Positions 1-63,044 of a DNA stretch of 63,044 nucleotides are shown one piece after another. A model generated the notes under the pieces. It made no database searches, had not been told where the DNA came from, and saw only the letters and a list, made by a program, of their open reading frames with translations. Origin of the DNA: Planctomycetaceae bacterium (lineage in GTDB: Bacteria; Planctomycetota; Planctomycetia; Pirellulales; Pirellulaceae); assembly GCA_002724245.1 (NCBI GenBank), contig PBOG01000184.1, forward strand, positions 1-63,044, given 5' to 3'. Numbering within the stretch: the first letter of the stretch is position 1; each line of letters opens with the position of its first letter. Made by a program: the position numbers and the translations under genes.

Positions 1-1881
1 GAGATTCGCTACGTCAGTGGCAGTGATCCGTAGTAGCTCAATTTGGTGTTTAAGCAATTTCAGTTGTTCTTCAATGACTTCCATGCGTCTTTGGAACAAG
101 TTGGGTATTGACGGTGGAACAACCTCGAGCTCTCGGTTCAGACGTTCAGTGGAGAACTGGCTCAATAAGCGAGCTTCCACAATTTGCAATTGAACTTGTA
201 GCAACATCAGCGTGTCCAGGTTAGGTGGCTGCAGGCCGATTTGCTCTTGGATATCCGTAAAGTCGAAAACACGTTCGATCAACACCAAAGCAGGGCTGAC
301 GAGTTCTTCAATTGTGGGTGACTCTAACTGGCGAGCATATTGCAGGCGTCTACGAATGCGCCGCATCGAATCTCCTGTAACCGCTAGTTCATCGCGTGCT
401 GTCAACAGGCGCAGTTCTGTAAGGTCAAGGTTGATCTGTTGCTCAATGGGAAGGCCAATAGACAACTTGAGTGCGTCCAAGGCTCTTTCTAGTGAGTTAC
501 ATGCCGAAATCAGATTGCTCTGTCCGTTCAATACCTGTTGTTCGATTTGGTCGACGTCTGTTCGCGAGGAAGAGCCGAGAGTTCGATATTCGGCTTCACG
601 TTGATTGAAGTTGCGGATCAGGTTGAAGTAGTTTTGTGTTTGGATTTCGATGCGGCGGAATTGCTGGACCAGGCTGTAATAGGTCTGAGTCTGTGAGGCA
701 AACATGTTCTTGCGATACCGCGTGAAACTGCGCGCGGTATAGACAATGTTCCGTTCGGCCTGAGTGAGGCTTTCCAACTGAACGTCACGTTGCAGCAAGC
801 TTTGGGAGAAGTCAAATAGGAGGCTTGAACTCACATCGGCGGATAATCCTTGTGTGCCGTTGAAAGTAATCAGTACCTGATTGGCGAAACGCGCTGCCAG
901 ATCAGCACCGGTGACGAGCATTTTGTCCACGCCAAGCTGTGACGGGATCGTCATGCCGCTGTTTGTGTCGCCTGAGCTACGGCTGTGACTGAAATTTGCT
1001 GAGGATCGATTTCCCCCTGCACTGAGTTTCAGTTGTTGTTGAAATCGTTGTTGATCTAACGCGAGGGCGCCAAGATAGAGACTTTCTTTTTGAGATTGGT
1101 ATTCGCGCTGGTTGAGTCGCGTCAGGTCGATGATGTCTTCTAGCGTAAGTCGGGGTGACTGATTTAGTTGATCGTCTGTCGGAGCTCGACCAAAGGTCTG
1201 TTCGTACTGGGTTCGAATACTATCGAATTCCAGAATGCGGCGCAGGCAACTCGGTGGTAGTGCATTCCAGTAGGATGAGGGAATCTCCAGGCGACGAATT
1301 GTCGTGGTCGTTTGGGAGACGCGATTTGATGTTGCTGCGGATTCTGGAGGTGGGGGGACGAGTTCGGGCTGCTTGCTGTCAGGGTTTGATGTCTGGGCGA
1401 CGGAGGGCGTATCGAGCGAGCCTTGGACTGCCTGGGGGGAGGCTGCTGTCTCGGCGGACGCGATGAAGCTGACAGTCTTGGCGCGTGACGGTGGCGCGTA
1501 GCTTTGCGTAACGGCTGGCAGACGACGCAGGTTATGGGTTGCCTTTGGGAGTGCGGGAAACTCAAAGGGTTCGGATTCTGTTGACTTGAACCGGTCAGGG
1601 TCTCGCTCTGGCAGATCGGGTAGCGCGTAACTGTAAAGCTGCGGTGACGGATTCGGCAGACTTGGATCTTCGAGCGAGCTTTCGTCGTATAGTCGTGAAG
1701 CGGATTTCGGATAGATCGAATAGTCGCTCGGTGCGGTCCACGGAGTTTGATTGGTCTTTTCGTTCAGAATCGTCTTTGCATCCGTGTCCGCGCGCCGGCG
1801 ATAGTGATTGCGCGTACATCCAGACAGAAAATACATGGCGAAGATCAGGCATAGCAGCACGAAGCGAGTAGCTATAGCCAT
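1..1881 (-). CDS. TolC-like outer-membrane efflux lipoprotein, 3' end outside window
   Basis: An open frame runs from an ATG at 1881 to the window edge (627 codons, no stop), so the C-terminus is missing. Residues 1-22 are a lipoprotein signal ending in lipobox LSGC (Cys22). Residues about 25-170 are Pro/Ser/Thr-rich and low in complexity. From about residue 190 the chain has the long Gln/Leu-rich helices of the TolC/OEP family (LTLEDIIDLTRLNQREY, then repeated heptad-like stretches such as ARFANQVLITFNG followed by amphipathic helices, and LDALKLSIGLPIEQQINLDL, typical of OEP repeats). It is last in an operon with the fusion protein, permease and small membrane protein upstream, which supports a role as the outer-membrane duct of a tripartite exporter. 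The extra N-terminal linker is unusual. Family call is strong; substrate unknown. Confidence 0.85.
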   Translation of the reverse strand, partial: MAIATRFVLLCLIFAMYFLSGCTRNHYRRRADTDAKTILNEKTNQTPWTAPSDYSIYPKSASRLYDESSLEDPSLPNPSPQLYSYALPDLPERDPDRFKSTESEPFEFPALPKATHNLRRLPAVTQSYAPPSRAKTVSFIASAETAASPQAVQGSLDTPSVAQTSNPDSKQPELVPPPPESAATSNRVSQTTTTIRRLEIPSSYWNALPPSCLRRILEFDSIRTQYEQTFGRAPTDDQLNQSPRLTLEDIIDLTRLNQREYQSQKESLYLGALALDQQRFQQQLKLSAGGNRSSANFSHSRSSGDTNSGMTIPSQLGVDKMLVTGADLAARFANQVLITFNGTQGLSADVSSSLLFDFSQSLLQRDVQLESLTQAERNIVYTARSFTRYRKNMFASQTQTYYSLVQQFRRIEIQTQNYFNLIRNFNQREAEYRTLGSSSRTDVDQIEQQVLNGQSNLISACNSLERALDALKLSIGLPIEQQINLDLTELRLLTARDELAVTGDSMRRIRRRLQYARQLESPTIEELVSPALVLIERVFDFTDIQEQIGLQPPNLDTLMLLQVQLQIVEARLLSQFSTERLNRELEVVPPSIPNLFQRRMEVIEEQLKLLKHQIELLRITATDVANL

Positions 1882-2084
1882 GACGTATCCGAAAAACTGG
1901 TGACTTGTGAGCGCTTATCCATAATCATCATCGGCCTCTCAAATAACGCTGGCGAGGGTTATTGGTTTGATGACGGTCTGGTAGTAGTGGCAAACTTTGC
2001 CGTTTGTAGCGGTAGCACACTGCACCGGTGCTTGTGGAGAGTCGCCGACACCTGTTGCAGGGAGCATACACTCTCTGGCAGAGT

Positions 2085-2114
2085 CCAGTCTCCGGCTTTT
2101 TAGCCGGAGACTGG
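2085..2114. other. Perfect 13-bp stem-loop over the stop codon of the small membrane-protein gene
   Basis: CCAGTCTCCGGCT, a TTTT loop, then AGCCGGAGACTGG: 13 bp with no mismatch. The left arm and loop reach the TAA stop (2100-2102) of the gene at 2100-2381, and the right arm is inside its last codons. Read on the minus strand no T-run follows, so it is not a canonical intrinsic terminator. It sits between the inner-membrane and outer-membrane efflux genes and could act as an mRNA stabiliser or attenuator (inference). Confidence 0.6.
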
Positions 2115-2381
2115 GCGTTGTGGCCCACGCATTGATGCGAAGCCGAGCACTGTCATCGTCACACTCGCGGTCACGAGCAGTCCCAATAGAACACGGCGCT
2201 CGAATTGTTTCTGTTCGAGGTGTGACTCTAGTGCGTCGCGGGAATTGTCATCACCGGAAGCCCGTGCTGTATGGAGCTGTGTTCCGGCCTCGGGTCCCTC
2301 GCGAGCCCAGATTGCGAATCCACAGACAGCCAATGCGAATGCCAGCAACAGACACAAAGGAGGAAATAGACCCTGCATCAT
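2100..2381 (-). CDS. Small two-helix membrane protein in the efflux operon
   Basis: 93 residues, family not recognised. Two hydrophobic segments (about residues 5-25 and 64-82) flank a polar loop rich in Glu, Arg and Asp, so it is probably an inner-membrane hairpin protein. Its ATG overlaps the TGA of the permease gene (ATGA, 2378-2381), which suggests translational coupling and a function tied to the transporter. The last codons and stop lie inside a perfect 13-bp inverted repeat. It might assist assembly of the permease, but nothing in the sequence shows this. Confidence 0.65.
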   Translation of the reverse strand: MMQGLFPPLCLLLAFALAVCGFAIWAREGPEAGTQLHTARASGDDNSRDALESHLEQKQFERRVLLGLLVTASVTMTVLGFASMRGPQRPVSG

Positions 2382-3673
2382 TCGTGTCTCAAGGCTTCAA
2401 TAGGATCCATCAAGGCGGCTCGTCGGGCCGGGTAGAGACCGAACACAATACCGATGCCTACCGAAATTCCAAAGGCCAGGAAGATCGACCACCACTGTAC
2501 GACTGTTTCCATGCCAGCCAGGCTACTGACAATCACCGGCAGGCAGATGCCTGTGGCCACTCCGAGAATACCACCTACCGAAGAAAGCAAAACGGTTTCC
2601 ACGAGAAATTGGGCTGTAATATCCCATTGTTTGGCACCCAACGCACGCCGAACTCCAATCTCTCTGGTTCGCTCGGTAACGCTTGCCAGCATGATATTCA
2701 TAATGCCAATGCCACCAACTAACAACGAGATGCCAGCTATGGATCCCAGTACGAGATTCCAGATTCGTTTTTCTTCTTCGGCCCGTTGCATTAATTCTAT
2801 TGGAATCACGAGGCGGAAATCATCCTGGTTGGGGTGGGTTTCTTCGAGTAACTTGCGAGCCATGCCCGCGGTCTGGCTGACCAGATTCGGATCGGAGACC
2901 TGGAGGGTGATTTCGTTCAATTGAGTGCGTTCAAAATTTCGACTGCCGGTGTTGAGGATGACCTGGACGTCACCGAACCTGCGTTGCGCACAGGCGAGCG
3001 GGATATAGATGTCGTCGTTCATGTTTTGCTGGCCGACGCCACCTGGCGTTGCATTGCCACTCGCCTGGCCAGCTAGTACGCCGACGATGCGATACGTGTC
3101 TTCACCCAGCAGGATGTTTTCACCAAGGGGATCTTCGTACCCGAATAGCTTGCGGCAGGATCCCGCGCCGAGGATCGCGATATTTGATGTATTACGCAGA
3201 TCAACCTGAGTGATGAAACGGCCTCGCCGTAATCGCAAATTCTTGACATCCATGTATTCGGGTGTTGTGCCCAGGACTCGAGCGTTGGCAATACGGCCTG
3301 TTCCACGGGATGCAGGCTTCAGGAGCAACGCGATTGGGACCGCTTCCGAGACAGTAGGCAACGTCGCTTTGAGCCGATCGAAATCCCGGTACTTCAATCC
3401 GTACTCTAACACACGCGTTTCTTCTTCGCTGGCCGCAGAAGCCTGGCTGTCATCTCCTCCACCGGACTGCCCCGGTTTAATACTGCGAATGATGACGTTG
3501 TTCGCGCCCAGTTTTCGAATTTGTTCCAAAGCTTCGCGCTTTGACCCCTCTCCAATTGCCAGCATGGAAATGACCGAGCCGACACCCAACACGACACCTA
3601 GCACCGTCAGCAAGCTGCGCAGTTTGTGTAGTAGGAGATTCTTGATTCCGACCTTAACGATAGTCCAGTTCAT
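2378..3673 (-). CDS. MacB/FtsX-type ABC exporter permease without ATPase domain
   Basis: 431 residues. One N-terminal transmembrane helix follows KIGIKNLLLHK-like residues typical of MacB permeases (LRSLLTVLGVVLGVGSVIS). A periplasmic MacB core domain spans about 45-290 and three C-terminal helices form the FtsX domain (about 305-420), with the signature SVTERTREIGVRRALGA. MacB of E. coli carries its ATPase on the same chain; here it is absent, as in the LolCDE-like and split MacB systems, and no ATPase gene lies within this window. The gene follows the fusion-protein gene by 69 bp and overlaps the next gene by 4 bp. It probably transmits ATPase-driven motion to the fusion protein and outer-membrane duct. 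Substrate unknown. Confidence 0.9.
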   Translation of the reverse strand: MNWTIVKVGIKNLLLHKLRSLLTVLGVVLGVGSVISMLAIGEGSKREALEQIRKLGANNVIIRSIKPGQSGGGDDSQASAASEEETRVLEYGLKYRDFDRLKATLPTVSEAVPIALLLKPASRGTGRIANARVLGTTPEYMDVKNLRLRRGRFITQVDLRNTSNIAILGAGSCRKLFGYEDPLGENILLGEDTYRIVGVLAGQASGNATPGGVGQQNMNDDIYIPLACAQRRFGDVQVILNTGSRNFERTQLNEITLQVSDPNLVSQTAGMARKLLEETHPNQDDFRLVIPIELMQRAEEEKRIWNLVLGSIAGISLLVGGIGIMNIMLASVTERTREIGVRRALGAKQWDITAQFLVETVLLSSVGGILGVATGICLPVIVSSLAGMETVVQWWSIFLAFGISVGIGIVFGLYPARRAALMDPIEALRHE

Positions 3674-3742
3674 AGTGCTGCGAAAATCGTGGAATAGGTG
3701 GGCTTATGAAGCGGATTCGATCGGCAGTCTCGTCCTTGCGGT

Positions 3743-5479
3743 TTATGCGCCCGCTGCTGCTTGGTTCGAACTTTGTCGCGATTTTGATTTTCCGCGTTGC
3801 TTTGATTTGCCAGATCGTTTTTTGGCGGGGGCTGGTGCTTGGGGAGCTTGCTTGGCAGACGGGTTCTTGGTCTCTGCCGAGTCCCCTTCTTTCGTTAATT
3901 CGTCTGCGGTATCCGCAATACTGGCTTGGCGTTCTTTCTCTTCGACAATGTCCATCGGATTGAGAATGACGACATCACCTTCAGTAAGGCCTTGCTCGAT
4001 GTGGACAAACTTGTCGTTTGAACGCCCCGGTACGATGTCCTTGCGTTGTGCTCCACGGCGAGTGTTTACGTAACACCAGGTGTCGCGGTCGACTTGAACG
4101 ACTGCCTGGACAGGGACCGCCAACACGTTTGGAAGACTATCGACGTGGATATTTGCCACAGCAGTCATGCCAGGCTTGAGGCTGTCGACTTCTTCGGTGA
4201 TGCGCACTGTCGTCTTGTACGTTTTTGTACTTCCTCCACTAAGCCAGCCGCCGTCTTCGGGAATTACGGCTACTTTGTCGACGACTCCGTTGTAGGTTCT
4301 ATTAGGGAAGGCATCCACGCTGACACTGACAGCGAGGCCAGGCCGGACCTGATCGAGTACCGCCTCGTGGACGCGGGTTTCGACTTTCATTCTCTTCAAG
4401 TTGGGCAGGGTCATTAATCTTTGGCGTTGGTAAACCATGGCTCCTTCGGAAATCTCACCTCGCCTGCGGTCGCCACGTGCCCAGACAACCATTCCATCGT
4501 GTGGCGCATAGATCTTGCAGTTTTCCAGTTGTTTTTCAAAATGCGCCAGCCGTTCCTTCTCCTTTTGTGAGGTCTGCTCGGCTTCTTCCTTGATCGCTAA
4601 CGCCTCGGCAGCTTTGGAAATGCCGTCGTTGATCGATTGTGCGACTTCACGTTGTGATGTCTCGACGTCGCCTCGCAACGTCAGTTCTTGCGTCTTGAAT
4701 TCGTAGAGCGTCATCTTGGCGCGTTCCGACTGGAGTGTCTTGATCTGGTTAATGTTGGAGGTGACGCGGCTTTCTGCGTCAGCGTAAGTCAAACGAGTTT
4801 GATCGCGCTCCGCCTTGCCGCGATAGCCGAGTTTGAACAACTCTTCCATGCCAGCACGTTGGATTTTGACAAGGTCGAGTTGGCCACGCGCCTCCACAAG
4901 CTTGGTATTGGCTTCATCGATTTTGCGGTCGATCGCCTCGACATCCAGTTGAAACTTTCCATTGGTTTTGTCCATGTAAGACTCAATGGCCAATTGCGCC
5001 AGCTTGTATTTCAAGTCGGCAGCTGCCTTCAGTGTCTCGTTATTCAACAACACATTGTCATACATCGCTTTACTTTGGGTCTCCATCGAGACCGCTTTTT
5101 GGACAACCACCGTTTGTTCGTCGACACGATCACGAATGGTTGCGGAGTCAAGTTCGACGAGCAGGTCACCTTTCTTGACCTCACTTCCATTGGGGATGAT
5201 CATGATAATTTGTGTGCCACTACGGTCCCCACGGCCAAAGTTTTCAACTTTGCAGCGAATAGCTGTTTCTTCCTGACTTGCCAGATTGCCCCGCTCGGTG
5301 ACAGTAATTGCCAGAGTTCTTTGCTTGACCTCGAACGGCACGAATCCTTCCGTCTCCTCACCGCCGCTGAGAAGGCTAAAGCTGGCAATTAGCAGTAGCA
5401 GGCACGCAACTCCGACGCCTGCGAATGCGATCCATTTCCGTTCAGATAATAATTGTGAGAGACGTTCCGCGACGTTCAT
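3743..5479 (-). CDS. HlyD/MacA-type periplasmic membrane-fusion protein
   Basis: 578 residues, longer than MacA (about 370). One membrane anchor at about 19-38 (ACLLLLIASFSLL) is followed by a lipoyl/barrel-sandwich half, a long coiled-coil hairpin (about 130-330, rich in Glu, Gln, Lys and Ala), the second lipoyl half with KIYAPHDGMVVWARG, and beta-barrel domains (about 370-520). The C-terminal 50 residues are Lys/Ser/Ala-rich (KKRSGKSKQRGKSK), a basic tail not usual in MacA. The ATG at 5479 has AGGAAA 8 nt upstream. First gene of the efflux operon; it should bridge the permease to the TolC-like protein. Confidence 0.9.
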   Translation of the reverse strand: MNVAERLSQLLSERKWIAFAGVGVACLLLLIASFSLLSGGEETEGFVPFEVKQRTLAITVTERGNLASQEETAIRCKVENFGRGDRSGTQIIMIIPNGSEVKKGDLLVELDSATIRDRVDEQTVVVQKAVSMETQSKAMYDNVLLNNETLKAAADLKYKLAQLAIESYMDKTNGKFQLDVEAIDRKIDEANTKLVEARGQLDLVKIQRAGMEELFKLGYRGKAERDQTRLTYADAESRVTSNINQIKTLQSERAKMTLYEFKTQELTLRGDVETSQREVAQSINDGISKAAEALAIKEEAEQTSQKEKERLAHFEKQLENCKIYAPHDGMVVWARGDRRRGEISEGAMVYQRQRLMTLPNLKRMKVETRVHEAVLDQVRPGLAVSVSVDAFPNRTYNGVVDKVAVIPEDGGWLSGGSTKTYKTTVRITEEVDSLKPGMTAVANIHVDSLPNVLAVPVQAVVQVDRDTWCYVNTRRGAQRKDIVPGRSNDKFVHIEQGLTEGDVVILNPMDIVEEKERQASIADTADELTKEGDSAETKNPSAKQAPQAPAPAKKRSGKSKQRGKSKSRQSSNQAAAGA

Positions 5480-5781
5480 GGTGGATTTCCTGGCAAGCTG
5501 AAAGGGTTAGACAGCTCATCGGGGGCGTATTATCAGGCGAAGAAAGAGCCTTTCTTCGGTTATCGACCGCCGGCGCAGCGGGTGTACAGCTGTAATTGTA
5601 TCTGAATTAGCCTAATTAGGAGTGGTGAAAAGCTGTACTGACATTCCACGGAGACGCAAAAAACACGGTTGTGTTCACAGTAGACATGGCAAGTGAAGTG
5701 GCTGAATTTGCCGTTCGGAGCTTTTGCGATCGATTAGCCCCGTCATGCGTCTGCCCCTCCGCGGAGGGGGTGGTGTGGTTT
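5480..5781. other. Gene-free region between rho and the efflux operon
   Basis: 302 bp. It should contain the efflux-operon promoter on the minus strand, but I see no convincing -35/-10 pair. An 8-bp inverted repeat (GTACAGCT at 5584-5591, AGCTGTAC at 5631-5638) flanks an A/T-rich stretch and could be an operator. A 16-bp palindrome lies beside the rho stop codon (separate entry). Confidence 0.4.
5754..5769 (-). other. GC-rich palindrome just after rho
   Basis: CCCCTCCGCGGAGGGG, a perfect 16-bp palindrome starting 12 bp past the rho stop codon. It can fold as a 6-bp stem with a CGCG loop. No T-run follows on the minus strand, so if it ends rho transcription it is not by the standard intrinsic mechanism. 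Confidence 0.4.
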
Positions 5782-7221
<1,440 letters not shown>

Positions 7222-7351
7222 AAGAGAAGACACTCCTGAAGGGCGGCTTGCCGGGCAGGCAAGGCGTGAGATGGGTAGGAAGAGGTGGGGAGTTGCTGCG
7301 AAATGACAAGAATAGTCGATCGCGTAACGACTCCGAGGTGGGTAAGGACTA

Positions 7352-7963
7352 TCAGTTTACGAGGAGTTTTAGTTTATCCCAGAGTTGTTCTACTTGCGCC
7401 TGTGTTTTTTTCGAGGGGCCGGAATTGTCAATGACGTAGTCGGCTGCCTGGCGTTTAATTGTCAGGGAGGTCTGACTGGACTCACGTGCTGCCAGGTCGG
7501 CTGCAGTCCAGCCTCGTTGCCGTGCCCGTTCGATTCTGAGTTCCTCTGGTGTGTCGACAAACAAGATATGTGTGCAGCACGAGCTCCAGCCGGCTTTAAA
7601 CATGACTGCGGCGTCTAAAGCGACTGCGGGTGTGTCGCAGGCATTTTTTAGCTCGTGGATTTTTTGTTGTAAATGTTCTCCAATTCTTGAATGGGTCAGT
7701 TTTTCCAGAAACGCGAGTTCAACGGGGCCTTTCGGAGGTGGGGCGAATACCCGCTTCGCGATCTCACTGCGACAGAGTTGACCATCGCTCTGCAGAATCT
7801 CCTTGCCCCATCGCGTTTGAATCGCGTTTACGACATCCGCTTGTTGCAACACTTCGTGACCGATGCGGTCTGCATCGATCAAGAACACTCCCAGGTTTTG
7901 GAGACACTCGGCTACGAGTGTTTTACCACTAGCAATCCCACCGGCGATACCAATTACAAGCAT
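7352..7963 (-). CDS. coaE: Dephospho-CoA kinase
   Basis: 203 residues from the ATG at 7963, which matches the family start ([15 protein letters not shown]). An ATG eight codons earlier overlaps the polA stop and is an alternative. The P-loop GGIASGKT and the following [10 protein letters not shown] match CoaE; length is normal. It phosphorylates the 3'-OH of dephospho-CoA, the last step of CoA synthesis. It lies directly downstream of polA on the same strand, so the two are probably co-transcribed; panC, an earlier step of the same pathway, is 7 kb upstream on the same strand. Confidence 0.95.
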
Positions 7964-7977
7964 GGCGTTGCACTGGG

Positions 7978-10773
7978 TTATTCGCATTCCGCCCAGTTAG
8001 GGCCTGACTTGACATCGACGCTCAATGGCACCGACAACTCGTGGCAAGCTACCATTTCTTCAGTGACCATTTCCGACAGTTCGGGTAGTTGGTCTGCAGG
8101 GGATTCAAAGACAAGTTCGTCATGGATCTGCAAAAGCATTCGTGCTTCCAGGTCACTGTGTCGGAGGTGCTCGTCAACTCGAATCATTGCATGTTTAATC
8201 AGGTCCGCGGCCGAACCTTGAATTACGGTATTAATCGCAATGCGTTCAGGTAGATTTCTTTGGCGGGAATCGCCACGTTTGGAGGAGCTTCGAACGCCCT
8301 GGATTTCTCGCCGACGTCCGAATATGGTTTTAACATAACCCTTGTCACGACATTCTTCCAGTACTGCGTCGACAAACGTTTGTACACGCGGAATTCGCTC
8401 AAAATACGAGTCGATAAAAGCAGCAGCTTCTTCGACATCTATCTCCAGGGCCTTGGCTAATCCAAACGGACTTTGGCCATAAATGATGCCAAAATTGACG
8501 GCTTTCGCACTGCGTCGCATTTCGGCCGTGACGTCGGTCAGGTCGACACCAAACACCTCACTGGCGACGCGGGCGTGGATGTCCTGTCCATCTTGGAACG
8601 CCTGCAGAAGCGTTTCGTCCGAGGAGAGGTCGGCCAGGATGCGTAACTCTATCTGTGAATAATCAGCCGTACATAAGCACCACTGGGTTTCCCCTGGTAT
8701 GAAGGCGGCGCGAATTTCTCTGCCCTCAGCGGTACGGATCGGAATGTTCTGCAGGTTAGGGTCTGTGGAACTTAATCTGCCCGTAGCGGCGACGTCCTGT
8801 CGAAATGAAGTGTGAACTCTCTGTGTTTGGGAATGGACAAGTTGGGGTAGTGCATCGACGTAAGTGCTCTTGAGCTTGGCGATTTGACGATACTCGACCA
8901 CCTTGGCGGGTAAAGCGTGTTCGCTCGAGAGTTGCGCTAGTACTTCTGCATCTGTACTAGCCCCGGTTTTCGTCCGTTTAATAACTGGTAGGCCTAGTTT
9001 GTCGAAGAGCACCTCGGAGAGCTGCTTGGGTGAATCGATGTTGAATGGTTCTCCAGCGAGTGAGTGGATGTCCGCCTCTAGCAAGCTGAGCCTGTCTCCA
9101 TAGCGTTGATGCAAGTTGTGGAGGCGTTTGACATCAATGTAAATTCCAGTGAATTCCATGCTGGCAAGAATCGAAATCAGAGGCATCTCGACCTTGTGGA
9201 AGAGATCGGACAGCTCTTCGTCAGCTAGTTTTTCGCTCAGGATGTTTACCAGACGCCAGGGGACATCGGCGTCTTCGGCGGCATATTCGAGGACTTGCGC
9301 GACAGGTACCTGGTCCATCTGAATTTGTTTTTTGCCTGTACCAATCAATTGTTTGATTGAGATCGTCTGGTGGTTCAGATAACGTTTTGCGAGTTCGTCC
9401 AGACTGTGGTTTCGCTCACCAGGGACCAGCAGATAATCAGCGACCATTGTGTCAAATAGAGGGCCTGCAAGTTCAACACCGTGGCAATGCAGTACGACCA
9501 TGTCGTACTTCAGGTTTTGGCCAATTTTTTCGATCTTTTTGTCGGCAAGCAGGGGACGCAACGTTTCCAACGTATGGGTTATGTCCAGTTGTGGGTCGTC
9601 TGCGGGGGCGCGAACAGGGATGTAGCATGCTTCGCCCTCGCCCCAGGCAAATGACAATCCAACCAGGTCTGCATGGCGGGGGTTTGTAGAGGTTGTTTCG
9701 GTGTCCACTGAGAATCGTGGCAGCTTGGAAAGTCGGGCTACCAGGGCTTCTAATTTTGGTTTCGTGTCAATCAGTTGGTAGTTGGTTTCCCAGTGAACAG
9801 GAGCTGATTGCACCGAGAGATTAGCCAGCCGCTCACCCAGTCGTCGAAACCCAAATTCTTCGCACAATTGTTGCACCTGCTGCCGATCAATTCCGCCCAC
9901 TTTTGCATTGGCCCAGTCGAGAGCGATCGGCACGCGATCGTCAAGGCGAACGAGTTCACGACTCAGGAGTGCCTGCTCGCGATCTCGAAGCAGGTTTTCG
10001 CGACGTTTTTTTGCCTTGATCTGATCGACTTGTTCGAAAATCCCCTCGAGTGTTCCATACTCGTTGAGTAAGTCTGCAGCGGTCTTCTTGCCGATCCCTT
10101 CCACACCGGGAACGTTGTCGACGGAATCTCCCCAGAGCGCTTGAAAGTCGACAACCTGGTCTGGCCTGATCCCCCAGTCATCTCGGACTTCTTCGTTGCC
10201 GAGCGTCACATCTTTGCGAATGTTGTAGATCTGGGTTTGGTCGCTGATTAGCTGACGGCAGTCTTTGTCGCTGGTCACCAGCAGGCACCGACCTCCGCGC
10301 GTTTGAGTTTCGCGGGCGACTGTAGCCATGATGTCGTCCGCTTCGTAGTTTTCCAGTGTCAGGATTGGTATTCCGAGGGCTTCTAGCATTCGCTGAATGT
10401 TGGGGATCTGGCAACGTAGATCCTCGGGCATCGGCGATCGGTTGCTTTTGTAGTCTGGGTAAATGTCGTGTCGGAAAGTACGCGAAGAATGGTCGAACGC
10501 GCAGAAGAAAAGCTCGGGCTGTTGACGGCTGAGCAAGTCAAGTATGTCTCGAGTAAAGCCGTGAATTGCGTTCACGGGTTGACCATGAGGACCTGTCATT
10601 TCAGGCAACGCATGGAATACTTGATAGATTAGACCCAAAGCGTCGACGACTACGACGGTTTGTTCGCTGAGGGAATCAGGGGCCTGTTGGTTGCGCGCGT
10701 CGGAGTCCGTGACCGTAACAGGTGACGACTCTTCCTGGGAATCAAACCCTTCGAGCAGGCGTTGAGGATTCAC
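7978..10773 (-). CDS. polA: DNA polymerase I
   Basis: 931 residues. The start is GTG at 10773 with AAGGAA 8 nt upstream. About 40 extra N-terminal residues precede the 5'-3' exonuclease (about 40-310, with DALGLIYQVFHALPE). The 3'-5' exonuclease keeps its acidic residues: VDTETTS (Exo I), NLKYDM (Exo II) and YAAEDAD (Exo III), so proofreading should be active, unlike in many Gram-positive enzymes. The polymerase has motif A DYSQIELRILA, motif B RRSAKAVNFGIIYG and motif C QIHDELVFE. It works in repair and Okazaki-fragment processing. A VOC-family gene lies 47 bp upstream and coaE follows at once. Confidence 0.97.
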   Translation of the reverse strand: MNPQRLLEGFDSQEESSPVTVTDSDARNQQAPDSLSEQTVVVVDALGLIYQVFHALPEMTGPHGQPVNAIHGFTRDILDLLSRQQPELFFCAFDHSSRTFRHDIYPDYKSNRSPMPEDLRCQIPNIQRMLEALGIPILTLENYEADDIMATVARETQTRGGRCLLVTSDKDCRQLISDQTQIYNIRKDVTLGNEEVRDDWGIRPDQVVDFQALWGDSVDNVPGVEGIGKKTAADLLNEYGTLEGIFEQVDQIKAKKRRENLLRDREQALLSRELVRLDDRVPIALDWANAKVGGIDRQQVQQLCEEFGFRRLGERLANLSVQSAPVHWETNYQLIDTKPKLEALVARLSKLPRFSVDTETTSTNPRHADLVGLSFAWGEGEACYIPVRAPADDPQLDITHTLETLRPLLADKKIEKIGQNLKYDMVVLHCHGVELAGPLFDTMVADYLLVPGERNHSLDELAKRYLNHQTISIKQLIGTGKKQIQMDQVPVAQVLEYAAEDADVPWRLVNILSEKLADEELSDLFHKVEMPLISILASMEFTGIYIDVKRLHNLHQRYGDRLSLLEADIHSLAGEPFNIDSPKQLSEVLFDKLGLPVIKRTKTGASTDAEVLAQLSSEHALPAKVVEYRQIAKLKSTYVDALPQLVHSQTQRVHTSFRQDVAATGRLSSTDPNLQNIPIRTAEGREIRAAFIPGETQWCLCTADYSQIELRILADLSSDETLLQAFQDGQDIHARVASEVFGVDLTDVTAEMRRSAKAVNFGIIYGQSPFGLAKALEIDVEEAAAFIDSYFERIPRVQTFVDAVLEECRDKGYVKTIFGRRREIQGVRSSSKRGDSRQRNLPERIAINTVIQGSAADLIKHAMIRVDEHLRHSDLEARMLLQIHDELVFESPADQLPELSEMVTEEMVACHELSVPLSVDVKSGPNWAECE

Positions 10774-10820
10774 AATAGATGTTCCTTGCCTGGGAGTCCA
10801 GGCTGGCCTTATATCTTGAA

Positions 10821-11249
10821 CTATTCGTCTGGAAGTTGCACCAGCTCAATCAGCATGCCGTCAGGCCCTTTTGCGCACACGACGTGTTTGGCATCGGGCG
10901 CGGAGACAGGGTCGGCCATGAATTCAACGCCCTTGCTCTTCAGATCAGCGACAACGCTCGGAACATCTTCGAGGATGAATGTGAGCCAGCGAATCCCGGC
11001 CTGAAAATCAAAAGAGCGCGTGGGAGGCGGGTTTTCAATTTCCATCAACTTGATGAGGGTTTCACCTGCTTTTAAACGTACCTGGCGGAATCCGCTGGGT
11101 GCCAGTCTGGCACCGGTGGCAGTGTCTTCGGGAATTTGGATGTCGAGTACGACTTCCATACCGAGTAGATCGCGATAAAAGTGGAGTGACTCGTCAAAAT
11201 TACTACAGACGAAACCAAGGTCTACGGCAGAGTGTTTCATTGCGAACAT
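10821..11249 (-). CDS. VOC-family (glyoxalase/bleomycin-resistance fold) protein
   Basis: 142 residues. The frame is open much further upstream over the neighbouring gene, but the ATG at 11249 has AGGAAA 8 nt upstream and begins just before the conserved fold (MKHSAVDLGFVCSNFDESLHFYRDLLGMEVV). Two beta-alpha-beta-beta-beta halves are visible; metal-ligand candidates are His of KHSAVD and Glu of GMLIELVQLP. Such proteins act as glyoxalases, dioxygenases or resistance proteins; the reaction here cannot be deduced. It lies between the ThDP enzyme gene and polA on the same strand. Confidence 0.8.
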   Translation of the reverse strand: MFAMKHSAVDLGFVCSNFDESLHFYRDLLGMEVVLDIQIPEDTATGARLAPSGFRQVRLKAGETLIKLMEIENPPPTRSFDFQAGIRWLTFILEDVPSVVADLKSKGVEFMADPVSAPDAKHVVCAKGPDGMLIELVQLPDE

Positions 11250-11310
11250 ATTCATTTTCCTGATGGTGGAACGATGACCACACTTTAGCCCATCGGCCGA
11301 CCGAGTGATA

Positions 11311-13197
11311 TTACAGGCCCAGGCGCTGGTGTTCTTTTTGCACTTCCTGACACCAGTTCCCGACATTCCACTGTCCCCAGGCTCCAAGATTTCCCATTTC
11401 GTGAGGTCCGAAGTAGACAGGCAGATGTACCACGGAAAGTCCCTGGTGTTGATGGGCTTTTTCAAGTGCCTCGATCAGTGTTTCACGGTGAGTGCCCCCG
11501 GGAAACGCCCGTACACCCGTGACGGAGTTGCAGAGCGTGACGTAATCAACAACAACGGAGTCATTGGTGGCAAATTCATGCCCATACTGTGCTTCTTGAA
11601 GGCCCGTAATGGCACCCATACGTCGGTTGTCGAGAATGACGATCATTCCATGGACACGGTGTTCAACCGCATCAATCAAGATCTGTGGGTTCATCAAGAA
11701 ACTCCCGTCACCACAGAGAGCGATGGCATACTCAGGATTGTCTGCCATGCCACTTGCCAGCAGAGACGATGCAGCGAAGCCCATATACGATGCGCCTGTG
11801 TCGGTGAAAGTACGGTTTGGGCGTTCGTCTTCCACGATCTGGAATCCGTTGGCTTGGACGTCTCCCGCGTCAAAGTACTTCGCGGCGTCGATGCGAGTTG
11901 CGAACTCACTGATAATCCGAATTGCGGCCGGTTGTGTCAGTACTTCAGTTTGAAATGTTTCATCAAACAGCCGGTCGTTGGTGAATCGTTGCTGGCAGTA
12001 CTCATTCCATTCAGATCGCTTTGTCGTGCATTCATTGAGCCAGGGAGAGGGCGTTGCATTCGTTTTGTCCGTGCCCGCAGATTTCAGTTCTTCCAAGAGG
12101 AGTTGGAGGTTGCTTTGTGCGTCGCCGACGACGGGAATCGTGCGGTTGTAGTGCATGGCGTCTTCTGGATTCGTATTGAAGTTTACGAATTGCTTTACGT
12201 TTTTCCAGGCGACGCCGGAAGAATCCCACTGGCATACGGCCCGGGCGCCAATCAGGATTGCTAGTTCGGCTTCGGCCATTGCGTAGTTGCCACAAATGGA
12301 CCCCTTGGATCCTCCGACGCTCATGTGTCGTGGATGACTGTGTGGGAAAACTCCTGGCACTTGTGGACCGCTTACCACAACCGCGTCGATAAGCTCGGCT
12401 AATTCAACAAGTTCCTGAGTGATGCCTTTTGCACCACCGCCGATCTTAATGACGATGCGGTCGTACTTTTCAATGGAGTTAATTACTTGCGCCAGCGTTG
12501 CGGCACCGACGCACGGCTGCATTTCGGTTTCACAGGGTTGTGGAAATGCGAGTAAATTGCAGTCGTGGATGATTTGCGGCTGCGCGTTCATGGGCAGTAG
12601 CAGATAGAAAGGGGACGGCCAGACCGGGTTGCGGACAGCATTGATTCCGCGCCGTAGCGCAGTGTTGATCGACTCCGGTGTGTGAATCGAATAGCTGGGG
12701 CCCAGAACGCTGGTGAGTTTCAAGTAGAGTCCCTGCTCCCGACGGGGAATCTGCTGCATATTGGGTCCTTCGTCGTGCGTAGTTTCGTCGCCGAGCAGAT
12801 AGTAGACTCCAGCTCCGTTGGAGAGGGCAGTCAAGGACCCCGCGATTGCGTGCATGCCCCCTGGACCGATAGAGGTAAAAACGGCGGCAGTTTCTCCGTA
12901 CTGCCAGTACAATGTTGTCGCAGCATGGGCTGCCAGGGTTTCGTGGTGGACCGCAAATGTTTCAATACCGGCTGGTTGGTACGCCCGAAGAATTTCTCCC
13001 AGATCTGTTGAGCCGTGGCCAAAAATGCCAACGAATTTGCGGATCCCCTGCTCTACGAGACCTAGCACGATCGCCTCGTTCAGGGTCAGGTCAGCGAATT
13101 GCGGGAGTATACCGGCTTCGACCGCCGTACGAATGCTCCCATGCTTGCACAGCGCTTGAACACGATCGAGTTGACTGCTTTTGGCTGGGGCATTCAT
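11311..13197 (-). CDS. Thiamine-diphosphate-dependent enzyme, acetolactate synthase/IolD-like
   Basis: 628 residues from the ATG at 13197; a TTG 11 codons earlier is the only longer choice. The N-terminal pyrimidine-binding domain has the catalytic Glu in VHHETLAAHAA; a central domain follows (about 210-370); the C-terminal pyrophosphate domain carries the ThDP motif GDGSF...DNRRMG. The IFGHG segment and length near 630 recall IolD (inositol ring-cleaving acylhydrolase), but the overall match is not close enough to fix the substrate; acetolactate-synthase-like or phosphonopyruvate-decarboxylase-like activity is also possible. No inositol genes are near. The VOC gene follows 61 bp downstream. 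Confidence 0.8.
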   Translation of the reverse strand: MNAPAKSSQLDRVQALCKHGSIRTAVEAGILPQFADLTLNEAIVLGLVEQGIRKFVGIFGHGSTDLGEILRAYQPAGIETFAVHHETLAAHAATTLYWQYGETAAVFTSIGPGGMHAIAGSLTALSNGAGVYYLLGDETTHDEGPNMQQIPRREQGLYLKLTSVLGPSYSIHTPESINTALRRGINAVRNPVWPSPFYLLLPMNAQPQIIHDCNLLAFPQPCETEMQPCVGAATLAQVINSIEKYDRIVIKIGGGAKGITQELVELAELIDAVVVSGPQVPGVFPHSHPRHMSVGGSKGSICGNYAMAEAELAILIGARAVCQWDSSGVAWKNVKQFVNFNTNPEDAMHYNRTIPVVGDAQSNLQLLLEELKSAGTDKTNATPSPWLNECTTKRSEWNEYCQQRFTNDRLFDETFQTEVLTQPAAIRIISEFATRIDAAKYFDAGDVQANGFQIVEDERPNRTFTDTGASYMGFAASSLLASGMADNPEYAIALCGDGSFLMNPQILIDAVEHRVHGMIVILDNRRMGAITGLQEAQYGHEFATNDSVVVDYVTLCNSVTGVRAFPGGTHRETLIEALEKAHQHQGLSVVHLPVYFGPHEMGNLGAWGQWNVGNWCQEVQKEHQRLGL

Positions 13198-13521
13198 GAT
13201 GGTGGGACTTGGAAGGCACTGGAAGGACAAAGTGCGTTGAATGGCCCAGGCTAATAGAGCCAGTACGTGGAACCATCATACGGCACTTCAGCTCTGTAAA
13301 CTACAACTGCGGGCCTGCACGAAGACGCTTTGCCACTGCCGGTATACTGCGCGTGCGAGTTGCGGTTGTTCGATACGGCGACGACAGCCTGTTTCACTTT
13401 GCAGAGTCGCTGGGGCGCTCTTGGTCAGCGGCCAAGGCAGGCTTCTCTGGATGTCCTGAGTTGATTGTCCAGGCGCATCGATCGAGATTTGAGATGCGTC
13501 GGTCTTCACTTCCAACCGCGC
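13198..13521. other. Gene-free region between lgt and the ThDP enzyme gene
   Basis: 324 bp. Short open frames exist on both strands, but none shows family features or a ribosome site. It must hold the promoter of the ThDP enzyme gene; I see no clear hexamers, terminator or repeat. Confidence 0.35.
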
Positions 13522-14838
13522 TTATGCCTCCGGTCGGTTTAATAAGGCCGGGGTGAATTTGTTCTGTTGAGTACGGTCCTGGCCAAACGTCGGAAAAGCG
13601 GTTCGTGGCGGCAGTCGCATGATGTACCACCACAAGCATCCGGCTCCACACAGTATCGCCATACTTACGATCTGTGAAATGGTAAAATTGGTACCAAATT
13701 GAGCTCCTTCGTCGGCGCGGATGATCTCGAGCATGAAACGTGTGATTGGATAGAGTGTAAACAGAAGTGCAAAGATTTGACCGTCGCGGTTACGAAAGGG
13801 AAAGGCAAACCAGACGACCAGAAACAGAAAAAATGCATTGCAGGAACTGTAGAGTTGACTGGGTACTACCGGCAGACTTTTCAGGCTGATTTCGGATGCC
13901 TGCCATTGCACGGTGCCAACTCCTTCGACAGTCGCACTAGCGGCCAGTTGATTTTCAGTTACTGCGGCATTTGGTCCTGGTAGGTGGGTGCGAATGGGAT
14001 ACGCGCTGTTCCCTCCTGCAAGCGGGGCGATTTGTTGGCCAGGTCGAAGTTTTCCGTCTGCAGGCATTTTTGGTTCGACATGAGTCACCACGAAGTGTGT
14101 GCCGTCCTCTTCCTCTGAGAGTTGTGTTTTCAAACCTAGCAGTGTTCCCCGGGCGAGTTGATCTGTATACGCAGGGCTGCCGACAGGAAATTGGATTCCC
14201 CACTGGTCCGTGCCGCATTGTCCTCCCCAGCAACAGCCATTCAGCAGGCAGCCAATGCGACCAATTGCCAGTCCCACCATCAAGCTGGGAGTCACCAGGT
14301 CGGCGATCGCTAAAATTGGCAGCTTGCGTCTTTTCAGGAAGACAATGCTACCCATACAGGCTCCGATCAGGGCTCCATAAACCACTAAGCCGCCTTCGTA
14401 AAACTGAAGAATCGCCCAGGGTTGGTGCCAGTATTGATCACGGTATTGAATCACATAGAAAATCCGTGCACCGGCAATTCCGCTTACTACGAGCCAGAGC
14501 GCGAGTGAAACAATGAGCTCTGGATCAAGCCCTAACTGGTGGGCACGCCAGCGTGCAGCCGTGCTGGCGGCCAGTATGGCCAGCATTAACATCATGCCGT
14601 AGCCGCGAATTGGAAGGCCGCTCGACTCCGGAAGTACGAACTGAGCTCCATAAATCACCGATCCGATAATCGCCAGAATTGGCAACCAGGAGCGGGTGTC
14701 TGCGTTCCAACCTTGCCGGTATAACAGCCATGTAAACAGACCGATTGCGAGCAGGCACCAGACAATCAACAGCCACCCGAACCCGAACATGGGTAACCCA
14801 AACAGTTCCCAGTTGATATGAAAGAGGGTCTGACGCAT
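13522..14838 (-). CDS. lgt: Prolipoprotein diacylglyceryl transferase with inserted domain
   Basis: 438 residues against about 290 for E. coli Lgt. Transmembrane segments occupy about 1-235 and 330-420. Signature residues are present: LPIRGYGMML, EGGLVVYGALIG (Tyr where E. coli has the essential His103 of its HGG motif) and GRIGCLLNGCCWG (E. coli Arg143/Asn146 positions). About 95 residues between AYTDQLARG and LPVVPSQLYSS are inserted; they contain VTHVEPKMPADGKLRPGQQI, which resembles half of a PDZ domain and should face the periplasm. Lgt transfers diacylglycerol from phosphatidylglycerol to lipobox Cys. Lipoprotein substrates in this window include the TolC-like and YceI proteins. Confidence 0.93.
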   Translation of the reverse strand: MRQTLFHINWELFGLPMFGFGWLLIVWCLLAIGLFTWLLYRQGWNADTRSWLPILAIIGSVIYGAQFVLPESSGLPIRGYGMMLMLAILAASTAARWRAHQLGLDPELIVSLALWLVVSGIAGARIFYVIQYRDQYWHQPWAILQFYEGGLVVYGALIGACMGSIVFLKRRKLPILAIADLVTPSLMVGLAIGRIGCLLNGCCWGGQCGTDQWGIQFPVGSPAYTDQLARGTLLGLKTQLSEEEDGTHFVVTHVEPKMPADGKLRPGQQIAPLAGGNSAYPIRTHLPGPNAAVTENQLAASATVEGVGTVQWQASEISLKSLPVVPSQLYSSCNAFFLFLVVWFAFPFRNRDGQIFALLFTLYPITRFMLEIIRADEGAQFGTNFTISQIVSMAILCGAGCLWWYIMRLPPRTAFPTFGQDRTQQNKFTPALLNRPEA

Positions 14839-14992
14839 GTTGCCTCCACTTCAACGTAAAGGGATCACATCGGGTGGCTGCCAAGCAGAGAATATAGGCA
14901 GCGTAGCAGCATACTGATTTTGGTGCGGCAGGTGAATTACATTTTGGTGTGGTGCTGGTCACATTGTTTCTTTACAGGCCTCATTTACCTGT

Positions 14993-15841
14993 TCAACACA
15001 ATGTCAGTAGTTGATTGTCGATGAGTCGGGTTTGTCCGATGTAAGCGGCAATCAATACGATTGTTGCGTCTTCAACCTGGGCGACTTCTTCGAGTGTCTT
15101 GCTGTCGGCGATGGCGATGTAGTCGATTCTGGAAATACCATGTGTGGATAGGATCTTCTGCATTGCGTTCTTGATCGCTTTGGCATCTCTTTCGCCGCTT
15201 GAAACAAGTTGTTGTGCGTGGTTCAGACTGTGTGAAATAACCTGAGCCTGTGTCCGCTGACTTGTTGACAGGATTTGGTTGCGAGAACTCAAAGCCAGTC
15301 CATCGGGGTCGCGAACGGTTGGGCAACAACGAATCTGAATTGGCAGATTCAAGTCGCGGACCATGTGTTGAACGACCAGCGTTTGTTGGTAATCTTTGTT
15401 TCCAAAGTAAGCGATGTCGGCAGGCGCCATGTGGAGAAATTTGAGAACGACCGTGGCAACTCCGCGGAAATGCCCAGGCCGGTGTTTTCCTTCCAGGCGT
15501 GCCGCGACGGCAGGCGGATCAATCGTTGTCGTGAAGCCGTCTGGATAAACTTCTTGGGTGGCGGGTGCGAAGATCAGGTCTACACCAAGTTGTTCGAGCT
15601 GTGCGCAATCTGCAGTTGTATTGCGGGGGTAACGCTCAAGGTCATCGTCTGCGTCGAATTGTGTGGGGTTGACGAAAATTGTGGCAACGACGTAGTCACA
15701 CTCAAGCTTTGCTGCTCTTACGAGACTCAAGTGTCCTTCGTGTAACGCACCCATTGTGAGAACCAGGCCAATCTGTTTTCCAGCGGCGCGGGCGGGAGCC
15801 AGAAGTGACCGCACTTCTTGAGTCTGGTGAACAACAGGCAT
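14993..15841 (-). CDS. panC: Pantothenate synthetase
   Basis: 282 residues from the ATG at 15841; the longer frame begins with TTG. Family motifs are TMGALHEGHLSLV (ATP-binding HxGH), FVNPTQFDADDDLERYPR, RPGHFRGVATVV, FGNKDYQQ and LALSSRN (the KMSKS-like loop). It condenses pantoate with beta-alanine using ATP in the route to CoA. The folK fusion is 124 bp upstream and lgt is 154 bp downstream on the same strand. Confidence 0.97.
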   Translation of the reverse strand: MPVVHQTQEVRSLLAPARAAGKQIGLVLTMGALHEGHLSLVRAAKLECDYVVATIFVNPTQFDADDDLERYPRNTTADCAQLEQLGVDLIFAPATQEVYPDGFTTTIDPPAVAARLEGKHRPGHFRGVATVVLKFLHMAPADIAYFGNKDYQQTLVVQHMVRDLNLPIQIRCCPTVRDPDGLALSSRNQILSTSQRTQAQVISHSLNHAQQLVSSGERDAKAIKNAMQKILSTHGISRIDYIAIADSKTLEEVAQVEDATIVLIAAYIGQTRLIDNQLLTLC

Positions 15842-15965
15842 GGTGTGGAGTAACTGGCTGCAGGTAAATAAACACCCCTGGTGGTATCTCAAAAGCCGCG
15901 AGATACATCAGGTGGTTTGAGCTGGACCTTGGCAGGTGATGTTTGGAGGTGTATTCAATCTGGCT

Positions 15966-17000
15966 TCAATTTGCTGGGTGAGTGTTGGAGTTCAAGCACT
16001 CAATTACGGCAGCCAATTCCTCAATGGTTCGTGGGTTATCAGCATGCATGCGTAGAACAGGGCAAGGTGCCGGTTTGGAAACGATCTTATCCAGTTCAGC
16101 ACTGAAGCGTGCCTCCCGAGTCATCACACGGTCAGTATTTGGCAGGCTGTTTTGCTGTTCTGCATGCCGGTCAGAATTGGGCGTTGTCAGGTAAATCAAT
16201 AGTTTCGGCTGCGTTATTTTGGGTTTGAGCTCGTTCCAGCGCTGCTGAAATATCTGTAACTCTGGCGCGGAAAGATCCATTCTGCAGGCGGCCAGTACCT
16301 CGTTTGTCCAAAAGTCTGCCACTGTAAATTGTTCACGAGTTTTACCAGTTTGGCTGGCTACCAACTCATGCCGGTGGTCGAGAAATTCTAGCCATCTAGC
16401 CAGTGTCTGGCCAGCCTGATGTAAAGTGGCGTTTTGTGCATCGGTCAGGAGGTTCAGATCTAATTGTTCGGCCACTGTGTGGGCGAATTGCTGGGTGCGG
16501 TTTGCGTCAGATCCCGTGAAAGCCAGGTAGTTCACAGGGGAATTGAGATTGTCCAACAGTCTGGAGAGGCTCCAGCCGAGGAGTGGATGTTCGAGCTGGG
16601 GAGCGACCTCCGTCGCCGGTTGCAACACAAATCGACGGTATATCATTCGGGGATGAGGAAGCTGCAGCAACGAATTGTGAACGATCATTTGGTCGACCAT
16701 AAGCAGATCGATGTCGATCGTCCTCGCTCCCCACCGTTGGTTTCGAACACGTCCCAGAAGGTGTTCGACTTGCTGAGCGCACTCCAGCAGAGATTCCGGT
16801 GTCCGGTCTGTTTCGATCATGACGACTTCGTTGAGGAAACGGTCCTGACCGGTTGGGCCACCAACTGGGTTTGTTGTGATTGGCCGGCTCCGAGCGAGGA
16901 ACCGTATGTTTTCATGCGCGAGAAGCTGCTTTACTGCTTCGTCTAGATGATGTTGGCGGTTACCGAGGTTCGAACCGAGTGCAATCAAACACTTAGGCAT
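15966..17000 (-). CDS. folK: HPPK (folK) fused to a degenerate deoxynucleoside-kinase-like domain
   Basis: 344 residues from the ATG at 17000, where the canonical MPKCLIALGSNLGNR begins; upstream in-frame starts are less natural. Residues 1-160 are 6-hydroxymethyl-7,8-dihydropterin pyrophosphokinase: GSNLGNR, PVGGPTGQDRFLNEV, RWGARTIDIDLLM and LPHPRM, complete and probably active in folate synthesis. Residues about 168-344 resemble bacterial dAdo/dGuo kinases (VADFWTNEVLAA, a QIFQQRWNELKP helix, QPKLLIYLTTP), but the P-loop position reads LAFTGSDANRTQQ with no Lys-Ser/Thr pair, so kinase activity is doubtful. The second domain is assigned by pattern only. Confidence 0.9.
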   Translation of the reverse strand: MPKCLIALGSNLGNRQHHLDEAVKQLLAHENIRFLARSRPITTNPVGGPTGQDRFLNEVVMIETDRTPESLLECAQQVEHLLGRVRNQRWGARTIDIDLLMVDQMIVHNSLLQLPHPRMIYRRFVLQPATEVAPQLEHPLLGWSLSRLLDNLNSPVNYLAFTGSDANRTQQFAHTVAEQLDLNLLTDAQNATLHQAGQTLARWLEFLDHRHELVASQTGKTREQFTVADFWTNEVLAACRMDLSAPELQIFQQRWNELKPKITQPKLLIYLTTPNSDRHAEQQNSLPNTDRVMTREARFSAELDKIVSKPAPCPVLRMHADNPRTIEELAAVIECLNSNTHPAN

Positions 17001-17164
17001 CGGTGTGGAATGTCCAGAGGGAAAGGTGTGGGGATGCATGCCAGCCACAACGGGTCTGCTGGGCCAGCATGGAAGGGTTGCCTGCTATAGTGTGGTACGG
17101 TTCCGAGGGAACTGCCGTGGTGTGAACGCGTGTTATTGTGAAGCAATCAAATCGGGCAGTAGAA

Positions 17165-17797
17165 CTATTTTCCTGGTACTGGAAGTTCGTCGTAAATGTT
17201 ATCAATCTTGAGGCTTTGCCAGCAGTACCAGCTGGCGACACTCGAGTAAGGCCGCCACGGTGCGGCAATGCGGCAGCACGTTGTTTTCCCAGGCTGTTGT
17301 GGTAGTCGGTAGAGTTTGCGGATTGCATTACGAATTCCCAGATCGTCGTAAGGAAAAACGTCCTGGCGACCAAGTGAGAAGATCAGAAACATCTGTGCAG
17401 TCCACTCTCCAATTCCCTTGACTTGCACAAGGTTCTGGGTAACTTCTCCGTCTGTCATGCGTGAAAAGTTGCGGTAGTGGATGTTGCCTGCAAGTGATCG
17501 ATCCACCAGATCTCGAACGTAACTCACCTTTTGTCTCGAGAGGCCTGCGGATTTCAATTCAGAATCCGCGAGCTTTGCTATTTTTCTGGGCGTTGGGACG
17601 CCAGGGCGAGCAAGTTGTTCAACGCGCTGTCGAATAGTCTGTGCTGCCGAGGTGGAAATTTGCTGACCAATGATGGCACCCAGCAAAGTGCGGAATCGGT
17701 GGCGTTTGGGCTTGAGCTGACAGGGGCCAACGCGGTTGATAACCTGCCTTAGGATGGGGTCCTGGGCACGTAGGTGGCGTATAGCTGGTCTCCACAT
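17165..17797 (-). CDS. AlkA-type DNA-3-methyladenine glycosylase (HhH-GPD)
   Basis: 210 residues from the ATG at 17797. A longer frame runs over the divergent gmd gene and has no family match. Helix-hairpin-helix LVQVKGIGEWTAQMF is followed by the GPD loop with catalytic Asp in DVFPYDDLGIRNA, then APWRPYSSVASWYCWQSL, the conserved C-terminal WRPYRSVA element. The N-terminal beta domain of E. coli AlkA (282 aa) is lacking, as in compact archaeal and Bacillus relatives. It should excise alkylated purines and start base-excision repair. No Fe-S cysteines are seen. Confidence 0.9.
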   Translation of the reverse strand: MWRPAIRHLRAQDPILRQVINRVGPCQLKPKRHRFRTLLGAIIGQQISTSAAQTIRQRVEQLARPGVPTPRKIAKLADSELKSAGLSRQKVSYVRDLVDRSLAGNIHYRNFSRMTDGEVTQNLVQVKGIGEWTAQMFLIFSLGRQDVFPYDDLGIRNAIRKLYRLPQQPGKTTCCRIAAPWRPYSSVASWYCWQSLKIDNIYDELPVPGK

Positions 17798-17989
17798 GGC
17801 GGCGTAAAGGTTGGCGGACTGGTTCACGGCAAGTTCCCATGCAGTAGTATTTCGGAGCACAGTATGTGCTCTGTCTGGTTGACACGCCAACGCTGACTTG
17901 GGGACATTGTAGTGCAATTCGATGGTGCAATTTCTCCAGACGCATACATCGCAACCTTTGTTTCTTTCTTGATGTGAATAGTTAACTGA

Positions 17990-18967
17990 ATGACACGTAC
18001 AGCGTTGATTACTGGAATCACAGGGCAAGATGGTGCTTACCTGGCGTCCTTTTTGTTGGACAAAGGTTACCGTGTTCACGGTATTCATCGTCGATCCAGT
18101 ACGGATAATCTTGAACGCGTCGCACATTTGGGAGACCGCGTTCAGCTGCATTGTGGTGATTTGCTGGACTCGCACTCGTTATTGAGATTGTTAGAGCAGA
18201 CAACGCCACACGAAGTCTATAATTTGGCGGCACAAAGTTTTGTGCCGGCTAGTTTTGACCAGCCTTTGTTAACCAGTGAAGTTACCGCGTTGGGCGCCTT
18301 GCGTTTGTTGGAAGCGATTCGTCAATTTGACACGAGTATTCGTTACTACCAAGCTAGCAGCAGTGAGATGTTTGGGCGAGTTCAACAAGAACCGCAAAAC
18401 GAGATGACTCCGTTCTGGCCCAGGAGTCCTTATGGTGTAGCCAAAGTTTATGCGCATTGGATTACGATCAATTACCGCGAAAGTTATGGCATCTTTGCGT
18501 GTAATGGGATCCTGTTTAATCACGAATCACCATGGCGTGGCAAGGAATTCGTGACCCGCAAGATCAGCGATGCTGTCGCGCGTATCAAGCTGGGACGCCA
18601 GAAGACACTGCGTCTCGGTAATCTAGATGCCCAAAGAGACTGGGGATTTGCTGGTGATTATGTGCAGGCGATGTGGCGCATTTTGAACCACAAAACACCA
18701 GATGATTTCGTGATCGCTACCGGCGTCAAACATTCCGTCCTGGAATTCGCTGAATTGGCCTTCGAGCATGCTGACATGGATTTTCGAGAGTTTGTTGAAG
18801 TAGATCCCGGTCTATTACGGCCAGCGGATGTGCACACTTTGTGTGGAGATGCGTCAAAGGCTCGAAGCGAACTCAAGTGGGAACCCAAAGTTGATTTTCG
18901 CGAACTCGTAGGAATGATGGTTGAGGCGGACTTGGCGCGGCTCAACGGTGAGTGGGGGGGGGGCTAG
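17990..18967 (+). CDS. gmd: GDP-mannose 4,6-dehydratase
   Basis: 325 residues. Extended-SDR signature: GITGQDG (NADP-binding), Ser-Ser-Glu in QASSSEMFG, catalytic YGVAK, and the GMD motif NHESPWRG (usually NHESPRRG; Trp is a change). It converts GDP-mannose to GDP-4-keto-6-deoxymannose, the precursor of GDP-fucose, GDP-rhamnose or perosamine. ManC, which makes its substrate, is 7 kb downstream; no fcl/GMER or aminotransferase is in the window. The coding end contains ten consecutive G (18954-18963) giving a Gly-rich C-terminus, so its exact end depends on the tract length. Confidence 0.95.
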
Positions 18968-19127
18968 CGTTTCCTGCCAATGCCGACGGGTTGTGCCCTT
19001 TGCTGCCGGCTGGGTTATTGGCACAAGAGTGTGTCGCACTTGAAACCATGTAATGGTCTGCCAGTACAGCCCCCATGTGGTGTAGTAGTCGCACCAACGA
19101 GGTTTGAGGGCTGGCGATTTATGTGAG

Positions 19128-19373
19128 TTAACCACCACTCACAGGTGGTATACAACCAATGTCGGAGTCCGCAGTGATCGTTGTGTGGTCGCCTGCATAC
19201 TCTGAATTGACTGAAAACATCATGTGCGCAGCGATGTCAGAGAGTGCTGGGACTGCCTCAATTAATGCGGCTCGCAAATCAGAGATGGTGGCGTTTTCCT
19301 CGACTTCGATTTCGACTGCATTGCTGCCCGCCAGGTCTCGAGCCACCGCGAATAGGCGTACAGTGATTTTCAC
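19128..19373 (-). CDS. moaD: MoaD-like molybdopterin synthase small subunit
   Basis: 81 residues from GTG at 19373. The GTG overlaps the TGA of the upstream oxidoreductase gene (GTGA), and the fold starts right there (VKITVRLFAVARDLAG). The ubiquitin-like chain ends in PPVSGG; the terminal Gly-Gly is the part that becomes a thiocarboxylate and donates sulfur to molybdopterin. A ThiS or another sulfur-carrier role is possible, but the LFAVARDLAG segment and length favour MoaD. MoaE and other cofactor genes are not in this window. Confidence 0.85.
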   Translation of the reverse strand: MKITVRLFAVARDLAGSNAVEIEVEENATISDLRAALIEAVPALSDIAAHMMFSVNSEYAGDHTTITADSDIGCIPPVSGG

Positions 19374-22372
19374 GTGACTATTAACTCCTCGCCTCGCATC
19401 GTCAGGAGCGAGGCAAATTCCGGTTTCAGGCCGTACGAATGTGCTAGCAATTTTAGAGGGTGGATGGTTGGCTTGGTGGTGCCCTGCTCCATTTGGATCT
19501 TGCACGCACTGCATTCGGTGGTTCCCACTTGGAATACCGTTTCTCGCAAGGATGAAATCAAGGTGCGTCCAGCACGGAGGCTACTGCGATAGTTTTCGCG
19601 TTTTACACCAAATGTACCGGCCATGCCCGAGCAGCCTGCTTCAATCGTTCGTACGGTCAAACCGGGAATCAGGCGGAGCAAGTGTTCACTGGGGGAGCCG
19701 TTTTGTAGTGCGCGTGTATGGCAGGGTTGATGGTAAGCCACCGTGGCGTTGATAGGATTGAAGTCCAACTCGAGTTGTCCGCGTTGATGTTGTTTCCAGA
19801 GATACGACGTAATTTCACTGCAATTGGCGGCAACCAGGTGGGCGTCTTCATCATCGAGCAATGCTGGGTACTCATGTGTAAGGGCTAATGCTGCCGACGG
19901 CTCACTGGTGACCACGTGGTAACCTTGGCGAATCTTGTTTGCCAGCAACGGTACATTTGTTGTAGCCACTCGACGAGCATCGTCGATCGCTCCCAGGCTA
20001 ATCTTCGCCATTCCCGATGCAAGTTGGTCTGGGGGTACAAAGACCGATATGCCGTTGTGTTTGAGAACGTCTACGACTGCCCTTGCGAGTTCGACGTCAT
20101 GCCAATTCGCGTAAGTATCTACAAAGTAGACGACTTTTTGTCCGCTACTGCGAGGCGGCTGTGTCAACCTCTCACGGTTTGCCCATCGCATAAAACTCGT
20201 ACGGGCAAAACGCGGTAATTTGCGCCCGGCAGAAATTCCCAGTATGTACTGCATCAGCCATCGCATTGCGCGGTTTCCAATCGCCCAATTGGCCAGTGGG
20301 GCAAATCGACTGCCCAATTGTGAAAACCAGTCCAGGCGAGACATGACCCAATCTGTGCGGCTCAAGCCGTTTGTTGCCACGTATTGAGCACGAGCTTCGG
20401 TTACGAGTTTAGGGATGTCGACGCTTGCGGGACATTCCAGCCGGCATTGGTGACAGTTAATGCAGAGATCAGAAACGGCCTTGAGCTCATCGCTGGATAG
20501 ATGCTCACTAGGGAGATTGCCGGTCAACAGGCCACGCAACAAATTTGCCTTTGCACGAGGTGTCGCTTCCTCACGTGGTGCAAATCGAAATATGGGGCAC
20601 ATGCGCTCTGTTGACAACTGGGTTCGACAGCGACCGCACCCGTTGCAACTGCGTGCTTGATAGGTAAGTTCGTCGGCGTTCCAGGAAAGCTGTAAAGGTA
20701 CCAATTCCCCGGGTGCTTGCTGGGTAGCTGGAACCGTTAATGCCTCGTGTTCGACATGTTGTTGGTGATTTGTGTTGCCTGCAAAAGGCTGTGCGCTGGT
20801 GGTTACCGGTCGCAAATGGTCGGTCGGAGAACGTTTGTCAGAAATGACTTTTTCAGGGTTCAAGAGTGTTTGAGGGTCGAAGATCGTTTTGATTTCCTCA
20901 AACACACGATACAGGGGGCCGAATTGTTTGCGGACAAACCACGTTCTGCTGAGACCATCGCCATGTTCTCCGCTGATCGTTCCGTCGATTTCCAACGCAG
21001 CTGAGTAGAGATCATTTGCCAGCGCCTCTAACTTGTGCACATGGTCAGGATTGGACAAGTCAAGGAAAGGGCGAATATGTAACTGCCCGTGGCCAGCGTG
21101 AGCAAAGACGGAAGCAGTAACTTGATGTGATTTGAATATGTTTTGAACACGGACGAGAAAATCTGCCAGTGCTTTTGGAGGCACAGCGATATCTTCAACG
21201 AAAGGGAGTGCGCGAATTTGTTTCTTGAGTCGATACAGGGTTGGTACGACACGCCTTGCAAGCATCCAGTAAAACTCAACCTCATCGTTTTCCAGGGCGG
21301 TTCGTGTTTCGAATGCGAGACGTCGACGGCGTTGCAGTTTGGAAACCACTGCACGTAACCGGTCACGAAGCATTGCCGGGTCTTTGTCTTCACATTCGAT
21401 GAGCAGCATTGCCTCGGCCTGTGCAGGTATGACTACGTCGTAACGTGGGTCCGATTCGCGCGCCAGGCTTAATAGTCGCCGATCCATCAGGTCGCAGGCA
21501 GAGGCTCCCAGGGCAGGCATTGCTTGTGCGCCAACAGCGGCTTTCTCAAGCCGATCAAAAAACGCCAAAACAAGACCTCGATGAGCTGGCAACGGGTCTG
21601 TCGTCACAACGGCTTCGGTAATAAATCCCAACGTTCCCTCAGAACCCGCGAAGAGCTTCGCCAGATCGATGTCACCTTTTTCTAGCACTCCTTGTAACTG
21701 GTACCCTGATCGATTGACGCACGTTTTTGGTTGGTGTTCGTCGATCAGTGTCTGTTCACGTTCGAGGAGACGTGATACCTGGTGAACCAACTCTTCTTCG
21801 CGCGGAGTGTTGTCGGCTGGTTTTCTGGAAACTGAACGAGGCCGCAACTGAACCACTTCGCCGTCTGCAAGAACAACTTCAAGTCGTTGGATATGTTGTC
21901 TGGCCGAACCGTAACGCATCCAGCGGCTTCCGGCGGCATCGAGTGCCAGTACGCTTCCCATTGTGGAAACACTACCAGTTGCCGGGTCCGGGCCGAATAA
22001 CCTGCCCTGCTCTGCCAATTGTTGATTGAGCGTAGCGTGTACAACGCCGGGCTGAATGCGAGCAGTTGATTCATTAATTTCAAGGATGCGTCGCATGCCA
22101 TGTGAAAAATCAATTACCAGCCCAGGGCCCAGCGACTCGCCTGCCAACCCAGTTCCAGCTCCTCTGGCATGAAGCGGAATCCCGTTTTCCGCGGCGTATC
22201 TGACGCAGGCGACTACGTCGCTGACACCTCGCGGTCGGACGATGCCCAGGGGACGTATTTCAAAGATGCTTGCGTCACTCGCATAGAGCTGCAACATCAA
22301 ATCGTCGCAGCGCACTTCACCATCCAGCCGGCCTCGAAGATCGTCTTGAATGCGTTGCCGTTCTTGGTCCAT
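19370..22372 (-). CDS. FAD-linked oxidase with Fe-S and CCG domains (GlcD/GlpC fusion, YdiJ-like)
   Basis: 1000 residues from the ATG at 22372; a TTG nine codons earlier is the longer option. Residues about 20-500 form a VAO-type FAD-binding domain and C-terminal cap (RGAGTGLAGESLG, GSVSTMGSVLALDAAG, GEHGDGLSRTWF). Two 4Fe-4S motifs follow: CNGCGRC...CP and CINCHQCRLECP (about 605-690). CCG-type segments (YHQPCHTRAL, GCSGMAGTFG, CSACKIQ) close the chain. This is the glycolate/D-lactate/2-hydroxyglutarate dehydrogenase group, which passes electrons toward quinone or cytochromes; the hydroxy-acid substrate is not fixed. Coupled to moaD by a GTGA overlap. Confidence 0.9.
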   Translation of the reverse strand: MDQERQRIQDDLRGRLDGEVRCDDLMLQLYASDASIFEIRPLGIVRPRGVSDVVACVRYAAENGIPLHARGAGTGLAGESLGPGLVIDFSHGMRRILEINESTARIQPGVVHATLNQQLAEQGRLFGPDPATGSVSTMGSVLALDAAGSRWMRYGSARQHIQRLEVVLADGEVVQLRPRSVSRKPADNTPREEELVHQVSRLLEREQTLIDEHQPKTCVNRSGYQLQGVLEKGDIDLAKLFAGSEGTLGFITEAVVTTDPLPAHRGLVLAFFDRLEKAAVGAQAMPALGASACDLMDRRLLSLARESDPRYDVVIPAQAEAMLLIECEDKDPAMLRDRLRAVVSKLQRRRRLAFETRTALENDEVEFYWMLARRVVPTLYRLKKQIRALPFVEDIAVPPKALADFLVRVQNIFKSHQVTASVFAHAGHGQLHIRPFLDLSNPDHVHKLEALANDLYSAALEIDGTISGEHGDGLSRTWFVRKQFGPLYRVFEEIKTIFDPQTLLNPEKVISDKRSPTDHLRPVTTSAQPFAGNTNHQQHVEHEALTVPATQQAPGELVPLQLSWNADELTYQARSCNGCGRCRTQLSTERMCPIFRFAPREEATPRAKANLLRGLLTGNLPSEHLSSDELKAVSDLCINCHQCRLECPASVDIPKLVTEARAQYVATNGLSRTDWVMSRLDWFSQLGSRFAPLANWAIGNRAMRWLMQYILGISAGRKLPRFARTSFMRWANRERLTQPPRSSGQKVVYFVDTYANWHDVELARAVVDVLKHNGISVFVPPDQLASGMAKISLGAIDDARRVATTNVPLLANKIRQGYHVVTSEPSAALALTHEYPALLDDEDAHLVAANCSEITSYLWKQHQRGQLELDFNPINATVAYHQPCHTRALQNGSPSEHLLRLIPGLTVRTIEAGCSGMAGTFGVKRENYRSSLRAGRTLISSLRETVFQVGTTECSACKIQMEQGTTKPTIHPLKLLAHSYGLKPEFASLLTMRGEELIVT

Positions 22373-22447
22373 GACCGTTTGACAAAAGAGAGTCAGCAAT
22401 AACCGTGTCGACGCGAACGGCGCGCCGTTTGTCAGAGTTCTGGAAAC

Positions 22448-22927
22448 TTAAGTTCCGCCGGAATTCTCAGTTGCCTCACGAAGGCGAGCGGATTGTTGAC
22501 GGAAACGCTCGTGCGTTTCCAGGTTGAAGGCCTGGAAATCGTCGAGATTTTCTATGCCACGGAATTCTGCATGGCAGTTGTAACACTCCAGGAGGTTGCC
22601 AACCACGAAGAAAAGGGTGAAGTCGATGGCTGCGGAGACGCCAAGGATGGCGTAAGTCGCCAGCGGCATATGCCAGGCCCAGGTGATTGTGGCGGCAATA
22701 AATCCGATTGCGATAATGGTCAGGCCGAGACGCTGCGAGAAGTCCTTGCGTACGAACAATTCACCGCGGGCGCAAAGTATGCATTTTCCTGTAGGAGATT
22801 CAGTTCCCACGGTTTCAATTAACGGCGTTGTAGACTGACAGTGGCCACAAGAGACTTCTGGAATTGCTGTGGTGAACGGTTGACGTGTAGGAAGATCACA
22901 ATGCGGGCAAATAAACGTGACGTTCAT
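22448..22927 (-). CDS. Zinc-ribbon protein with two membrane helices, unknown function
   Basis: 159 residues. The N-terminus has paired cysteines CPHC...CGHC (residues 8-33), then CILC at about 50 and a second CYNC at about 114, enough for two zinc ribbons. Two hydrophobic segments lie at about 69-84 and 90-110. The C-terminus is charged and helical (ETHERFRQQSARLREATE). Its start is 75 bp upstream of the oxidoreductase start on the same strand. No function is proposed. Confidence 0.75.
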   Translation of the reverse strand: MNVTFICPHCDLPTRQPFTTAIPEVSCGHCQSTTPLIETVGTESPTGKCILCARGELFVRKDFSQRLGLTIIAIGFIAATITWAWHMPLATYAILGVSAAIDFTLFFVVGNLLECYNCHAEFRGIENLDDFQAFNLETHERFRQQSARLREATENSGGT

Positions 22928-22966
22928 GATCGAGTCTACACTTTGCGATAAAATGTCCAGTAGTCA

Positions 22967-23755
22967 TCATACGGGATATTGTGATTCGGCGGATACCATC
23001 GCCGCAATCAACTCACCCATAAATGTGACAATCACTCCCGCATACAGTAGACCGGTTGCGCTTTGAGTGTTCGGGACTTTTAGTGTTAATCGTGTGAACC
23101 AGGCAATGGCTAAAGGGCCTATCAACCCAGCCAGCCAACGAAATGCCAGCCAGGTTGCTCCCAGAGTTGAGATGGATGAGTCGAGGATGAGTAGTACGGA
23201 ACCGGTACCGCAGACCAGCACGCGTAGTACGGTCGCACTGAGAATAAATAGTACCAGCCGATTCAGGGGAGCAAGTTCCATCGCTGGCGTGTTCAAATAC
23301 CAATGCCCCAGCAGCATCGCGGACAGCATCGATCCCAGTACGAAGCCGCTTGACATCACATCAAGCAGGCCAAGAAAGAGATGGAACCCGCTGTGGAAAT
23401 GTTGTGGCATCGTCAGGATCGCGGCTGCGATGGCTGAAACTACGATGAATGTGAGGGCCGTTTTGCCAAGGCGCCGCCACTGATAAAGCCAGCACACAGA
23501 TCCCACGTAACAGGTTGCCAAGAGTACTACGTTCAGGGAAATCGCAGCAAAACCGTAGGCGTAATTTTGGACCTCTCCAGTGATTTCACCATAGAGCACC
23601 AGCGCAGCAAGAGTGTTAATCCCCAGCAGAACCCATAGATTGACTCGAAAAAAACCGGTGCTCACGGCAGGAGATGCAATCAAACGCATCGCCAGACCCA
23701 CACCGAACGTGAGGCGGAAGGCAAATGGCACGAGAATCAGGGCAAGGCTGGACAA
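22967..23755 (-). CDS. Polytopic membrane protein, unknown family
   Basis: 262 residues with about eight hydrophobic segments and almost no soluble domain. The first helix (LALILVPFAFRLTFGVGLAM) requires a start at or before TTG 23755; an in-frame stop lies 17 codons upstream and no ATG or GTG lies between, so TTG is the most likely start. A single HFHSGFHLFLG loop holds three His that might bind a metal or heme, but this is only a guess. 39 bp upstream of the zinc-ribbon membrane-protein gene, same strand. Confidence 0.65.
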   Translation of the reverse strand: MSSLALILVPFAFRLTFGVGLAMRLIASPAVSTGFFRVNLWVLLGINTLAALVLYGEITGEVQNYAYGFAAISLNVVLLATCYVGSVCWLYQWRRLGKTALTFIVVSAIAAAILTMPQHFHSGFHLFLGLLDVMSSGFVLGSMLSAMLLGHWYLNTPAMELAPLNRLVLFILSATVLRVLVCGTGSVLLILDSSISTLGATWLAFRWLAGLIGPLAIAWFTRLTLKVPNTQSATGLLYAGVIVTFMGELIAAMVSAESQYPV

Positions 23756-23965
23756 GTCGTGTTGTTCTTTGATGCCGGGGAGCGAGCCGGTGTGAGTTGT
23801 TCATGCTAGCCAGCAAACCGGTGGCTGACCACCCGTTGCGCACAGGGTGACATCAGGTGTACTGCTGTGACACACTGTGGACTGCGTTGTCTCAAGAGGC
23901 CATCGGCTTGAAATTGCTGCAACACAAAATGGCGCACACATGGTGTTGAGTGTGTTTCGGTACAA

Positions 23966-24619
23966 TCAACCGCGGCGATCGCCGTAAATGAGTTGCATGA
24001 CTTCAGCTCGCGTGGATAGGCTTTTGCGAAAGATCCCTTTCATGGCGGATGTCGTACACAGGCTGCCAGGCTTGCGCACGCCTCGAATGGTCATGCAACT
24101 GTGACTTGCTTCAATGACTACGGCCACGCCTTTCGCATTCAATTCGGCGAGCAACATATCTGCAATTTCTTCAGTCATGCGTTCTTGTACTTGTGGTCGG
24201 TGGGCAACTCCATCGACGACCCGTGCCAATTTACTGAGCCCGACCACTTTTCCGTTGGGTAGATAACCAATGTGGGCTTTGCCAATAAAAGGAAGCAGGT
24301 GATGTTCGCACATGCTGCAAAAACTAATGTCGCGTACCAACACCACTTCGTCATATTTTTCAGTGAAAAATTTCTGCAGATGTTCTCGCGGCTCGCTGTG
24401 AAGGCCACTGAACATCTCAGCGTACATGCGGGCGACGCGGCCCGGTGTTTCGATGAGCCCTTCTCGTTCGGGATCTTCGCCTACAGCGGCAAGAATTTCC
24501 TTTACCGCTCGCTCAATGCGAGGTAAATCGACGCCGTTTTTGGCTTCTGTGGGCTTGTTGCCTGGTAGCGGAGTGGGTTTTGTGCCGCCCTCTGCGTTCT
24601 CGTTTGTTTCTGCCGTCAT
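23966..24619 (-). CDS. folE: GTP cyclohydrolase I
   Basis: 217 residues. The first 30 are a polar tail; the rest is the complete FolE fold with [14 protein letters not shown], the zinc site [11 protein letters not shown] and [13 protein letters not shown], and [10 protein letters not shown]. It opens GTP to 7,8-dihydroneopterin triphosphate, the first step of folate synthesis; the folK fusion lies 7 kb away on the same strand. It is a single gene, with 210 bp upstream of the membrane-protein start and 87 bp to the transglutaminase-like gene. Confidence 0.97.
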
Positions 24620-24706
24620 GGCGAAGTATCCTTCAACTGATTTCTGCGAGCCAATGTGATAATTGGCGTGACGATCGTAGGTGCGTGTGTTGTGTTGCGC
24701 ACTCGA

Positions 24707-25657
24707 TTATTGCGATTGCATTTTACGAACCCAGCGAACTTTCGGTTTACCACCGACAAAGCTCTGGCCTTTCAATAGCTCTGCGACGTACCGCTGGGGT
24801 TTCTTTTTGCCCGGTACTTTGAAGCTGTCTCCTTTTTGAATGATAGGTCTCAGGTCAGGCATGCTACCAAAGTCTCGATGTCCTGCGACCTGGCAGGGAA
24901 ACCAGTGCCCCTGCCCATCGGAGTCTTGAAGGTAGAATTCCGGATAGCAATGTCCTGGAACCCAGATGCAGCGTGCTGGAATTTTTTTTAATCGGCACAT
25001 CGCTACGAAAAGCGAGGTCATTTCTTCACAATCGCCTTTGCCATCCTTCAAGGCAGCGGCGGCCCCTTTCAGCTTGGTTGAGAATTCGTACTGAACATTA
25101 TCTCGGACCCAGTCATAGATCGCTTCGACTTTTTTCCAGTCGTTGGTTGCATCTTGCCCAAGGTTTCTCGAGGCCGCCCGGATTCGTGAATTGCTTGTTT
25201 CGATGTAGGGACTGTTTCCCAGGAATCGCTTCATTGAGCGGGGAACCTTTTTGGGCGATTTTAGCATGCTCGTGTCTTGCGGACTTTCGATCGCCTGACG
25301 GGTAATTTCATAAGTGACTAAAGCTTGGGCTGTTTCGCCTGGTCCGATATATGGTATTGAAACGATCATCTGTTTTACGCCGCCGCCGAGAACTCGAAAC
25401 TGGACGTTCTTGACGTGTTTTGAGAAATTCTCATCGACAATCTGGACTTGTTGCTCCGGCCAATCCGTAAAAACTGGCATGCTGGCTACCAGGCCTCGGC
25501 AATTTCCCACCGCAGAAATTGTGACTCCAACTTGCCATTGGCTGATTCCTTCACCAACGAATTGCACACCTCCCGAAGTATTGTCTTGTGCTGGAAGTTT
25601 GTTGGCAGCGATGACAACAAACAAGACCGTTGTAATGACAAACAGGATTTTATTCAC
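24707..25657 (-). CDS. Secreted transglutaminase-like protein
   Basis: 316 residues from GTG at 25657, chosen because a signal peptide begins there (KILFVITTVLFVVIAANKLPA, cleavage near LPA-QDN); the longer frame starts with TTG and would bury it. The transglutaminase core is about 170-270: YDWVRDNVQYEF, Cys in GKGDCEEMTSLFVAMCR, His in GHCYPEFYL and a possible Asp in GHRDFG. Such periplasmic cysteine-protease-fold proteins act as proteases or amidases or bind peptides. The N-terminal domain is beta-rich and unrecognised. Confidence 0.82.
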   Translation of the reverse strand: MNKILFVITTVLFVVIAANKLPAQDNTSGGVQFVGEGISQWQVGVTISAVGNCRGLVASMPVFTDWPEQQVQIVDENFSKHVKNVQFRVLGGGVKQMIVSIPYIGPGETAQALVTYEITRQAIESPQDTSMLKSPKKVPRSMKRFLGNSPYIETSNSRIRAASRNLGQDATNDWKKVEAIYDWVRDNVQYEFSTKLKGAAAALKDGKGDCEEMTSLFVAMCRLKKIPARCIWVPGHCYPEFYLQDSDGQGHWFPCQVAGHRDFGSMPDLRPIIQKGDSFKVPGKKKPQRYVAELLKGQSFVGGKPKVRWVRKMQSQ

Positions 25658-25968
25658 GTTGTCAGTTTCCCGAAGACAGGGTGTCGGAATTGACTGCGCT
25701 GACCCGCCGTCGTCTTGCCAGGTCAGTGCCGTTTTCACCAATGTAGTTTTCGACGCTCTGCAGGCCGCCGATCTACTTTCAATACTTCACGACTCTTATG
25801 ATTCGAAGAATTGCTTTCCTTCTATGTTAGCATCCGTATAGCATCGCAGCGGTTTGAGGCCATGCAAAACACGGCAGGAGAAAGCTATGCCAGACAGAAA
25901 AAAAACGGTAATCGCTGCATTGCGGGTGAATCTCAGCCAGTTTTTTGACTCAGCCGCATTGCTGAATT
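25658..25968. other. Region between the transglutaminase-like gene and manC
   Basis: 311 bp with no recognised gene on the minus strand. A short plus-strand frame with a good ribosome site starts here (separate entry). A run of eight A at 25899-25906 is inside that frame. No terminator was found for manC. Confidence 0.35.
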
Positions 25969-26024
25969 CTAGAGATAATCAGTCCAGCCACGTTGTCGTA
26001 GCTGTTCTACCACGTCTCGGATAG
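25887..26024 (+). CDS. Candidate 45-residue small protein, antisense to the manC 3' end
   Basis: ATG at 25887 is preceded by AGGAG with 6-nt spacing (AGGAGAAAGCT then ATG), the main reason to list it. The product starts MPDRKKTVIAALRVN and has no recognised domain. Its last 56 bases overlap the end of manC on the opposite strand. Codon use cannot be judged at this length, so it may be chance. Confidence 0.2.
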   Translation: MPDRKKTVIAALRVNLSQFFDSAALLNSRDNQSSHVVVAVLPRLG

Positions 26025-27060
26025 CCTCTTCATCGTGTTTGTTTGCCACGAACGTTGCATCGGGCGTACGAATGACAAGGCAATCTTTGAGTCCAAGCGT
26101 GACGATCAAATGGTCGTTATCAGTATGAACGATACAACCGGCGGTATTGATACCGAGGTGCTTGCCAACCACAGTATTTCCATCAGAGTCATGGCCCTGT
26201 GTGCGTGCAACCGCTTGCCAGCTACCTACGTCATCCCAGTTAAAGGGTGCCTCGATAACGACGACATCTTCATGGCGTTCCATTACTGCATAGTCGATTG
26301 AACGTCCCTGAATCTTGCTGAATTCTTGTTTGAAGATGGTGTCGAATTTAGGTGTGTTGGCAGCTTCCACAATGCGATTCAGGCGTTCGTGCATTTCTGG
26401 TTCAAATCGCGCTAACGCGGCGTCGATCGTACTGGCCTTCCAAACGAAGATGCCAGCATTCCATAGGAAATTACCATCGGCCAGGAATTCCCGTGCCAGA
26501 TCGGCATCCGGCTTTTCTCGGAAACGGCAAACCTGAAAAGTGTTGAGTTCTTTTGGCTGGATACCAGAGAGCGTGATGTGTTCGCCGCGTTCGATGTAGC
26601 CAAAACTCTCCGCCGCATAAGTCGGGCGAATTCCGAAGGTCACTAATCGTTCACTCCGATCCTCTATCAGCCGCAGCGCGTGGCGAATGGTTTGCTGAAA
26701 CGATGCTACGGTTTCGATTTGGTGATCTGCAGGCATGACGATCAGCGTTGCATCGGGATCTCGCTTCAAGATGGTCGCGGCCGCCAGTCCGATGCATGCC
26801 GCGGTATCACGTTTGCAAGGTTCACCGAGCAAAGATTGGGGAGACAGGTAGGGTAATTGCTGCGAGACTTGTGTGACGAGTGCCTGATTTGTCACGACCA
26901 TCACATTGTCCTGCGTGACGAGACCATTCAGGCGTTCCGCAGTCGCCTGCAACATTGTTTGCGAGCATCCGAAGTGGAGGAGTTGTTTGGGTAATTTGGA
27001 TCGACTCGCCGGCCAAAAACGTGTTCCGGCGCCTCCTGCCATGATGACCGCATGTAACAT
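25969..27060 (-). CDS. manC: Mannose-1-phosphate guanylyltransferase
   Basis: 363 residues from the ATG at 27060; a TTG 23 codons upstream opens the longer frame. The nucleotidyltransferase signature GGAGTRFWPASR and KLPKQ lie at the N-terminus, with FREKPD near the middle and NWDDVGSW later. It is the single-domain type: no C-terminal cupin isomerase as in bifunctional AlgA/ManC (about 480 aa). It makes GDP-mannose from mannose-1-phosphate and GTP, supplying gmd at 18 kb and mannosylated polymers. Confidence 0.95.
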   Translation of the reverse strand: MLHAVIMAGGAGTRFWPASRSKLPKQLLHFGCSQTMLQATAERLNGLVTQDNVMVVTNQALVTQVSQQLPYLSPQSLLGEPCKRDTAACIGLAAATILKRDPDATLIVMPADHQIETVASFQQTIRHALRLIEDRSERLVTFGIRPTYAAESFGYIERGEHITLSGIQPKELNTFQVCRFREKPDADLAREFLADGNFLWNAGIFVWKASTIDAALARFEPEMHERLNRIVEAANTPKFDTIFKQEFSKIQGRSIDYAVMERHEDVVVIEAPFNWDDVGSWQAVARTQGHDSDGNTVVGKHLGINTAGCIVHTDNDHLIVTLGLKDCLVIRTPDATFVANKHDEEAIRDVVEQLRQRGWTDYL

Positions 27061-27413
27061 TGCTTTGACCGAATTCAGGGGACAAGGACAACTAGCCCAT
27101 TCGACATGTGTGATGGGAGATTTCGTCAATCATCCTGATTGGCGAAATCTCTGCAACCGCTACGCGAGGTTGCTCTTGGCTTGCCAGGCAAAACCGGAGA
27201 CTTGTCTGGCAGGTTGGCTTGAGGCTGTTTAGCGTTGAGATCTTCAGATCGTGGATGACCTGTCGAGGAAGGGAGTTGCAACTCAGGTAGACACAGCCCA
27301 TTGCCAATTGGTCGCGAAACTAAAAGGGCCTCAGATTTTGGGAGAAACCGGATTATCTCGCCCTCGGTGCATTCTGCCACGAGTCTCTTGGGGGCATTGG
27401 CGGGCAGAAATCA
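27061..27413. other. Region upstream of manC
   Basis: 353 bp. A 9-bp stem-loop (GCCAGGCAA 27183-27191, TTGTCTGGC 27202-27210, one G-U pair) lies about 120 bp upstream of the manC start, with no T-run. Short frames on both strands show no family. No promoter hexamers stand out. Confidence 0.35.
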
Positions 27414-28196
27414 CTAGTGGTCCTGAAGCTGTTGCCGGATATCGGCATACAATTGGTCAGCGAAATGGATCATGTATTCGAAGTCATTGCCACACTGTAC
27501 CCAGTCGACCCCGAGTTTGCGCACCTTGAGTGCGTAGTCAACGGTGGCCCCCATGCCAAGTCCGACGTATAGTCCCGCGGCATGTGCTTTATCTGCAATC
27601 TGTTTGATCGCGTCTAGAACTCGTGGGTGGTCAATTTGCCCCAGCATGCCCATCGATCCGGAAAGGTCGTTTGGTCCGACCACGAGTGAGTCTAGCCCTG
27701 GGATAGCCACGATTTCGTCGAGTTGTTCCAGGGTTTCTACTGTTTCAATTTGTGCAACGACGAAGACATTGTCATTGGCATGTTGCAGGTACTCGTTACC
27801 ACCAAATCGAGCGTAATTAGTAGGCCTGCGTGGCCCGAAGCCTCGTGTGCCAGCATCCGGGTATCGGCATGCATCGACAAATTGTTTGATTTCATCGACC
27901 GTCGTACTGCGTGGAAGAATCACACCTTCGGCGCCGGTGTCCAAAACGCGTTTGGTCCAGGCAATTTCCAGGCTGGGAACACGAACGATCGATGCGACCC
28001 CACCGGCGCGCGCCGCGATCAAGTGCGACAGGAGACTCTCCAGGCTAGTGGGGTTGTGTTCCAGGTCGATCCAGACGAAATCCGCGCTTGGTGCGATCGC
28101 TTCGGTAACACTGGGGTCATAGAAAGTGATTCCCGGGCCAAGGCAGAGTGCTCCGGACGCGAGTTTTTCTCGGAACTTATGAATGTTGCAAATCAC
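27414..28196 (-). CDS. HpcH/HpaI-family class II aldolase
   Basis: 260 residues. The start is GTG at 28196 with AAGGA 7 nt upstream. Family motifs are FVWIDLEHNP, GAEGVILPR, YPDAGTRGFGPRR (substrate-binding Arg) and VVAQIETVE (metal Glu), with VVGPNDLSGSMGM (metal Asp). Relatives cleave 4-hydroxy-2-oxo-acids such as 2-keto-3-deoxy-L-rhamnonate or 4-hydroxy-2-oxoheptanedioate to pyruvate and an aldehyde. The double cyclase protein, monooxygenase and flavin reductase upstream on the same strand suggest a small catabolic set. Confidence 0.92.
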   Translation of the reverse strand: MICNIHKFREKLASGALCLGPGITFYDPSVTEAIAPSADFVWIDLEHNPTSLESLLSHLIAARAGGVASIVRVPSLEIAWTKRVLDTGAEGVILPRSTTVDEIKQFVDACRYPDAGTRGFGPRRPTNYARFGGNEYLQHANDNVFVVAQIETVETLEQLDEIVAIPGLDSLVVGPNDLSGSMGMLGQIDHPRVLDAIKQIADKAHAAGLYVGLGMGATVDYALKVRKLGVDWVQCGNDFEYMIHFADQLYADIRQQLQDH

Positions 28197-28312
28197 GCGT
28201 GGATCCTTAAGGATTTACCAGGCAGGAAAGTTCTGGGAGACGTATTTGAAGTGCCGGTTGAAGTGGGACTAGGCACAGCTGGGGTTGGTTGTCGTCGTAC
28301 GTCGACGTGCGA

Positions 28313-29995
28313 TCAGTAAAGAGCGATGGCACGTCCAGGGCCACCGTGGCAGCCTTGAATCTTGACAGGAGCAAAGAGGAAATACGCCTTCTCGGGAAGT
28401 CCACCAAGGTTGGTAAGAAATTCCACACCCACGACTCCCCGTGACCCCAATGCCCAATACGTTTTCAACGCATTCTTGGGATCGACACCACCGAGAGTTG
28501 GCCCGTCGGTGCCGATGCAGCGGATTCCCCGGTCTGCGAGATACATTGCACTTGCAGGTGTCAACGCCGGCCAGCCCTCGGTGACGCCATTAATCGGATC
28601 TGCGAGGCAGGCGCTACCTTCAGGGAACTTTTTCATGTGTCGATCGGTATGTCCGCTACGAAAAAGAACGACGTCGCCGGGTTTGAGCTGGCCGTGTTCT
28701 GTTTCATATTGCTTGATAATACTAACAGTAATTTCCGGGGATGCTGGCCAGACGGCCCTGGTTGTGGACCCGACGAGCGAGCTTACATCGATGATGCGTG
28801 CCCAGCCGCAAGTTTGCGAAAGGGGCACTTGTTCTGTGGTTACCGCGGACACACCTCGAGGACCAAAGTCGCGTTCGTATTCATCCAACGCGATACGATC
28901 TTCCGGCGCGTACACATTCTTATCTATGGCCTTGGGCGGTAACGCGTAGGCCGGCGGTACAAGATGTGTTCCGGCTTGGCTGTCCATGACATGGCCGTGA
29001 TGGTAAAGCTGTAGATTCTCTGCCCAGGCAAAGTCACACTTCATGTAGCGCTGTCGGTGCTGATCGACACCCTTACCAGGCCAGGTCAAAGGGTATTCAA
29101 TCGACATGGTTACCGAGAGATCCTGGACGCGTTTATTCTTGGCGGAAGCGATCAACGTTGGTGCTAGGTCGCCCACGATGGCGAAGGATCGGCCTTCACC
29201 GTAGGGCCCACCCGCGTGTTTAGGTCCCATCATGCAATAGAACGCTCCTGTGACAGGTAGTTGACCTAGTCCAGTCGCTCCTTCAGTAAAGATTGCACCG
29301 TATTTGAGCGCAGCCAGATGGGCTGGGTCTGCGAGCTCAGATGGGAGTGTGCCCATGCTGGGGCTATCGGTGCCAATGTGAAAGACGTTTCGGGATGCGA
29401 TGTAGTCCATCGTCGTCGGATCTGGGTCGGGATAGCCTGAGTATTTTTTCTCGATCACATCGGCGACGAAACGGCGACCAGCCGGTAGTGGTTGATAGTA
29501 CTTGTCAGAGTAATCGCTGCGAAAAAGAACAGCATCTCCGAAACGGAAAGGGCGATACTTCGCTTCCCAAGCTTGAACGTGCTGCCTGGTTATAAGCGGG
29601 CTCACTCCTGGGGCGCCGGTGTCCAATAGTTCTCTAAGGTCAATGATGCAGGCTTCGCCTACAAATTTCCAAGCCGGTACTTTTTCGGTGAACTCGTTTC
29701 CGTAAGGCCCAGAATTAGGAAGCTTTAGTTCTGGTCGAGCTACCGAGTGAGGGGGCACATCCATTTGTGTCCCGGTGTTTCCGTCGATGTTCAGAGTGTC
29801 AATGTTGTACGCACTTTTCCTGCCAATTTTCCTTACGTGAGTCAAACGGAACCGGGGGAAACCTTCTGGCCATGTACAGGGGTAGTTTTCCGCGACCAGC
29901 AGTGACAGATCGACGAATCGCGATGGTTTCTGTGCATGTGCCAGTGGGGTTGTGAGCAAGAAAAAAATAGCAAACCAACAATAACGCGCAGGCAT
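28313..29995 (-). CDS. Secreted tandem cyclase-fold (KynB-like) protein
   Basis: 560 residues from the ATG at 29995, where a signal peptide begins (cleavage near AHA-QKP); the longer frame starts with TTG. Two cyclase/kynurenine-formamidase-like domains follow (about 25-290 and 295-555); paired motifs FGDAVLFRSDYSDKYY / PGDVVLFRSGHTDRHM and HIGTDSPSMG / CIGTDGPTLGG show the duplication. The metal motif HxGTHxDxPxH is altered in both: NTGTQMDVPPH in the first and QAGTHLVPPAY in the second. These families hydrolyse formylkynurenine, isatin or similar amides. Activity here is uncertain. Confidence 0.87.
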   Translation of the reverse strand: MPARYCWFAIFFLLTTPLAHAQKPSRFVDLSLLVAENYPCTWPEGFPRFRLTHVRKIGRKSAYNIDTLNIDGNTGTQMDVPPHSVARPELKLPNSGPYGNEFTEKVPAWKFVGEACIIDLRELLDTGAPGVSPLITRQHVQAWEAKYRPFRFGDAVLFRSDYSDKYYQPLPAGRRFVADVIEKKYSGYPDPDPTTMDYIASRNVFHIGTDSPSMGTLPSELADPAHLAALKYGAIFTEGATGLGQLPVTGAFYCMMGPKHAGGPYGEGRSFAIVGDLAPTLIASAKNKRVQDLSVTMSIEYPLTWPGKGVDQHRQRYMKCDFAWAENLQLYHHGHVMDSQAGTHLVPPAYALPPKAIDKNVYAPEDRIALDEYERDFGPRGVSAVTTEQVPLSQTCGWARIIDVSSLVGSTTRAVWPASPEITVSIIKQYETEHGQLKPGDVVLFRSGHTDRHMKKFPEGSACLADPINGVTEGWPALTPASAMYLADRGIRCIGTDGPTLGGVDPKNALKTYWALGSRGVVGVEFLTNLGGLPEKAYFLFAPVKIQGCHGGPGRAIALY

Positions 29996-30115
29996 GGTCT
30001 CGCTCCCGATGTGCAATCTGAATGAATATGGCTGGAAACTAACAGCGAATGTAGTTTGAGTACGTTAAGTGCTCTCCGGGGACCGTTATTACATCATGCA
30101 TACAGATTGTCGAAA

Positions 30116-31216
30116 CTACACCGCGACCCCGATGGCCTTGTTGAGGGCCGGCATGAGTTCCTTGGTGAACAGCTCCATGCTCCGTAGCCAGCTTGCTTTG
30201 TCGTCCCAATCGTAGCTCATCAAGGTAAGCATTCCGAACGGCCCGGTTTCTTCGATAAGCTCTAACAGACGCCGGAGCACTTCATCAACGTCACCGGCAA
30301 TAATCTGTTCTGACATGAGGAAGTCGAGGTTGCATTCACTGTCAGGCATTTCGAGGTCACGTTTGTAGATCTTGCGACCTAGTCCTTTGTCGAACAACCG
30401 TCCGATGTACTCAAAATTGCCGCCTAGCGAATTGCTGCGTGCTCGTTCCTGAGCTTCTTTCGTTGTGTCCGCAAGGAAGATCGACCGGGCAACCTTGTAC
30501 TGGGACCGGTCTGGCGTAACGCCGGCTTCCTGGGCAGCAGCTTCGTAGGTTTTAAAGAAGTCCGCTATGACGTTGCCTGTGACAAGGCAATGTGCGAACG
30601 GTTGGTACCCACGGGCCCCGGCCATCTTCATGCTCGATGAGTTGCGGCTCATCGCCGGAATCGCGATTGGCGCATGAGGCTGCTGTAGCGGTCGATGGAC
30701 AAACCCGATCCCTGTCTCCTCGTCGACACTCTTGTCCAGGTCGATTTTCCAGAATTGTCCGTCATAGTGATATGGTGGGTCGCTTTTCCACAAATACAGA
30801 ATAATCTCAATGGCCTCCTGCACCATTGCTGATCCAAGTTTCGGGTCGAGTCCGTACAACTCTTGGTCGGCGGTGACACTTCCGGAGCCAAAACAGAGGC
30901 TAAGGCGGCCTTTGGACAAGTGGTCCAGGAAGGCTAGCCGGCTCGCGACATGAGCTGGGTGATGTTGTTGCAGGCAGACCGGTGCGGGACCCATGCGGAT
31001 TGACTGAGTTTCACCTAGTGCACGCGCGATGAAGATCTCGGGCATGACGATGTTCTCATACTTCATCGTATGGTGTTCGCCAATCCAGAACTCTTTGAAT
31101 CCCAGTTGTTCGGCAGTGCAGATCAGCTCTAGATCTTCGTCAAGACACTGGCTCCACGATTTCTCGGGAGGGTGAAATGGCATAATGAACATGCCATAGT
31201 CGATTTGATTTGTCAT
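30116..31216 (-). CDS. Luciferase-like (LLM class) flavin-dependent monooxygenase
   Basis: 366 residues. The TIM-barrel luciferase signature is clear: MFIMPFHPPEKSW, QLGFKEFWIGEHHTM, VCLQQHHPAHVASRLAFLDHLSKGRL and CFGSGSVTADQELYG. FMNH2-dependent oxygenases of this family cleave or oxidise alkanesulfonates, aldehydes, ketones or aromatic compounds. The flavin-reductase gene 115 bp upstream on the same strand would supply reduced FMN, making a two-component system. Substrate unknown. Confidence 0.93.
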   Translation of the reverse strand: MTNQIDYGMFIMPFHPPEKSWSQCLDEDLELICTAEQLGFKEFWIGEHHTMKYENIVMPEIFIARALGETQSIRMGPAPVCLQQHHPAHVASRLAFLDHLSKGRLSLCFGSGSVTADQELYGLDPKLGSAMVQEAIEIILYLWKSDPPYHYDGQFWKIDLDKSVDEETGIGFVHRPLQQPHAPIAIPAMSRNSSSMKMAGARGYQPFAHCLVTGNVIADFFKTYEAAAQEAGVTPDRSQYKVARSIFLADTTKEAQERARSNSLGGNFEYIGRLFDKGLGRKIYKRDLEMPDSECNLDFLMSEQIIAGDVDEVLRRLLELIEETGPFGMLTLMSYDWDDKASWLRSMELFTKELMPALNKAIGVAV

Positions 31217-31331
31217 GGAATATCTCCTGCTTCTTCGTCAGGTTTGTTGGAAGTTGGTGTTCGATAACTCTGTGCCGCAGACCATGAACGTGTCAAAACA
31301 ACTTGCGTGGCTTTGATCAAATCTCTGAGCA

Positions 31332-31823
31332 TCATTCACTATTCTTGAGGATCTGAGAATAACCGCCGGAGAAATAGAGTAGCGGTTCTTCCTCTGTTGC
31401 GTCGCCGGCCAGAATCTCACCGATGAACATGTCGTGGTCGCCCGCGCGGACGGTGTTGACGATCTTGCAATCGACCCAGGCCAGCGAATCTGCCAGGATG
31501 GGTGCCCCTGTTTCAGCTGTCGTAAACTCAAGGTCCGAGAAATCCTTCGGGCCCTTGAACGCAAAGCGGTCAGAAATAGCTTGTTGTTTTGCCGACAGAA
31601 TATTAAGCACAAAGCAGCCGGACTCTGAGAACTGAGTATGGGACTGCCCATCTCGCTTTACACATAGCAGCACCAGGGGGGGATCGAGCGAGAGAGACGT
31701 GACTGCGTTGGCCGTCATACCCCAAGTATTGTCACCGTTTCGGGTGCTTGCGACAGTCACGCCCGTCGCAAACTTGCCCATGATCCGCCGCTGGTCTTGA
31801 GGATCGAATGTCATCGAGGTCAT
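31332..31823 (-). CDS. Flavin reductase (FMN-binding split-barrel) of a two-component monooxygenase
   Basis: 163 residues, normal length. Motifs: MGKFATGVTVAST, GMTANAVTSLSLDPPLVLLCV (flavin phosphate binding) and AGDHDMFIGEIL. It reduces FMN or FAD with NAD(P)H for a partner oxygenase; the luciferase-like gene next downstream is the obvious partner. A second ATG three codons in is an equally possible start. Confidence 0.92.
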   Translation of the reverse strand: MTSMTFDPQDQRRIMGKFATGVTVASTRNGDNTWGMTANAVTSLSLDPPLVLLCVKRDGQSHTQFSESGCFVLNILSAKQQAISDRFAFKGPKDFSDLEFTTAETGAPILADSLAWVDCKIVNTVRAGDHDMFIGEILAGDATEEEPLLYFSGGYSQILKNSE

Positions 31824-32043
31824 CCAACTATGGTTGTATTGAAGTAATCAGGCCAGATTGTAGCAGACATTTTCTCCGACTTCTTCCCTCTGTGGACGAC
31901 AGATCATTCAGCGTGTGGGGTTGTGATCTGGGAAGGGACTTTTGATACTCAGGTGGATCAAGTCGTTGTCTCGCCAGCATGTTGTGTTTCGGTTACCGAG
32001 CTGCTGGCTTTTTCGTTTTAGCCATCTCTTCACGGTCAAGATC

Positions 32044-33321
32044 ATGCAACGCACGCATAGCCAAGAAATCATTTCCCGGGCCCGGCAGCTGATGCCCGGT
32101 GGTGTCAATAGCCCAGCCCGAGCCTTTGGCGCTGTGGGCGGTGACCCGGTGGTATTTACGCACGGAAGCGGACCGTATTTATTTGACGTCGATGGCAACC
32201 GTTACATCGATTATGTACTGTCATGGGGCCCTATGATTCTTGGGCACGGGCACTCTGAAGTAACCAGTGCGATTCAAGCAGCGGTCCAGCGGGGTACTAG
32301 TTTTGGCGCACCAACTCAAGCTGAGAATGATCTGGCGGAGTTGATTATTGAAGCAGTTCCCTCGGTCGAGAAAGTCCGGCTCGTAAATTCGGGAACCGAG
32401 GCGACGATGAGTGCGATTCGCCTTGCCCGGGGCTATACACAACGTGATGTGATCATCAAGTTTGCCGGCAACTATCACGGCCATGTGGATAGCTTGCTGG
32501 TTGCAGCTGGTAGTTCCGCTGCAACGCTCGCAGTCCCGGATTCACCAGGTGTTACAGCTGGTACAAGCCAAGACACGGTAATCCTTCCCTACAACGATAT
32601 ATCTGCAGTGACAGAAGCGTTTCAACAGCACGGTGATCGGATTGCCGGCGTGATTTTAGAACCGGTTGTGGGGAATATGGGCTGTGTTCCAGCGGGTCAG
32701 GAATTTCTCGCTGCATTACGGGAGTTAACCGAGCACTACGGGGCCCTGCTCATTTTTGATGAAGTGATGTCGGGCTTTCGAGTAGCCTATGGAGGTGCAC
32801 AGCAATTGAGGGGCGTCATTCCTGACCTGACTACACTAGGAAAAATTGTGGGTGGGGGAATGCCGATTGGTGCATATGGAGGCAAGGCCGAGATTATGGA
32901 CCAGATGTTGCCCAACGGAAAAGTCTTTCAGGCCGGTACGTTGAGTGGTAATCCGATTGCGACAGCCGCCGGCATTGCGACGTTAAAGATCTTGCGTGAT
33001 GAATCGATCTACGTGGAATTAGAGCGTAAAGCAGCTGACCTTGCCGCAGGGCTGCAGTCAGCTATTGGAGATGCAGATGCCCATGTTGCTCGTGTGGGTA
33101 GCATGTTGACGCTGTTTTTTCATTCACAGCCAGTTTCTCATTGGGAAAACGCGGCCCAATGTGACACTGATCGTTTCGCACGATTTTTTTGGGGAATGTT
33201 GGACCGCGGTATCTACCTGCCATGTAGTCAATTTGAGGCAGTGTTCCTTTCGACTTGCCACCAAGAAGAAGACATTCGACAGACAGTTGAGGCTGCGCGC
33301 GAAGTGTTTGCGGAGATTTGA
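32044..33321 (+). CDS. hemL: Glutamate-1-semialdehyde 2,1-aminomutase
   Basis: 425 residues from the ATG at 32044 (MQRTHSQEIISRARQLMPGG), the usual family start; the longer frame adds 34 unrelated residues. PLP-enzyme features: GVNSPARAF, FAGNYHGHVD, DEVMSGFR and the PLP-lysine in LGKIVGGGMPIGAYGG. It makes 5-aminolevulinate in the C5 heme pathway. Monocistronic, divergent from the flavin-reductase gene. Confidence 0.96.
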   Translation: MQRTHSQEIISRARQLMPGGVNSPARAFGAVGGDPVVFTHGSGPYLFDVDGNRYIDYVLSWGPMILGHGHSEVTSAIQAAVQRGTSFGAPTQAENDLAELIIEAVPSVEKVRLVNSGTEATMSAIRLARGYTQRDVIIKFAGNYHGHVDSLLVAAGSSAATLAVPDSPGVTAGTSQDTVILPYNDISAVTEAFQQHGDRIAGVILEPVVGNMGCVPAGQEFLAALRELTEHYGALLIFDEVMSGFRVAYGGAQQLRGVIPDLTTLGKIVGGGMPIGAYGGKAEIMDQMLPNGKVFQAGTLSGNPIATAAGIATLKILRDESIYVELERKAADLAAGLQSAIGDADAHVARVGSMLTLFFHSQPVSHWENAAQCDTDRFARFFWGMLDRGIYLPCSQFEAVFLSTCHQEEDIRQTVEAAREVFAEI

Positions 33322-33655
33322 CTCTTATGGCTTTCTGGGTGTCTGTGCTGGCTTTACATGGCTACTTGCTCTTGCGTTCACGACACCAGGCGGAAATTGC
33401 AATGGCTCACCGCATTTAGGCAGTCCACCGGTAGGTGGGTAACGGTTGATCCGGCAACCGCTCTCCATGTGGTAGTGAGTCGGTCAGATTCTATATAGTT
33501 TGTCCATCTTATCAGCCGATGAATCTTTGCGAGTGTAGGTTTGCTTGCACTAGTGTCGCGCTGATTCTGTGGTGCATTTTGGCGTCGCATAGTTGTGTGC
33601 AGGCAAACTCTTTCGCTACGTGATTTTTCACACGAGAAAGGGGACGCGGACTCGA
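33322..33655. other. Region after hemL with two adjacent small hairpins
   Basis: 334 bp without a recognised gene. Two stem-loops stand side by side: CCACC/GGTGG (33425-33438) and CGGTTG/CAACCG (33443-33460). Neither has a T-run, so a terminator role is not shown. The rest should include the promoter for the next gene. Confidence 0.35.
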
Positions 33656-34387
33656 ATGTGGTGCAGCAGTTGTCAACAGGATGTTCCCGGAATTGCATCA
33701 CCAAGTGGTGTTACTGCAGTCGGGTGCGCACGTTGTGGCAGCGCGCTAACGATCGAACACGGATCCCGGTCGACGATTGATTTTGCGGAACCAGGCAGTG
33801 CGACTGCGTGCGGTCCAACAGATTGCCTTGCTGTCGAAAAGGTGTTTGAGTCAGGTGCTGCTTCAGCACGTCTCGAATGGGAACGTTGTGAGTGGGATGC
33901 GGATCTTCCGCACCCTGACTTTGCGTTGCACGACTTAGCAGAACCCCAGACTGTCAAACGTTACCTGCCGATTACATCTGAACCACAGGCGCCGTTACGG
34001 GAGACGCCTTCGCAATGGAGAAGTGCCGGCGGCGAATCTAAGACCGCGCGGGGCTTGAACCAACGACGTCTGGGATGGTGTTTTGTTGCCTGGGGATTAG
34101 GTAGCGTTGTGCCATGCGGTTCATGGGCGATGTGGTTTGTTGCCCAAAATGACAGCCTCTGGATGTTTGCAACGCTGGCGGCATTTATGTCACTGGTAGT
34201 CCTTTTGTTTGGCCTTGTTCTAACCCTGCATGCGCAGGCGCGGCAGGTTGAGGCGATCGCTGGCATCTTGCAGTTTTTCGTGCGCGAAATTAGGCAACTG
34301 CGGGCCGACGGTGCCGGCGTTGTGAAAGATGCTCAGCCGTGCGCATCGCAGTATGCGAACGATCAACGCCAAAGCCGTGCAGCTTGA
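33656..34387 (+). CDS. Zinc-ribbon membrane protein, unknown function
   Basis: 243 residues from the ATG at 33656; the longer frame begins with TTG and adds 21 residues. It starts MWCSSCQQDVPGI and continues to CARCGS, a CxxC...CxxC zinc ribbon at residues 3-29. A polar linker follows, then two hydrophobic helices at about 137-160 and 165-190, and a helical tail. The layout (cytosolic ribbon, linker, helical pair) is reminiscent of planctomycete hypothetical proteins; the role is unknown. Convergent with recJ, 149 bp away. Confidence 0.75.
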   Translation: MWCSSCQQDVPGIASPSGVTAVGCARCGSALTIEHGSRSTIDFAEPGSATACGPTDCLAVEKVFESGAASARLEWERCEWDADLPHPDFALHDLAEPQTVKRYLPITSEPQAPLRETPSQWRSAGGESKTARGLNQRRLGWCFVAWGLGSVVPCGSWAMWFVAQNDSLWMFATLAAFMSLVVLLFGLVLTLHAQARQVEAIAGILQFFVREIRQLRADGAGVVKDAQPCASQYANDQRQSRAA

Positions 34388-34536
34388 TTCAATTTTGGAG
34401 TCTAGGCCTGCCACGCCGGTAGTAACTTCAAGTGACGACTGACGGTGGGCTGCGCACTGAATCATTGCAGGCATCGTAGCACCGTGCTCGCTTCCGTCCC
34501 TGACACTGCTCAGTGACAACGTATCTTCTACCTGAA

Positions 34537-36294
34537 TCAAGGATTCGATGTGGCAACTTTAGCAGGGCGCCAATCGACAAGATGCAATTCGACCGTGCGA
34601 CGACCGGCGAACTCGTTGATGACTGGGCGGTATGCGACATCAATCGGCGTTTTGAGTTGAGTCATTTCGTCCGCCCAGTCACCTTGTCCAAAAGCCACGG
34701 CGCGCAGTTTTGTTGCGTGTTGCGAAAGTCGTACGGTCAGGTGACGTTCGCCTCCTCCCATCCGTTTGGGCTGATCGATTTCTACGCAGCTGGCACAGAG
34801 AACCGGGCGCGGGTTCCCTTGTCCAAATGGAGCCATTTGTTCGATCTGTTCGACCGTGCCCAAGGTAAGTTGTGATAACGGTGCTTCGGCATCGATGTGA
34901 ACTTCTGGGATACGGGAATAGTCATTGATCTCACTTGCCGCAAATTGCTGAAAGTCTTCTCGGAATGCGTCGATGTTGTCTTCAGAGATTTGCAGGCCTG
35001 CTGCCGCTTCGTGTCCGCCGTGTGAAATCAAATGCGCAGTACAGTGCTGCAGTGCTGCGTGAAGGTTTAGCCCACAGGCACTGCGGCCGGAGCCGATCCC
35101 AGGTTTGCTGCCGAGCGTATCGGTAGAAATAAGAATTACCGGTCGATTGTGTTTTTCCGCTAACCGTCCAGCGACGATGCCAATAATGCCTGCATGCCAA
35201 CCTCTCCCGACAAGTACTAACGCAGAATCTTGATCGGGGTCTGTCGTTTCCTTCACCTGTTTGGAAGCGGCTAATTGAACACTGCGTTCAAGGCTGACTC
35301 GGCTCTGGTTCAGTTCGTGAATATAAGCGGCTAACGCTGTGGCCCGTTGAGGGGATTCCGTAACAAGCAGTTCTACACCGAGTTGGGCCTGGCCGAGTCG
35401 CCCGGCAGCGTTCAATCGCGGAGCAAGTGAAAAGGCGATGTCATCACTTGAAAGTGATGTTTTCTTGTCCAGTTGGGTTAGTTGCATCAGCGCCTGCAGC
35501 CCAGGCTGCGCCCGACCTTGCAAACTTCCCAGGCCGTGGCGTACGAGAATGCGATTTTCGTCCAGCAAGGGAACCATGTCGGCTACGGTTCCAATTGCCG
35601 CAATCCCCATCGCGGACATCAGAAAATTCCGCATCGGCACGCTGACCTTTTTTGCCTGGCTTGCTTGTTGACAAAGCGCCCAGGCGACCTTGAAGGCCAC
35701 GCCGGCACCGCACAGGTACCCGAACGGATAGTGGGTGCCCGGCAGCCGCGGATGGACGATAGTAGCGGCTTGGGGTAGTTCGCTGCCCATCTCATGGTGG
35801 TCGGTGATGATCAATTCGATTCCGAGTTCACGTGCTGTTTCAGCTTCGGAAACGCTAGCGATGCCACAGTCCACTGAAATGACTAGCGATGCGCCCCGTT
35901 CTGCCAGACTGCGTAAAGTATCGTGTTTCAGGCCGTAGCCCTCTTCGAGTCGATTGGGGATGTGGTATCCGACGTCAGCCCCGATGAGTTTCAGGCAAAG
36001 GTAGAGGATTGCAGTCCCCGTCATGCCGTCGGCATCGTAGTCACCATGGATGACAATACGTCTACCTGCTTTCATGGCCGCCAGCAGACGTTCTGCAGCA
36101 TCCGTCGCACCGGGTAGCTCGCCTGGGTCTCGAAGACCGGACAGTCGCGTGTCCAGGAAGCTCGCGACTTCTTTAGGCTGATAGAACCCGCGCGCAACCA
36201 GTAGCTGTGCTACGATCGAAGGCACCCCGGCCTGGCTGGCAAGGTCTTCAATTCGTCCGGCGTCGTGTGTGGGAATGCGCCAACGCTTATCCAT
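34537..36294 (-). CDS. recJ: Single-stranded-DNA-specific exonuclease RecJ
   Basis: 585 residues, normal length. DHH-family catalytic motifs: GDYDADGMTG, SVDCGIAS, ITDHHEMG, HPRLPG; the DHHA1 domain has SHGGHEAAAG and an OB-fold domain closes the chain. It degrades single-stranded DNA 5' to 3' in recombination and mismatch/base-excision repair. rpmG lies 167 bp upstream on the same strand. Confidence 0.96.
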   Translation of the reverse strand: MDKRWRIPTHDAGRIEDLASQAGVPSIVAQLLVARGFYQPKEVASFLDTRLSGLRDPGELPGATDAAERLLAAMKAGRRIVIHGDYDADGMTGTAILYLCLKLIGADVGYHIPNRLEEGYGLKHDTLRSLAERGASLVISVDCGIASVSEAETARELGIELIITDHHEMGSELPQAATIVHPRLPGTHYPFGYLCGAGVAFKVAWALCQQASQAKKVSVPMRNFLMSAMGIAAIGTVADMVPLLDENRILVRHGLGSLQGRAQPGLQALMQLTQLDKKTSLSSDDIAFSLAPRLNAAGRLGQAQLGVELLVTESPQRATALAAYIHELNQSRVSLERSVQLAASKQVKETTDPDQDSALVLVGRGWHAGIIGIVAGRLAEKHNRPVILISTDTLGSKPGIGSGRSACGLNLHAALQHCTAHLISHGGHEAAAGLQISEDNIDAFREDFQQFAASEINDYSRIPEVHIDAEAPLSQLTLGTVEQIEQMAPFGQGNPRPVLCASCVEIDQPKRMGGGERHLTVRLSQHATKLRAVAFGQGDWADEMTQLKTPIDVAYRPVINEFAGRRTVELHLVDWRPAKVATSNP

Positions 36295-36461
36295 AGCGTC
36301 CCAAGGAATTCGACATCCTGATGAATTCGGGAGGTTACTTTAATAGAGCGCGAATGACCGTTGGTTGGCTCTTTGCGAGGTCTGGCGAGTACACCTTGTC
36401 GAGGATATCGCTAATATTCCCCATGCAAAATGAAGGCCTGGCGGGCCACATTTCAGAGCGT

Positions 36462-36626
36462 TTACTTTTTCTTTTCCACATGCATCGTATGCTTGCGCAG
36501 CCGCGGACTATATTTTTGCAAGCGTAATTTCTCACCGCCCGGTTTGCGGCGCAAAGTATAGTTGTAGTCGCCAGTTTCTTCGCAAACGAGGAAGATGACT
36601 TCAGCTTTCTTTCCTCTCTTGGCCAT
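36462..36626 (-). CDS. rpmG: 50S ribosomal protein L33
   Basis: 54 residues, MAKRGKKAEVIFLVCEETG to a Lys-rich end (VEKKK). The NYTLRRKPGGEKLRLQKYSP block is the L33 signature as seen in planctomycetes. The zinc CxxC pairs of many L33 proteins are absent: only one Cys remains. The ATG at 36626 has AAGGA 9 nt upstream. It binds 23S rRNA near the E site. Monocistronic, divergent from the toroid protein gene. Confidence 0.93.
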   Translation of the reverse strand: MAKRGKKAEVIFLVCEETGDYNYTLRRKPGGEKLRLQKYSPRLRKHTMHVEKKK

Positions 36627-37013
36627 CGCAGGTCGTCCTTACTACTTGGTTCGATTCTCGTGCGGCACTGCCTTCTCGTGTGACAATGCTCCACAGATGA
36701 CCGCTTATCTTAGCGAAACCCGTAGGCTAGTGTAACCGTTGCCCGCTCATTCGGCTCATTCGTGGGGATGGCGTTTGACCAGGGCCACTGGTTCCGGCCA
36801 AACGCATTAAGGTCCGTAAACACCACGTATGCTATCAGTTAGGAATTCGCTCAGAGCCTGGCTGCGGTTCGAATGCCACACCAGATTAAATGTAGTAACC
36901 AGAGGCAGAGCTTGCGTTTACAGGCAAATTGGGTACCTTTAATAGTAGGGTCCTTCGTTGCGGTGCGGGCCTGTTCTTGAGGGCAAATATCTCCTAGCTC
37001 AGAAAGCCCTGGA
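36627..37013. other. Divergent regulatory region between rpmG and the toroid protein gene
   Basis: 387 bp. It contains the promoters of both genes; no convincing sigma-70 pair was found. I checked the GGTTCGAATGCC segment near 36870 as a tRNA T-arm and found no stem pairing. The rpmG ribosome site AAGGA is within the first 15 bp. Confidence 0.35.
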
Positions 37014-38642
37014 ATGGCGACTGAACTTTCCGGCAGCGAATCTGGCATCGAAATCACAGATTCGACTGAAATTTCGCAGCGCCCCCCTGCACTTCCGGGT
37101 GCTGAAGCAGATGCTCAGCAACGTCCATCCGAGCAGGCCAGCACACCGGCCGCGGAAGCGACGGAGCAGGAAGCTGAAGAGCAGTCGGAAGAACCGAGGA
37201 AGAGCCGGTTCATATTACTCAATGCCGTGCCCAGCTGGCTTGTCAGCCTGGTGGTTCATAGTGTCGGGTTGATGGTCTTGGCTTTGATCATGTTGCCGCT
37301 TACGGAAAAAAAACAGCTATCGATGGTGAGCCCTGGGGAGGTAAGTGACCAGGTCGAAGAGTTCGAGCTGGAGGAGTTTGAGCCTCTGGAGGTCGAGGAA
37401 TTGGTGACCGAGGCTGTCGTAGCGGTTCCGACGGAAAAGACGAGCGAACCGAACATGCCTACTGCTGATGACTTGGATCCACCGGCGGCGATGCAGGTAG
37501 AATTGGTGGACGTGAGCAGCCGAGTAGCTCCCAAATCTGACTTGATGGCGACGATTGGCGCGGCAACAGGGACTGGGCTTTCCGGTCGATCGGATGCAAT
37601 GCGCAAACAATTAGCCGCTAAAGCGGGGGCAACCAAAGGTAGTGAAGCAGCCGTTGCCAGGGCGCTGAAGTGGTTGGCGCTCCATCAGCTTCCCAATGGC
37701 GCCTGGAGTTTTGATCACCGCCCATCACCGGCTTGTCGAGGAAAGTGCCGGAACCAAGGGAACCTCGCTACATCATTCAATGGTGCAACAGCGATGGCTT
37801 TGCTGCCGTTCTTGGGGGCAGGTCAAACGCATCAGGAAGGTAAGTACCGTCGTGTCGTTGAAAAGGGATTGTATTTTCTCTCTAACAACATGAAGGTTCG
37901 GCCCGGTCCGCGAGGCGAACTGTCCGACGCAGGAGGCCGCATGTACTCACATGGTCTGGCGTCAATTGCACTGTGTGAAGCGTACGCCATGACGAATGAT
38001 CAGAGTTTGCTGCAACCTGCTCAGTATGCAGTGAACCACATCGTGTTTGCGCAAGATCCGGTGGGCGGCGGTTGGCGGTATTCGGCTAAGCAGCCGGGCG
38101 ATACATCGGCAGTTGGTTGGCAGCTGATGGCATTGAAGAGTGGGCATATGGGCTACTTGCAGGTGCCACCACAAACGGTTGCCAAAGCATCTATGTTTCT
38201 GGACGCGGTGTCTATTCAACAGGGTGCGTTTTATGGCTATACATCACCTGGCCGTGGACCAGCTACCACTGCTGTGGGCTTGCTTTGCCGCATGTATTTA
38301 GGTTGGAAGAAGGATCAGCCTGGGTTGCAGGCAGGAGTCAAGTTTTTGAGTAAGACTGGGCCGCTGAAGACAAATATGTACTACAACTATTACGCCACGC
38401 AGGTCCTTCGCCATTGGGAGGGGCCGGAATGGACTGAATGGAATAATGAAATGCGAGAATGGTTAGTTGATTCTCAGTCCCAGCGTGGGCATGAAAACGG
38501 TAGTTGGTACATGGGTGGCGGCCACTCCGGCCAAGGTGGCAGATTGTATTGCACATCGATGGCGACAATGATCCTCGAAGTCTATTACCGCCATATGCCC
38601 ATCTATCGCAAGCAGGCTGCTGAGGAAGATTTTCCTTTGTAG
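37014..38642 (+). CDS. TonB-like anchored prenyltransferase/squalene-cyclase-type alpha toroid protein
   Basis: 542 residues. An acidic, Ala/Glu-rich cytosolic N-terminus (1-65) leads to one membrane helix with a TonB-like pattern, WLVSLVVHSVGLMVLAL (conserved His in the helix). A very acidic periplasmic linker follows (EEFELEEFEPLEVEELV). Residues about 215-520 contain prenyltransferase/squalene-oxidase repeats (ALKWLALHQLPNGAWSF, VGGGWRYSAKQPGDTSAVGWQLMAL, NGSWYMGGGHSGQGG), an alpha-alpha toroid. No DxDD acid motif of true squalene-hopene cyclases is seen, so a binding role is more likely. It may dock on an ExbB/ExbD complex such as that at 46-48 kb (inference). Confidence 0.88.
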   Translation: MATELSGSESGIEITDSTEISQRPPALPGAEADAQQRPSEQASTPAAEATEQEAEEQSEEPRKSRFILLNAVPSWLVSLVVHSVGLMVLALIMLPLTEKKQLSMVSPGEVSDQVEEFELEEFEPLEVEELVTEAVVAVPTEKTSEPNMPTADDLDPPAAMQVELVDVSSRVAPKSDLMATIGAATGTGLSGRSDAMRKQLAAKAGATKGSEAAVARALKWLALHQLPNGAWSFDHRPSPACRGKCRNQGNLATSFNGATAMALLPFLGAGQTHQEGKYRRVVEKGLYFLSNNMKVRPGPRGELSDAGGRMYSHGLASIALCEAYAMTNDQSLLQPAQYAVNHIVFAQDPVGGGWRYSAKQPGDTSAVGWQLMALKSGHMGYLQVPPQTVAKASMFLDAVSIQQGAFYGYTSPGRGPATTAVGLLCRMYLGWKKDQPGLQAGVKFLSKTGPLKTNMYYNYYATQVLRHWEGPEWTEWNNEMREWLVDSQSQRGHENGSWYMGGGHSGQGGRLYCTSMATMILEVYYRHMPIYRKQAAEEDFPL

Positions 38643-38918
38643 ACGCCGTTTGTTGTCTGCGCCATGCGTCTCGACCGTTTGTCGGTTGGCTATCCCCCCC
38701 CTGATTTTTCCGCCGCTAGGCATTGGTGCATGATTCGTTACAGTTGCCGGACCCGAATTTGCAGGGAATCCAGTTTCCGTGGGGGTTAACAAGCAAGCTT
38801 CGTAGCCTTCTGAATGCCCATCAATTCCGCGGTCTGTTGGTGGCATAATACTGCCGCTGCCGAGGCCGCCGGGTTTGTCTTCCCTTCCTGAGCGTGATTG
38901 CAGTCGCGCTGATTCAGT

Positions 38919-40370
38919 TCAGTGAATTATGGGGCAAACATCGAACCACTCGCGATGGAATTGTTGCATCCATTGGTGGCTGGTAGCGGGACCCCACTCT
39001 CCGGGTTTATAAAGTTCCAGCGGCGGCGCATTTCCGTTTTGCCAGGCATTGAGAATTGGGTCGACGATTTGCCATGCTAATTCAACTTCGTCGCTACGCG
39101 CAAAAAGACTGGCATCGCCATTGATCGCATCGAGCAGTAGTGGCTGGTAAGCGTCGGGGAATTGCTTGGAATAGCCTTTCTGGAAACGGAAGTCGAGGCT
39201 GGCTAACCGTGGTTGCATACCCCCATCCGGTACCTTGCTCTGGAAATGTAATTGAATGCCTTCTGCAGGTTGTATTTGTATGACCAGACGATTGGCTCCA
39301 ATGTCAGTCGACCCATCGCCAAACAGCAAGTGGGGAGGCTTACGGAATTGGATGACGATTTGTGTTGTTCTGCAGGACATTGCTTTCCCACTGCGCAAAT
39401 AGAAAGGCACACCATTCCAGCGCCAGTTGTCAATCTGCAGTTGAATTGCCGCGTATGTAGCAGTTTGGCTGTCGTGAGATACGCCTGGTTCGCGCCGGTA
39501 GCCTTCGTATTGCCCGCGTATGGTGTGGCTGGAAAATTCCTGATGGTGGAGTGGGCGAACAGCCTGCAGAACCTTGACTTTTTCGTCTCGAACGAGGTCG
39601 GCTGCAAAACGTGGTGGGGCCTCCATGGCTGTGATGGTTAATAATTGCAGCAAGTGGTTCTGAAAGAAGTCGCGGAGGACTCCAGCACTGTCATAGTAGC
39701 CGCCGCGCCGGCCGACCATGAGTTCCTCGGCAACCGTAATTTGTACATGGTCGATGTAGTTGCGATTCCAGATGGGTTCAAAAATGCTGTTGGCAAAACG
39801 CAAGACAAGCAAGTTTTGGACAGTTTCTTTTCCTAGATAATGATCGATCCGAAAAATTTGTTTTTCACCAAACACGTTGTGTAATGCCTGGTTCAGTTGG
39901 TGTGCGGATGTAAGGTCGGTGCCAAAAGGTTTTTCGATGACCACCCGCCGCGGACCAGTTCCCTCCGTGGCCATGTTGTGGACGCCCAGCTGTGTAACCG
40001 CTTGCGTGTACAGGTGTGGTAGCGTTGCGAGATAGTACAGTCGCGCGCTTGGAGAATCTGATTCGAGTTTGTCGAGATAATCACGGAGTTTGCCGAAGTC
40101 TGAGTTGCGGTTGATATCACACGCAAGGTAGTGGAGTTGGCTTGCAAACTGGTTCCATCCGCTTGGAGAAAAACTGGCTCCGGAGAATTCGGCCGTAGTT
40201 GCTTCCAGTTTCTGCTGCCACTCTGCGCTGGTCAGTGGTGATCTGGAAACTCCCACAACACGACAGTTTTTTGGAAGTCGATTTTTCTGGAACAGTTGGT
40301 AAAGGGCGGGAACGAGCTTGCGGCTCGTGAGGTCTCCTGACGCACCGAAAATGACTATTGTCTGATCCAT
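38919..40370 (-). CDS. zwf: Glucose-6-phosphate 1-dehydrogenase
   Basis: 483 residues from the ATG at 40370, which starts MDQTIVIFGASGDLTSRKL; the longer frame adds 39 unrelated residues. NADP site GASGDLT, active-site RIDHYLGKE and EKPFGTDL are present. It oxidises glucose-6-phosphate to 6-phosphogluconolactone, opening the oxidative pentose-phosphate or Entner-Doudoroff route. No pgl or gnd is adjacent. It converges on the toroid protein gene; the 276 bp between them hold no terminator that I can see. Confidence 0.96.
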   Translation of the reverse strand: MDQTIVIFGASGDLTSRKLVPALYQLFQKNRLPKNCRVVGVSRSPLTSAEWQQKLEATTAEFSGASFSPSGWNQFASQLHYLACDINRNSDFGKLRDYLDKLESDSPSARLYYLATLPHLYTQAVTQLGVHNMATEGTGPRRVVIEKPFGTDLTSAHQLNQALHNVFGEKQIFRIDHYLGKETVQNLLVLRFANSIFEPIWNRNYIDHVQITVAEELMVGRRGGYYDSAGVLRDFFQNHLLQLLTITAMEAPPRFAADLVRDEKVKVLQAVRPLHHQEFSSHTIRGQYEGYRREPGVSHDSQTATYAAIQLQIDNWRWNGVPFYLRSGKAMSCRTTQIVIQFRKPPHLLFGDGSTDIGANRLVIQIQPAEGIQLHFQSKVPDGGMQPRLASLDFRFQKGYSKQFPDAYQPLLLDAINGDASLFARSDEVELAWQIVDPILNAWQNGNAPPLELYKPGEWGPATSHQWMQQFHREWFDVCPIIH

Positions 40371-40583
40371 GATTCCGGTTAATGACAAGTGTGTTGGCTG
40401 GCACGACAAGATAAGTCTGTCAGTAACATAACTTAATGTGAACGTTCTTGACGCAGGGCAATCCTCTGTGGTGGCCACCAGGGACATGGTGCTGTCACTG
40501 GATTAGCGCAACACAGATCCAGTTACTGGACCGCCAGGGGACTATAGTGGCGGTTCGTGAACAAGTTGCCGGCAGTCCGCATG

Positions 40584-41369
40584 TTAGAATCGCATTGCGG
40601 TAAATCCACCATCAACATACAGATCTTCACCGGTAACAAAACTGCCAGCTTGTTGTGAAACCAGCAGCAGAACAGCGCCCACGAGTTCTTGAGGCTCTCC
40701 AAATCTGGCCATCGGTGTTTGTGCCATGATTTGTGAGACGCGTTGCTCGTCCAGGATGCGGCGATTTTGTTCGGCTGGAAAAAAACCTGGGCACAACGCA
40801 TTAATACGCACATTGTGAGACGCATATTCGCGGGCCAGATTCTGAGTCAAGTTCACAACGGCTGCTTTGGATGCTGAATAAGCAAACACACGCGACAGGG
40901 GTAACTGACTTGTAACACTCCCGATGTTCAGGATCGCCCCACCTCCTGTTTTGGCCATCGCAGGTGCGAACAGTTGGCATGCCAAATGGGTCGCGGTGAG
41001 ATTTCCGTCGATTACACGGTGCCAGTCGGCGTCTTCGATTTCTTCATGAGAGGTTGCAGAATTGACACCAAAACAATTGACGAGAATGTCGGTGCGGTCC
41101 CAGTCTCGATCTACTCCATCGCGAAGCGTTTGTAGCGAATCACGACAAGTAGCATCGACCTGTTGAAAGCTTGCTTCACCACCGAAGTCGGTGATTTGGT
41201 TAACTCGTTCTGTACCACGTGACTCGTTGCGCCCGGCTACGATAACCCGGGCCCCTGCCTGGGCTAACCCCTCAGCAATTGCTCCGCCGAGAACTCCGGT
41301 GCCACCGATGACGATTGCCGTTTGCCCCTCTAGTCCAAACAGATTCTGGAGGAAATTTGCGGGATTCAT
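40584..41369 (-). CDS. SDR-family oxidoreductase (KduD/D-mannonate oxidoreductase-like)
   Basis: 261 residues from the ATG at 41369 (MNPANFLQNLFGLEGQTAI); the longer frame covers the promoter region of the divergent gene and has no match. Classical SDR signature: GGTGVLGGAIA (cofactor), NCFGVN (at the NNAG position), Ser in NIGSVTS and YSASK. LCPGFFPAEQNRRIL and DEQRVSQIMAQTPMARFGEP recall gluconate/mannonate 5-dehydrogenases. Probably acts on a uronate-derived sugar acid; exact substrate open. Next to sugar-related genes zwf and the DUF1080 sugar dehydrogenase. Confidence 0.88.
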   Translation of the reverse strand: MNPANFLQNLFGLEGQTAIVIGGTGVLGGAIAEGLAQAGARVIVAGRNESRGTERVNQITDFGGEASFQQVDATCRDSLQTLRDGVDRDWDRTDILVNCFGVNSATSHEEIEDADWHRVIDGNLTATHLACQLFAPAMAKTGGGAILNIGSVTSQLPLSRVFAYSASKAAVVNLTQNLAREYASHNVRINALCPGFFPAEQNRRILDEQRVSQIMAQTPMARFGEPQELVGAVLLLVSQQAGSFVTGEDLYVDGGFTAMRF

Positions 41370-41851
41370 AGACAGCTGCTGTTCAAGGAGGACGGTATAT
41401 GCGGAAATCAGGTTTTGCATCCTGCGGGAGCATCTGCAGGATACCAGCAGAGTGTGACGAAGGCGAGGTGACAGAGTATTTCTAGATGTCTTGCAAAAGG
41501 GGGCGTCGCGATCCGGGCCACGGAGGTATTTGAGTAGATTGGCCAACGACGTGGGCGTTGGTGCGAAGTTTCCAGGTTCCAGCCACTCGGAGTGAATTGC
41601 TATTCGCAGCGCGGATCTCGAGGGGCTCCAGAGATCATGACATGCATGTTTGCAATGCCAGTCCTGAAGCATTGCGGGTTTGCTTGATACACGCCGGTTG
41701 ACCACGTGTAATTGCCGTACTAGGTTGGTGGCGACTGCCTCTTCGAACAAGAGGTTCTGATTGTTGATTTGTCCGAAACAGGTCAGTTTCTTCATAGCAG
41801 TTGTCACGCTCTTCTCGCTTGCCGCCGTTTTCTGTGCAGAGGATTACATTC
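41370..41851. other. Divergent region between the SDR and DUF1080 genes
   Basis: 482 bp. It contains a perfect 7-bp stem-loop (ATCCTGC 41419-41425, GCAGGAT 41436-41442) about 50 bp before the SDR start, possibly an operator or leader structure. A long minus-strand extension of the SDR frame crosses it but carries no family signal. No clear promoter hexamers. Confidence 0.35.
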
Positions 41852-43780
41852 ATGCGTCTACTAAGAAGTGCCTTTCAGGTCCTGCTTTTTTCGTTGTTGC
41901 TTGTTTTATCTGCACAAGGTTTAGGTGCGCCCTTGAATCAGCTTACCGACGCTGAGAAGCGAGGTGGCTGGAAGTTGTTGTTTGATGGAAAAACGACCGC
42001 TCAATGGCGCAACTATCGGCGTCAAGGCATCGCTGCGGGATGGGTAGTAAAAGATGGCGCGCTGGTGCGCTCTACAAACGGTGCCGGTGATATCGTCACG
42101 ACAAAGCAGTACAAGTGGTTTGAATTGTCGATCGAGTACAAGATCTCTAAAGGTGGTAATAGTGGGATTATGTTCCACGTCACAGAAGAAGAGTCGCAGC
42201 CTTGGCAAACGGGACCTGAAGTACAGGTTCAAGACAACGTAGACGGACATGACCCACAAAAAGCGGGGTGGTTGTATCAGCTGTACAGCCCCACGAAACC
42301 TGACTGGGCCAAGCGCTTTGAGGCGCAGGTCGGGTACAAGAGCCCGGAAGTTGATGACTCCACTCGTCCGGCAGGTCAGTGGAATCATGTTTATTTGCGT
42401 GTCTCACCGTTGCAGAGTGAAGTCGTGGTGAATGGTGTGAGCTACTACTACTTCAACAAGGGAGATGACGATTGGAATCAACGCGTGGCAAAAAGCAAGT
42501 TCGCGAAAATGCCACGGTTTGGTAAGGCTTCGGTTGGTCATATTTGTTTGCAAGACCATGGCAACCTGGTTTCGTTCCGCAATATCAAGATCAGACGTTT
42601 GCCCGAAACGGGCGTTGTTCCTGACGTCAATGACGGAGTGTTGGGGTTGCAGTCGGTTCCGGCCTTTCCAGAGTTGAAGTTGAGCGGATGGGAAGCAGTG
42701 GATGAGGAAGGGAAGGTGCGCAAATTGCGACCGATGGTGTTGACGAACGCGGCTGACGGTAGTGGACGTATCTTTGTCGCTACCCAACGTGGTGTCGTGC
42801 ACTCATTCGATGAAAAAGACCGCGAGACAAAGGTGTTCCTGGATATAGCAGACAGAGTGCAGCCGTGGACAGATGATGATGAAGAGGGACTGCTCGGGTT
42901 GGCTTTTCATCCACGGTTCAAAGAGAACGGCGAGTTGTTTGTCTATTACAGTTCGCGTGCTGAACCACGCACATCCATCGTTTCGCGATTTCGCGTTGCT
43001 GAGTCAGGTGGGCAGCATGCAGACGCGAACAAGGAAGAGGTTCTGATGAAGATCCCTCAGCCGTTTTCAAATCATAATGGGGGTAGTTTGGTTTTTGGGA
43101 ATGACGGATTTCTCTACATCGCTTTGGGGGATGGAGGGGGACGAAATGACCCGATGCATCATGCACAGAACCTGAAAACATGGATGGGATCGATTCTCAG
43201 AATTGACGTGGATCGGAAGCAGCAGGGGCTGGGTTATGCAATTCCCCGCGACAATCCTTTTGTTGATCGGCCGCACGCGAAACCGGAGATTTTCGCATAT
43301 GGATTTCGGAATGTCTGGCGGCTCTCGGTAGATCGGAAAACAGGTTTGATTTGGTGTGGCGATGTAGGCCAGGATCTCTGGGAAGAAATCAATATACTTC
43401 GCAGCGGTGGGAATTATGGTTGGAGTGTGCGCGAGGGGAACTATGGATTTGGAAATCAGCCGGGTGTGCGCCCCGAGCAAACGGTGGCGCCTTGCTGGGA
43501 ATACGACCACCAGATTGGGAAATCGATTACTGGAGGAGTTGTGTATCGCGGTCATAAATTGCCAGAGCTTGCCGGTCATTATCTGTTCGGTGATTACATC
43601 AGCGGCAGAATCTGGGCCCTGCATTATGACACGAAATCCGAGAAACCAATTCGCAACATGGTTGTCTTGAAGCAAGGCACGCCTGCGATCGCGTTTGGCG
43701 AAGATGAAGCTGGCGAGGTTTACTATCTGGTAGAGACGGTCAGTGGTAACGGAATTCAGAAATTTTCCCGCAGCAAGTAG
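41852..43780 (+). CDS. Secreted DUF1080 domain fused to PQQ-type sugar dehydrogenase
   Basis: 642 residues from the ATG at 41852 (AGAGGA upstream), which exposes a signal peptide (LLFSLLLVLSAQGLGA). Residues about 28-255 are a DUF1080 (3-keto-disaccharide hydrolase-type, concanavalin-like) domain: GWKLLFDGKTTAQWR, NSGIMFHVTEE, QWNHVYLRVSP. Residues about 285-640 are a glucose/sorbosone dehydrogenase six-bladed propeller: GLLGLAFHP, the catalytic-His motif NHNGGSLVFG, ALGDGGGRNDP, GFRNVWRLSVD. A periplasmic protein that may hydrolyse and oxidise sugars from polysaccharides; PQQ dependence is assumed from the family. Confidence 0.92.
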   Translation: MRLLRSAFQVLLFSLLLVLSAQGLGAPLNQLTDAEKRGGWKLLFDGKTTAQWRNYRRQGIAAGWVVKDGALVRSTNGAGDIVTTKQYKWFELSIEYKISKGGNSGIMFHVTEEESQPWQTGPEVQVQDNVDGHDPQKAGWLYQLYSPTKPDWAKRFEAQVGYKSPEVDDSTRPAGQWNHVYLRVSPLQSEVVVNGVSYYYFNKGDDDWNQRVAKSKFAKMPRFGKASVGHICLQDHGNLVSFRNIKIRRLPETGVVPDVNDGVLGLQSVPAFPELKLSGWEAVDEEGKVRKLRPMVLTNAADGSGRIFVATQRGVVHSFDEKDRETKVFLDIADRVQPWTDDDEEGLLGLAFHPRFKENGELFVYYSSRAEPRTSIVSRFRVAESGGQHADANKEEVLMKIPQPFSNHNGGSLVFGNDGFLYIALGDGGGRNDPMHHAQNLKTWMGSILRIDVDRKQQGLGYAIPRDNPFVDRPHAKPEIFAYGFRNVWRLSVDRKTGLIWCGDVGQDLWEEINILRSGGNYGWSVREGNYGFGNQPGVRPEQTVAPCWEYDHQIGKSITGGVVYRGHKLPELAGHYLFGDYISGRIWALHYDTKSEKPIRNMVVLKQGTPAIAFGEDEAGEVYYLVETVSGNGIQKFSRSK

Positions 43781-43831
43781 GGGAATCCGGTAAGCAGATT
43801 TCTAAGAGTCACCGGACAGTTGCGATCCTGA

Positions 43832-44797
43832 CTATTCGTCTTGGACCGTCGCCGTCAGTTCTTCTCTCTCAATGACACCGTCGTTATTGAGGTCTGCTTT
43901 GGCAATTCGGGCGTGTTCACGGTTCTCAGCAGGCATCTTTGCTACTTCCTCTTTATCGAGCACGCCGTCCTCGTTTTGGTCATGGGCGTTGAAGATGTGG
44001 CCGACGATGAATCCTGCCCCCACTTGCATCATGTTGTCTGCAGAGGTTGCTGGCTGGGGGTGCTGTCGTATGCTGTTGAGTAACTCGATTTTGTCGACAC
44101 TGCTATCACCATTGGCATCAGCGTTGGCCAGGTATGCTGCGGCGCCATCCTGTGGAATTTCGTTTGCGTCAAGTTTTCCATTCTTGTTCAGATCAAATTC
44201 TCCCAGCACTTCACTCACGCGAGTTGATTCCGGCGTTGCGGAAACGGGTGCCAGTTCTCCTTCCAATTCAATGCGGATTTCCTGGTTCTGGTCAGGACTA
44301 CTCGAAACGGTGATTGTAAGGGGGCTCTGGTTAGGATTGCGAAATTGCATCGGTGTCCGTGCTGTTGGGCTTCCAAATGCCTGCTGTGTTGGTTGGTAGG
44401 CAACAACGCCGACTTTATGCTGGCCAGGGTAAGCACCGGGCAGTGACCTCGTTCGGGAAAGTGTGCGGAGTGTGAAACGCCCTTTTGCATCAGTCATTCC
44501 AAATGCGCCAGTGAGGCTTTTCCGCAAAGGGACTGTCGTAACTTCAGCGTGACCTAATGGGGCGCCATTCATAAGGACGATCCCGTGGGCTTCGACTAAT
44601 GAAGGTTCGAACAAATCGCTGAGCATCTGTTCGTTTCCATACAGCACCCAGAGCCACGCAGCGATCAGGAGCAGGAGGGCTAACGGAAGCACACACTTGA
44701 ATACATTGGCAAAACGCAGCTGGACGGGTTTCGCAGAGGCTGCAACGTCGGTGCTTGTGGTTTTGAGATTAGCGTTCGTGTCAGGTGAGCTTGTCAT
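43832..44797 (-). CDS. Membrane-anchored EF-hand protein
   Basis: 321 residues from the ATG at 44797; the longer frame starts with TTG. One transmembrane helix lies at about 33-52 (VLPLALLLLIAAWLWVLYG). The periplasmic part has a carboxypeptidase-regulatory-like beta domain (about 68-180: HGIVLMNGAPLGHAEVTTVP), then four EF-hand loops: DLNKNGKLDANE, DANGDSSVDKIE, DQNEDGVLDKEE and DLNNDGVIEREE. All keep most Ca ligands. Probably a calcium-binding envelope protein; partner unknown. Convergent with the DUF1080 gene (51 bp gap). Confidence 0.85.
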   Translation of the reverse strand: MTSSPDTNANLKTTSTDVAASAKPVQLRFANVFKCVLPLALLLLIAAWLWVLYGNEQMLSDLFEPSLVEAHGIVLMNGAPLGHAEVTTVPLRKSLTGAFGMTDAKGRFTLRTLSRTRSLPGAYPGQHKVGVVAYQPTQQAFGSPTARTPMQFRNPNQSPLTITVSSSPDQNQEIRIELEGELAPVSATPESTRVSEVLGEFDLNKNGKLDANEIPQDGAAAYLANADANGDSSVDKIELLNSIRQHPQPATSADNMMQVGAGFIVGHIFNAHDQNEDGVLDKEEVAKMPAENREHARIAKADLNNDGVIEREELTATVQDE

Positions 44798-45400
44798 CAA
44801 ACCGCGAGTTTCCTGAAGGCGCGTGTTGTTCGAGCGTGAGAAATAATTCAAGGGGCATCGGTGGGCGGTTTTTCATGCTCCAGGGTTATAGTGCTTTTCT
44901 TCTTGTTCCTGGTAGCATCGCTTCACATCACAAATACTAACCGGCCGGCGCGTTTTTTTCAGCGCCGAGGGAAATGTGCAGGTAGCCTGTTTGACGCGAG
45001 ATTCCTCCGGCGATTTGCTGCAGCTGCCACAGGAAAGCGGCGTTCACCTGGAAGAATCGAACCTTGGTTGTGAATGCTGTAGGGATTTGAGTCGAGATTG
45101 ACCGGTCAAAAGGCCATTCCTAGAATGGCCGTGCAAATTGCGGGTAAGCGAAGGTACTGTTCCTTACGGAGCGCTGGTAACGGAGCGCTGGTACTGTTGA
45201 ACGTCACAGGAGGTGATGCGCGGCTCAACCGCTCCTTCCGCGACGTTATGTGCTTGCCAGGAAATGAGTGTGTCATGTTGAGTTACTGTGAACGAACTAG
45301 GCCCGGAACTGTGGATTTGGGGGCTGCGGGCGCGGTGGCTCGTGAGTTGCAGGATTCCGTGTGACGCTAAGTTAATATTGGCAATTGAACAAGATGCGAT
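44798..45400. other. Longest gene-free stretch, with a 14-bp tandem repeat
   Basis: 603 bp. Two plus-strand frames (44861-45073, with a hydrophobic start VIVLFFLFLVASL, and 45098-45364) have no recognised family or good ribosome site, so I do not call them genes. A perfect tandem duplication of ACGGAGCGCTGGTA occupies 45166-45193. A 6-bp stem with T-rich loop lies at 44946-44967. The promoter of the TPR/ExbB cluster should be here. Confidence 0.4.
45166..45193. repeat. Perfect 14-bp tandem duplication
   Basis: ACGGAGCGCTGGTA occurs twice with no spacer. The outer element GGTACTGTT occurs just before (45153-45161) and overlapping the end of it (45191-45199). No gene is present here, so this is likely a replication-slippage scar or part of a decayed gene. 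Confidence 0.7.
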
Positions 45401-46468
45401 ATGCCAGACTGGAAGCCATTGTCTAGGGACCGCCTCTCGCCGCGCCGGATGCCTGTGAGTGTCCGTGTGATGGCGCTCTGGCTGGTGGCGTTGCATTGTC
45501 TGTCCAGTTGGGCACAGGATGTCGTAGTCGTTCGCAGTAAAGACACGCGTACAGTGGCGACACGTAAGGGGGAAGTGCTTGATTACACGGGTGAATCATT
45601 GACACTTCGGCTCTTATCGGGGCGGACGCAGCGGATTGAATCGAATCGTGTGTTGAGTCTTGAAACAAAACGGACGGAATCGCATAAGTTGGCCGCACGT
45701 CTGTTTCAACGGGGTAAATACGAAGCAGCACTTCAGAGTTATCGATTGGCTGAACGCGAGGAAAAACGCAGCTGGATGCTCCGCGAAATTTTTGCGAAGG
45801 AGGTGCAGTGCTTTCAGAACAAAGGTGACATGGTTGCCGCTGCGCAACGGTTTCTGTTAATTCTCGGAAGTGATCCGACAGCGCGTTGTTTTGACGTGAT
45901 CCCACTAATGTGGGTTGTCCCTGGGAAACTGGCCGCAGTCGAAGAGCAGAGTGCTCGACAGTGGTTGCGCGGTGCGACTGTGGCTGAGAGATTGATTGGA
46001 TCCAGTTGGATGATCGCAACTTCTCAGCGTTCTCAAGCGCTCAGTAATCTTGAGTCTCTGGCTGCGGATCAAGATCTGCGAATCGGTTTTCTGGCTGAAG
46101 CGCAGCTGTGGAGAATCAAGCTGGTGACGGTATCCGCCGACCAAGTTGGGGTTTGGCGGCAGCGCATTCAGAGGATGCCAGAAGGATTGCGAGCCGGGCC
46201 CTGTTTCCTGTTGGGTAAAGGATTGGCGAGGCAGGAGAAATTTCTTGATGCATCCTTGGAATTGCTACGTATTCCAATATTGCATTCGCATCTCCAGACG
46301 TTGGTGCCAGAGGCTCTGTTGAGCGCGGCGCAGTGCTTGGAGTTGGCTGGGCAGCAGCAAGAAGCGGAATTGGTTTATCGTGAGGTTTTGGACCTTCCTG
46401 AGAGTTTGCCTGCAGCGAGTGCAGCGCAGAAACGCCTGCAGCGAGTGCGCCAGGATAGAGAGCGGTAA
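45401..46468 (+). CDS. TPR-type periplasmic protein heading the ExbB/ExbD cluster
   Basis: 355 residues. The N-terminus is a signal peptide (MALWLVALHCLSSWAQ, cleavage near WAQ-DV); the ATG at 45401 precedes it by 23 residues and internal ATGs at 45449 or 45470 would give a shorter n-region. A short beta segment (DVVVVRSKDTRTVATRKGEVLDYTG...SLTLRLLSGRTQRI) is followed by TPR-like helix pairs (about 90-355: AARLFQRGKYEAALQSYRLAE, ECLELAGQQQEAELVYREVL-type). The stop is one base before the ExbB ATG, so the genes are co-translated. It may link the motor to periplasmic or outer-membrane partners, like YbgF of the Tol system (inference). Confidence 0.8.
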   Translation: MPDWKPLSRDRLSPRRMPVSVRVMALWLVALHCLSSWAQDVVVVRSKDTRTVATRKGEVLDYTGESLTLRLLSGRTQRIESNRVLSLETKRTESHKLAARLFQRGKYEAALQSYRLAEREEKRSWMLREIFAKEVQCFQNKGDMVAAAQRFLLILGSDPTARCFDVIPLMWVVPGKLAAVEEQSARQWLRGATVAERLIGSSWMIATSQRSQALSNLESLAADQDLRIGFLAEAQLWRIKLVTVSADQVGVWRQRIQRMPEGLRAGPCFLLGKGLARQEKFLDASLELLRIPILHSHLQTLVPEALLSAAQCLELAGQQQEAELVYREVLDLPESLPAASAAQKRLQRVRQDRER

Positions 46469-46469
46469 A

Positions 46470-47354
46470 ATGGACACAACAACAGCCACGTATGAGCCAA
46501 TTTCGCGAATCGCGATAATGATGAGATTGTGCACTCGGATCGCGGGTCGGCGCGGTTACAACGCGTTAACTTCAGGCGTGTTGCTTGGCATCTTCCTAGC
46601 CGGTACCGCGCCGAGCTCAGTTGTTGCGCAAGATGTAGAGTCAGCGACATCTGTGGAGGCGACGGCTGAGGTCGAATCTCAGGGGTTCTTTGAAATTGTG
46701 CTTTCGGGCGGCCCCGTTGGTTGGGGCATCATGTTTTTGTTGTTCGCTTTGTCTGTTACATCGTTCTACCTGGTAATAGACCAGTTGATCACAATTCGTC
46801 GCACAACATTGATGCCGGAAGGCCTTGCAGAACAAGTGCAGCAATTGCTGGCAGGCGGCCAGGTCCGTGATGCCGATGAAGTGTGCAGGTCGCGGCCAAG
46901 TTTTCTTTCTTTTGTGCTGGTGCACGGCTTGTCGGAAGTGGATGGTGGATGGACGGCTGCGGAAAAGGCTCTTGAAGATGCATTGGCAGAGCAGGCTGCC
47001 CGGTTGTTGAGAAAAACGGAGTACCTTTCGGTCATCGGGAATATCGCGCCGATGGTTGGGTTGCTGGGCACTGTGATGGGAATGATCATGGCGTTTCAGC
47101 GGGTTGCGGTTACTCAGGGGTCGGCAGGAGCCGCGGATCTGGCGGAAGGTATTTATCAGGCGCTGGTGACAACGGTTGGAGGTTTGATTGTGGCGATCCC
47201 TTCGTTAGGCGCATTCGCGATCTTTCGTAACCGAGTCGACCAGTTTGTTGCCGAGGTCGCCTATTTAGCACAACAAGTATTTGTTCCTCTTAAACGTAGA
47301 TCCGGCAAAACGGTTCGTTCGGGGAAATCTCCTCCGGCTCCCCCTGCACGATGA
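46470..47354 (+). CDS. exbB: ExbB/TolQ-type proton-channel protein
   Basis: 294 residues from the ATG at 46470, one base after the stop of the TPR gene. An N-terminal extension with a signal-like hydrophobic segment (about 31-50) precedes the ExbB core, as in several planctomycete homologues. The three core helices are GWGIMFLLFALSVTSFYLV, IGNIAPMVGLLGTVMGMIMA and YQALVTTVGGLIVAIPSLGAFA, the last two being the MotA/TolQ signature. With ExbD it uses the proton gradient to drive a TonB- or Pal-like partner. The stop overlaps the next gene (ATGA). Confidence 0.93.
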   Translation: MDTTTATYEPISRIAIMMRLCTRIAGRRGYNALTSGVLLGIFLAGTAPSSVVAQDVESATSVEATAEVESQGFFEIVLSGGPVGWGIMFLLFALSVTSFYLVIDQLITIRRTTLMPEGLAEQVQQLLAGGQVRDADEVCRSRPSFLSFVLVHGLSEVDGGWTAAEKALEDALAEQAARLLRKTEYLSVIGNIAPMVGLLGTVMGMIMAFQRVAVTQGSAGAADLAEGIYQALVTTVGGLIVAIPSLGAFAIFRNRVDQFVAEVAYLAQQVFVPLKRRSGKTVRSGKSPPAPPAR

Positions 47355-47791
47355 GTCAAGTGATGCGGCTGCCTCAACAGCATCGACGAAGAGAAGTTGG
47401 TTTCAACATGACGCCAATGATCGATGTTGTGTTCTTGTTGATCATTTTTTTTCTCGTATCGAGCCATTTGGCCAAGAGAGAGTCGCAGCTTGAATTGCCT
47501 TTGCCTTCGGCTATCAGCGGTGAGAAGCGAACGGCTACCGAAGGGCCGCGTGTTACGGTGAATGTTCTACCTGACGGAAAAATTATCCTGGCAGGGCGGT
47601 CGGTCCTTGGGGGGCAGTTGGTGCCGTTGTTCCAGCGCGCGATTCAGGATGACGGTCGTGACGTCGAAGTCGTGGTTCGTACGGATCGTCACGTCGCGTT
47701 TCAATATGTTGAGCCGATCATGCTGTCTTGTGTTCGAGCAGGGATTTGGAATGTGACCTTTGCGGTGTTGCGACCGGAGGATGTACGCTGA
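47351..47791 (+). CDS. exbD: ExbD/TolR-type protein, first copy
   Basis: 146 residues. N-terminal helix with the conserved Asp in NMTPMIDVVFLLIIFFLV, then a periplasmic domain (GPRVTVNVLPDGKIILAG, DRHVAFQYVEPIM). The ATG overlaps the ExbB stop by 4 bp and the stop overlaps the second ExbD by one base, so all three are translationally coupled. The Asp carries protons in ExbD/TolR. Confidence 0.92.
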   Translation: MSQVMRLPQQHRRREVGFNMTPMIDVVFLLIIFFLVSSHLAKRESQLELPLPSAISGEKRTATEGPRVTVNVLPDGKIILAGRSVLGGQLVPLFQRAIQDDGRDVEVVVRTDRHVAFQYVEPIMLSCVRAGIWNVTFAVLRPEDVR

Positions 47792-48243
47792 TGCGGCGGC
47801 CTGAGTTACACCAGCGGACGCGCGGCGATCTTGAGATCTCGATGACGCCAATGATTGATGTAGTTTTCTTGCTGTTGGTGTTTTTCGTGTGGACGGCGAG
47901 TTTTCAGGTAGTTGAGAATATGCTGCCGACTAGTTTGTTGACGGTCGCAGGAACGCAAGTCACGGAAATGGCAGAGCCCGCCCCCGACCTTGATTTTGAC
48001 GAAATTGTGATCCGTTTAATTTGGGAAGGCCGTACCCTTCGTTGGCAGATCAACAATATGCGTGTGGCAAGTCTGGATGAGGTTCGTAGACGTCTCGATC
48101 AGATTGCCGCAATCAGACAATCGGCAAAGGTGATCCTACATCCAGATCAGGAAGTTCCGATCGGGGATGTAGTTGACGTGTATGACCAGGCGAGGTTGGC
48201 TGGTTTCAAGCAGGTGCAGTTTGCGGCGTCCGAGCGAATTTGA
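47791..48243 (+). CDS. exbD: ExbD/TolR-type protein, second copy
   Basis: 150 residues from the ATG at 47791, which shares one base with the upstream TGA; the longer frame lies inside the previous gene. The helix again has the key Asp (SMTPMIDVVFLLLVFFVWT). The periplasmic domain is divergent from the first copy: DFDEIVIRLIWEGRTLRWQINN and ILHPDQEVPIGDVVDVYDQARLAGFKQV. Two different ExbD copies with one ExbB suggest a heteromeric stator. The large TPR gene begins 234 bp downstream. Confidence 0.92.
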   Translation: MRRPELHQRTRGDLEISMTPMIDVVFLLLVFFVWTASFQVVENMLPTSLLTVAGTQVTEMAEPAPDLDFDEIVIRLIWEGRTLRWQINNMRVASLDEVRRRLDQIAAIRQSAKVILHPDQEVPIGDVVDVYDQARLAGFKQVQFAASERI

Positions 48244-48477
48244 TTTTGCCAAAGCCTGGTCCAGGAATGCCCAGGCACGGAAGGATGTTTTTGTGAAGCG
48301 GGTTTCGGTCCAAGTGGTCCGCTCATGTTGTGATGCAGCGAAGACCAATCGGGTTTCATTGCGTTGCCGTATTTGAGTGATAAAACACCAGGAAGGTGTG
48401 GGTTGGTCCGGAGGGCATAGCTGGTTGCTTCTTGTTTGATGAGAAACTGCCAGGAGTGAACAGGTGACGTAAAGCAG

Positions 48478-50985
48478 ATGGTGAGTTGTATGGACCATTT
48501 CCTGAGAATACTGCTGCCGGTTGTGGTTTGCAGTAGTCTTCCTATGGTCGGCGCTTGTGCCGAAACACAAGATGAGAAGTTTGTTCAAGGCTTGCACCGT
48601 CGCCGTCTATTCCTGTTGGCGGAACGGTATTGTCTTCAGCAATTGGAGTCGCCGAGTCTCGCGGTTGACCAGCGCGGCCGCCTTGTTGAACAGTTGATTC
48701 ACGGGTACACGTTGCAAGCGTTGAATTTGCCGCCGCATCAACGTGGTGCTGTCTGGAAGAAAGGGGAGGCTTGGGCGGCTCGTTTTGCGGAGATGCACGC
48801 CGGTCATCCTCGTGTCTTCCTGGTTCGTATGCAGGCGTTGCTCATGGCGTTAGAGCGAGCGACGCTTACTCGGCAGGAGGTCGAAGTCGGGGGCGCCGGT
48901 CAGCTCAGTCTCGCGGATGTCCAGGGTCTGGTGCGTGTGGTTGTCAATGGCCTGGATAAATTGGTGATTGACTTGAATCGTGAAATACCCAGGCGAGACG
49001 CGTCCAGGTCTGATCTTCAAGTTCTTGGAAGCGGTGAGCTGCTGTCTCTGCAGAATCATGCACTTTATCGTTTGGGACGAGCTTACCGAGAACGAGCACT
49101 CTGTTATCGCCCCGGCGAAGCCGACCGTGATGCGGCCCTTACGCAAGCACTGGAACAGCTGAAACTCCCTTTGAAGGTAGTGTCTCCCGAGGACTCTCTG
49201 TATTGGATGATTCAATTGGAGCAAGTTGTGTGTTACCGCTTGCGTGGCAGTCTCAAGTCCGCTGCCGAACTGGTGCGGCAGATTGAGAAGTCAAAGCCTC
49301 CGGATAAGGTTCGGCAGCAATTGTATGTGGAGACGGGCAGGTTGTATTTGAGTAGCGGCAAGGCGGCTGCAGGGTGGGAGTGGTTAGAGCGAGTCGCAAA
49401 GGAGGTGACTCGCAATCCTGATCTGGATCAAGTACGGATCGAAGTATGTGTTGCTTTGTGGCGCACGGCGATCGCATCAAACAACAAACGCGATGCGCTA
49501 AAGTGGCGTGAGATGTCAGTGGAGCTGGCACGTGTAATTGAGAGACGCCACGGGCCTTATTGGTCGCACAGAGCAAGCTTGTTGTTGGTGGATACTGCGA
49601 ATCGGGTGGGTTCAACGGGAAGTGTTGACGTGCTGGAGCTTGCGGCCCGTAACCTATGGCGCAGTGGCCGCGATGATGAAGCGGTCACAGCGTACGACAA
49701 AGCTGCACGAATGGCCGTTCAATCCAAAGCCACGGAAGCAGCCTTTCGGCTGTCATTCAGCGCTGCGCTGATAGAAGAGAAACGTGAAAAGTACCCAGTG
49801 GCAATATCCCGTTATCGCGAATTAGCGGTGGCGATGCAGGGGCATCCGAAAGCGCACGACGCACATTACCGAGCTGTAATGTTTGCATATGAGTTGGCGC
49901 GTGGCGAGCCCACTCGGCGGGCTTCCGTTGAGCAATTAGTGGACGAACATGTGCTCAATTGGCCACGGTCGTCAACTGCTGACTCGGTGCGTTGGTTGAA
50001 AGCCAGGCTGTGTGAGGCTCGTCAGGCCTGGGATGAAGCGCTTCGGGTCTACCAGACTCTGGCGTTGACACAGGCCGATGCGGTTATATCTGCAGCTAAG
50101 TGTTGGCAACATCGCCTCGCTGCGACGCAAAAGAACTCAGCTGCTCAGTTTGCTATGGTGGATGAAGCCTGGTCCTATTTTGCGAGCTTGGTGGTTGATG
50201 ACCAAGGAGAACTGCCGAGAGAGTGGTCGGCGATTGCGCGTCAGGCTGTGGTCGAGGCTGTTCGCATCCGTCTGCGCTATTTTCGAGACGACGATTGGAC
50301 CACGGTACAGAAGTGGCTTTCTGACGCATTGGCAGGCAGCCCTTCCCCTCCTGACGCATGGCGGGCTAGTGCTGCGGCGTTGAATGTGGTCATCGTTGCG
50401 TTGCGGCCGGTTCAAGGTCTGCCGGCTGAAAAGTTGTTGCAGGAGGCCAGGGCCTGCTCACGAGGTGACGCATTGGAAATGATCGGGCACATCGACCGCG
50501 TCATGCGTTCTGTTGACCGTCGTTTTCAGCCTGCGCTGGCCCGTTTGCAGGTCGCTGCTCTAACGCAGTTCGCGAACTATTGGGAAGAGCTGGATTCCCA
50601 GGGCCGCAAGCAAGTTTCGCAAATTCAGGCTCGTGCGATGGCAAAGTCCGGGCAGCAGAGGCGGGCAATAAAGCTCTATGAAACTCTGGTGCAAATGCAC
50701 CCGCGTGACGGAACGCTTCTGGAAGAGTATGCGCAGTTATTACTGGACGGTACAAACCGAGAGTCGTGGCAGCAGGCTTTAGGCCAATGGCGAGTTGTTA
50801 AACAGAAGAGCCGTGTCGGTTCAGACCGTAGATTACGTGCTACTTATGCTTTGGCGATGGCTCACTATAAGTTGGGAGACAAGCAACGGGCTGCGCAGAT
50901 GATTCGGATTACCCAGGCGACTGTTGATCTGGAGTCATTGGGCATCGCTGATAGGTTTGCAGCACTCTTGAAGAGATGCGAGTGA
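48478..50985 (+). CDS. Large periplasmic TPR-type protein
   Basis: 835 residues. Signal peptide with ILLPVVVCSSLPMVGACA at residues 10-27; VGAC could be a weak lipobox. The rest is almost wholly helical with TPR-like helix pairs (GRLYLSSGKAAAGWEWLERVAKE, LWRSGRDDEAVTAYDKAARMA, RAMAKSGQQRRAIKLYETLV, AMAHYKLGDKQRAAQMIR). No catalytic motif. It is last in the ExbB/ExbD group; a protein-binding scaffold in the periplasm is likely. An ATG four codons in is an alternative start. Confidence 0.82.
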   Translation: MVSCMDHFLRILLPVVVCSSLPMVGACAETQDEKFVQGLHRRRLFLLAERYCLQQLESPSLAVDQRGRLVEQLIHGYTLQALNLPPHQRGAVWKKGEAWAARFAEMHAGHPRVFLVRMQALLMALERATLTRQEVEVGGAGQLSLADVQGLVRVVVNGLDKLVIDLNREIPRRDASRSDLQVLGSGELLSLQNHALYRLGRAYRERALCYRPGEADRDAALTQALEQLKLPLKVVSPEDSLYWMIQLEQVVCYRLRGSLKSAAELVRQIEKSKPPDKVRQQLYVETGRLYLSSGKAAAGWEWLERVAKEVTRNPDLDQVRIEVCVALWRTAIASNNKRDALKWREMSVELARVIERRHGPYWSHRASLLLVDTANRVGSTGSVDVLELAARNLWRSGRDDEAVTAYDKAARMAVQSKATEAAFRLSFSAALIEEKREKYPVAISRYRELAVAMQGHPKAHDAHYRAVMFAYELARGEPTRRASVEQLVDEHVLNWPRSSTADSVRWLKARLCEARQAWDEALRVYQTLALTQADAVISAAKCWQHRLAATQKNSAAQFAMVDEAWSYFASLVVDDQGELPREWSAIARQAVVEAVRIRLRYFRDDDWTTVQKWLSDALAGSPSPPDAWRASAAALNVVIVALRPVQGLPAEKLLQEARACSRGDALEMIGHIDRVMRSVDRRFQPALARLQVAALTQFANYWEELDSQGRKQVSQIQARAMAKSGQQRRAIKLYETLVQMHPRDGTLLEEYAQLLLDGTNRESWQQALGQWRVVKQKSRVGSDRRLRATYALAMAHYKLGDKQRAAQMIRITQATVDLESLGIADRFAALLKRCE

Positions 50986-51205
50986 TGGTGAAGACCCCGT
51001 CTGGCTGGCGGGATTGATGTCCAAAAAATAGCCAAACTCAAGGATATCAGTCAGAACGGCCCACGGTTTACTGGCTAGAGTCGCGCTGGTCGAATAAACT
51101 GTCGGAAGCACACGTGCACTTCGCATGTTTGTACTTTGATGTGAAGTCAGTGGCATTCACATCGATAAATGGCACGAGTCAGCAAGTATTGTGACTGGGG
51201 AGTAA

Positions 51206-52336
51206 ATGATGCGCACAAAAGTTCTGTGGTCCATGACGCTGGCATACTTGTGTCTGGCAGGATGTGAAGAGCAGGTCGCAGAGCGCAAGCCACCCTCCGG
51301 AGCAGATTTTGCCGACATGAGGAAAGGTAGCAGTGGGCCGGGCATTCCTGTGGCTAGCGCTCCCACATCACGCGGTGGAGGGATGTTTGGCGGTGGTGGT
51401 GGTGGTCGAGGTGGTGGCGGTGGTCGAGGAGGTGGCGGTGGTCGAGGGGGGCGCGGTGGTGGTGGCGGGATGTTTGGCGGCGGTGGAGGAGGTCGCGGTG
51501 GCGGTGGCGGCGGCATGATGGGTGGCATGATGGGTGGCATGATGGGTGGCATGGGAGGTGGCGCTACAGCGAAGAGTCGCCCTGCCCGCGTACGCATTGT
51601 GAACGGCCGAGTCGTGTTGTCTGCCAGTAATACCGAGCTGCGGTTTGTGGGAACTCAGCCCACCGGCGAACTCTACGAAGCTGGTTTCGGTGAGTTATCT
51701 GGCGTGATTAGGGTGAGTGGTTCAACCGTAACGGAGATTTCACTAACGGTGCCTGCCGACTCATTGTGGAGTGAAGACGAAGAGCTTCTTGCGAGACTGC
51801 AAGGAGGCGAGTTTTTGGCGGTGAAAGAACACTCCACTATTGTTTTTCGTTCGACTGAGGTTGTTAGGGACGAGGATGGTTTCACGATCACTGGAGATTT
51901 AACACTGCGGGGTGTGACTCAGACGATTCGGTTTCCAGCGAGTATCGATGTTGCGAATCGAGGCCTTTCGTTGAAGACTCGATTTACCGTAGACCGCACA
52001 AAATTTGGTATGGATTTTCCGGTTGATCAATTGAATAAAGAAGTTTCTGTTGACGTGCAGGTTGCACAGCGTCGCGGGCGGCGTCGATCTTCCGCAGACC
52101 GTAGCAGTTCGCGAAGTCGTGCAAAGAAGAAGGCCAGTAATCAGCCCAAGCTCAGTGATGCAGAACAGTTGGCGCAGCATGCTTCGAATTGGCTCAAGAA
52201 GTTTGATTTGAATGAGAATGGTGTCTTGGCTAAAGAGGAGTGGTCGCAAGAGGGGTTTGTTTACAGCGCAGCAGATGCTAACGATGACGGCAATGTCACT
52301 TTGGCTGAGTTGCGTGAGGCAATGGGGGAAAAATGA
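51206..52336 (+). CDS. YceI-like lipoprotein with Gly/Arg/Met repeats and EF-hands
   Basis: 376 residues, ATG at 51206 with GGGGAG upstream. The lipobox LAGC puts the lipid on Cys20. Residues about 57-120 are a Gly/Arg region with RGG units (MFGGGGGGRGG twice, MMGG three times). Residues about 125-285 are a YceI-like lipid-binding barrel: ELRFVGTQPTGE, DLTLRGVTQTIRF, RTKFGMDF. A basic segment (RRGRRRSSADRSS) and two EF-hand loops (DLNENGVLAKEE, DANDDGNVTLAE) follow. Membrane-anchored; it may bind lipids, calcium and RNA or another polyanion through the RGG part, but only the domains are seen. Confidence 0.88.
   Translation: MMRTKVLWSMTLAYLCLAGCEEQVAERKPPSGADFADMRKGSSGPGIPVASAPTSRGGGMFGGGGGGRGGGGGRGGGGGRGGRGGGGGMFGGGGGGRGGGGGGMMGGMMGGMMGGMGGGATAKSRPARVRIVNGRVVLSASNTELRFVGTQPTGELYEAGFGELSGVIRVSGSTVTEISLTVPADSLWSEDEELLARLQGGEFLAVKEHSTIVFRSTEVVRDEDGFTITGDLTLRGVTQTIRFPASIDVANRGLSLKTRFTVDRTKFGMDFPVDQLNKEVSVDVQVAQRRGRRRSSADRSSSRSRAKKKASNQPKLSDAEQLAQHASNWLKKFDLNENGVLAKEEWSQEGFVYSAADANDDGNVTLAELREAMGEK
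51375..51560 (+). repeat. Gly/Arg/Met-coding low-complexity repeat inside the YceI lipoprotein gene
   Basis: GGT/GGC-rich DNA coding RGG units, then three direct 12-bp copies of GGCATGATGGGT (from about 51512 to 51547) coding MMGG. Such DNA is prone to slippage, so length could vary between strains. The same stretch on the other strand gives a Pro-rich open frame that I regard as a shadow. Confidence 0.75.
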
Positions 52337-52575
52337 AAATAGTTAGTGGTCGGCGACAAGAAAAGAACCGGTGATTTTCGTTGGCTCCCGTCATAAGGGA
52401 GACATGGTGAGAACGGTTATGACTTACTTTGCACCCGTTCCTGGAGTAGGCCAGGTGCTGGCACTAAATTTGTGACGGAACTTAGGGGATTTGGTAGACT
52501 AGTTAGGTTTCAGGCGAGTGATTAGACATTGATGGGGTCCATTCATAAACCAGTTAGTTTCAAGGAGTTTCTCGG

Positions 52576-53910
52576 ATGAGCAAGAAAACCACACGTCGCA
52601 AGTTCGTGACGACAACGGCTGCCGCTGGTACCGGATTCTGGGTCGCCGGCGGAGTTGCACCAAGGCCGAGTCGAGCTGCCATAGATGAGATTAGCTTTGC
52701 GAGTATCGGTGTTGGCGGTAAAGGCGCAAGTGATTCACGCGCAATTGGACGTCATGGAAACATGGTTGCGATCTGTGACATTGATGAGGGGAACCTGGGG
52801 AAGGCGGCGGCCAGGTTTACAAAGGCGAAGAAGTATTTTGATTACCGCAAAATGCTTGACGAGATGAATAAAACCATCGATGCAGTGACGGTCAGCACTC
52901 CTGACCACAATCATGCTCCTGCGTCTATTCGTGCCATGCGGATGGGGATTCATTGCTTTACGCAGAAGCCGATGACCCACACAATCCAAGAAGCACGCTT
53001 GATGGGCCAGATTGCTCGCGAAAACAAGTTGGCCACACAGATGGGAAATCAGTTCACTGCCCATCCCAACTTGCGGTATTGCGAGGCTGCTTTCAAAAAG
53101 GGAAGTCCTCTCGGAACAATTAAGGAAGTTCATATCTGGACCAACCGACCGGTTTGGCCGCAAGGTTTGGGTAAGCCCAAGGACAAGCCAGCCACGCCAT
53201 CCACTGTGCATTGGAACGAATGGCTTGGCCCAGCGAATGAGCGGGATTACCACCAGGCTTATCATCCGTTCAAGTGGCGAGGATGGTGGGAATTCGGGAC
53301 TGGTGCCCTCGGTGATATGGCTTGCCACACCGTCAATATGCCTTTTGCTGCATTGGACCTCGCGAATCCTACCTCCGTTGTCGCGGAAACATCGGGGCAC
53401 AACGAAGAAACCTATCCCGCATGGTCAGTCATCGACTTCGCGTTTCCCGCGAATGATTGGCGTCCAGGATTAAAATTCCGTTGGTATGATGGGAAGAAGT
53501 TGCCACCGCAGGAGTTGCTGCAAGGCAAAAAGATGGTTGGTAGTGGTGCCCTGATCGTTGGTGAAAAGGGTACGTTGTATGCCCTTGGTGACTATGCGGA
53601 ACAGGGTTTGCACTGGTTGGGCGTAGATCCTCCAAAGGTGGAATACAAGAAGTCTATCGGCCATGTCGAAGAATGGGTTGCCGCGATCAAAGGTGGTGAA
53701 CAGGCAAAGTCGAACTTTGCTGAGTACGCCGGTCCACTTACCGAGACGATTTTGCTGGGTAACCTGGCTGTTTGGGCTGCGAAAGAGCCTGGCAAAGGCA
53801 AGCAGATTGAATGGGATGCCCAAAAGCTGGTAGCGACGAACGCACCAGAAGTAATGCATGTTGTGAAGAAAGAATACCGTCAGGGTTGGGACATCTTTCC
53901 TTCGGCATGA
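52576..53910 (+). CDS. Tat-exported Gfo/Idh/MocA-family oxidoreductase
   Basis: 444 residues. The Tat signal TRRKF with TTTAAAGTGFWVAGG occupies the first 40 residues. The Rossmann site is ASIGVGGKGASDSR; the nucleotide-binding continues with AICDIDE and VSTPDHNHAPASI. The usual EKP motif reads TQKPMT (Gln for Glu, catalytic Lys kept). The C-terminal domain has WEFGTGALGDMACHTVN. Periplasmic relatives in planctomycetes oxidise or rearrange sugars; substrate unknown. A strong terminator follows 42 bp after the stop. Confidence 0.93.
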   Translation: MSKKTTRRKFVTTTAAAGTGFWVAGGVAPRPSRAAIDEISFASIGVGGKGASDSRAIGRHGNMVAICDIDEGNLGKAAARFTKAKKYFDYRKMLDEMNKTIDAVTVSTPDHNHAPASIRAMRMGIHCFTQKPMTHTIQEARLMGQIARENKLATQMGNQFTAHPNLRYCEAAFKKGSPLGTIKEVHIWTNRPVWPQGLGKPKDKPATPSTVHWNEWLGPANERDYHQAYHPFKWRGWWEFGTGALGDMACHTVNMPFAALDLANPTSVVAETSGHNEETYPAWSVIDFAFPANDWRPGLKFRWYDGKKLPPQELLQGKKMVGSGALIVGEKGTLYALGDYAEQGLHWLGVDPPKVEYKKSIGHVEEWVAAIKGGEQAKSNFAEYAGPLTETILLGNLAVWAAKEPGKGKQIEWDAQKLVATNAPEVMHVVKKEYRQGWDIFPSA

Positions 53911-53951
53911 GGCTGGTTCTGCTTTGGCAGGACATTTGTTGACAATTGAAG

Positions 53952-53987
53952 ACGGTCGCCAGTATTCAAGCTGGCGGCCGTTTTTTT
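53952..53987 (+). terminator. Intrinsic terminator after the Gfo/Idh gene
   Basis: ACGGTCGCCAG, an 8-base loop, CTGGCGGCCGT and a run of seven T: an 11-bp stem with one G-T pair. It ends the plus-strand Tat-exported oxidoreductase transcript. The convergent SDR gene ends 21 bp further on. Confidence 0.88.
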
Positions 53988-54007
53988 GTTTGGTCGTAAG
54001 ATTGCGT

Positions 54008-54799
54008 TTAGCCGAAATAGGCAACTAGTCGGTTCGCCAAAGGTGGACAGAGTCGGTCGATCCAGACGAGGAGTTTTCCTCCAGTTGAGAGGATCAGCTC
54101 GTGCTGGCCACGTTCCATCGCCCGCATTGTTCGTTGCGCGACCTTTTCTGGCGACATAGCGTTGTGCAGGTGTGGTTTGGCGGAAGACGGTGTTCTTATA
54201 ACCTGATCGAAGAACTCACTTGATGTCGTGCTTGGACTCACTAAGAGCACGTCGATGTTCTGGCCGGCCAGTTCGCATCGCAGGGCGTCGCTGAATCCGT
54301 GGAGTGCGAACTTGCTGGCGCAATACTCACTCTTTCCAGGCACTGCTCGATGTCCGAGAACGGATCCGACATTAACAATTAGTGCATTGTTTCCTTGTCG
54401 CAGCATTGGAATCGATTTTCGGATAAGTTCCACTGGGGCGATGAAGTTCACGTCAAGGACGCGACGTAGTCTTTCTGGTGTGGCTTCGGAGAACGGTCCT
54501 AATGCGCCCAAACCGGCATTGTTTACAAGGATATCGAGGCCGCCCATGTCGCGTTGTGCGGTTTCGATAACATGTTTTTGGACCTTGAAGTCGGTGATGT
54601 CTCCGGCCACGATAATTGGGCGTTTTGCTTTGCCTGATTTCGAAATGATGTCTGAGAGTTGGCGAAGGCGGTCCTCTCGTCTCGCTGTGACAAGGAGTTG
54701 CGCGCCCTGTTGCCCGAGTTGCTTTGCCAGGGCAAGGCCAATCCCACTAGAGGCTCCAGTAATGATAATTCGAGCTCGATCAAGCGTGCGTCTTGCCAT
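54008..54799 (-). CDS. Short-chain dehydrogenase/reductase (DltE/YqjQ-like)
   Basis: 263 residues. SDR signature: GASSGIGLALA, NNAGLGALGPF, NVGSVLGHRAVPG, YCASKFALHGF. C-terminal tail (GGKLLVWIDRLCPPLANRLV) is hydrophobic, as in membrane-associated SDRs with lipid or sterol substrates. Its ATG is 3 bp after the HflX stop, so it is co-transcribed with hflX. Substrate unknown. Confidence 0.9.
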   Translation of the reverse strand: MARRTLDRARIIITGASSGIGLALAKQLGQQGAQLLVTARREDRLRQLSDIISKSGKAKRPIIVAGDITDFKVQKHVIETAQRDMGGLDILVNNAGLGALGPFSEATPERLRRVLDVNFIAPVELIRKSIPMLRQGNNALIVNVGSVLGHRAVPGKSEYCASKFALHGFSDALRCELAGQNIDVLLVSPSTTSSEFFDQVIRTPSSAKPHLHNAMSPEKVAQRTMRAMERGQHELILSTGGKLLVWIDRLCPPLANRLVAYFG

Positions 54800-54802
54800 C
54801 GG

Positions 54803-56140
54803 TTAGGCTATGTCTTCTGCCGAGGAATCAACATGTGGTCCATTGTCGTCTGGATGTTCGATCTGGTGTTGCCGCACGGTGACTGCGGGTCCAGCAATTC
54901 GTCCGAGGTGTTTTCCTGGGAGACGGCAGTGAATAGTTACACGCGTTTCATGGAAGCGTTTGGAGAGTATTTCACCATGGGCAGCGAGGTATGCCATGAG
55001 TTTGCCATTTTCAACACCCGTCTCGACATCTACGTCGTGAAAAGTTCTGCTTAGTGCGTCGCTAACGGTCTTGGCAAGTCGGTCGAACCCCTCCTTCGTG
55101 CGGGCACTGATGGGGACTGCATTCGGGTATCGGCGCAGGAGAGTCTCGAGATGCTGCTTCTGAGTACAGAGGTCAATTTTGTTGGCAACGAGTACGGTGT
55201 CTTTGCTGTCGATTCCGAGTTCGTGCAACACTTCGGAGACGGCACTAATCTGTTCCAGTGCAGATGGGTTGCTGGCATCCGCGACGTGTAAAAGAAGATT
55301 GGCCTGCCTGGTTTCTTCTAGTGTTGCTTTGAAGCTAGTAATAAGTCGGTGCGGTAGATCGCGGATGAAGCCAACGGTGTCGCTTAGTAACACAGGGCCC
55401 CAGCTGGGAAGTTGCCAGCGCCGCGTACGTGTGTCCAGGGTTGCGAATAGCTTGTTTTCGGCAGTGACCCCCGCTGCAGTTAGTGAGTTCATTAACGTGC
55501 TCTTGCCAGAGTTCGTGTAGCCGACGAGCGACACTGTCATTTGGTCCTGGCGTGCAGAAACTTGTCGTTCTTTGCGGTGTTCGATTGTCTTGATCTCAGA
55601 CCGCAAGTCGTAGATGCGTTTTTCGACCAGACGCCGATCGATCTCGAGCTGCTTTTCACCAGGGCCCCGCATGCCTACACCCATGCTGTAACGAGACAGG
55701 TGTGTCCACAGGCGTTTCAAACGAGGTAGCGAGTATTCAAGCTGAGCTAATTCGACTGCGAGGCGGGATTCATAAGTCCGTGCGTTCGAGGCGAAGATAT
55801 CCAGGATGAGCTCGGTTCGGTCAATGACTTTGACTTTGAGCGTTTTTTCTAGATTGCGTGTTTGGCTTGGTGTCAGATCGTTGTCGAAAATTACCACGTC
55901 GGCATTACAGGTCTCCACGAGCTGATGCAGTTCTTCCAGCTTTCCTTTTCCCAGGCAGCTACTGCTATCAAGCTTCTGGCGTTTCTGGGTAATGCCGCCA
56001 ACGATAACGACCCCTACGGTTTCCGCGAGTCCGGCTAATTCCTCAAGCGGTTCTCCGCTGACTGAGTCGTTGGGCATGATGACACGCACCAAGAGGGCAT
56101 TTTCCTGGTCGACTGTTTGAGAGCGTTCGTGGTCGTGCAC
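54803..56140 (-). CDS. hflX: GTPase HflX
   Basis: 445 residues from GTG at 56140; a TTG 12 codons earlier is the longer option and neither has a good ribosome site. N-terminal HflX domain: SSCLGKGKLEEL, DLTPSQTRNLEKTL, DRTELILDIFA, RGPGEKQLEIDRR. G domain: Walker A GYTNSGKSTLMNSL, switch LDTRTRRW, DTVGFIRDLP, NKIDL. It binds the 50S subunit and can split stalled ribosomes. The flavin-reductase-like gene is 134 bp upstream and an SDR follows. Confidence 0.95.
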   Translation of the reverse strand: MHDHERSQTVDQENALLVRVIMPNDSVSGEPLEELAGLAETVGVVIVGGITQKRQKLDSSSCLGKGKLEELHQLVETCNADVVIFDNDLTPSQTRNLEKTLKVKVIDRTELILDIFASNARTYESRLAVELAQLEYSLPRLKRLWTHLSRYSMGVGMRGPGEKQLEIDRRLVEKRIYDLRSEIKTIEHRKERQVSARQDQMTVSLVGYTNSGKSTLMNSLTAAGVTAENKLFATLDTRTRRWQLPSWGPVLLSDTVGFIRDLPHRLITSFKATLEETRQANLLLHVADASNPSALEQISAVSEVLHELGIDSKDTVLVANKIDLCTQKQHLETLLRRYPNAVPISARTKEGFDRLAKTVSDALSRTFHDVDVETGVENGKLMAYLAAHGEILSKRFHETRVTIHCRLPGKHLGRIAGPAVTVRQHQIEHPDDNGPHVDSSAEDIA

Positions 56141-56274
56141 CGTGCGTTCGTGACTCCAATGAAATGGATGCGGCAAAATTACATTGTAGACATGCTAATT
56201 TGTGATTGGCAGCCATGCGGAAGCATCGTGCGTTGCGGAGTATGGCAAGGTACGGGTTCGTCGCTGGGTTGCGA

Positions 56275-56868
56275 TCATGCGGGCCTAAGGAGTGCTGGCA
56301 GGTTTTGTCGCCACTCGTTGTGTTGGGGCTTCTGTTTTTCGATGTCATGTTGACGGTCTGCGATCAACTGGTTCCGGATCTCGCCGTCGACATGTTGCAG
56401 GAGTTCCTGTTCAGTGAGTGGTGGCGACTTTCCTTGTTGGTCGCCTGCGACTACATCCGCCCAGAAAAAGATGCGGTCGCCTGTGTCAAGTCTGGCGAAG
56501 ACCCGGCAATCCAGCCAGCAAAGTGCATCTTTCAGTAACGGGCAGCCAGTTTCTGTTTCTGAGACGCGCAGGCCGGCCAGTTTGTCGACACTTCTGCCAG
56601 AGCCGAGTGCAAACTTGAGGGCCAGGTCAACCTGGTTCTGGTGCAAGAGGTGTGTTGCAAAAGCGCCGGTTTCGTCAATGAGTTGACGGGTGAAGTGGTT
56701 TGGTGCAATTCCGGCCATGAGAACCGGGGATTCGCGGTCGAGTGAAGCCTGCAGGATCCAGGTTGCGAGCAGTCCTCCCCGCCGTTGAGGCGTACCAGCG
56801 GTCACGACCCACACCTCCCGATTCGTCAGCCTGAAGATCTTATCAATTTTCTGTTGTTCTATCGTCAT
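56275..56868 (-). CDS. Flavin reductase-like FMN-binding protein
   Basis: 197 residues; ATG at 56868 has AAGGA about 9 nt upstream. Split-barrel features: REVWVVTAGTPQRRGGLLATWILQASLDRESPVLMAGIAPNH is the flavin-binding region (compare FATGVTVA...MTANAVTS in the gene at 31.3 kb), followed by FALGSGRSVDKLAGL and DCRVFARLDTGDRIFFWADVVAG. Diverged from classical reductases, so it may bind FMN without serving an oxygenase. No oxygenase gene is adjacent. Confidence 0.82.
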   Translation of the reverse strand: MTIEQQKIDKIFRLTNREVWVVTAGTPQRRGGLLATWILQASLDRESPVLMAGIAPNHFTRQLIDETGAFATHLLHQNQVDLALKFALGSGRSVDKLAGLRVSETETGCPLLKDALCWLDCRVFARLDTGDRIFFWADVVAGDQQGKSPPLTEQELLQHVDGEIRNQLIADRQHDIEKQKPQHNEWRQNLPALLRPA

Positions 56869-57207
56869 TGAGTCGTCCTTTTCTCGGCAGGCAAGCCTGA
56901 AGTGGCCTGAAAATCTTTGGAATCGAGGTCCATATCGTCAAGATACGGGATGGATGGCCTGTTTTAGGTGGACAGTTAGGGGAATGTGAAAAACTGCCGT
57001 GCCTGTTTTTTGGGCAGCGGGGGCGTGCCTGCCGGGTGGGCATGGATGCAAGTTGTTTGGGCACTAGCACTGAAATGACATAAGTCCAATGACTGTAGTG
57101 ACATGCGAGCAACCCTTGACCTCGGTGGAATGATTGTGCGGGTCGAGCAAACGGCTCGGCTAATACATCGTTTCTTGCACTATGCATCCCAGTCAAAGGA
57201 GAGCACC
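56869..57207. other. Region before the ribbon-helix-helix gene
   Basis: 339 bp. Open frames on both strands cross it but none has family features; the plus-strand frame of the next gene extends back to 57103 without a good start. It should hold divergent promoters for the flavin-reductase-like gene and the ribbon-helix-helix gene; no clear hexamers. Confidence 0.35.
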
Positions 57208-57717
57208 ATGACACAGTTAGGCTCATCGCACAGACAGACGGAAACCCTGCGGATCAATGCGGCGAGTTTGCCCGGAGAAAGTGCGCTGGCAACTTCCCCC
57301 GGCATTCAGTCTCCCCCTGCCACTGCCGATCGGCAGCAGGAGGCGTACCGAGTTGCTAGCGAAATGTTCCGGCAGAAGCCGGATTGGGTAATGTTTTTTC
57401 GAGAGGTGCTGGGGGTTGGTGGAGTGATCAGCAGGTTGTTTCCGACTGCAGCGGAAAAGCAAGAATTCGAACGCACCGAAGAATACGCCCGCATTCAGCA
57501 GATGCTTGCCAAGTTGCGTGAAAAGCGGCAGACTGGCGGCGACGAAGAGCCGACGCGCGTGATCACAGTTCGCATGCCATCCAGTTTGCACGAATCGCTT
57601 CGCGCGGAAGCTCACTGCAAACAAACGAGTATGAATAAGCTCTGTATTTCCAAGTTATTGCAGGTAATTGATGAGGGCTTGATTCCTGCCGAAGTATTGC
57701 AGAGAAAATCTGCCTGA
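57208..57717 (+). CDS. Ribbon-helix-helix (HicB/Arc-like) DNA-binding protein
   Basis: 169 residues from the ATG at 57208, which has AAAGGAGAG just upstream, a near-ideal ribosome site. The N-terminal 110 residues are unrecognised, polar and helical (QQEAYRVASEMFRQKPDWVMFFREVLG). The C-terminus RVITVRMPSSLHESLRAEAHCKQTSMNKLCISKLLQV is a ribbon-helix-helix domain like those of HicB/Arc antitoxins and repressors. No toxin gene lies beside it. Probably a transcription regulator, possibly autoregulatory. Confidence 0.8.
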   Translation: MTQLGSSHRQTETLRINAASLPGESALATSPGIQSPPATADRQQEAYRVASEMFRQKPDWVMFFREVLGVGGVISRLFPTAAEKQEFERTEEYARIQQMLAKLREKRQTGGDEEPTRVITVRMPSSLHESLRAEAHCKQTSMNKLCISKLLQVIDEGLIPAEVLQRKSA

Positions 57718-57773
57718 TAGACAGGGGCGGCTGCGGAACCCGTGGTTACCACCGCTCTTTGATCAATGAAAAC

Positions 57774-58146
<373 letters not shown>

Positions 58147-58320
58147 GAGTTTTCGAATTGATCAACCAATTAGAGAGATCGGAAAATTGTCAGTTGGCAA
58201 CGTCCTGATCTTATCAGAATCGACGGCTGGAGCTACGAGGGATCGTGGTCAAATAGCCTGATTGGCGGTGATTTACGTTTTGACTTGTCTCCCAACAACG
58301 AAACCATCAGTCTTATGGGG

Positions 58321-60048
58321 TTATTGGACTAGTTTCAGCGGCCGCGCGGTGGCGATTTCCTGGAATGTATCGACCAAATCGTCAGCATACGTTTCGACAG
58401 GTACTCCGCCTGGAATGCTGTAATGGACACCCCCCGAAATCTCAGCGACTTTCTCCATTAAATCCAGGTCGGCCCTGCTACCCAGGCTGATGGTTACTAC
58501 GGGGAATTGCAAGTCTCGACACTGTTGTGCTTCTGTAAGCACTTCCTGGCGAGCTTGTTCGGGTTGGTAGCCACTTTCTGTTCCGCCTATCCAGTTAGCG
58601 CCCCCATCCGTCATAAGCACGATGATTTTTGATGCGCCGTTACGGCCGTTTTGTTCCAGTTCCTGACGAGCGTTCTTGAGGCCAGCTGCGATATTCGTCC
58701 AGCCTTGGTAGTGCCCGGCCTGCCGCGTACGAGTGACTTCGTGAACTTCTTGCAAGTCTTCGGTCAAACTGCACTCTGTCATGCCGAAGCCGTTTTCCGA
58801 GTTGTAGACACTAACGCCAACGCGATCTTTAGTGCTGACCTGACCAACATCGTCAAGGAAAACGTCGACAGCATCTTTGACAGCGGTCAGTGGCTGGGCG
58901 CTTACCTGTGCCAGAAATGGTGATTGGCTGGCACGTGGCTTGTTCTTCAGCCAGAAGTTAATTGCAGATTTGACGCCGAATTTTCGCAGATTCCCGGAAT
59001 CACGGACTTGCTGATCGTACCAGGGCAGGTCTGCACGGTGATTTCGGCAAGCTTCAATGACATCATCCCAGCTGCCTTCCGAAGGGTAGTCGACTCCGTC
59101 CAGGCCAAGGCCACGGCGCATATGTCCATTGTTGAAAAAGTTTACCGTTTCAACCTGGCCATTAATGCTAAGCTCGCATCGATAGATTAGTCGATGCTGA
59201 TATTGCAGCGTGGCTGAGGTCCCAATGCTGTTGTACTCTCGGTAGCCACCGTTCGACTTGTAGATTCGGGCCAACTCGATTGGTACCGAAGAGTTCACCA
59301 CGACCTGATTTCCCTTCCAGGTGACCGCAGCAGGGAGAGGGAGGAAAGGGATCGTCACCCACGTGGGCTCAAATCCCATGTTTCCATACACGGGTGCTCC
59401 CATTTCGTGCCAGATCTGTTCCAGATTCAGGTTTACGGCGTCTTCCCCCAATTGCTGCATTGCACCGTATTCGCTGTCGTCATTCATTGACCCTGACAGG
59501 TCAAGCGTCAGCATGATGTCACGGGGTTGATACATCGCAACTGCACTACGGTGTACTTGAAACTGGCTTCGTCCAAGTACACGACCAAAAAACAGAGGTT
59601 GCCGTGGGTAGGTCATCGAGACCAGTACCGCTGAGTGAGGAGATTCACCTGTCTCAAAGCTGCGCGTCAACGCATTCCAGTGGCCAGTTTGAATTTCGAG
59701 ATCGTCGGAGTGTTGGGCCAGGAATTCCAGCTTTTTTGTTTCTAACGCGTTTTCGTTGGTAACGGAGGAACCGGGACCAATCGGGTTGCGGACGAGATAT
59801 TCCACAATTTTTTCTTGGGTCGCTTCATGGCCTTCAGATAATTGACTGGCACCGGCCAAAGCTGCCGCGTCAACTGATCGATCAAGTTGAGACTGGGTTG
59901 TGTAGATGTGGCCAAGATCGATTGAAAGGGCCAGCAGTGCAGTCAGGCCAGTCATAAATAAGGCTGTCAGGACCAGGATGTTTCCACGTCGCATACTGTG
60001 AATACGATGGGGACCGGCTTTGCGATTGGGGCGGTACAACAGGGTCAT
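58321..60048 (-). CDS. TadG-like protein with von Willebrand factor A domain
   Basis: 575 residues from the ATG at 60048 (MTLLYRPNRKAGPHRI); frame continues upstream to an ATG at 60111 and beyond, over the neighbour. The membrane helix with the TadE/G signature is LVLTALFMTGLTALLALSIDLGHIYTTQSQLDRSVDAAALAG (about residues 24-65). A long beta-rich region follows and a VWA domain with MIDAS DLSGSMND and MTDGGANW. TadG-like proteins sit in the envelope near Flp pili; no other tad gene is in the window. VWA function here is likely metal-dependent adhesion (inference). Confidence 0.87.
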   Translation of the reverse strand: MTLLYRPNRKAGPHRIHSMRRGNILVLTALFMTGLTALLALSIDLGHIYTTQSQLDRSVDAAALAGASQLSEGHEATQEKIVEYLVRNPIGPGSSVTNENALETKKLEFLAQHSDDLEIQTGHWNALTRSFETGESPHSAVLVSMTYPRQPLFFGRVLGRSQFQVHRSAVAMYQPRDIMLTLDLSGSMNDDSEYGAMQQLGEDAVNLNLEQIWHEMGAPVYGNMGFEPTWVTIPFLPLPAAVTWKGNQVVVNSSVPIELARIYKSNGGYREYNSIGTSATLQYQHRLIYRCELSINGQVETVNFFNNGHMRRGLGLDGVDYPSEGSWDDVIEACRNHRADLPWYDQQVRDSGNLRKFGVKSAINFWLKNKPRASQSPFLAQVSAQPLTAVKDAVDVFLDDVGQVSTKDRVGVSVYNSENGFGMTECSLTEDLQEVHEVTRTRQAGHYQGWTNIAAGLKNARQELEQNGRNGASKIIVLMTDGGANWIGGTESGYQPEQARQEVLTEAQQCRDLQFPVVTISLGSRADLDLMEKVAEISGGVHYSIPGGVPVETYADDLVDTFQEIATARPLKLVQ

Positions 60049-60235
60049 ATTGTGCTGCCTTTGCGAAGAGACGAATTCGGACGGTACTACAACGGAAAGG
60101 AGTTTCTCCATTAGGAAACATAGCTCAAGAAACCGGTCTGGCAGAGAAAATCGAGTGGGTTTTCCGGTCGCAAAAGGACGCAATGTGCCACGTCTTGACT
60201 TGCCCGCATCCAGGTGGATTTGCCGGTTGTCGGGG

Positions 60236-61360
60236 TTATGTGGTTTTACTCTTGATTTCTTCAAGCGTTACCGAGCGATGCTCGGCGGCTGAAAGATAGC
60301 ATGCATCGACGAGCGCCATCGTATCGAGGTTGTCACGCCCGCTGATCTCAGGTTCTGCACCTTTTTCCAGGGCACATAACAATTCCGCCATTGGACCGAC
60401 AAATGCATCCGGGAACCAGCATTCTTTCCAGCGCGGGCGAAACCACTTTTCCGGGGAGTGGGTGGTCGTAAAGTCGAGCGTGCTGGGCGTTGGCGTTGGA
60501 TAGCTGGGCCAGCCTATCGTTCCTAGCGCCAGTCCGCTGGTCCCCTCGACGCGCCAGCGGATATAGATGTCTGATTCAGCACCCTCGCGGGCAGGCCCTG
60601 TCCAAACGTCATCGCACCCTGCGACGCGGAGACCATTTTCGTATTCCAGGATGTAGAGGCAGATTCCATCATGGTGGGAAAATAGTTGCGCGGTACGAGG
60701 GTCGGGACGGAAGCTGGCAAATACGCGCAGCGGATTGCCGAACAGGAATCGGAAGGCATCGAGGTGGTGGATTGACATGATCCGTAAAGTGACCCAGCCC
60801 AGCCGTTGCTGCCACTCCATCCAATGGGGTATTGCTCGCATGTCGATTGTTGCCAGCACCGGATCACCGAGCAATTCTTGCCCTAACAGGTCTTTGCAGG
60901 CACGGATGGAATGGTCGTAACGCATGTTTTGGTTGACGGCCAAGGTAATACCGGCCTGGCGGCAAGCATCGACTATTCTTCTGGCTTCGGAGTAGTCCAC
61001 TCCGAGGGGCTTTTGGGCTAGCACGCCGCGAATATGGTCGTTGTGTTTGACCACCTCTTGAATAACTGGCCACTGTTGGTCCGGTGGTACGGCGATGTCG
61101 ATGACTTCAATGGCTGGGTCTTGCAGTAATGCCTGGTAGGAACTGTATGCCGTGTTGATCTCATGACGTTCTGCAACCTGTTTTGCTTTTTCCTTTGTAC
61201 GTGAAGCAATCGCAATAGGATTGAATCCGGCTTGGCGGTATGCGACCAGATGGCAGTCGGCCATGATGAATCCAGCCCCGATGCACCCAATTGCAATCTC
61301 CTTGTTGGAGGGGAGTTTTGCCAGGTAGTTCAGTTTGGGAGTGGCTTGATTTTCGCTCAT
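60236..61360 (-). CDS. Gfo/Idh/MocA-family oxidoreductase, cytosolic
   Basis: 374 residues, no export signal. Rossmann motif [15 protein letters not shown], then [11 protein letters not shown] and [13 protein letters not shown]. The EKP site reads AQKPLG (Gln for Glu; catalytic Lys kept). C-terminal domain [15 protein letters not shown] holds the His-x-x-Asp pair often in the active site. NAD(P)-dependent sugar or inositol-like oxidoreductase; substrate unknown. Upstream of the TadG-like gene on the same strand. Confidence 0.92.
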
Positions 61361-61934
61361 AGTGTCTATGCCAGTTAGTATGACTTTGGGGGCAACTGCA
61401 TGCGGATTTGGTTTGTTTGCTCAACGCGTCAGTTTGTTCGTATCCAGCGGCAATTTATTCTACATGTTGATGCTTGCGACTCAGGGGACGCGTCTTGCAG
61501 TCACAAGATCGACATGCAAGGGCACCTCGCCCCTGCTCTGCCCTGCATTCGAGCTGTGGATGTCATGGTGTAATGACCGGAACGTAGATGGCAGTTGTAT
61601 GCGTTGGGTCTATAAGGAAGTCGTTAAGTGCGAAAGCCGGCTGCGGTAGACTTGGTTTGGTTATAGGTTGTCTACATCGTGTTTGGACATCTCAAGTTTC
61701 CTTCCCGCGATGTTGTTGTGCACACGGACTCTGAGAGTTCTGTGTGCGTTTGATGACTCGAGGTGTTGTTTCACTTCTGCGAGAGCGATAGTACTTGCCA
61801 ACGGTTTGATTGCAATACGGATGAAACCAAGGCATGATGAAGACCCTGTCTCGGGTAAAATGGTTCTGAAGGATCCACTTGTTGAAGTGGCATTAGCCAC
61901 TGCTTGACCCTTGTGGCGAAGATTGGGGTTGCAC
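61361..61934. other. Gene-free region before the LRR protein gene
   Basis: 574 bp. A plus-strand frame (61362-61649) and others lack family features. An in-frame TGA (61902-61904) closes the LRR frame just upstream of its start, so no longer N-terminus exists in that frame. If the LRR protein once had a signal peptide it would have to lie here in another frame; none was found. Confidence 0.35.
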
Positions 61935-63017
61935 GTGCAAAAAAACACGCTGCTTGAGTTGCAGAAGCTCGGAGCTCGAATTCAGCATTCCGGTGACGAC
62001 GTGATTGCTGTGCGTTTTGTGGGCCCGCGTTTCGGTGATGATGCGCTAGTCGAGTTAACTGATTGCGCAAAATTGAAACATCTTGAACTAGTTGATACAC
62101 AGGTTAGCGACAAAGGCGCGCTTGTGATTGCACGTTTGAAATCGTTGGAATCTCTGGATTTTGAAGGGAGTCGAATCACCGATGAAGGGATGTCGTCATT
62201 CACACGTTTGGCAAAGCTGCGCCACGTCGTATGCTCGCGTGTGGTGACCAATGCAGCATTCAAGGCTCTCTCGTCTTGGCCAATGCTACGATCCATTTGT
62301 GTACGTGATAGCCGTGTTACGGATCTTGGTCTTCGAGAAATACGAGCATTGCCCCAGTTAAGGCAACTTGATTTGAATGGCTGCAGCATCACGGATATTG
62401 GGTTGAAGCACATCGCGAACTGTGTCTCGTTGCAAGAACTCAACTTGACCAACACGGAAGTAACTGACGAAGGCTTGGGGTACCTGTCGCAATTGACACA
62501 GTTACACAGTCTCTACGTCCGCGGAACCGATGTGACATTTTCTGGCGTAGTAGACCTGGTTACGGAACGCCAGCAAAGAGGGTTTGTTGTTGCGCTACAG
62601 ATGTTGGGGTTGGTTGCGTTGGATGAACAACAGCCGGTGCGTTTAGACCTGGGACGCACCAAGATACGTGATGAACACCTCAGATTCCTTCAGCAGTTCT
62701 CGAAGCTTGAGCAATTGACACTCTCGAATACCAGTATTGGTGACTCGGGAGTTGCACATCTGGCTAGTTTGACGCAGTTGCGAGGACTCTACATTGCCCG
62801 CTGTGCAGTGACGGATCGAGCTCTTGAGCACATTGGGAAGTTAAGGAACTTGCAGTCGTTGAATTTGTACGGCACGAAGGTCACGGATGAGGGCTTGCGG
62901 CATCTAAGGCAGCTGAAGTCTTTGCGGGATATCTACCTGACGGATCTCAAGCTTAGCCCTGCGGCGGTTGAGGACCTGAAGCGATCCTTGCCCTTGGTTA
63001 CGGTTGCAGGGCCCTGA
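61935..63017 (+). CDS. Leucine-rich-repeat protein (TDEGL type)
   Basis: 360 residues from GTG at 61935; TTG at 61911 is the other option before an in-frame stop. About eleven repeats of 22-25 residues read L-x-x-L-x-L-x-x-T-x-V-T-D-E-G-L (VSDKGALVIARL, ITDEGMSSFTRL, VTDEGLGYLSQL, VTDEGLRHLRQL). This cysteine-poor LRR class is highly expanded in planctomycetes. It lacks signal peptide and membrane helix, while most relatives are exported, so it may act in the cytosol or have lost its N-terminus. Role: protein binding, partner unknown. Confidence 0.83.
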   Translation: MQKNTLLELQKLGARIQHSGDDVIAVRFVGPRFGDDALVELTDCAKLKHLELVDTQVSDKGALVIARLKSLESLDFEGSRITDEGMSSFTRLAKLRHVVCSRVVTNAAFKALSSWPMLRSICVRDSRVTDLGLREIRALPQLRQLDLNGCSITDIGLKHIANCVSLQELNLTNTEVTDEGLGYLSQLTQLHSLYVRGTDVTFSGVVDLVTERQQRGFVVALQMLGLVALDEQQPVRLDLGRTKIRDEHLRFLQQFSKLEQLTLSNTSIGDSGVAHLASLTQLRGLYIARCAVTDRALEHIGKLRNLQSLNLYGTKVTDEGLRHLRQLKSLRDIYLTDLKLSPAAVEDLKRSLPLVTVAGP

Positions 63018-63044
63018 TGAATCACGAAGAGCGGCAGGCTGGAA

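Follow-up and report, generated by a model that had tools for sequence, protein, structure and literature searches.

The window, by which we mean the whole 63,044-nucleotide stretch of DNA that was analysed, carries on its minus strand an open reading frame (ATG at 17000, stop ending at 15966) in which an HPPK is joined to a tail resembling deoxynucleoside kinases (dNKs). The features of this gene and of its downstream neighbour are as follows, where A3 denotes an alignment of intact fused dNKs.

15966..17000, minus strand: fusion of HPPK (FolK) and a P-loop-less dNK-like domain, 344 residues plus stop
16545..17000, minus strand: HPPK domain, residues 1–152, motifs intact (PF01288, alignment with solved HPPKs, Foldseek)
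16530..16580, minus strand: junction helix region LGWSLSRLLDNLNSPVN, residues 141–157, conserved in most tail-bearing relatives
15969..16544, minus strand: degenerate dNK-fold domain, residues 153–344 (hhalign 99.1 against A3; match to 6gzo)
16488..16514, minus strand: former P-loop GSDANRTQQ, residues 163–171, with no GK[ST], aligned to GxxxxGK[ST] of the relatives L013, L128 and L041
16440..16442, minus strand: D187, at the site of the conserved Glu of intact members (E47 of A3)
16371..16373, minus strand: R210, a kept Arg of the dNK domain, invariant in alignment A4
16308..16316, minus strand: D229-F230-W231, ADFW here and SDY/SDFW in intact members, invariant in A4
16101..16184, minus strand: former lid, residues 273–300, Arg lost, low model confidence
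15990..16061, minus strand: last strand and C-terminal helix, residues 314–337, retained by many shrunken tails too
14993..15841, minus strand: panC (pantoate-beta-alanine ligase; PF02569, E 2.6e-103), the next gene downstream and a conserved neighbour

The PF01288 profile matches residues 6–134 over positions 2–116 of its 116 (E 2e-35, 122.1 bits against a cut-off of 25.7), TIGR01498 scores 118.7 bits against a cut-off of 54.1, and the best Foldseek match of the domain is 5etq_A. Residues R84, W90, R93, D96, D98, H116 and R122 are invariant in alignments A1 and A4, and we take their counterparts in E. coli HPPK to be R82, W89, R92, D95, D97, H115 and R121. The two profile matches and the invariant positions bear out the preliminary description of this DNA, which had placed HPPK motifs in the first part of the protein, and the domain is probably an active HPPK. 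In a profile search of the source genome (estimated completeness 98.8%), the fusion gene was the sole PF01288 match, and neither a second HPPK nor a dNK was found elsewhere; a DHPS-family match (PF00809, 289 bits) is also present.

The resemblance of the remainder to dNKs, also claimed in the preliminary description, escapes Pfam and emerges from profile–profile comparison. With the window tail alone, no Pfam family matched at E ≤ 1, and the suggested check against PF01712 gave no match at the fusion locus at E ≤ 10 in the genome search. NCBIfam and phmmer against the PDB returned nothing usable for the tail alone, HPPK-DHPS chains appearing at E 0.09–0.23; a FAD-binding match at E 0.066 was ignored. 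A contig scan of genomes with the tail alone as query found no relative, and no dNK model matched at E ≤ 1 in L004, which keeps Walker A, or in L003, which has a GKR loop. By profile–profile comparison, the window tail and the full-length tails of its relatives are homologous to dNK domains: the window tail alone aligns with A3 at hhalign 99.1, and a profile of 17 P-loop-less tails aligns with the intact fused dNKs at 100 (E 2e-46) and with bona fide dNKs at 97.4 (E 9.4e-12). These scores show common descent of the window tail and the dNK domains. Two members of the same order, L013 and L021, pass the PF01712 cut-off of 27 bits with 36.2 and 49.7 bits; higher scores with this profile, 84–106 bits, come from four HPPK-dNK fusions found outside the order.

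The AF2 model of the window protein has a mean pLDDT of 89.1 and a pTM of 0.86, and was built from an alignment of 23 relatives, mostly intact, which may bias it towards the intact fold. The tail is predicted as an alpha/beta domain that is weakest at the former lid, with pLDDT of 65 at residues 271–280 and 50 at residues 281–290. Among the 50 structure matches listed for the model, 49 are HPPK chains, and the sole other is NadR (6gzo; Z 16.3, 164 residues aligned, rmsd 2.7, residues 155–339); other kinases may rank lower than the matches listed, and that no dNK is among these is not evidence against a dNK fold. Structure prediction, also suggested beforehand, thus delivered a P-loop-kinase-like tail with NadR, not a dNK, as its one listed non-HPPK match, a fold that is compatible with the dNK resemblance. 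For the intact relative L217 (pLDDT 92.5), the best non-HPPK structural match is the Giardia deoxyadenosine kinase 8puu (Z 21.9, 192 residues aligned, rmsd 2.4), with Drosophila dNK at Z 20.4 and dCK at Z 20.3. Because of the PF01712 matches (two within the order, four outside) and the deoxyadenosine kinase fold of L217, the label dAdo/dGuo kinase fits the ancestral domain. A NadR ancestry, raised by 6gzo and by AAA_28, was set aside in view of the dNK matches of L013, L021, L217 and the fusions outside the order. Most of the HPPK matches to the window model reach residue 343–344, hinting that the extreme C-terminus may fold back onto the HPPK domain; model confidence at this end is low, however (pLDDT 65), and few of the matches listed for L217 do the same.

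The ATP site is lost in the window protein. GSDANRTQQ stands where relatives have GxxxxGK[ST], just as first described; D187 replaces the Glu after strand 2, presumably the catalytic base in dNKs; and the lid arginines R149, R153 and R155 of A3 are Glu, Gln and Ser. Judged by these residues, the tail is incapable of conventional ATP binding, and its kinase activity is probably absent. The loss of the ATP-site residues, taken with the alignment to A3, upholds the earlier idea that a folate enzyme is joined to a pseudo-kinase, one derived from a dNK. An isolated mutation or a sequencing error was rejected as the cause, since L002, from the same genus, is also P-loop-less and has a different loop sequence. 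We consider it highly improbable that the domain is an active kinase using a non-canonical phosphate loop: an Asp does occupy the Glu site and the Asp of the SDF-like motif is present, but neither the Walker A Lys nor the lid Arg remains, and the segments that held them are the least conserved between the two species of the genus. In family f8, all eight sampled members (L019, L165–L171) have a GVPGSGAPEVA-like loop in place of Walker A, with the Lys lost and most glycines remaining.

The order in question is Pirellulales, as named records of these genes indicate: an intact-domain query gave 25 such loci, 24 of them Planctomycetota by name and many Pirellulales. L193 (Pirellulales) has the same tail as L128 of family f17. 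A contig labelled Candidatus Nealsonbacteria (L194, JABMRB010000481.1) carries a Pirellulales-type HPPK-dNK fusion and is probably mis-binned. A match was found in 58 of the 60 genomes searched, the source genome included, and the 58 proteins, at 234–389 residues, are longer than HPPK alone. In this sample, picked regardless of P-loop state, GxxxxGK[ST] is present in eight genes and missing from 50, the window's own among them, so P-loop loss is widespread among the relatives and not a lone mutation. Homologues with a normal P-loop, envisaged earlier as a sign that this gene was a lone mutant, do exist as a minority (8 of 58 here, and 31 of 120 in the intact-enriched set described below). A dNK above the PF01712 cut-off is absent from 55 of the 60 genomes, the source genome included, which cautions against naming the tail after its intact relatives; in the other five it is an intact fusion (two) or a stand-alone dNK (three). 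The stand-alone dNKs (121–126 bits) lie in G025, G029 and G031, genomes of the window's family that also hold the fused gene. Second, more distant HPPK-like matches accompany the fused one in G010, G023 and G028, in frames of 363, 176 and 176 residues.

A set of 120 loci from the order, enriched for intact members because the best-scoring matches were taken first, contains 31 genes with Walker A, 86 without and three from which the tail is absent. Both Walker states occur within each of the families f1, f2, f3, f14, f17 and f19. This six-family count assumes neither regain nor transfer between families, and is safer than the HPPK tree, which is poorly supported (stars on 14 of 125 inner branches) and whose 20 Walker A state changes are not for close reading. 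Among the 116 tails of at least 60 residues, 18 have Walker A, the Glu, the Asp and at least two of the three lid Arg, 13 more have Walker A, and 85 have none. The full set is confined to three families (f17, 13 of 22 tails; f3, 3 of 5; f9, 2 of 2) and is absent from all 39 tails that belong to the window's own family. Twelve of the 13 partial tails lack the Glu (ten have Asp instead), and eleven of these lack the lid as well; the thirteenth, L152, has a disrupted second half. With the Glu gone from 12 of 13 tails that still have Walker A, P-loop loss was often not the first step.

Across the order, the genes form a graded series: (i) the intact fusion, (ii) Walker A without the Glu, (iii) a full-length tail without P-loop, (iv) a shrunken tail and (v) deletion. 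Short tails can be aligned to the junction helix, strand 1, the PKLLVxL strand, the GPxLxL strand and the last helix, and the catalytic middle is missing. Of 19 short tails (17 from the order and two class-level), 11 outscore all of the 380 shuffled decoys made, 282 of which received a score, and eight do not, six of these being from the order. The two class-level tails, L109 and L122 (family f21, same class, other order), follow HPPK with about 90–100 residues and look like a minimal core by eye; at 7.3 and 6.7 bits against 9.9 for the best decoy, they are not claimed as such. A C-terminal motif, composed after viewing the sequences, occurs in 51 of the 85 P-loop-less tails, against a mean of 1.9 and a maximum of 6 in shuffles.

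R210 and D229 lie on what is presumably the nucleoside side of the former active site, and R210 and D229-F230-W231 are present both in the window protein and in L002. Because these residues remain, the main rival explanation for the window protein is a nucleoside or nucleotide sensor, in which ATP binding and chemistry have been lost and the (deoxy)nucleoside pocket tunes HPPK to purine or deoxynucleoside supply. Purifying selection on P-loop-less tails, described below, is in keeping with such a role, and the Arg and the Asp occur together in 16 of the 85 P-loop-less tails. In the other 69, however, one or both are missing, and the aligned shrunken tails are without most of the segment that bears them. 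We therefore regard a sensor as unlikely, and the "regulator sensing nucleotides" of the preliminary description is not established for a domain that retains R210 and D229 but has lost Walker A, the Glu and the lid Arg.

P-loop-less tails are under purifying selection in three genera, with dN/dS of 0.12–0.49 in 15 close pairs. In g59, the six closest pairs (among L221–L224) give 0.19–0.26 for the tail and 0.06–0.11 for HPPK, and of the 22 other, more distant pairs, 17 lie at 0.22–0.50 and five are inestimable. The corresponding values for tail and HPPK are 0.12–0.34 and 0.07–0.13 in g19 (six pairs), 0.30–0.49 and 0.10–0.16 in g217 (three pairs), and 0.26 and 0.22 in an intact pair from f17. 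For the window gene and L002, with synonymous sites near saturation, they are 0.25 and 0.17. Tail values exceed those of HPPK by a factor of about two to four. A further genus, g248, is weakly constrained: of its 36 pairs 15 are inestimable, and 10 of the remaining 21 lie at 0.52–1.00, mostly near saturation.

Between the window protein and L002, the segments of the former P-loop (residues 161–180, 25% identical) and the lid (residues 281–300, 15%) are the lowest of all full 20-residue segments. Identity reaches 70% at the junction and first strand (residues 141–160) and 60% in the ADFW and last-strand segments, and is 35% both in the last-helix segment (residues 321–340) and in that of the PKLLIYL strand (residues 261–280). 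In g59 (four species), invariance over the last 35 residues is 80–85%, as in HPPK, and in g19 the last-helix segment stands at 80%. Going by these values, constraint has disappeared from the ATP-handling parts and persists on the last strand and helix, g59 and g19 showing this best. The conservation also bears on whether the tail is a functionless relic that decays and persists since deletions are slow. Such a relic would suit the shrinkage, the high divergence, the three tail losses and the weak constraint in g248. Yet a single stop codon could remove the tail and 117 of the 120 order loci retain one (that of L190 being cut by the contig end), tail dN/dS is well below 1 in the 15 close pairs from three genera, and the last 35 residues in g59 are conserved like HPPK. 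We thus find it quite unlikely that the tail has no function.

Seven loci with too little flank were left out; among the 113 order loci with 400 bases of flank or more, panC lies downstream on the same strand in 87 and was not found there in 26. The tail has been lost from L159 and L177, where panC directly follows HPPK. In L164 (G280, family f18), a 440-residue open frame runs from HPPK straight into PanC and has no dNK domain, a possible HPPK-PanC fusion. The preliminary description had offered a docking domain as one role for the tail, a possibility compatible with the evidence. More specifically, the tail might dock or scaffold a different enzyme encoded in the folate/pantothenate operon, PanC for instance, as the adjacency in 87 loci and the single frame of L164 could indicate. 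Neighbourhood by itself is no proof of contact, though; 26 loci are without panC at this place, and L159 and L177 have panC without a dNK domain, so we judge this role very unlikely.

In L100 (G089), L192:157-1387 (G223) and L191:292-1388 (G101), all outside the order, HPPK and dNK are encoded by separate adjacent genes, which overlap by four bases in L191. The separate dNKs of these three loci retain the P-loop and the Glu, and G206 has two adjacent matches of the same kind. Such pairs of separate genes are the likely forerunner of the fusion. Intact fused genes outside the order were found in G169, G189, G161, G151 and G067; by eye, panC adjoins the fusion in L041, L042, L043 and L047, and not in L044. 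In the last of these (L044:602-1459, G151), the fusion is adjoined, again by eye, by an aminodeoxychorismate-lyase-like aminotransferase, possibly another folate gene.

We propose, as the probable explanation, that the protein is a working HPPK with a dead ancestral fused dNK, the core of which has been preserved as a structural module. Neighbouring genes for HPPK and dNK would have merged into a single bifunctional gene, in most cases upstream of panC, before the order diversified, and the kinase would then have been lost repeatedly within Pirellulales. Some members would represent a state in which Walker A is still present and the Glu, usually with the lid Arg, is gone; in most the P-loop would have been lost as well, and in some lineages the domain would then have shrunk, apparently to the central strands and the C-terminal helix. 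The remnant of the dNK sheet may pack on HPPK or hold it together, contributing to stability or oligomerisation. If the remnant supports HPPK in this way, the catalytic parts would be dispensable and the core would not, and the tail has most likely been retained because HPPK grew dependent on the fused domain's core. The tail is missing in three order loci, so it is not needed everywhere. A broader version is that a dNK became a dead structural part at least six independent times in one order, with a tendency towards one shared minimal core (strands 1, 4 and 5 plus the last helix) that HPPK now depends on, and with living species as intermediates from separate neighbouring genes through to deletion; this we advance tentatively, as possible rather than probable.

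Pseudo-enzymes are usually viewed as end products, whereas here a single gene position would span the path from active kinase to structural remnant. Since each step has living representatives, the questions of which parts of a P-loop kinase can be spared, in which order they are lost and why a dead partner is retained become open to direct study. HPPK fusions are known as a kind, in HPPK-DHPS and DHNA-HPPK; within the portion of the open-licence PMC literature covered, which is part of long result lists, no HPPK-dNK fusion, dNK pseudo-enzyme or repeatedly dead, retained dNK partner was found named, and the part of PMC1971073 that was seen names no dNK fusion.

Compared with known systems, the window protein resembles stand-alone HPPK/FolK (PF01288, TIGR01498) in its match over residues 6–134 and in the conserved positions, but the solved stand-alone HPPKs are single domains of 152–172 residues, whereas here about 190 residues lie beyond the HPPK domain. 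Like the solved HPPK-DHPS and DHNA-HPPK bifunctional enzymes, it has HPPK fused to a partner; theirs is another folate enzyme, and here the partner is a kinase-derived domain with no ATP site. The ribosylnicotinamide kinase domain of NadR (6gzo) is a structural match to the window tail among the matches listed, yet identity is 6%, and L013, L021 and the outside fusions are dNK by sequence and L217 by fold. With the dNK family (PF01712; dAdo/dGuo kinases, DmdNK, dCK) the tail is homologous, through its intact fused relatives and, for the P-loop-less tails as a group, directly; it differs from that family in having no Walker A, an Asp for the Glu and no lid Arg, and in lying below Pfam detection. 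Closest in architecture are the intact HPPK-dNK fusions (L041–L044 and L047 outside the order, and members of families f17, f3 and f9 within it), which have the identical domain order and, unlike the window protein, keep the P-loop, the Glu and the lid.
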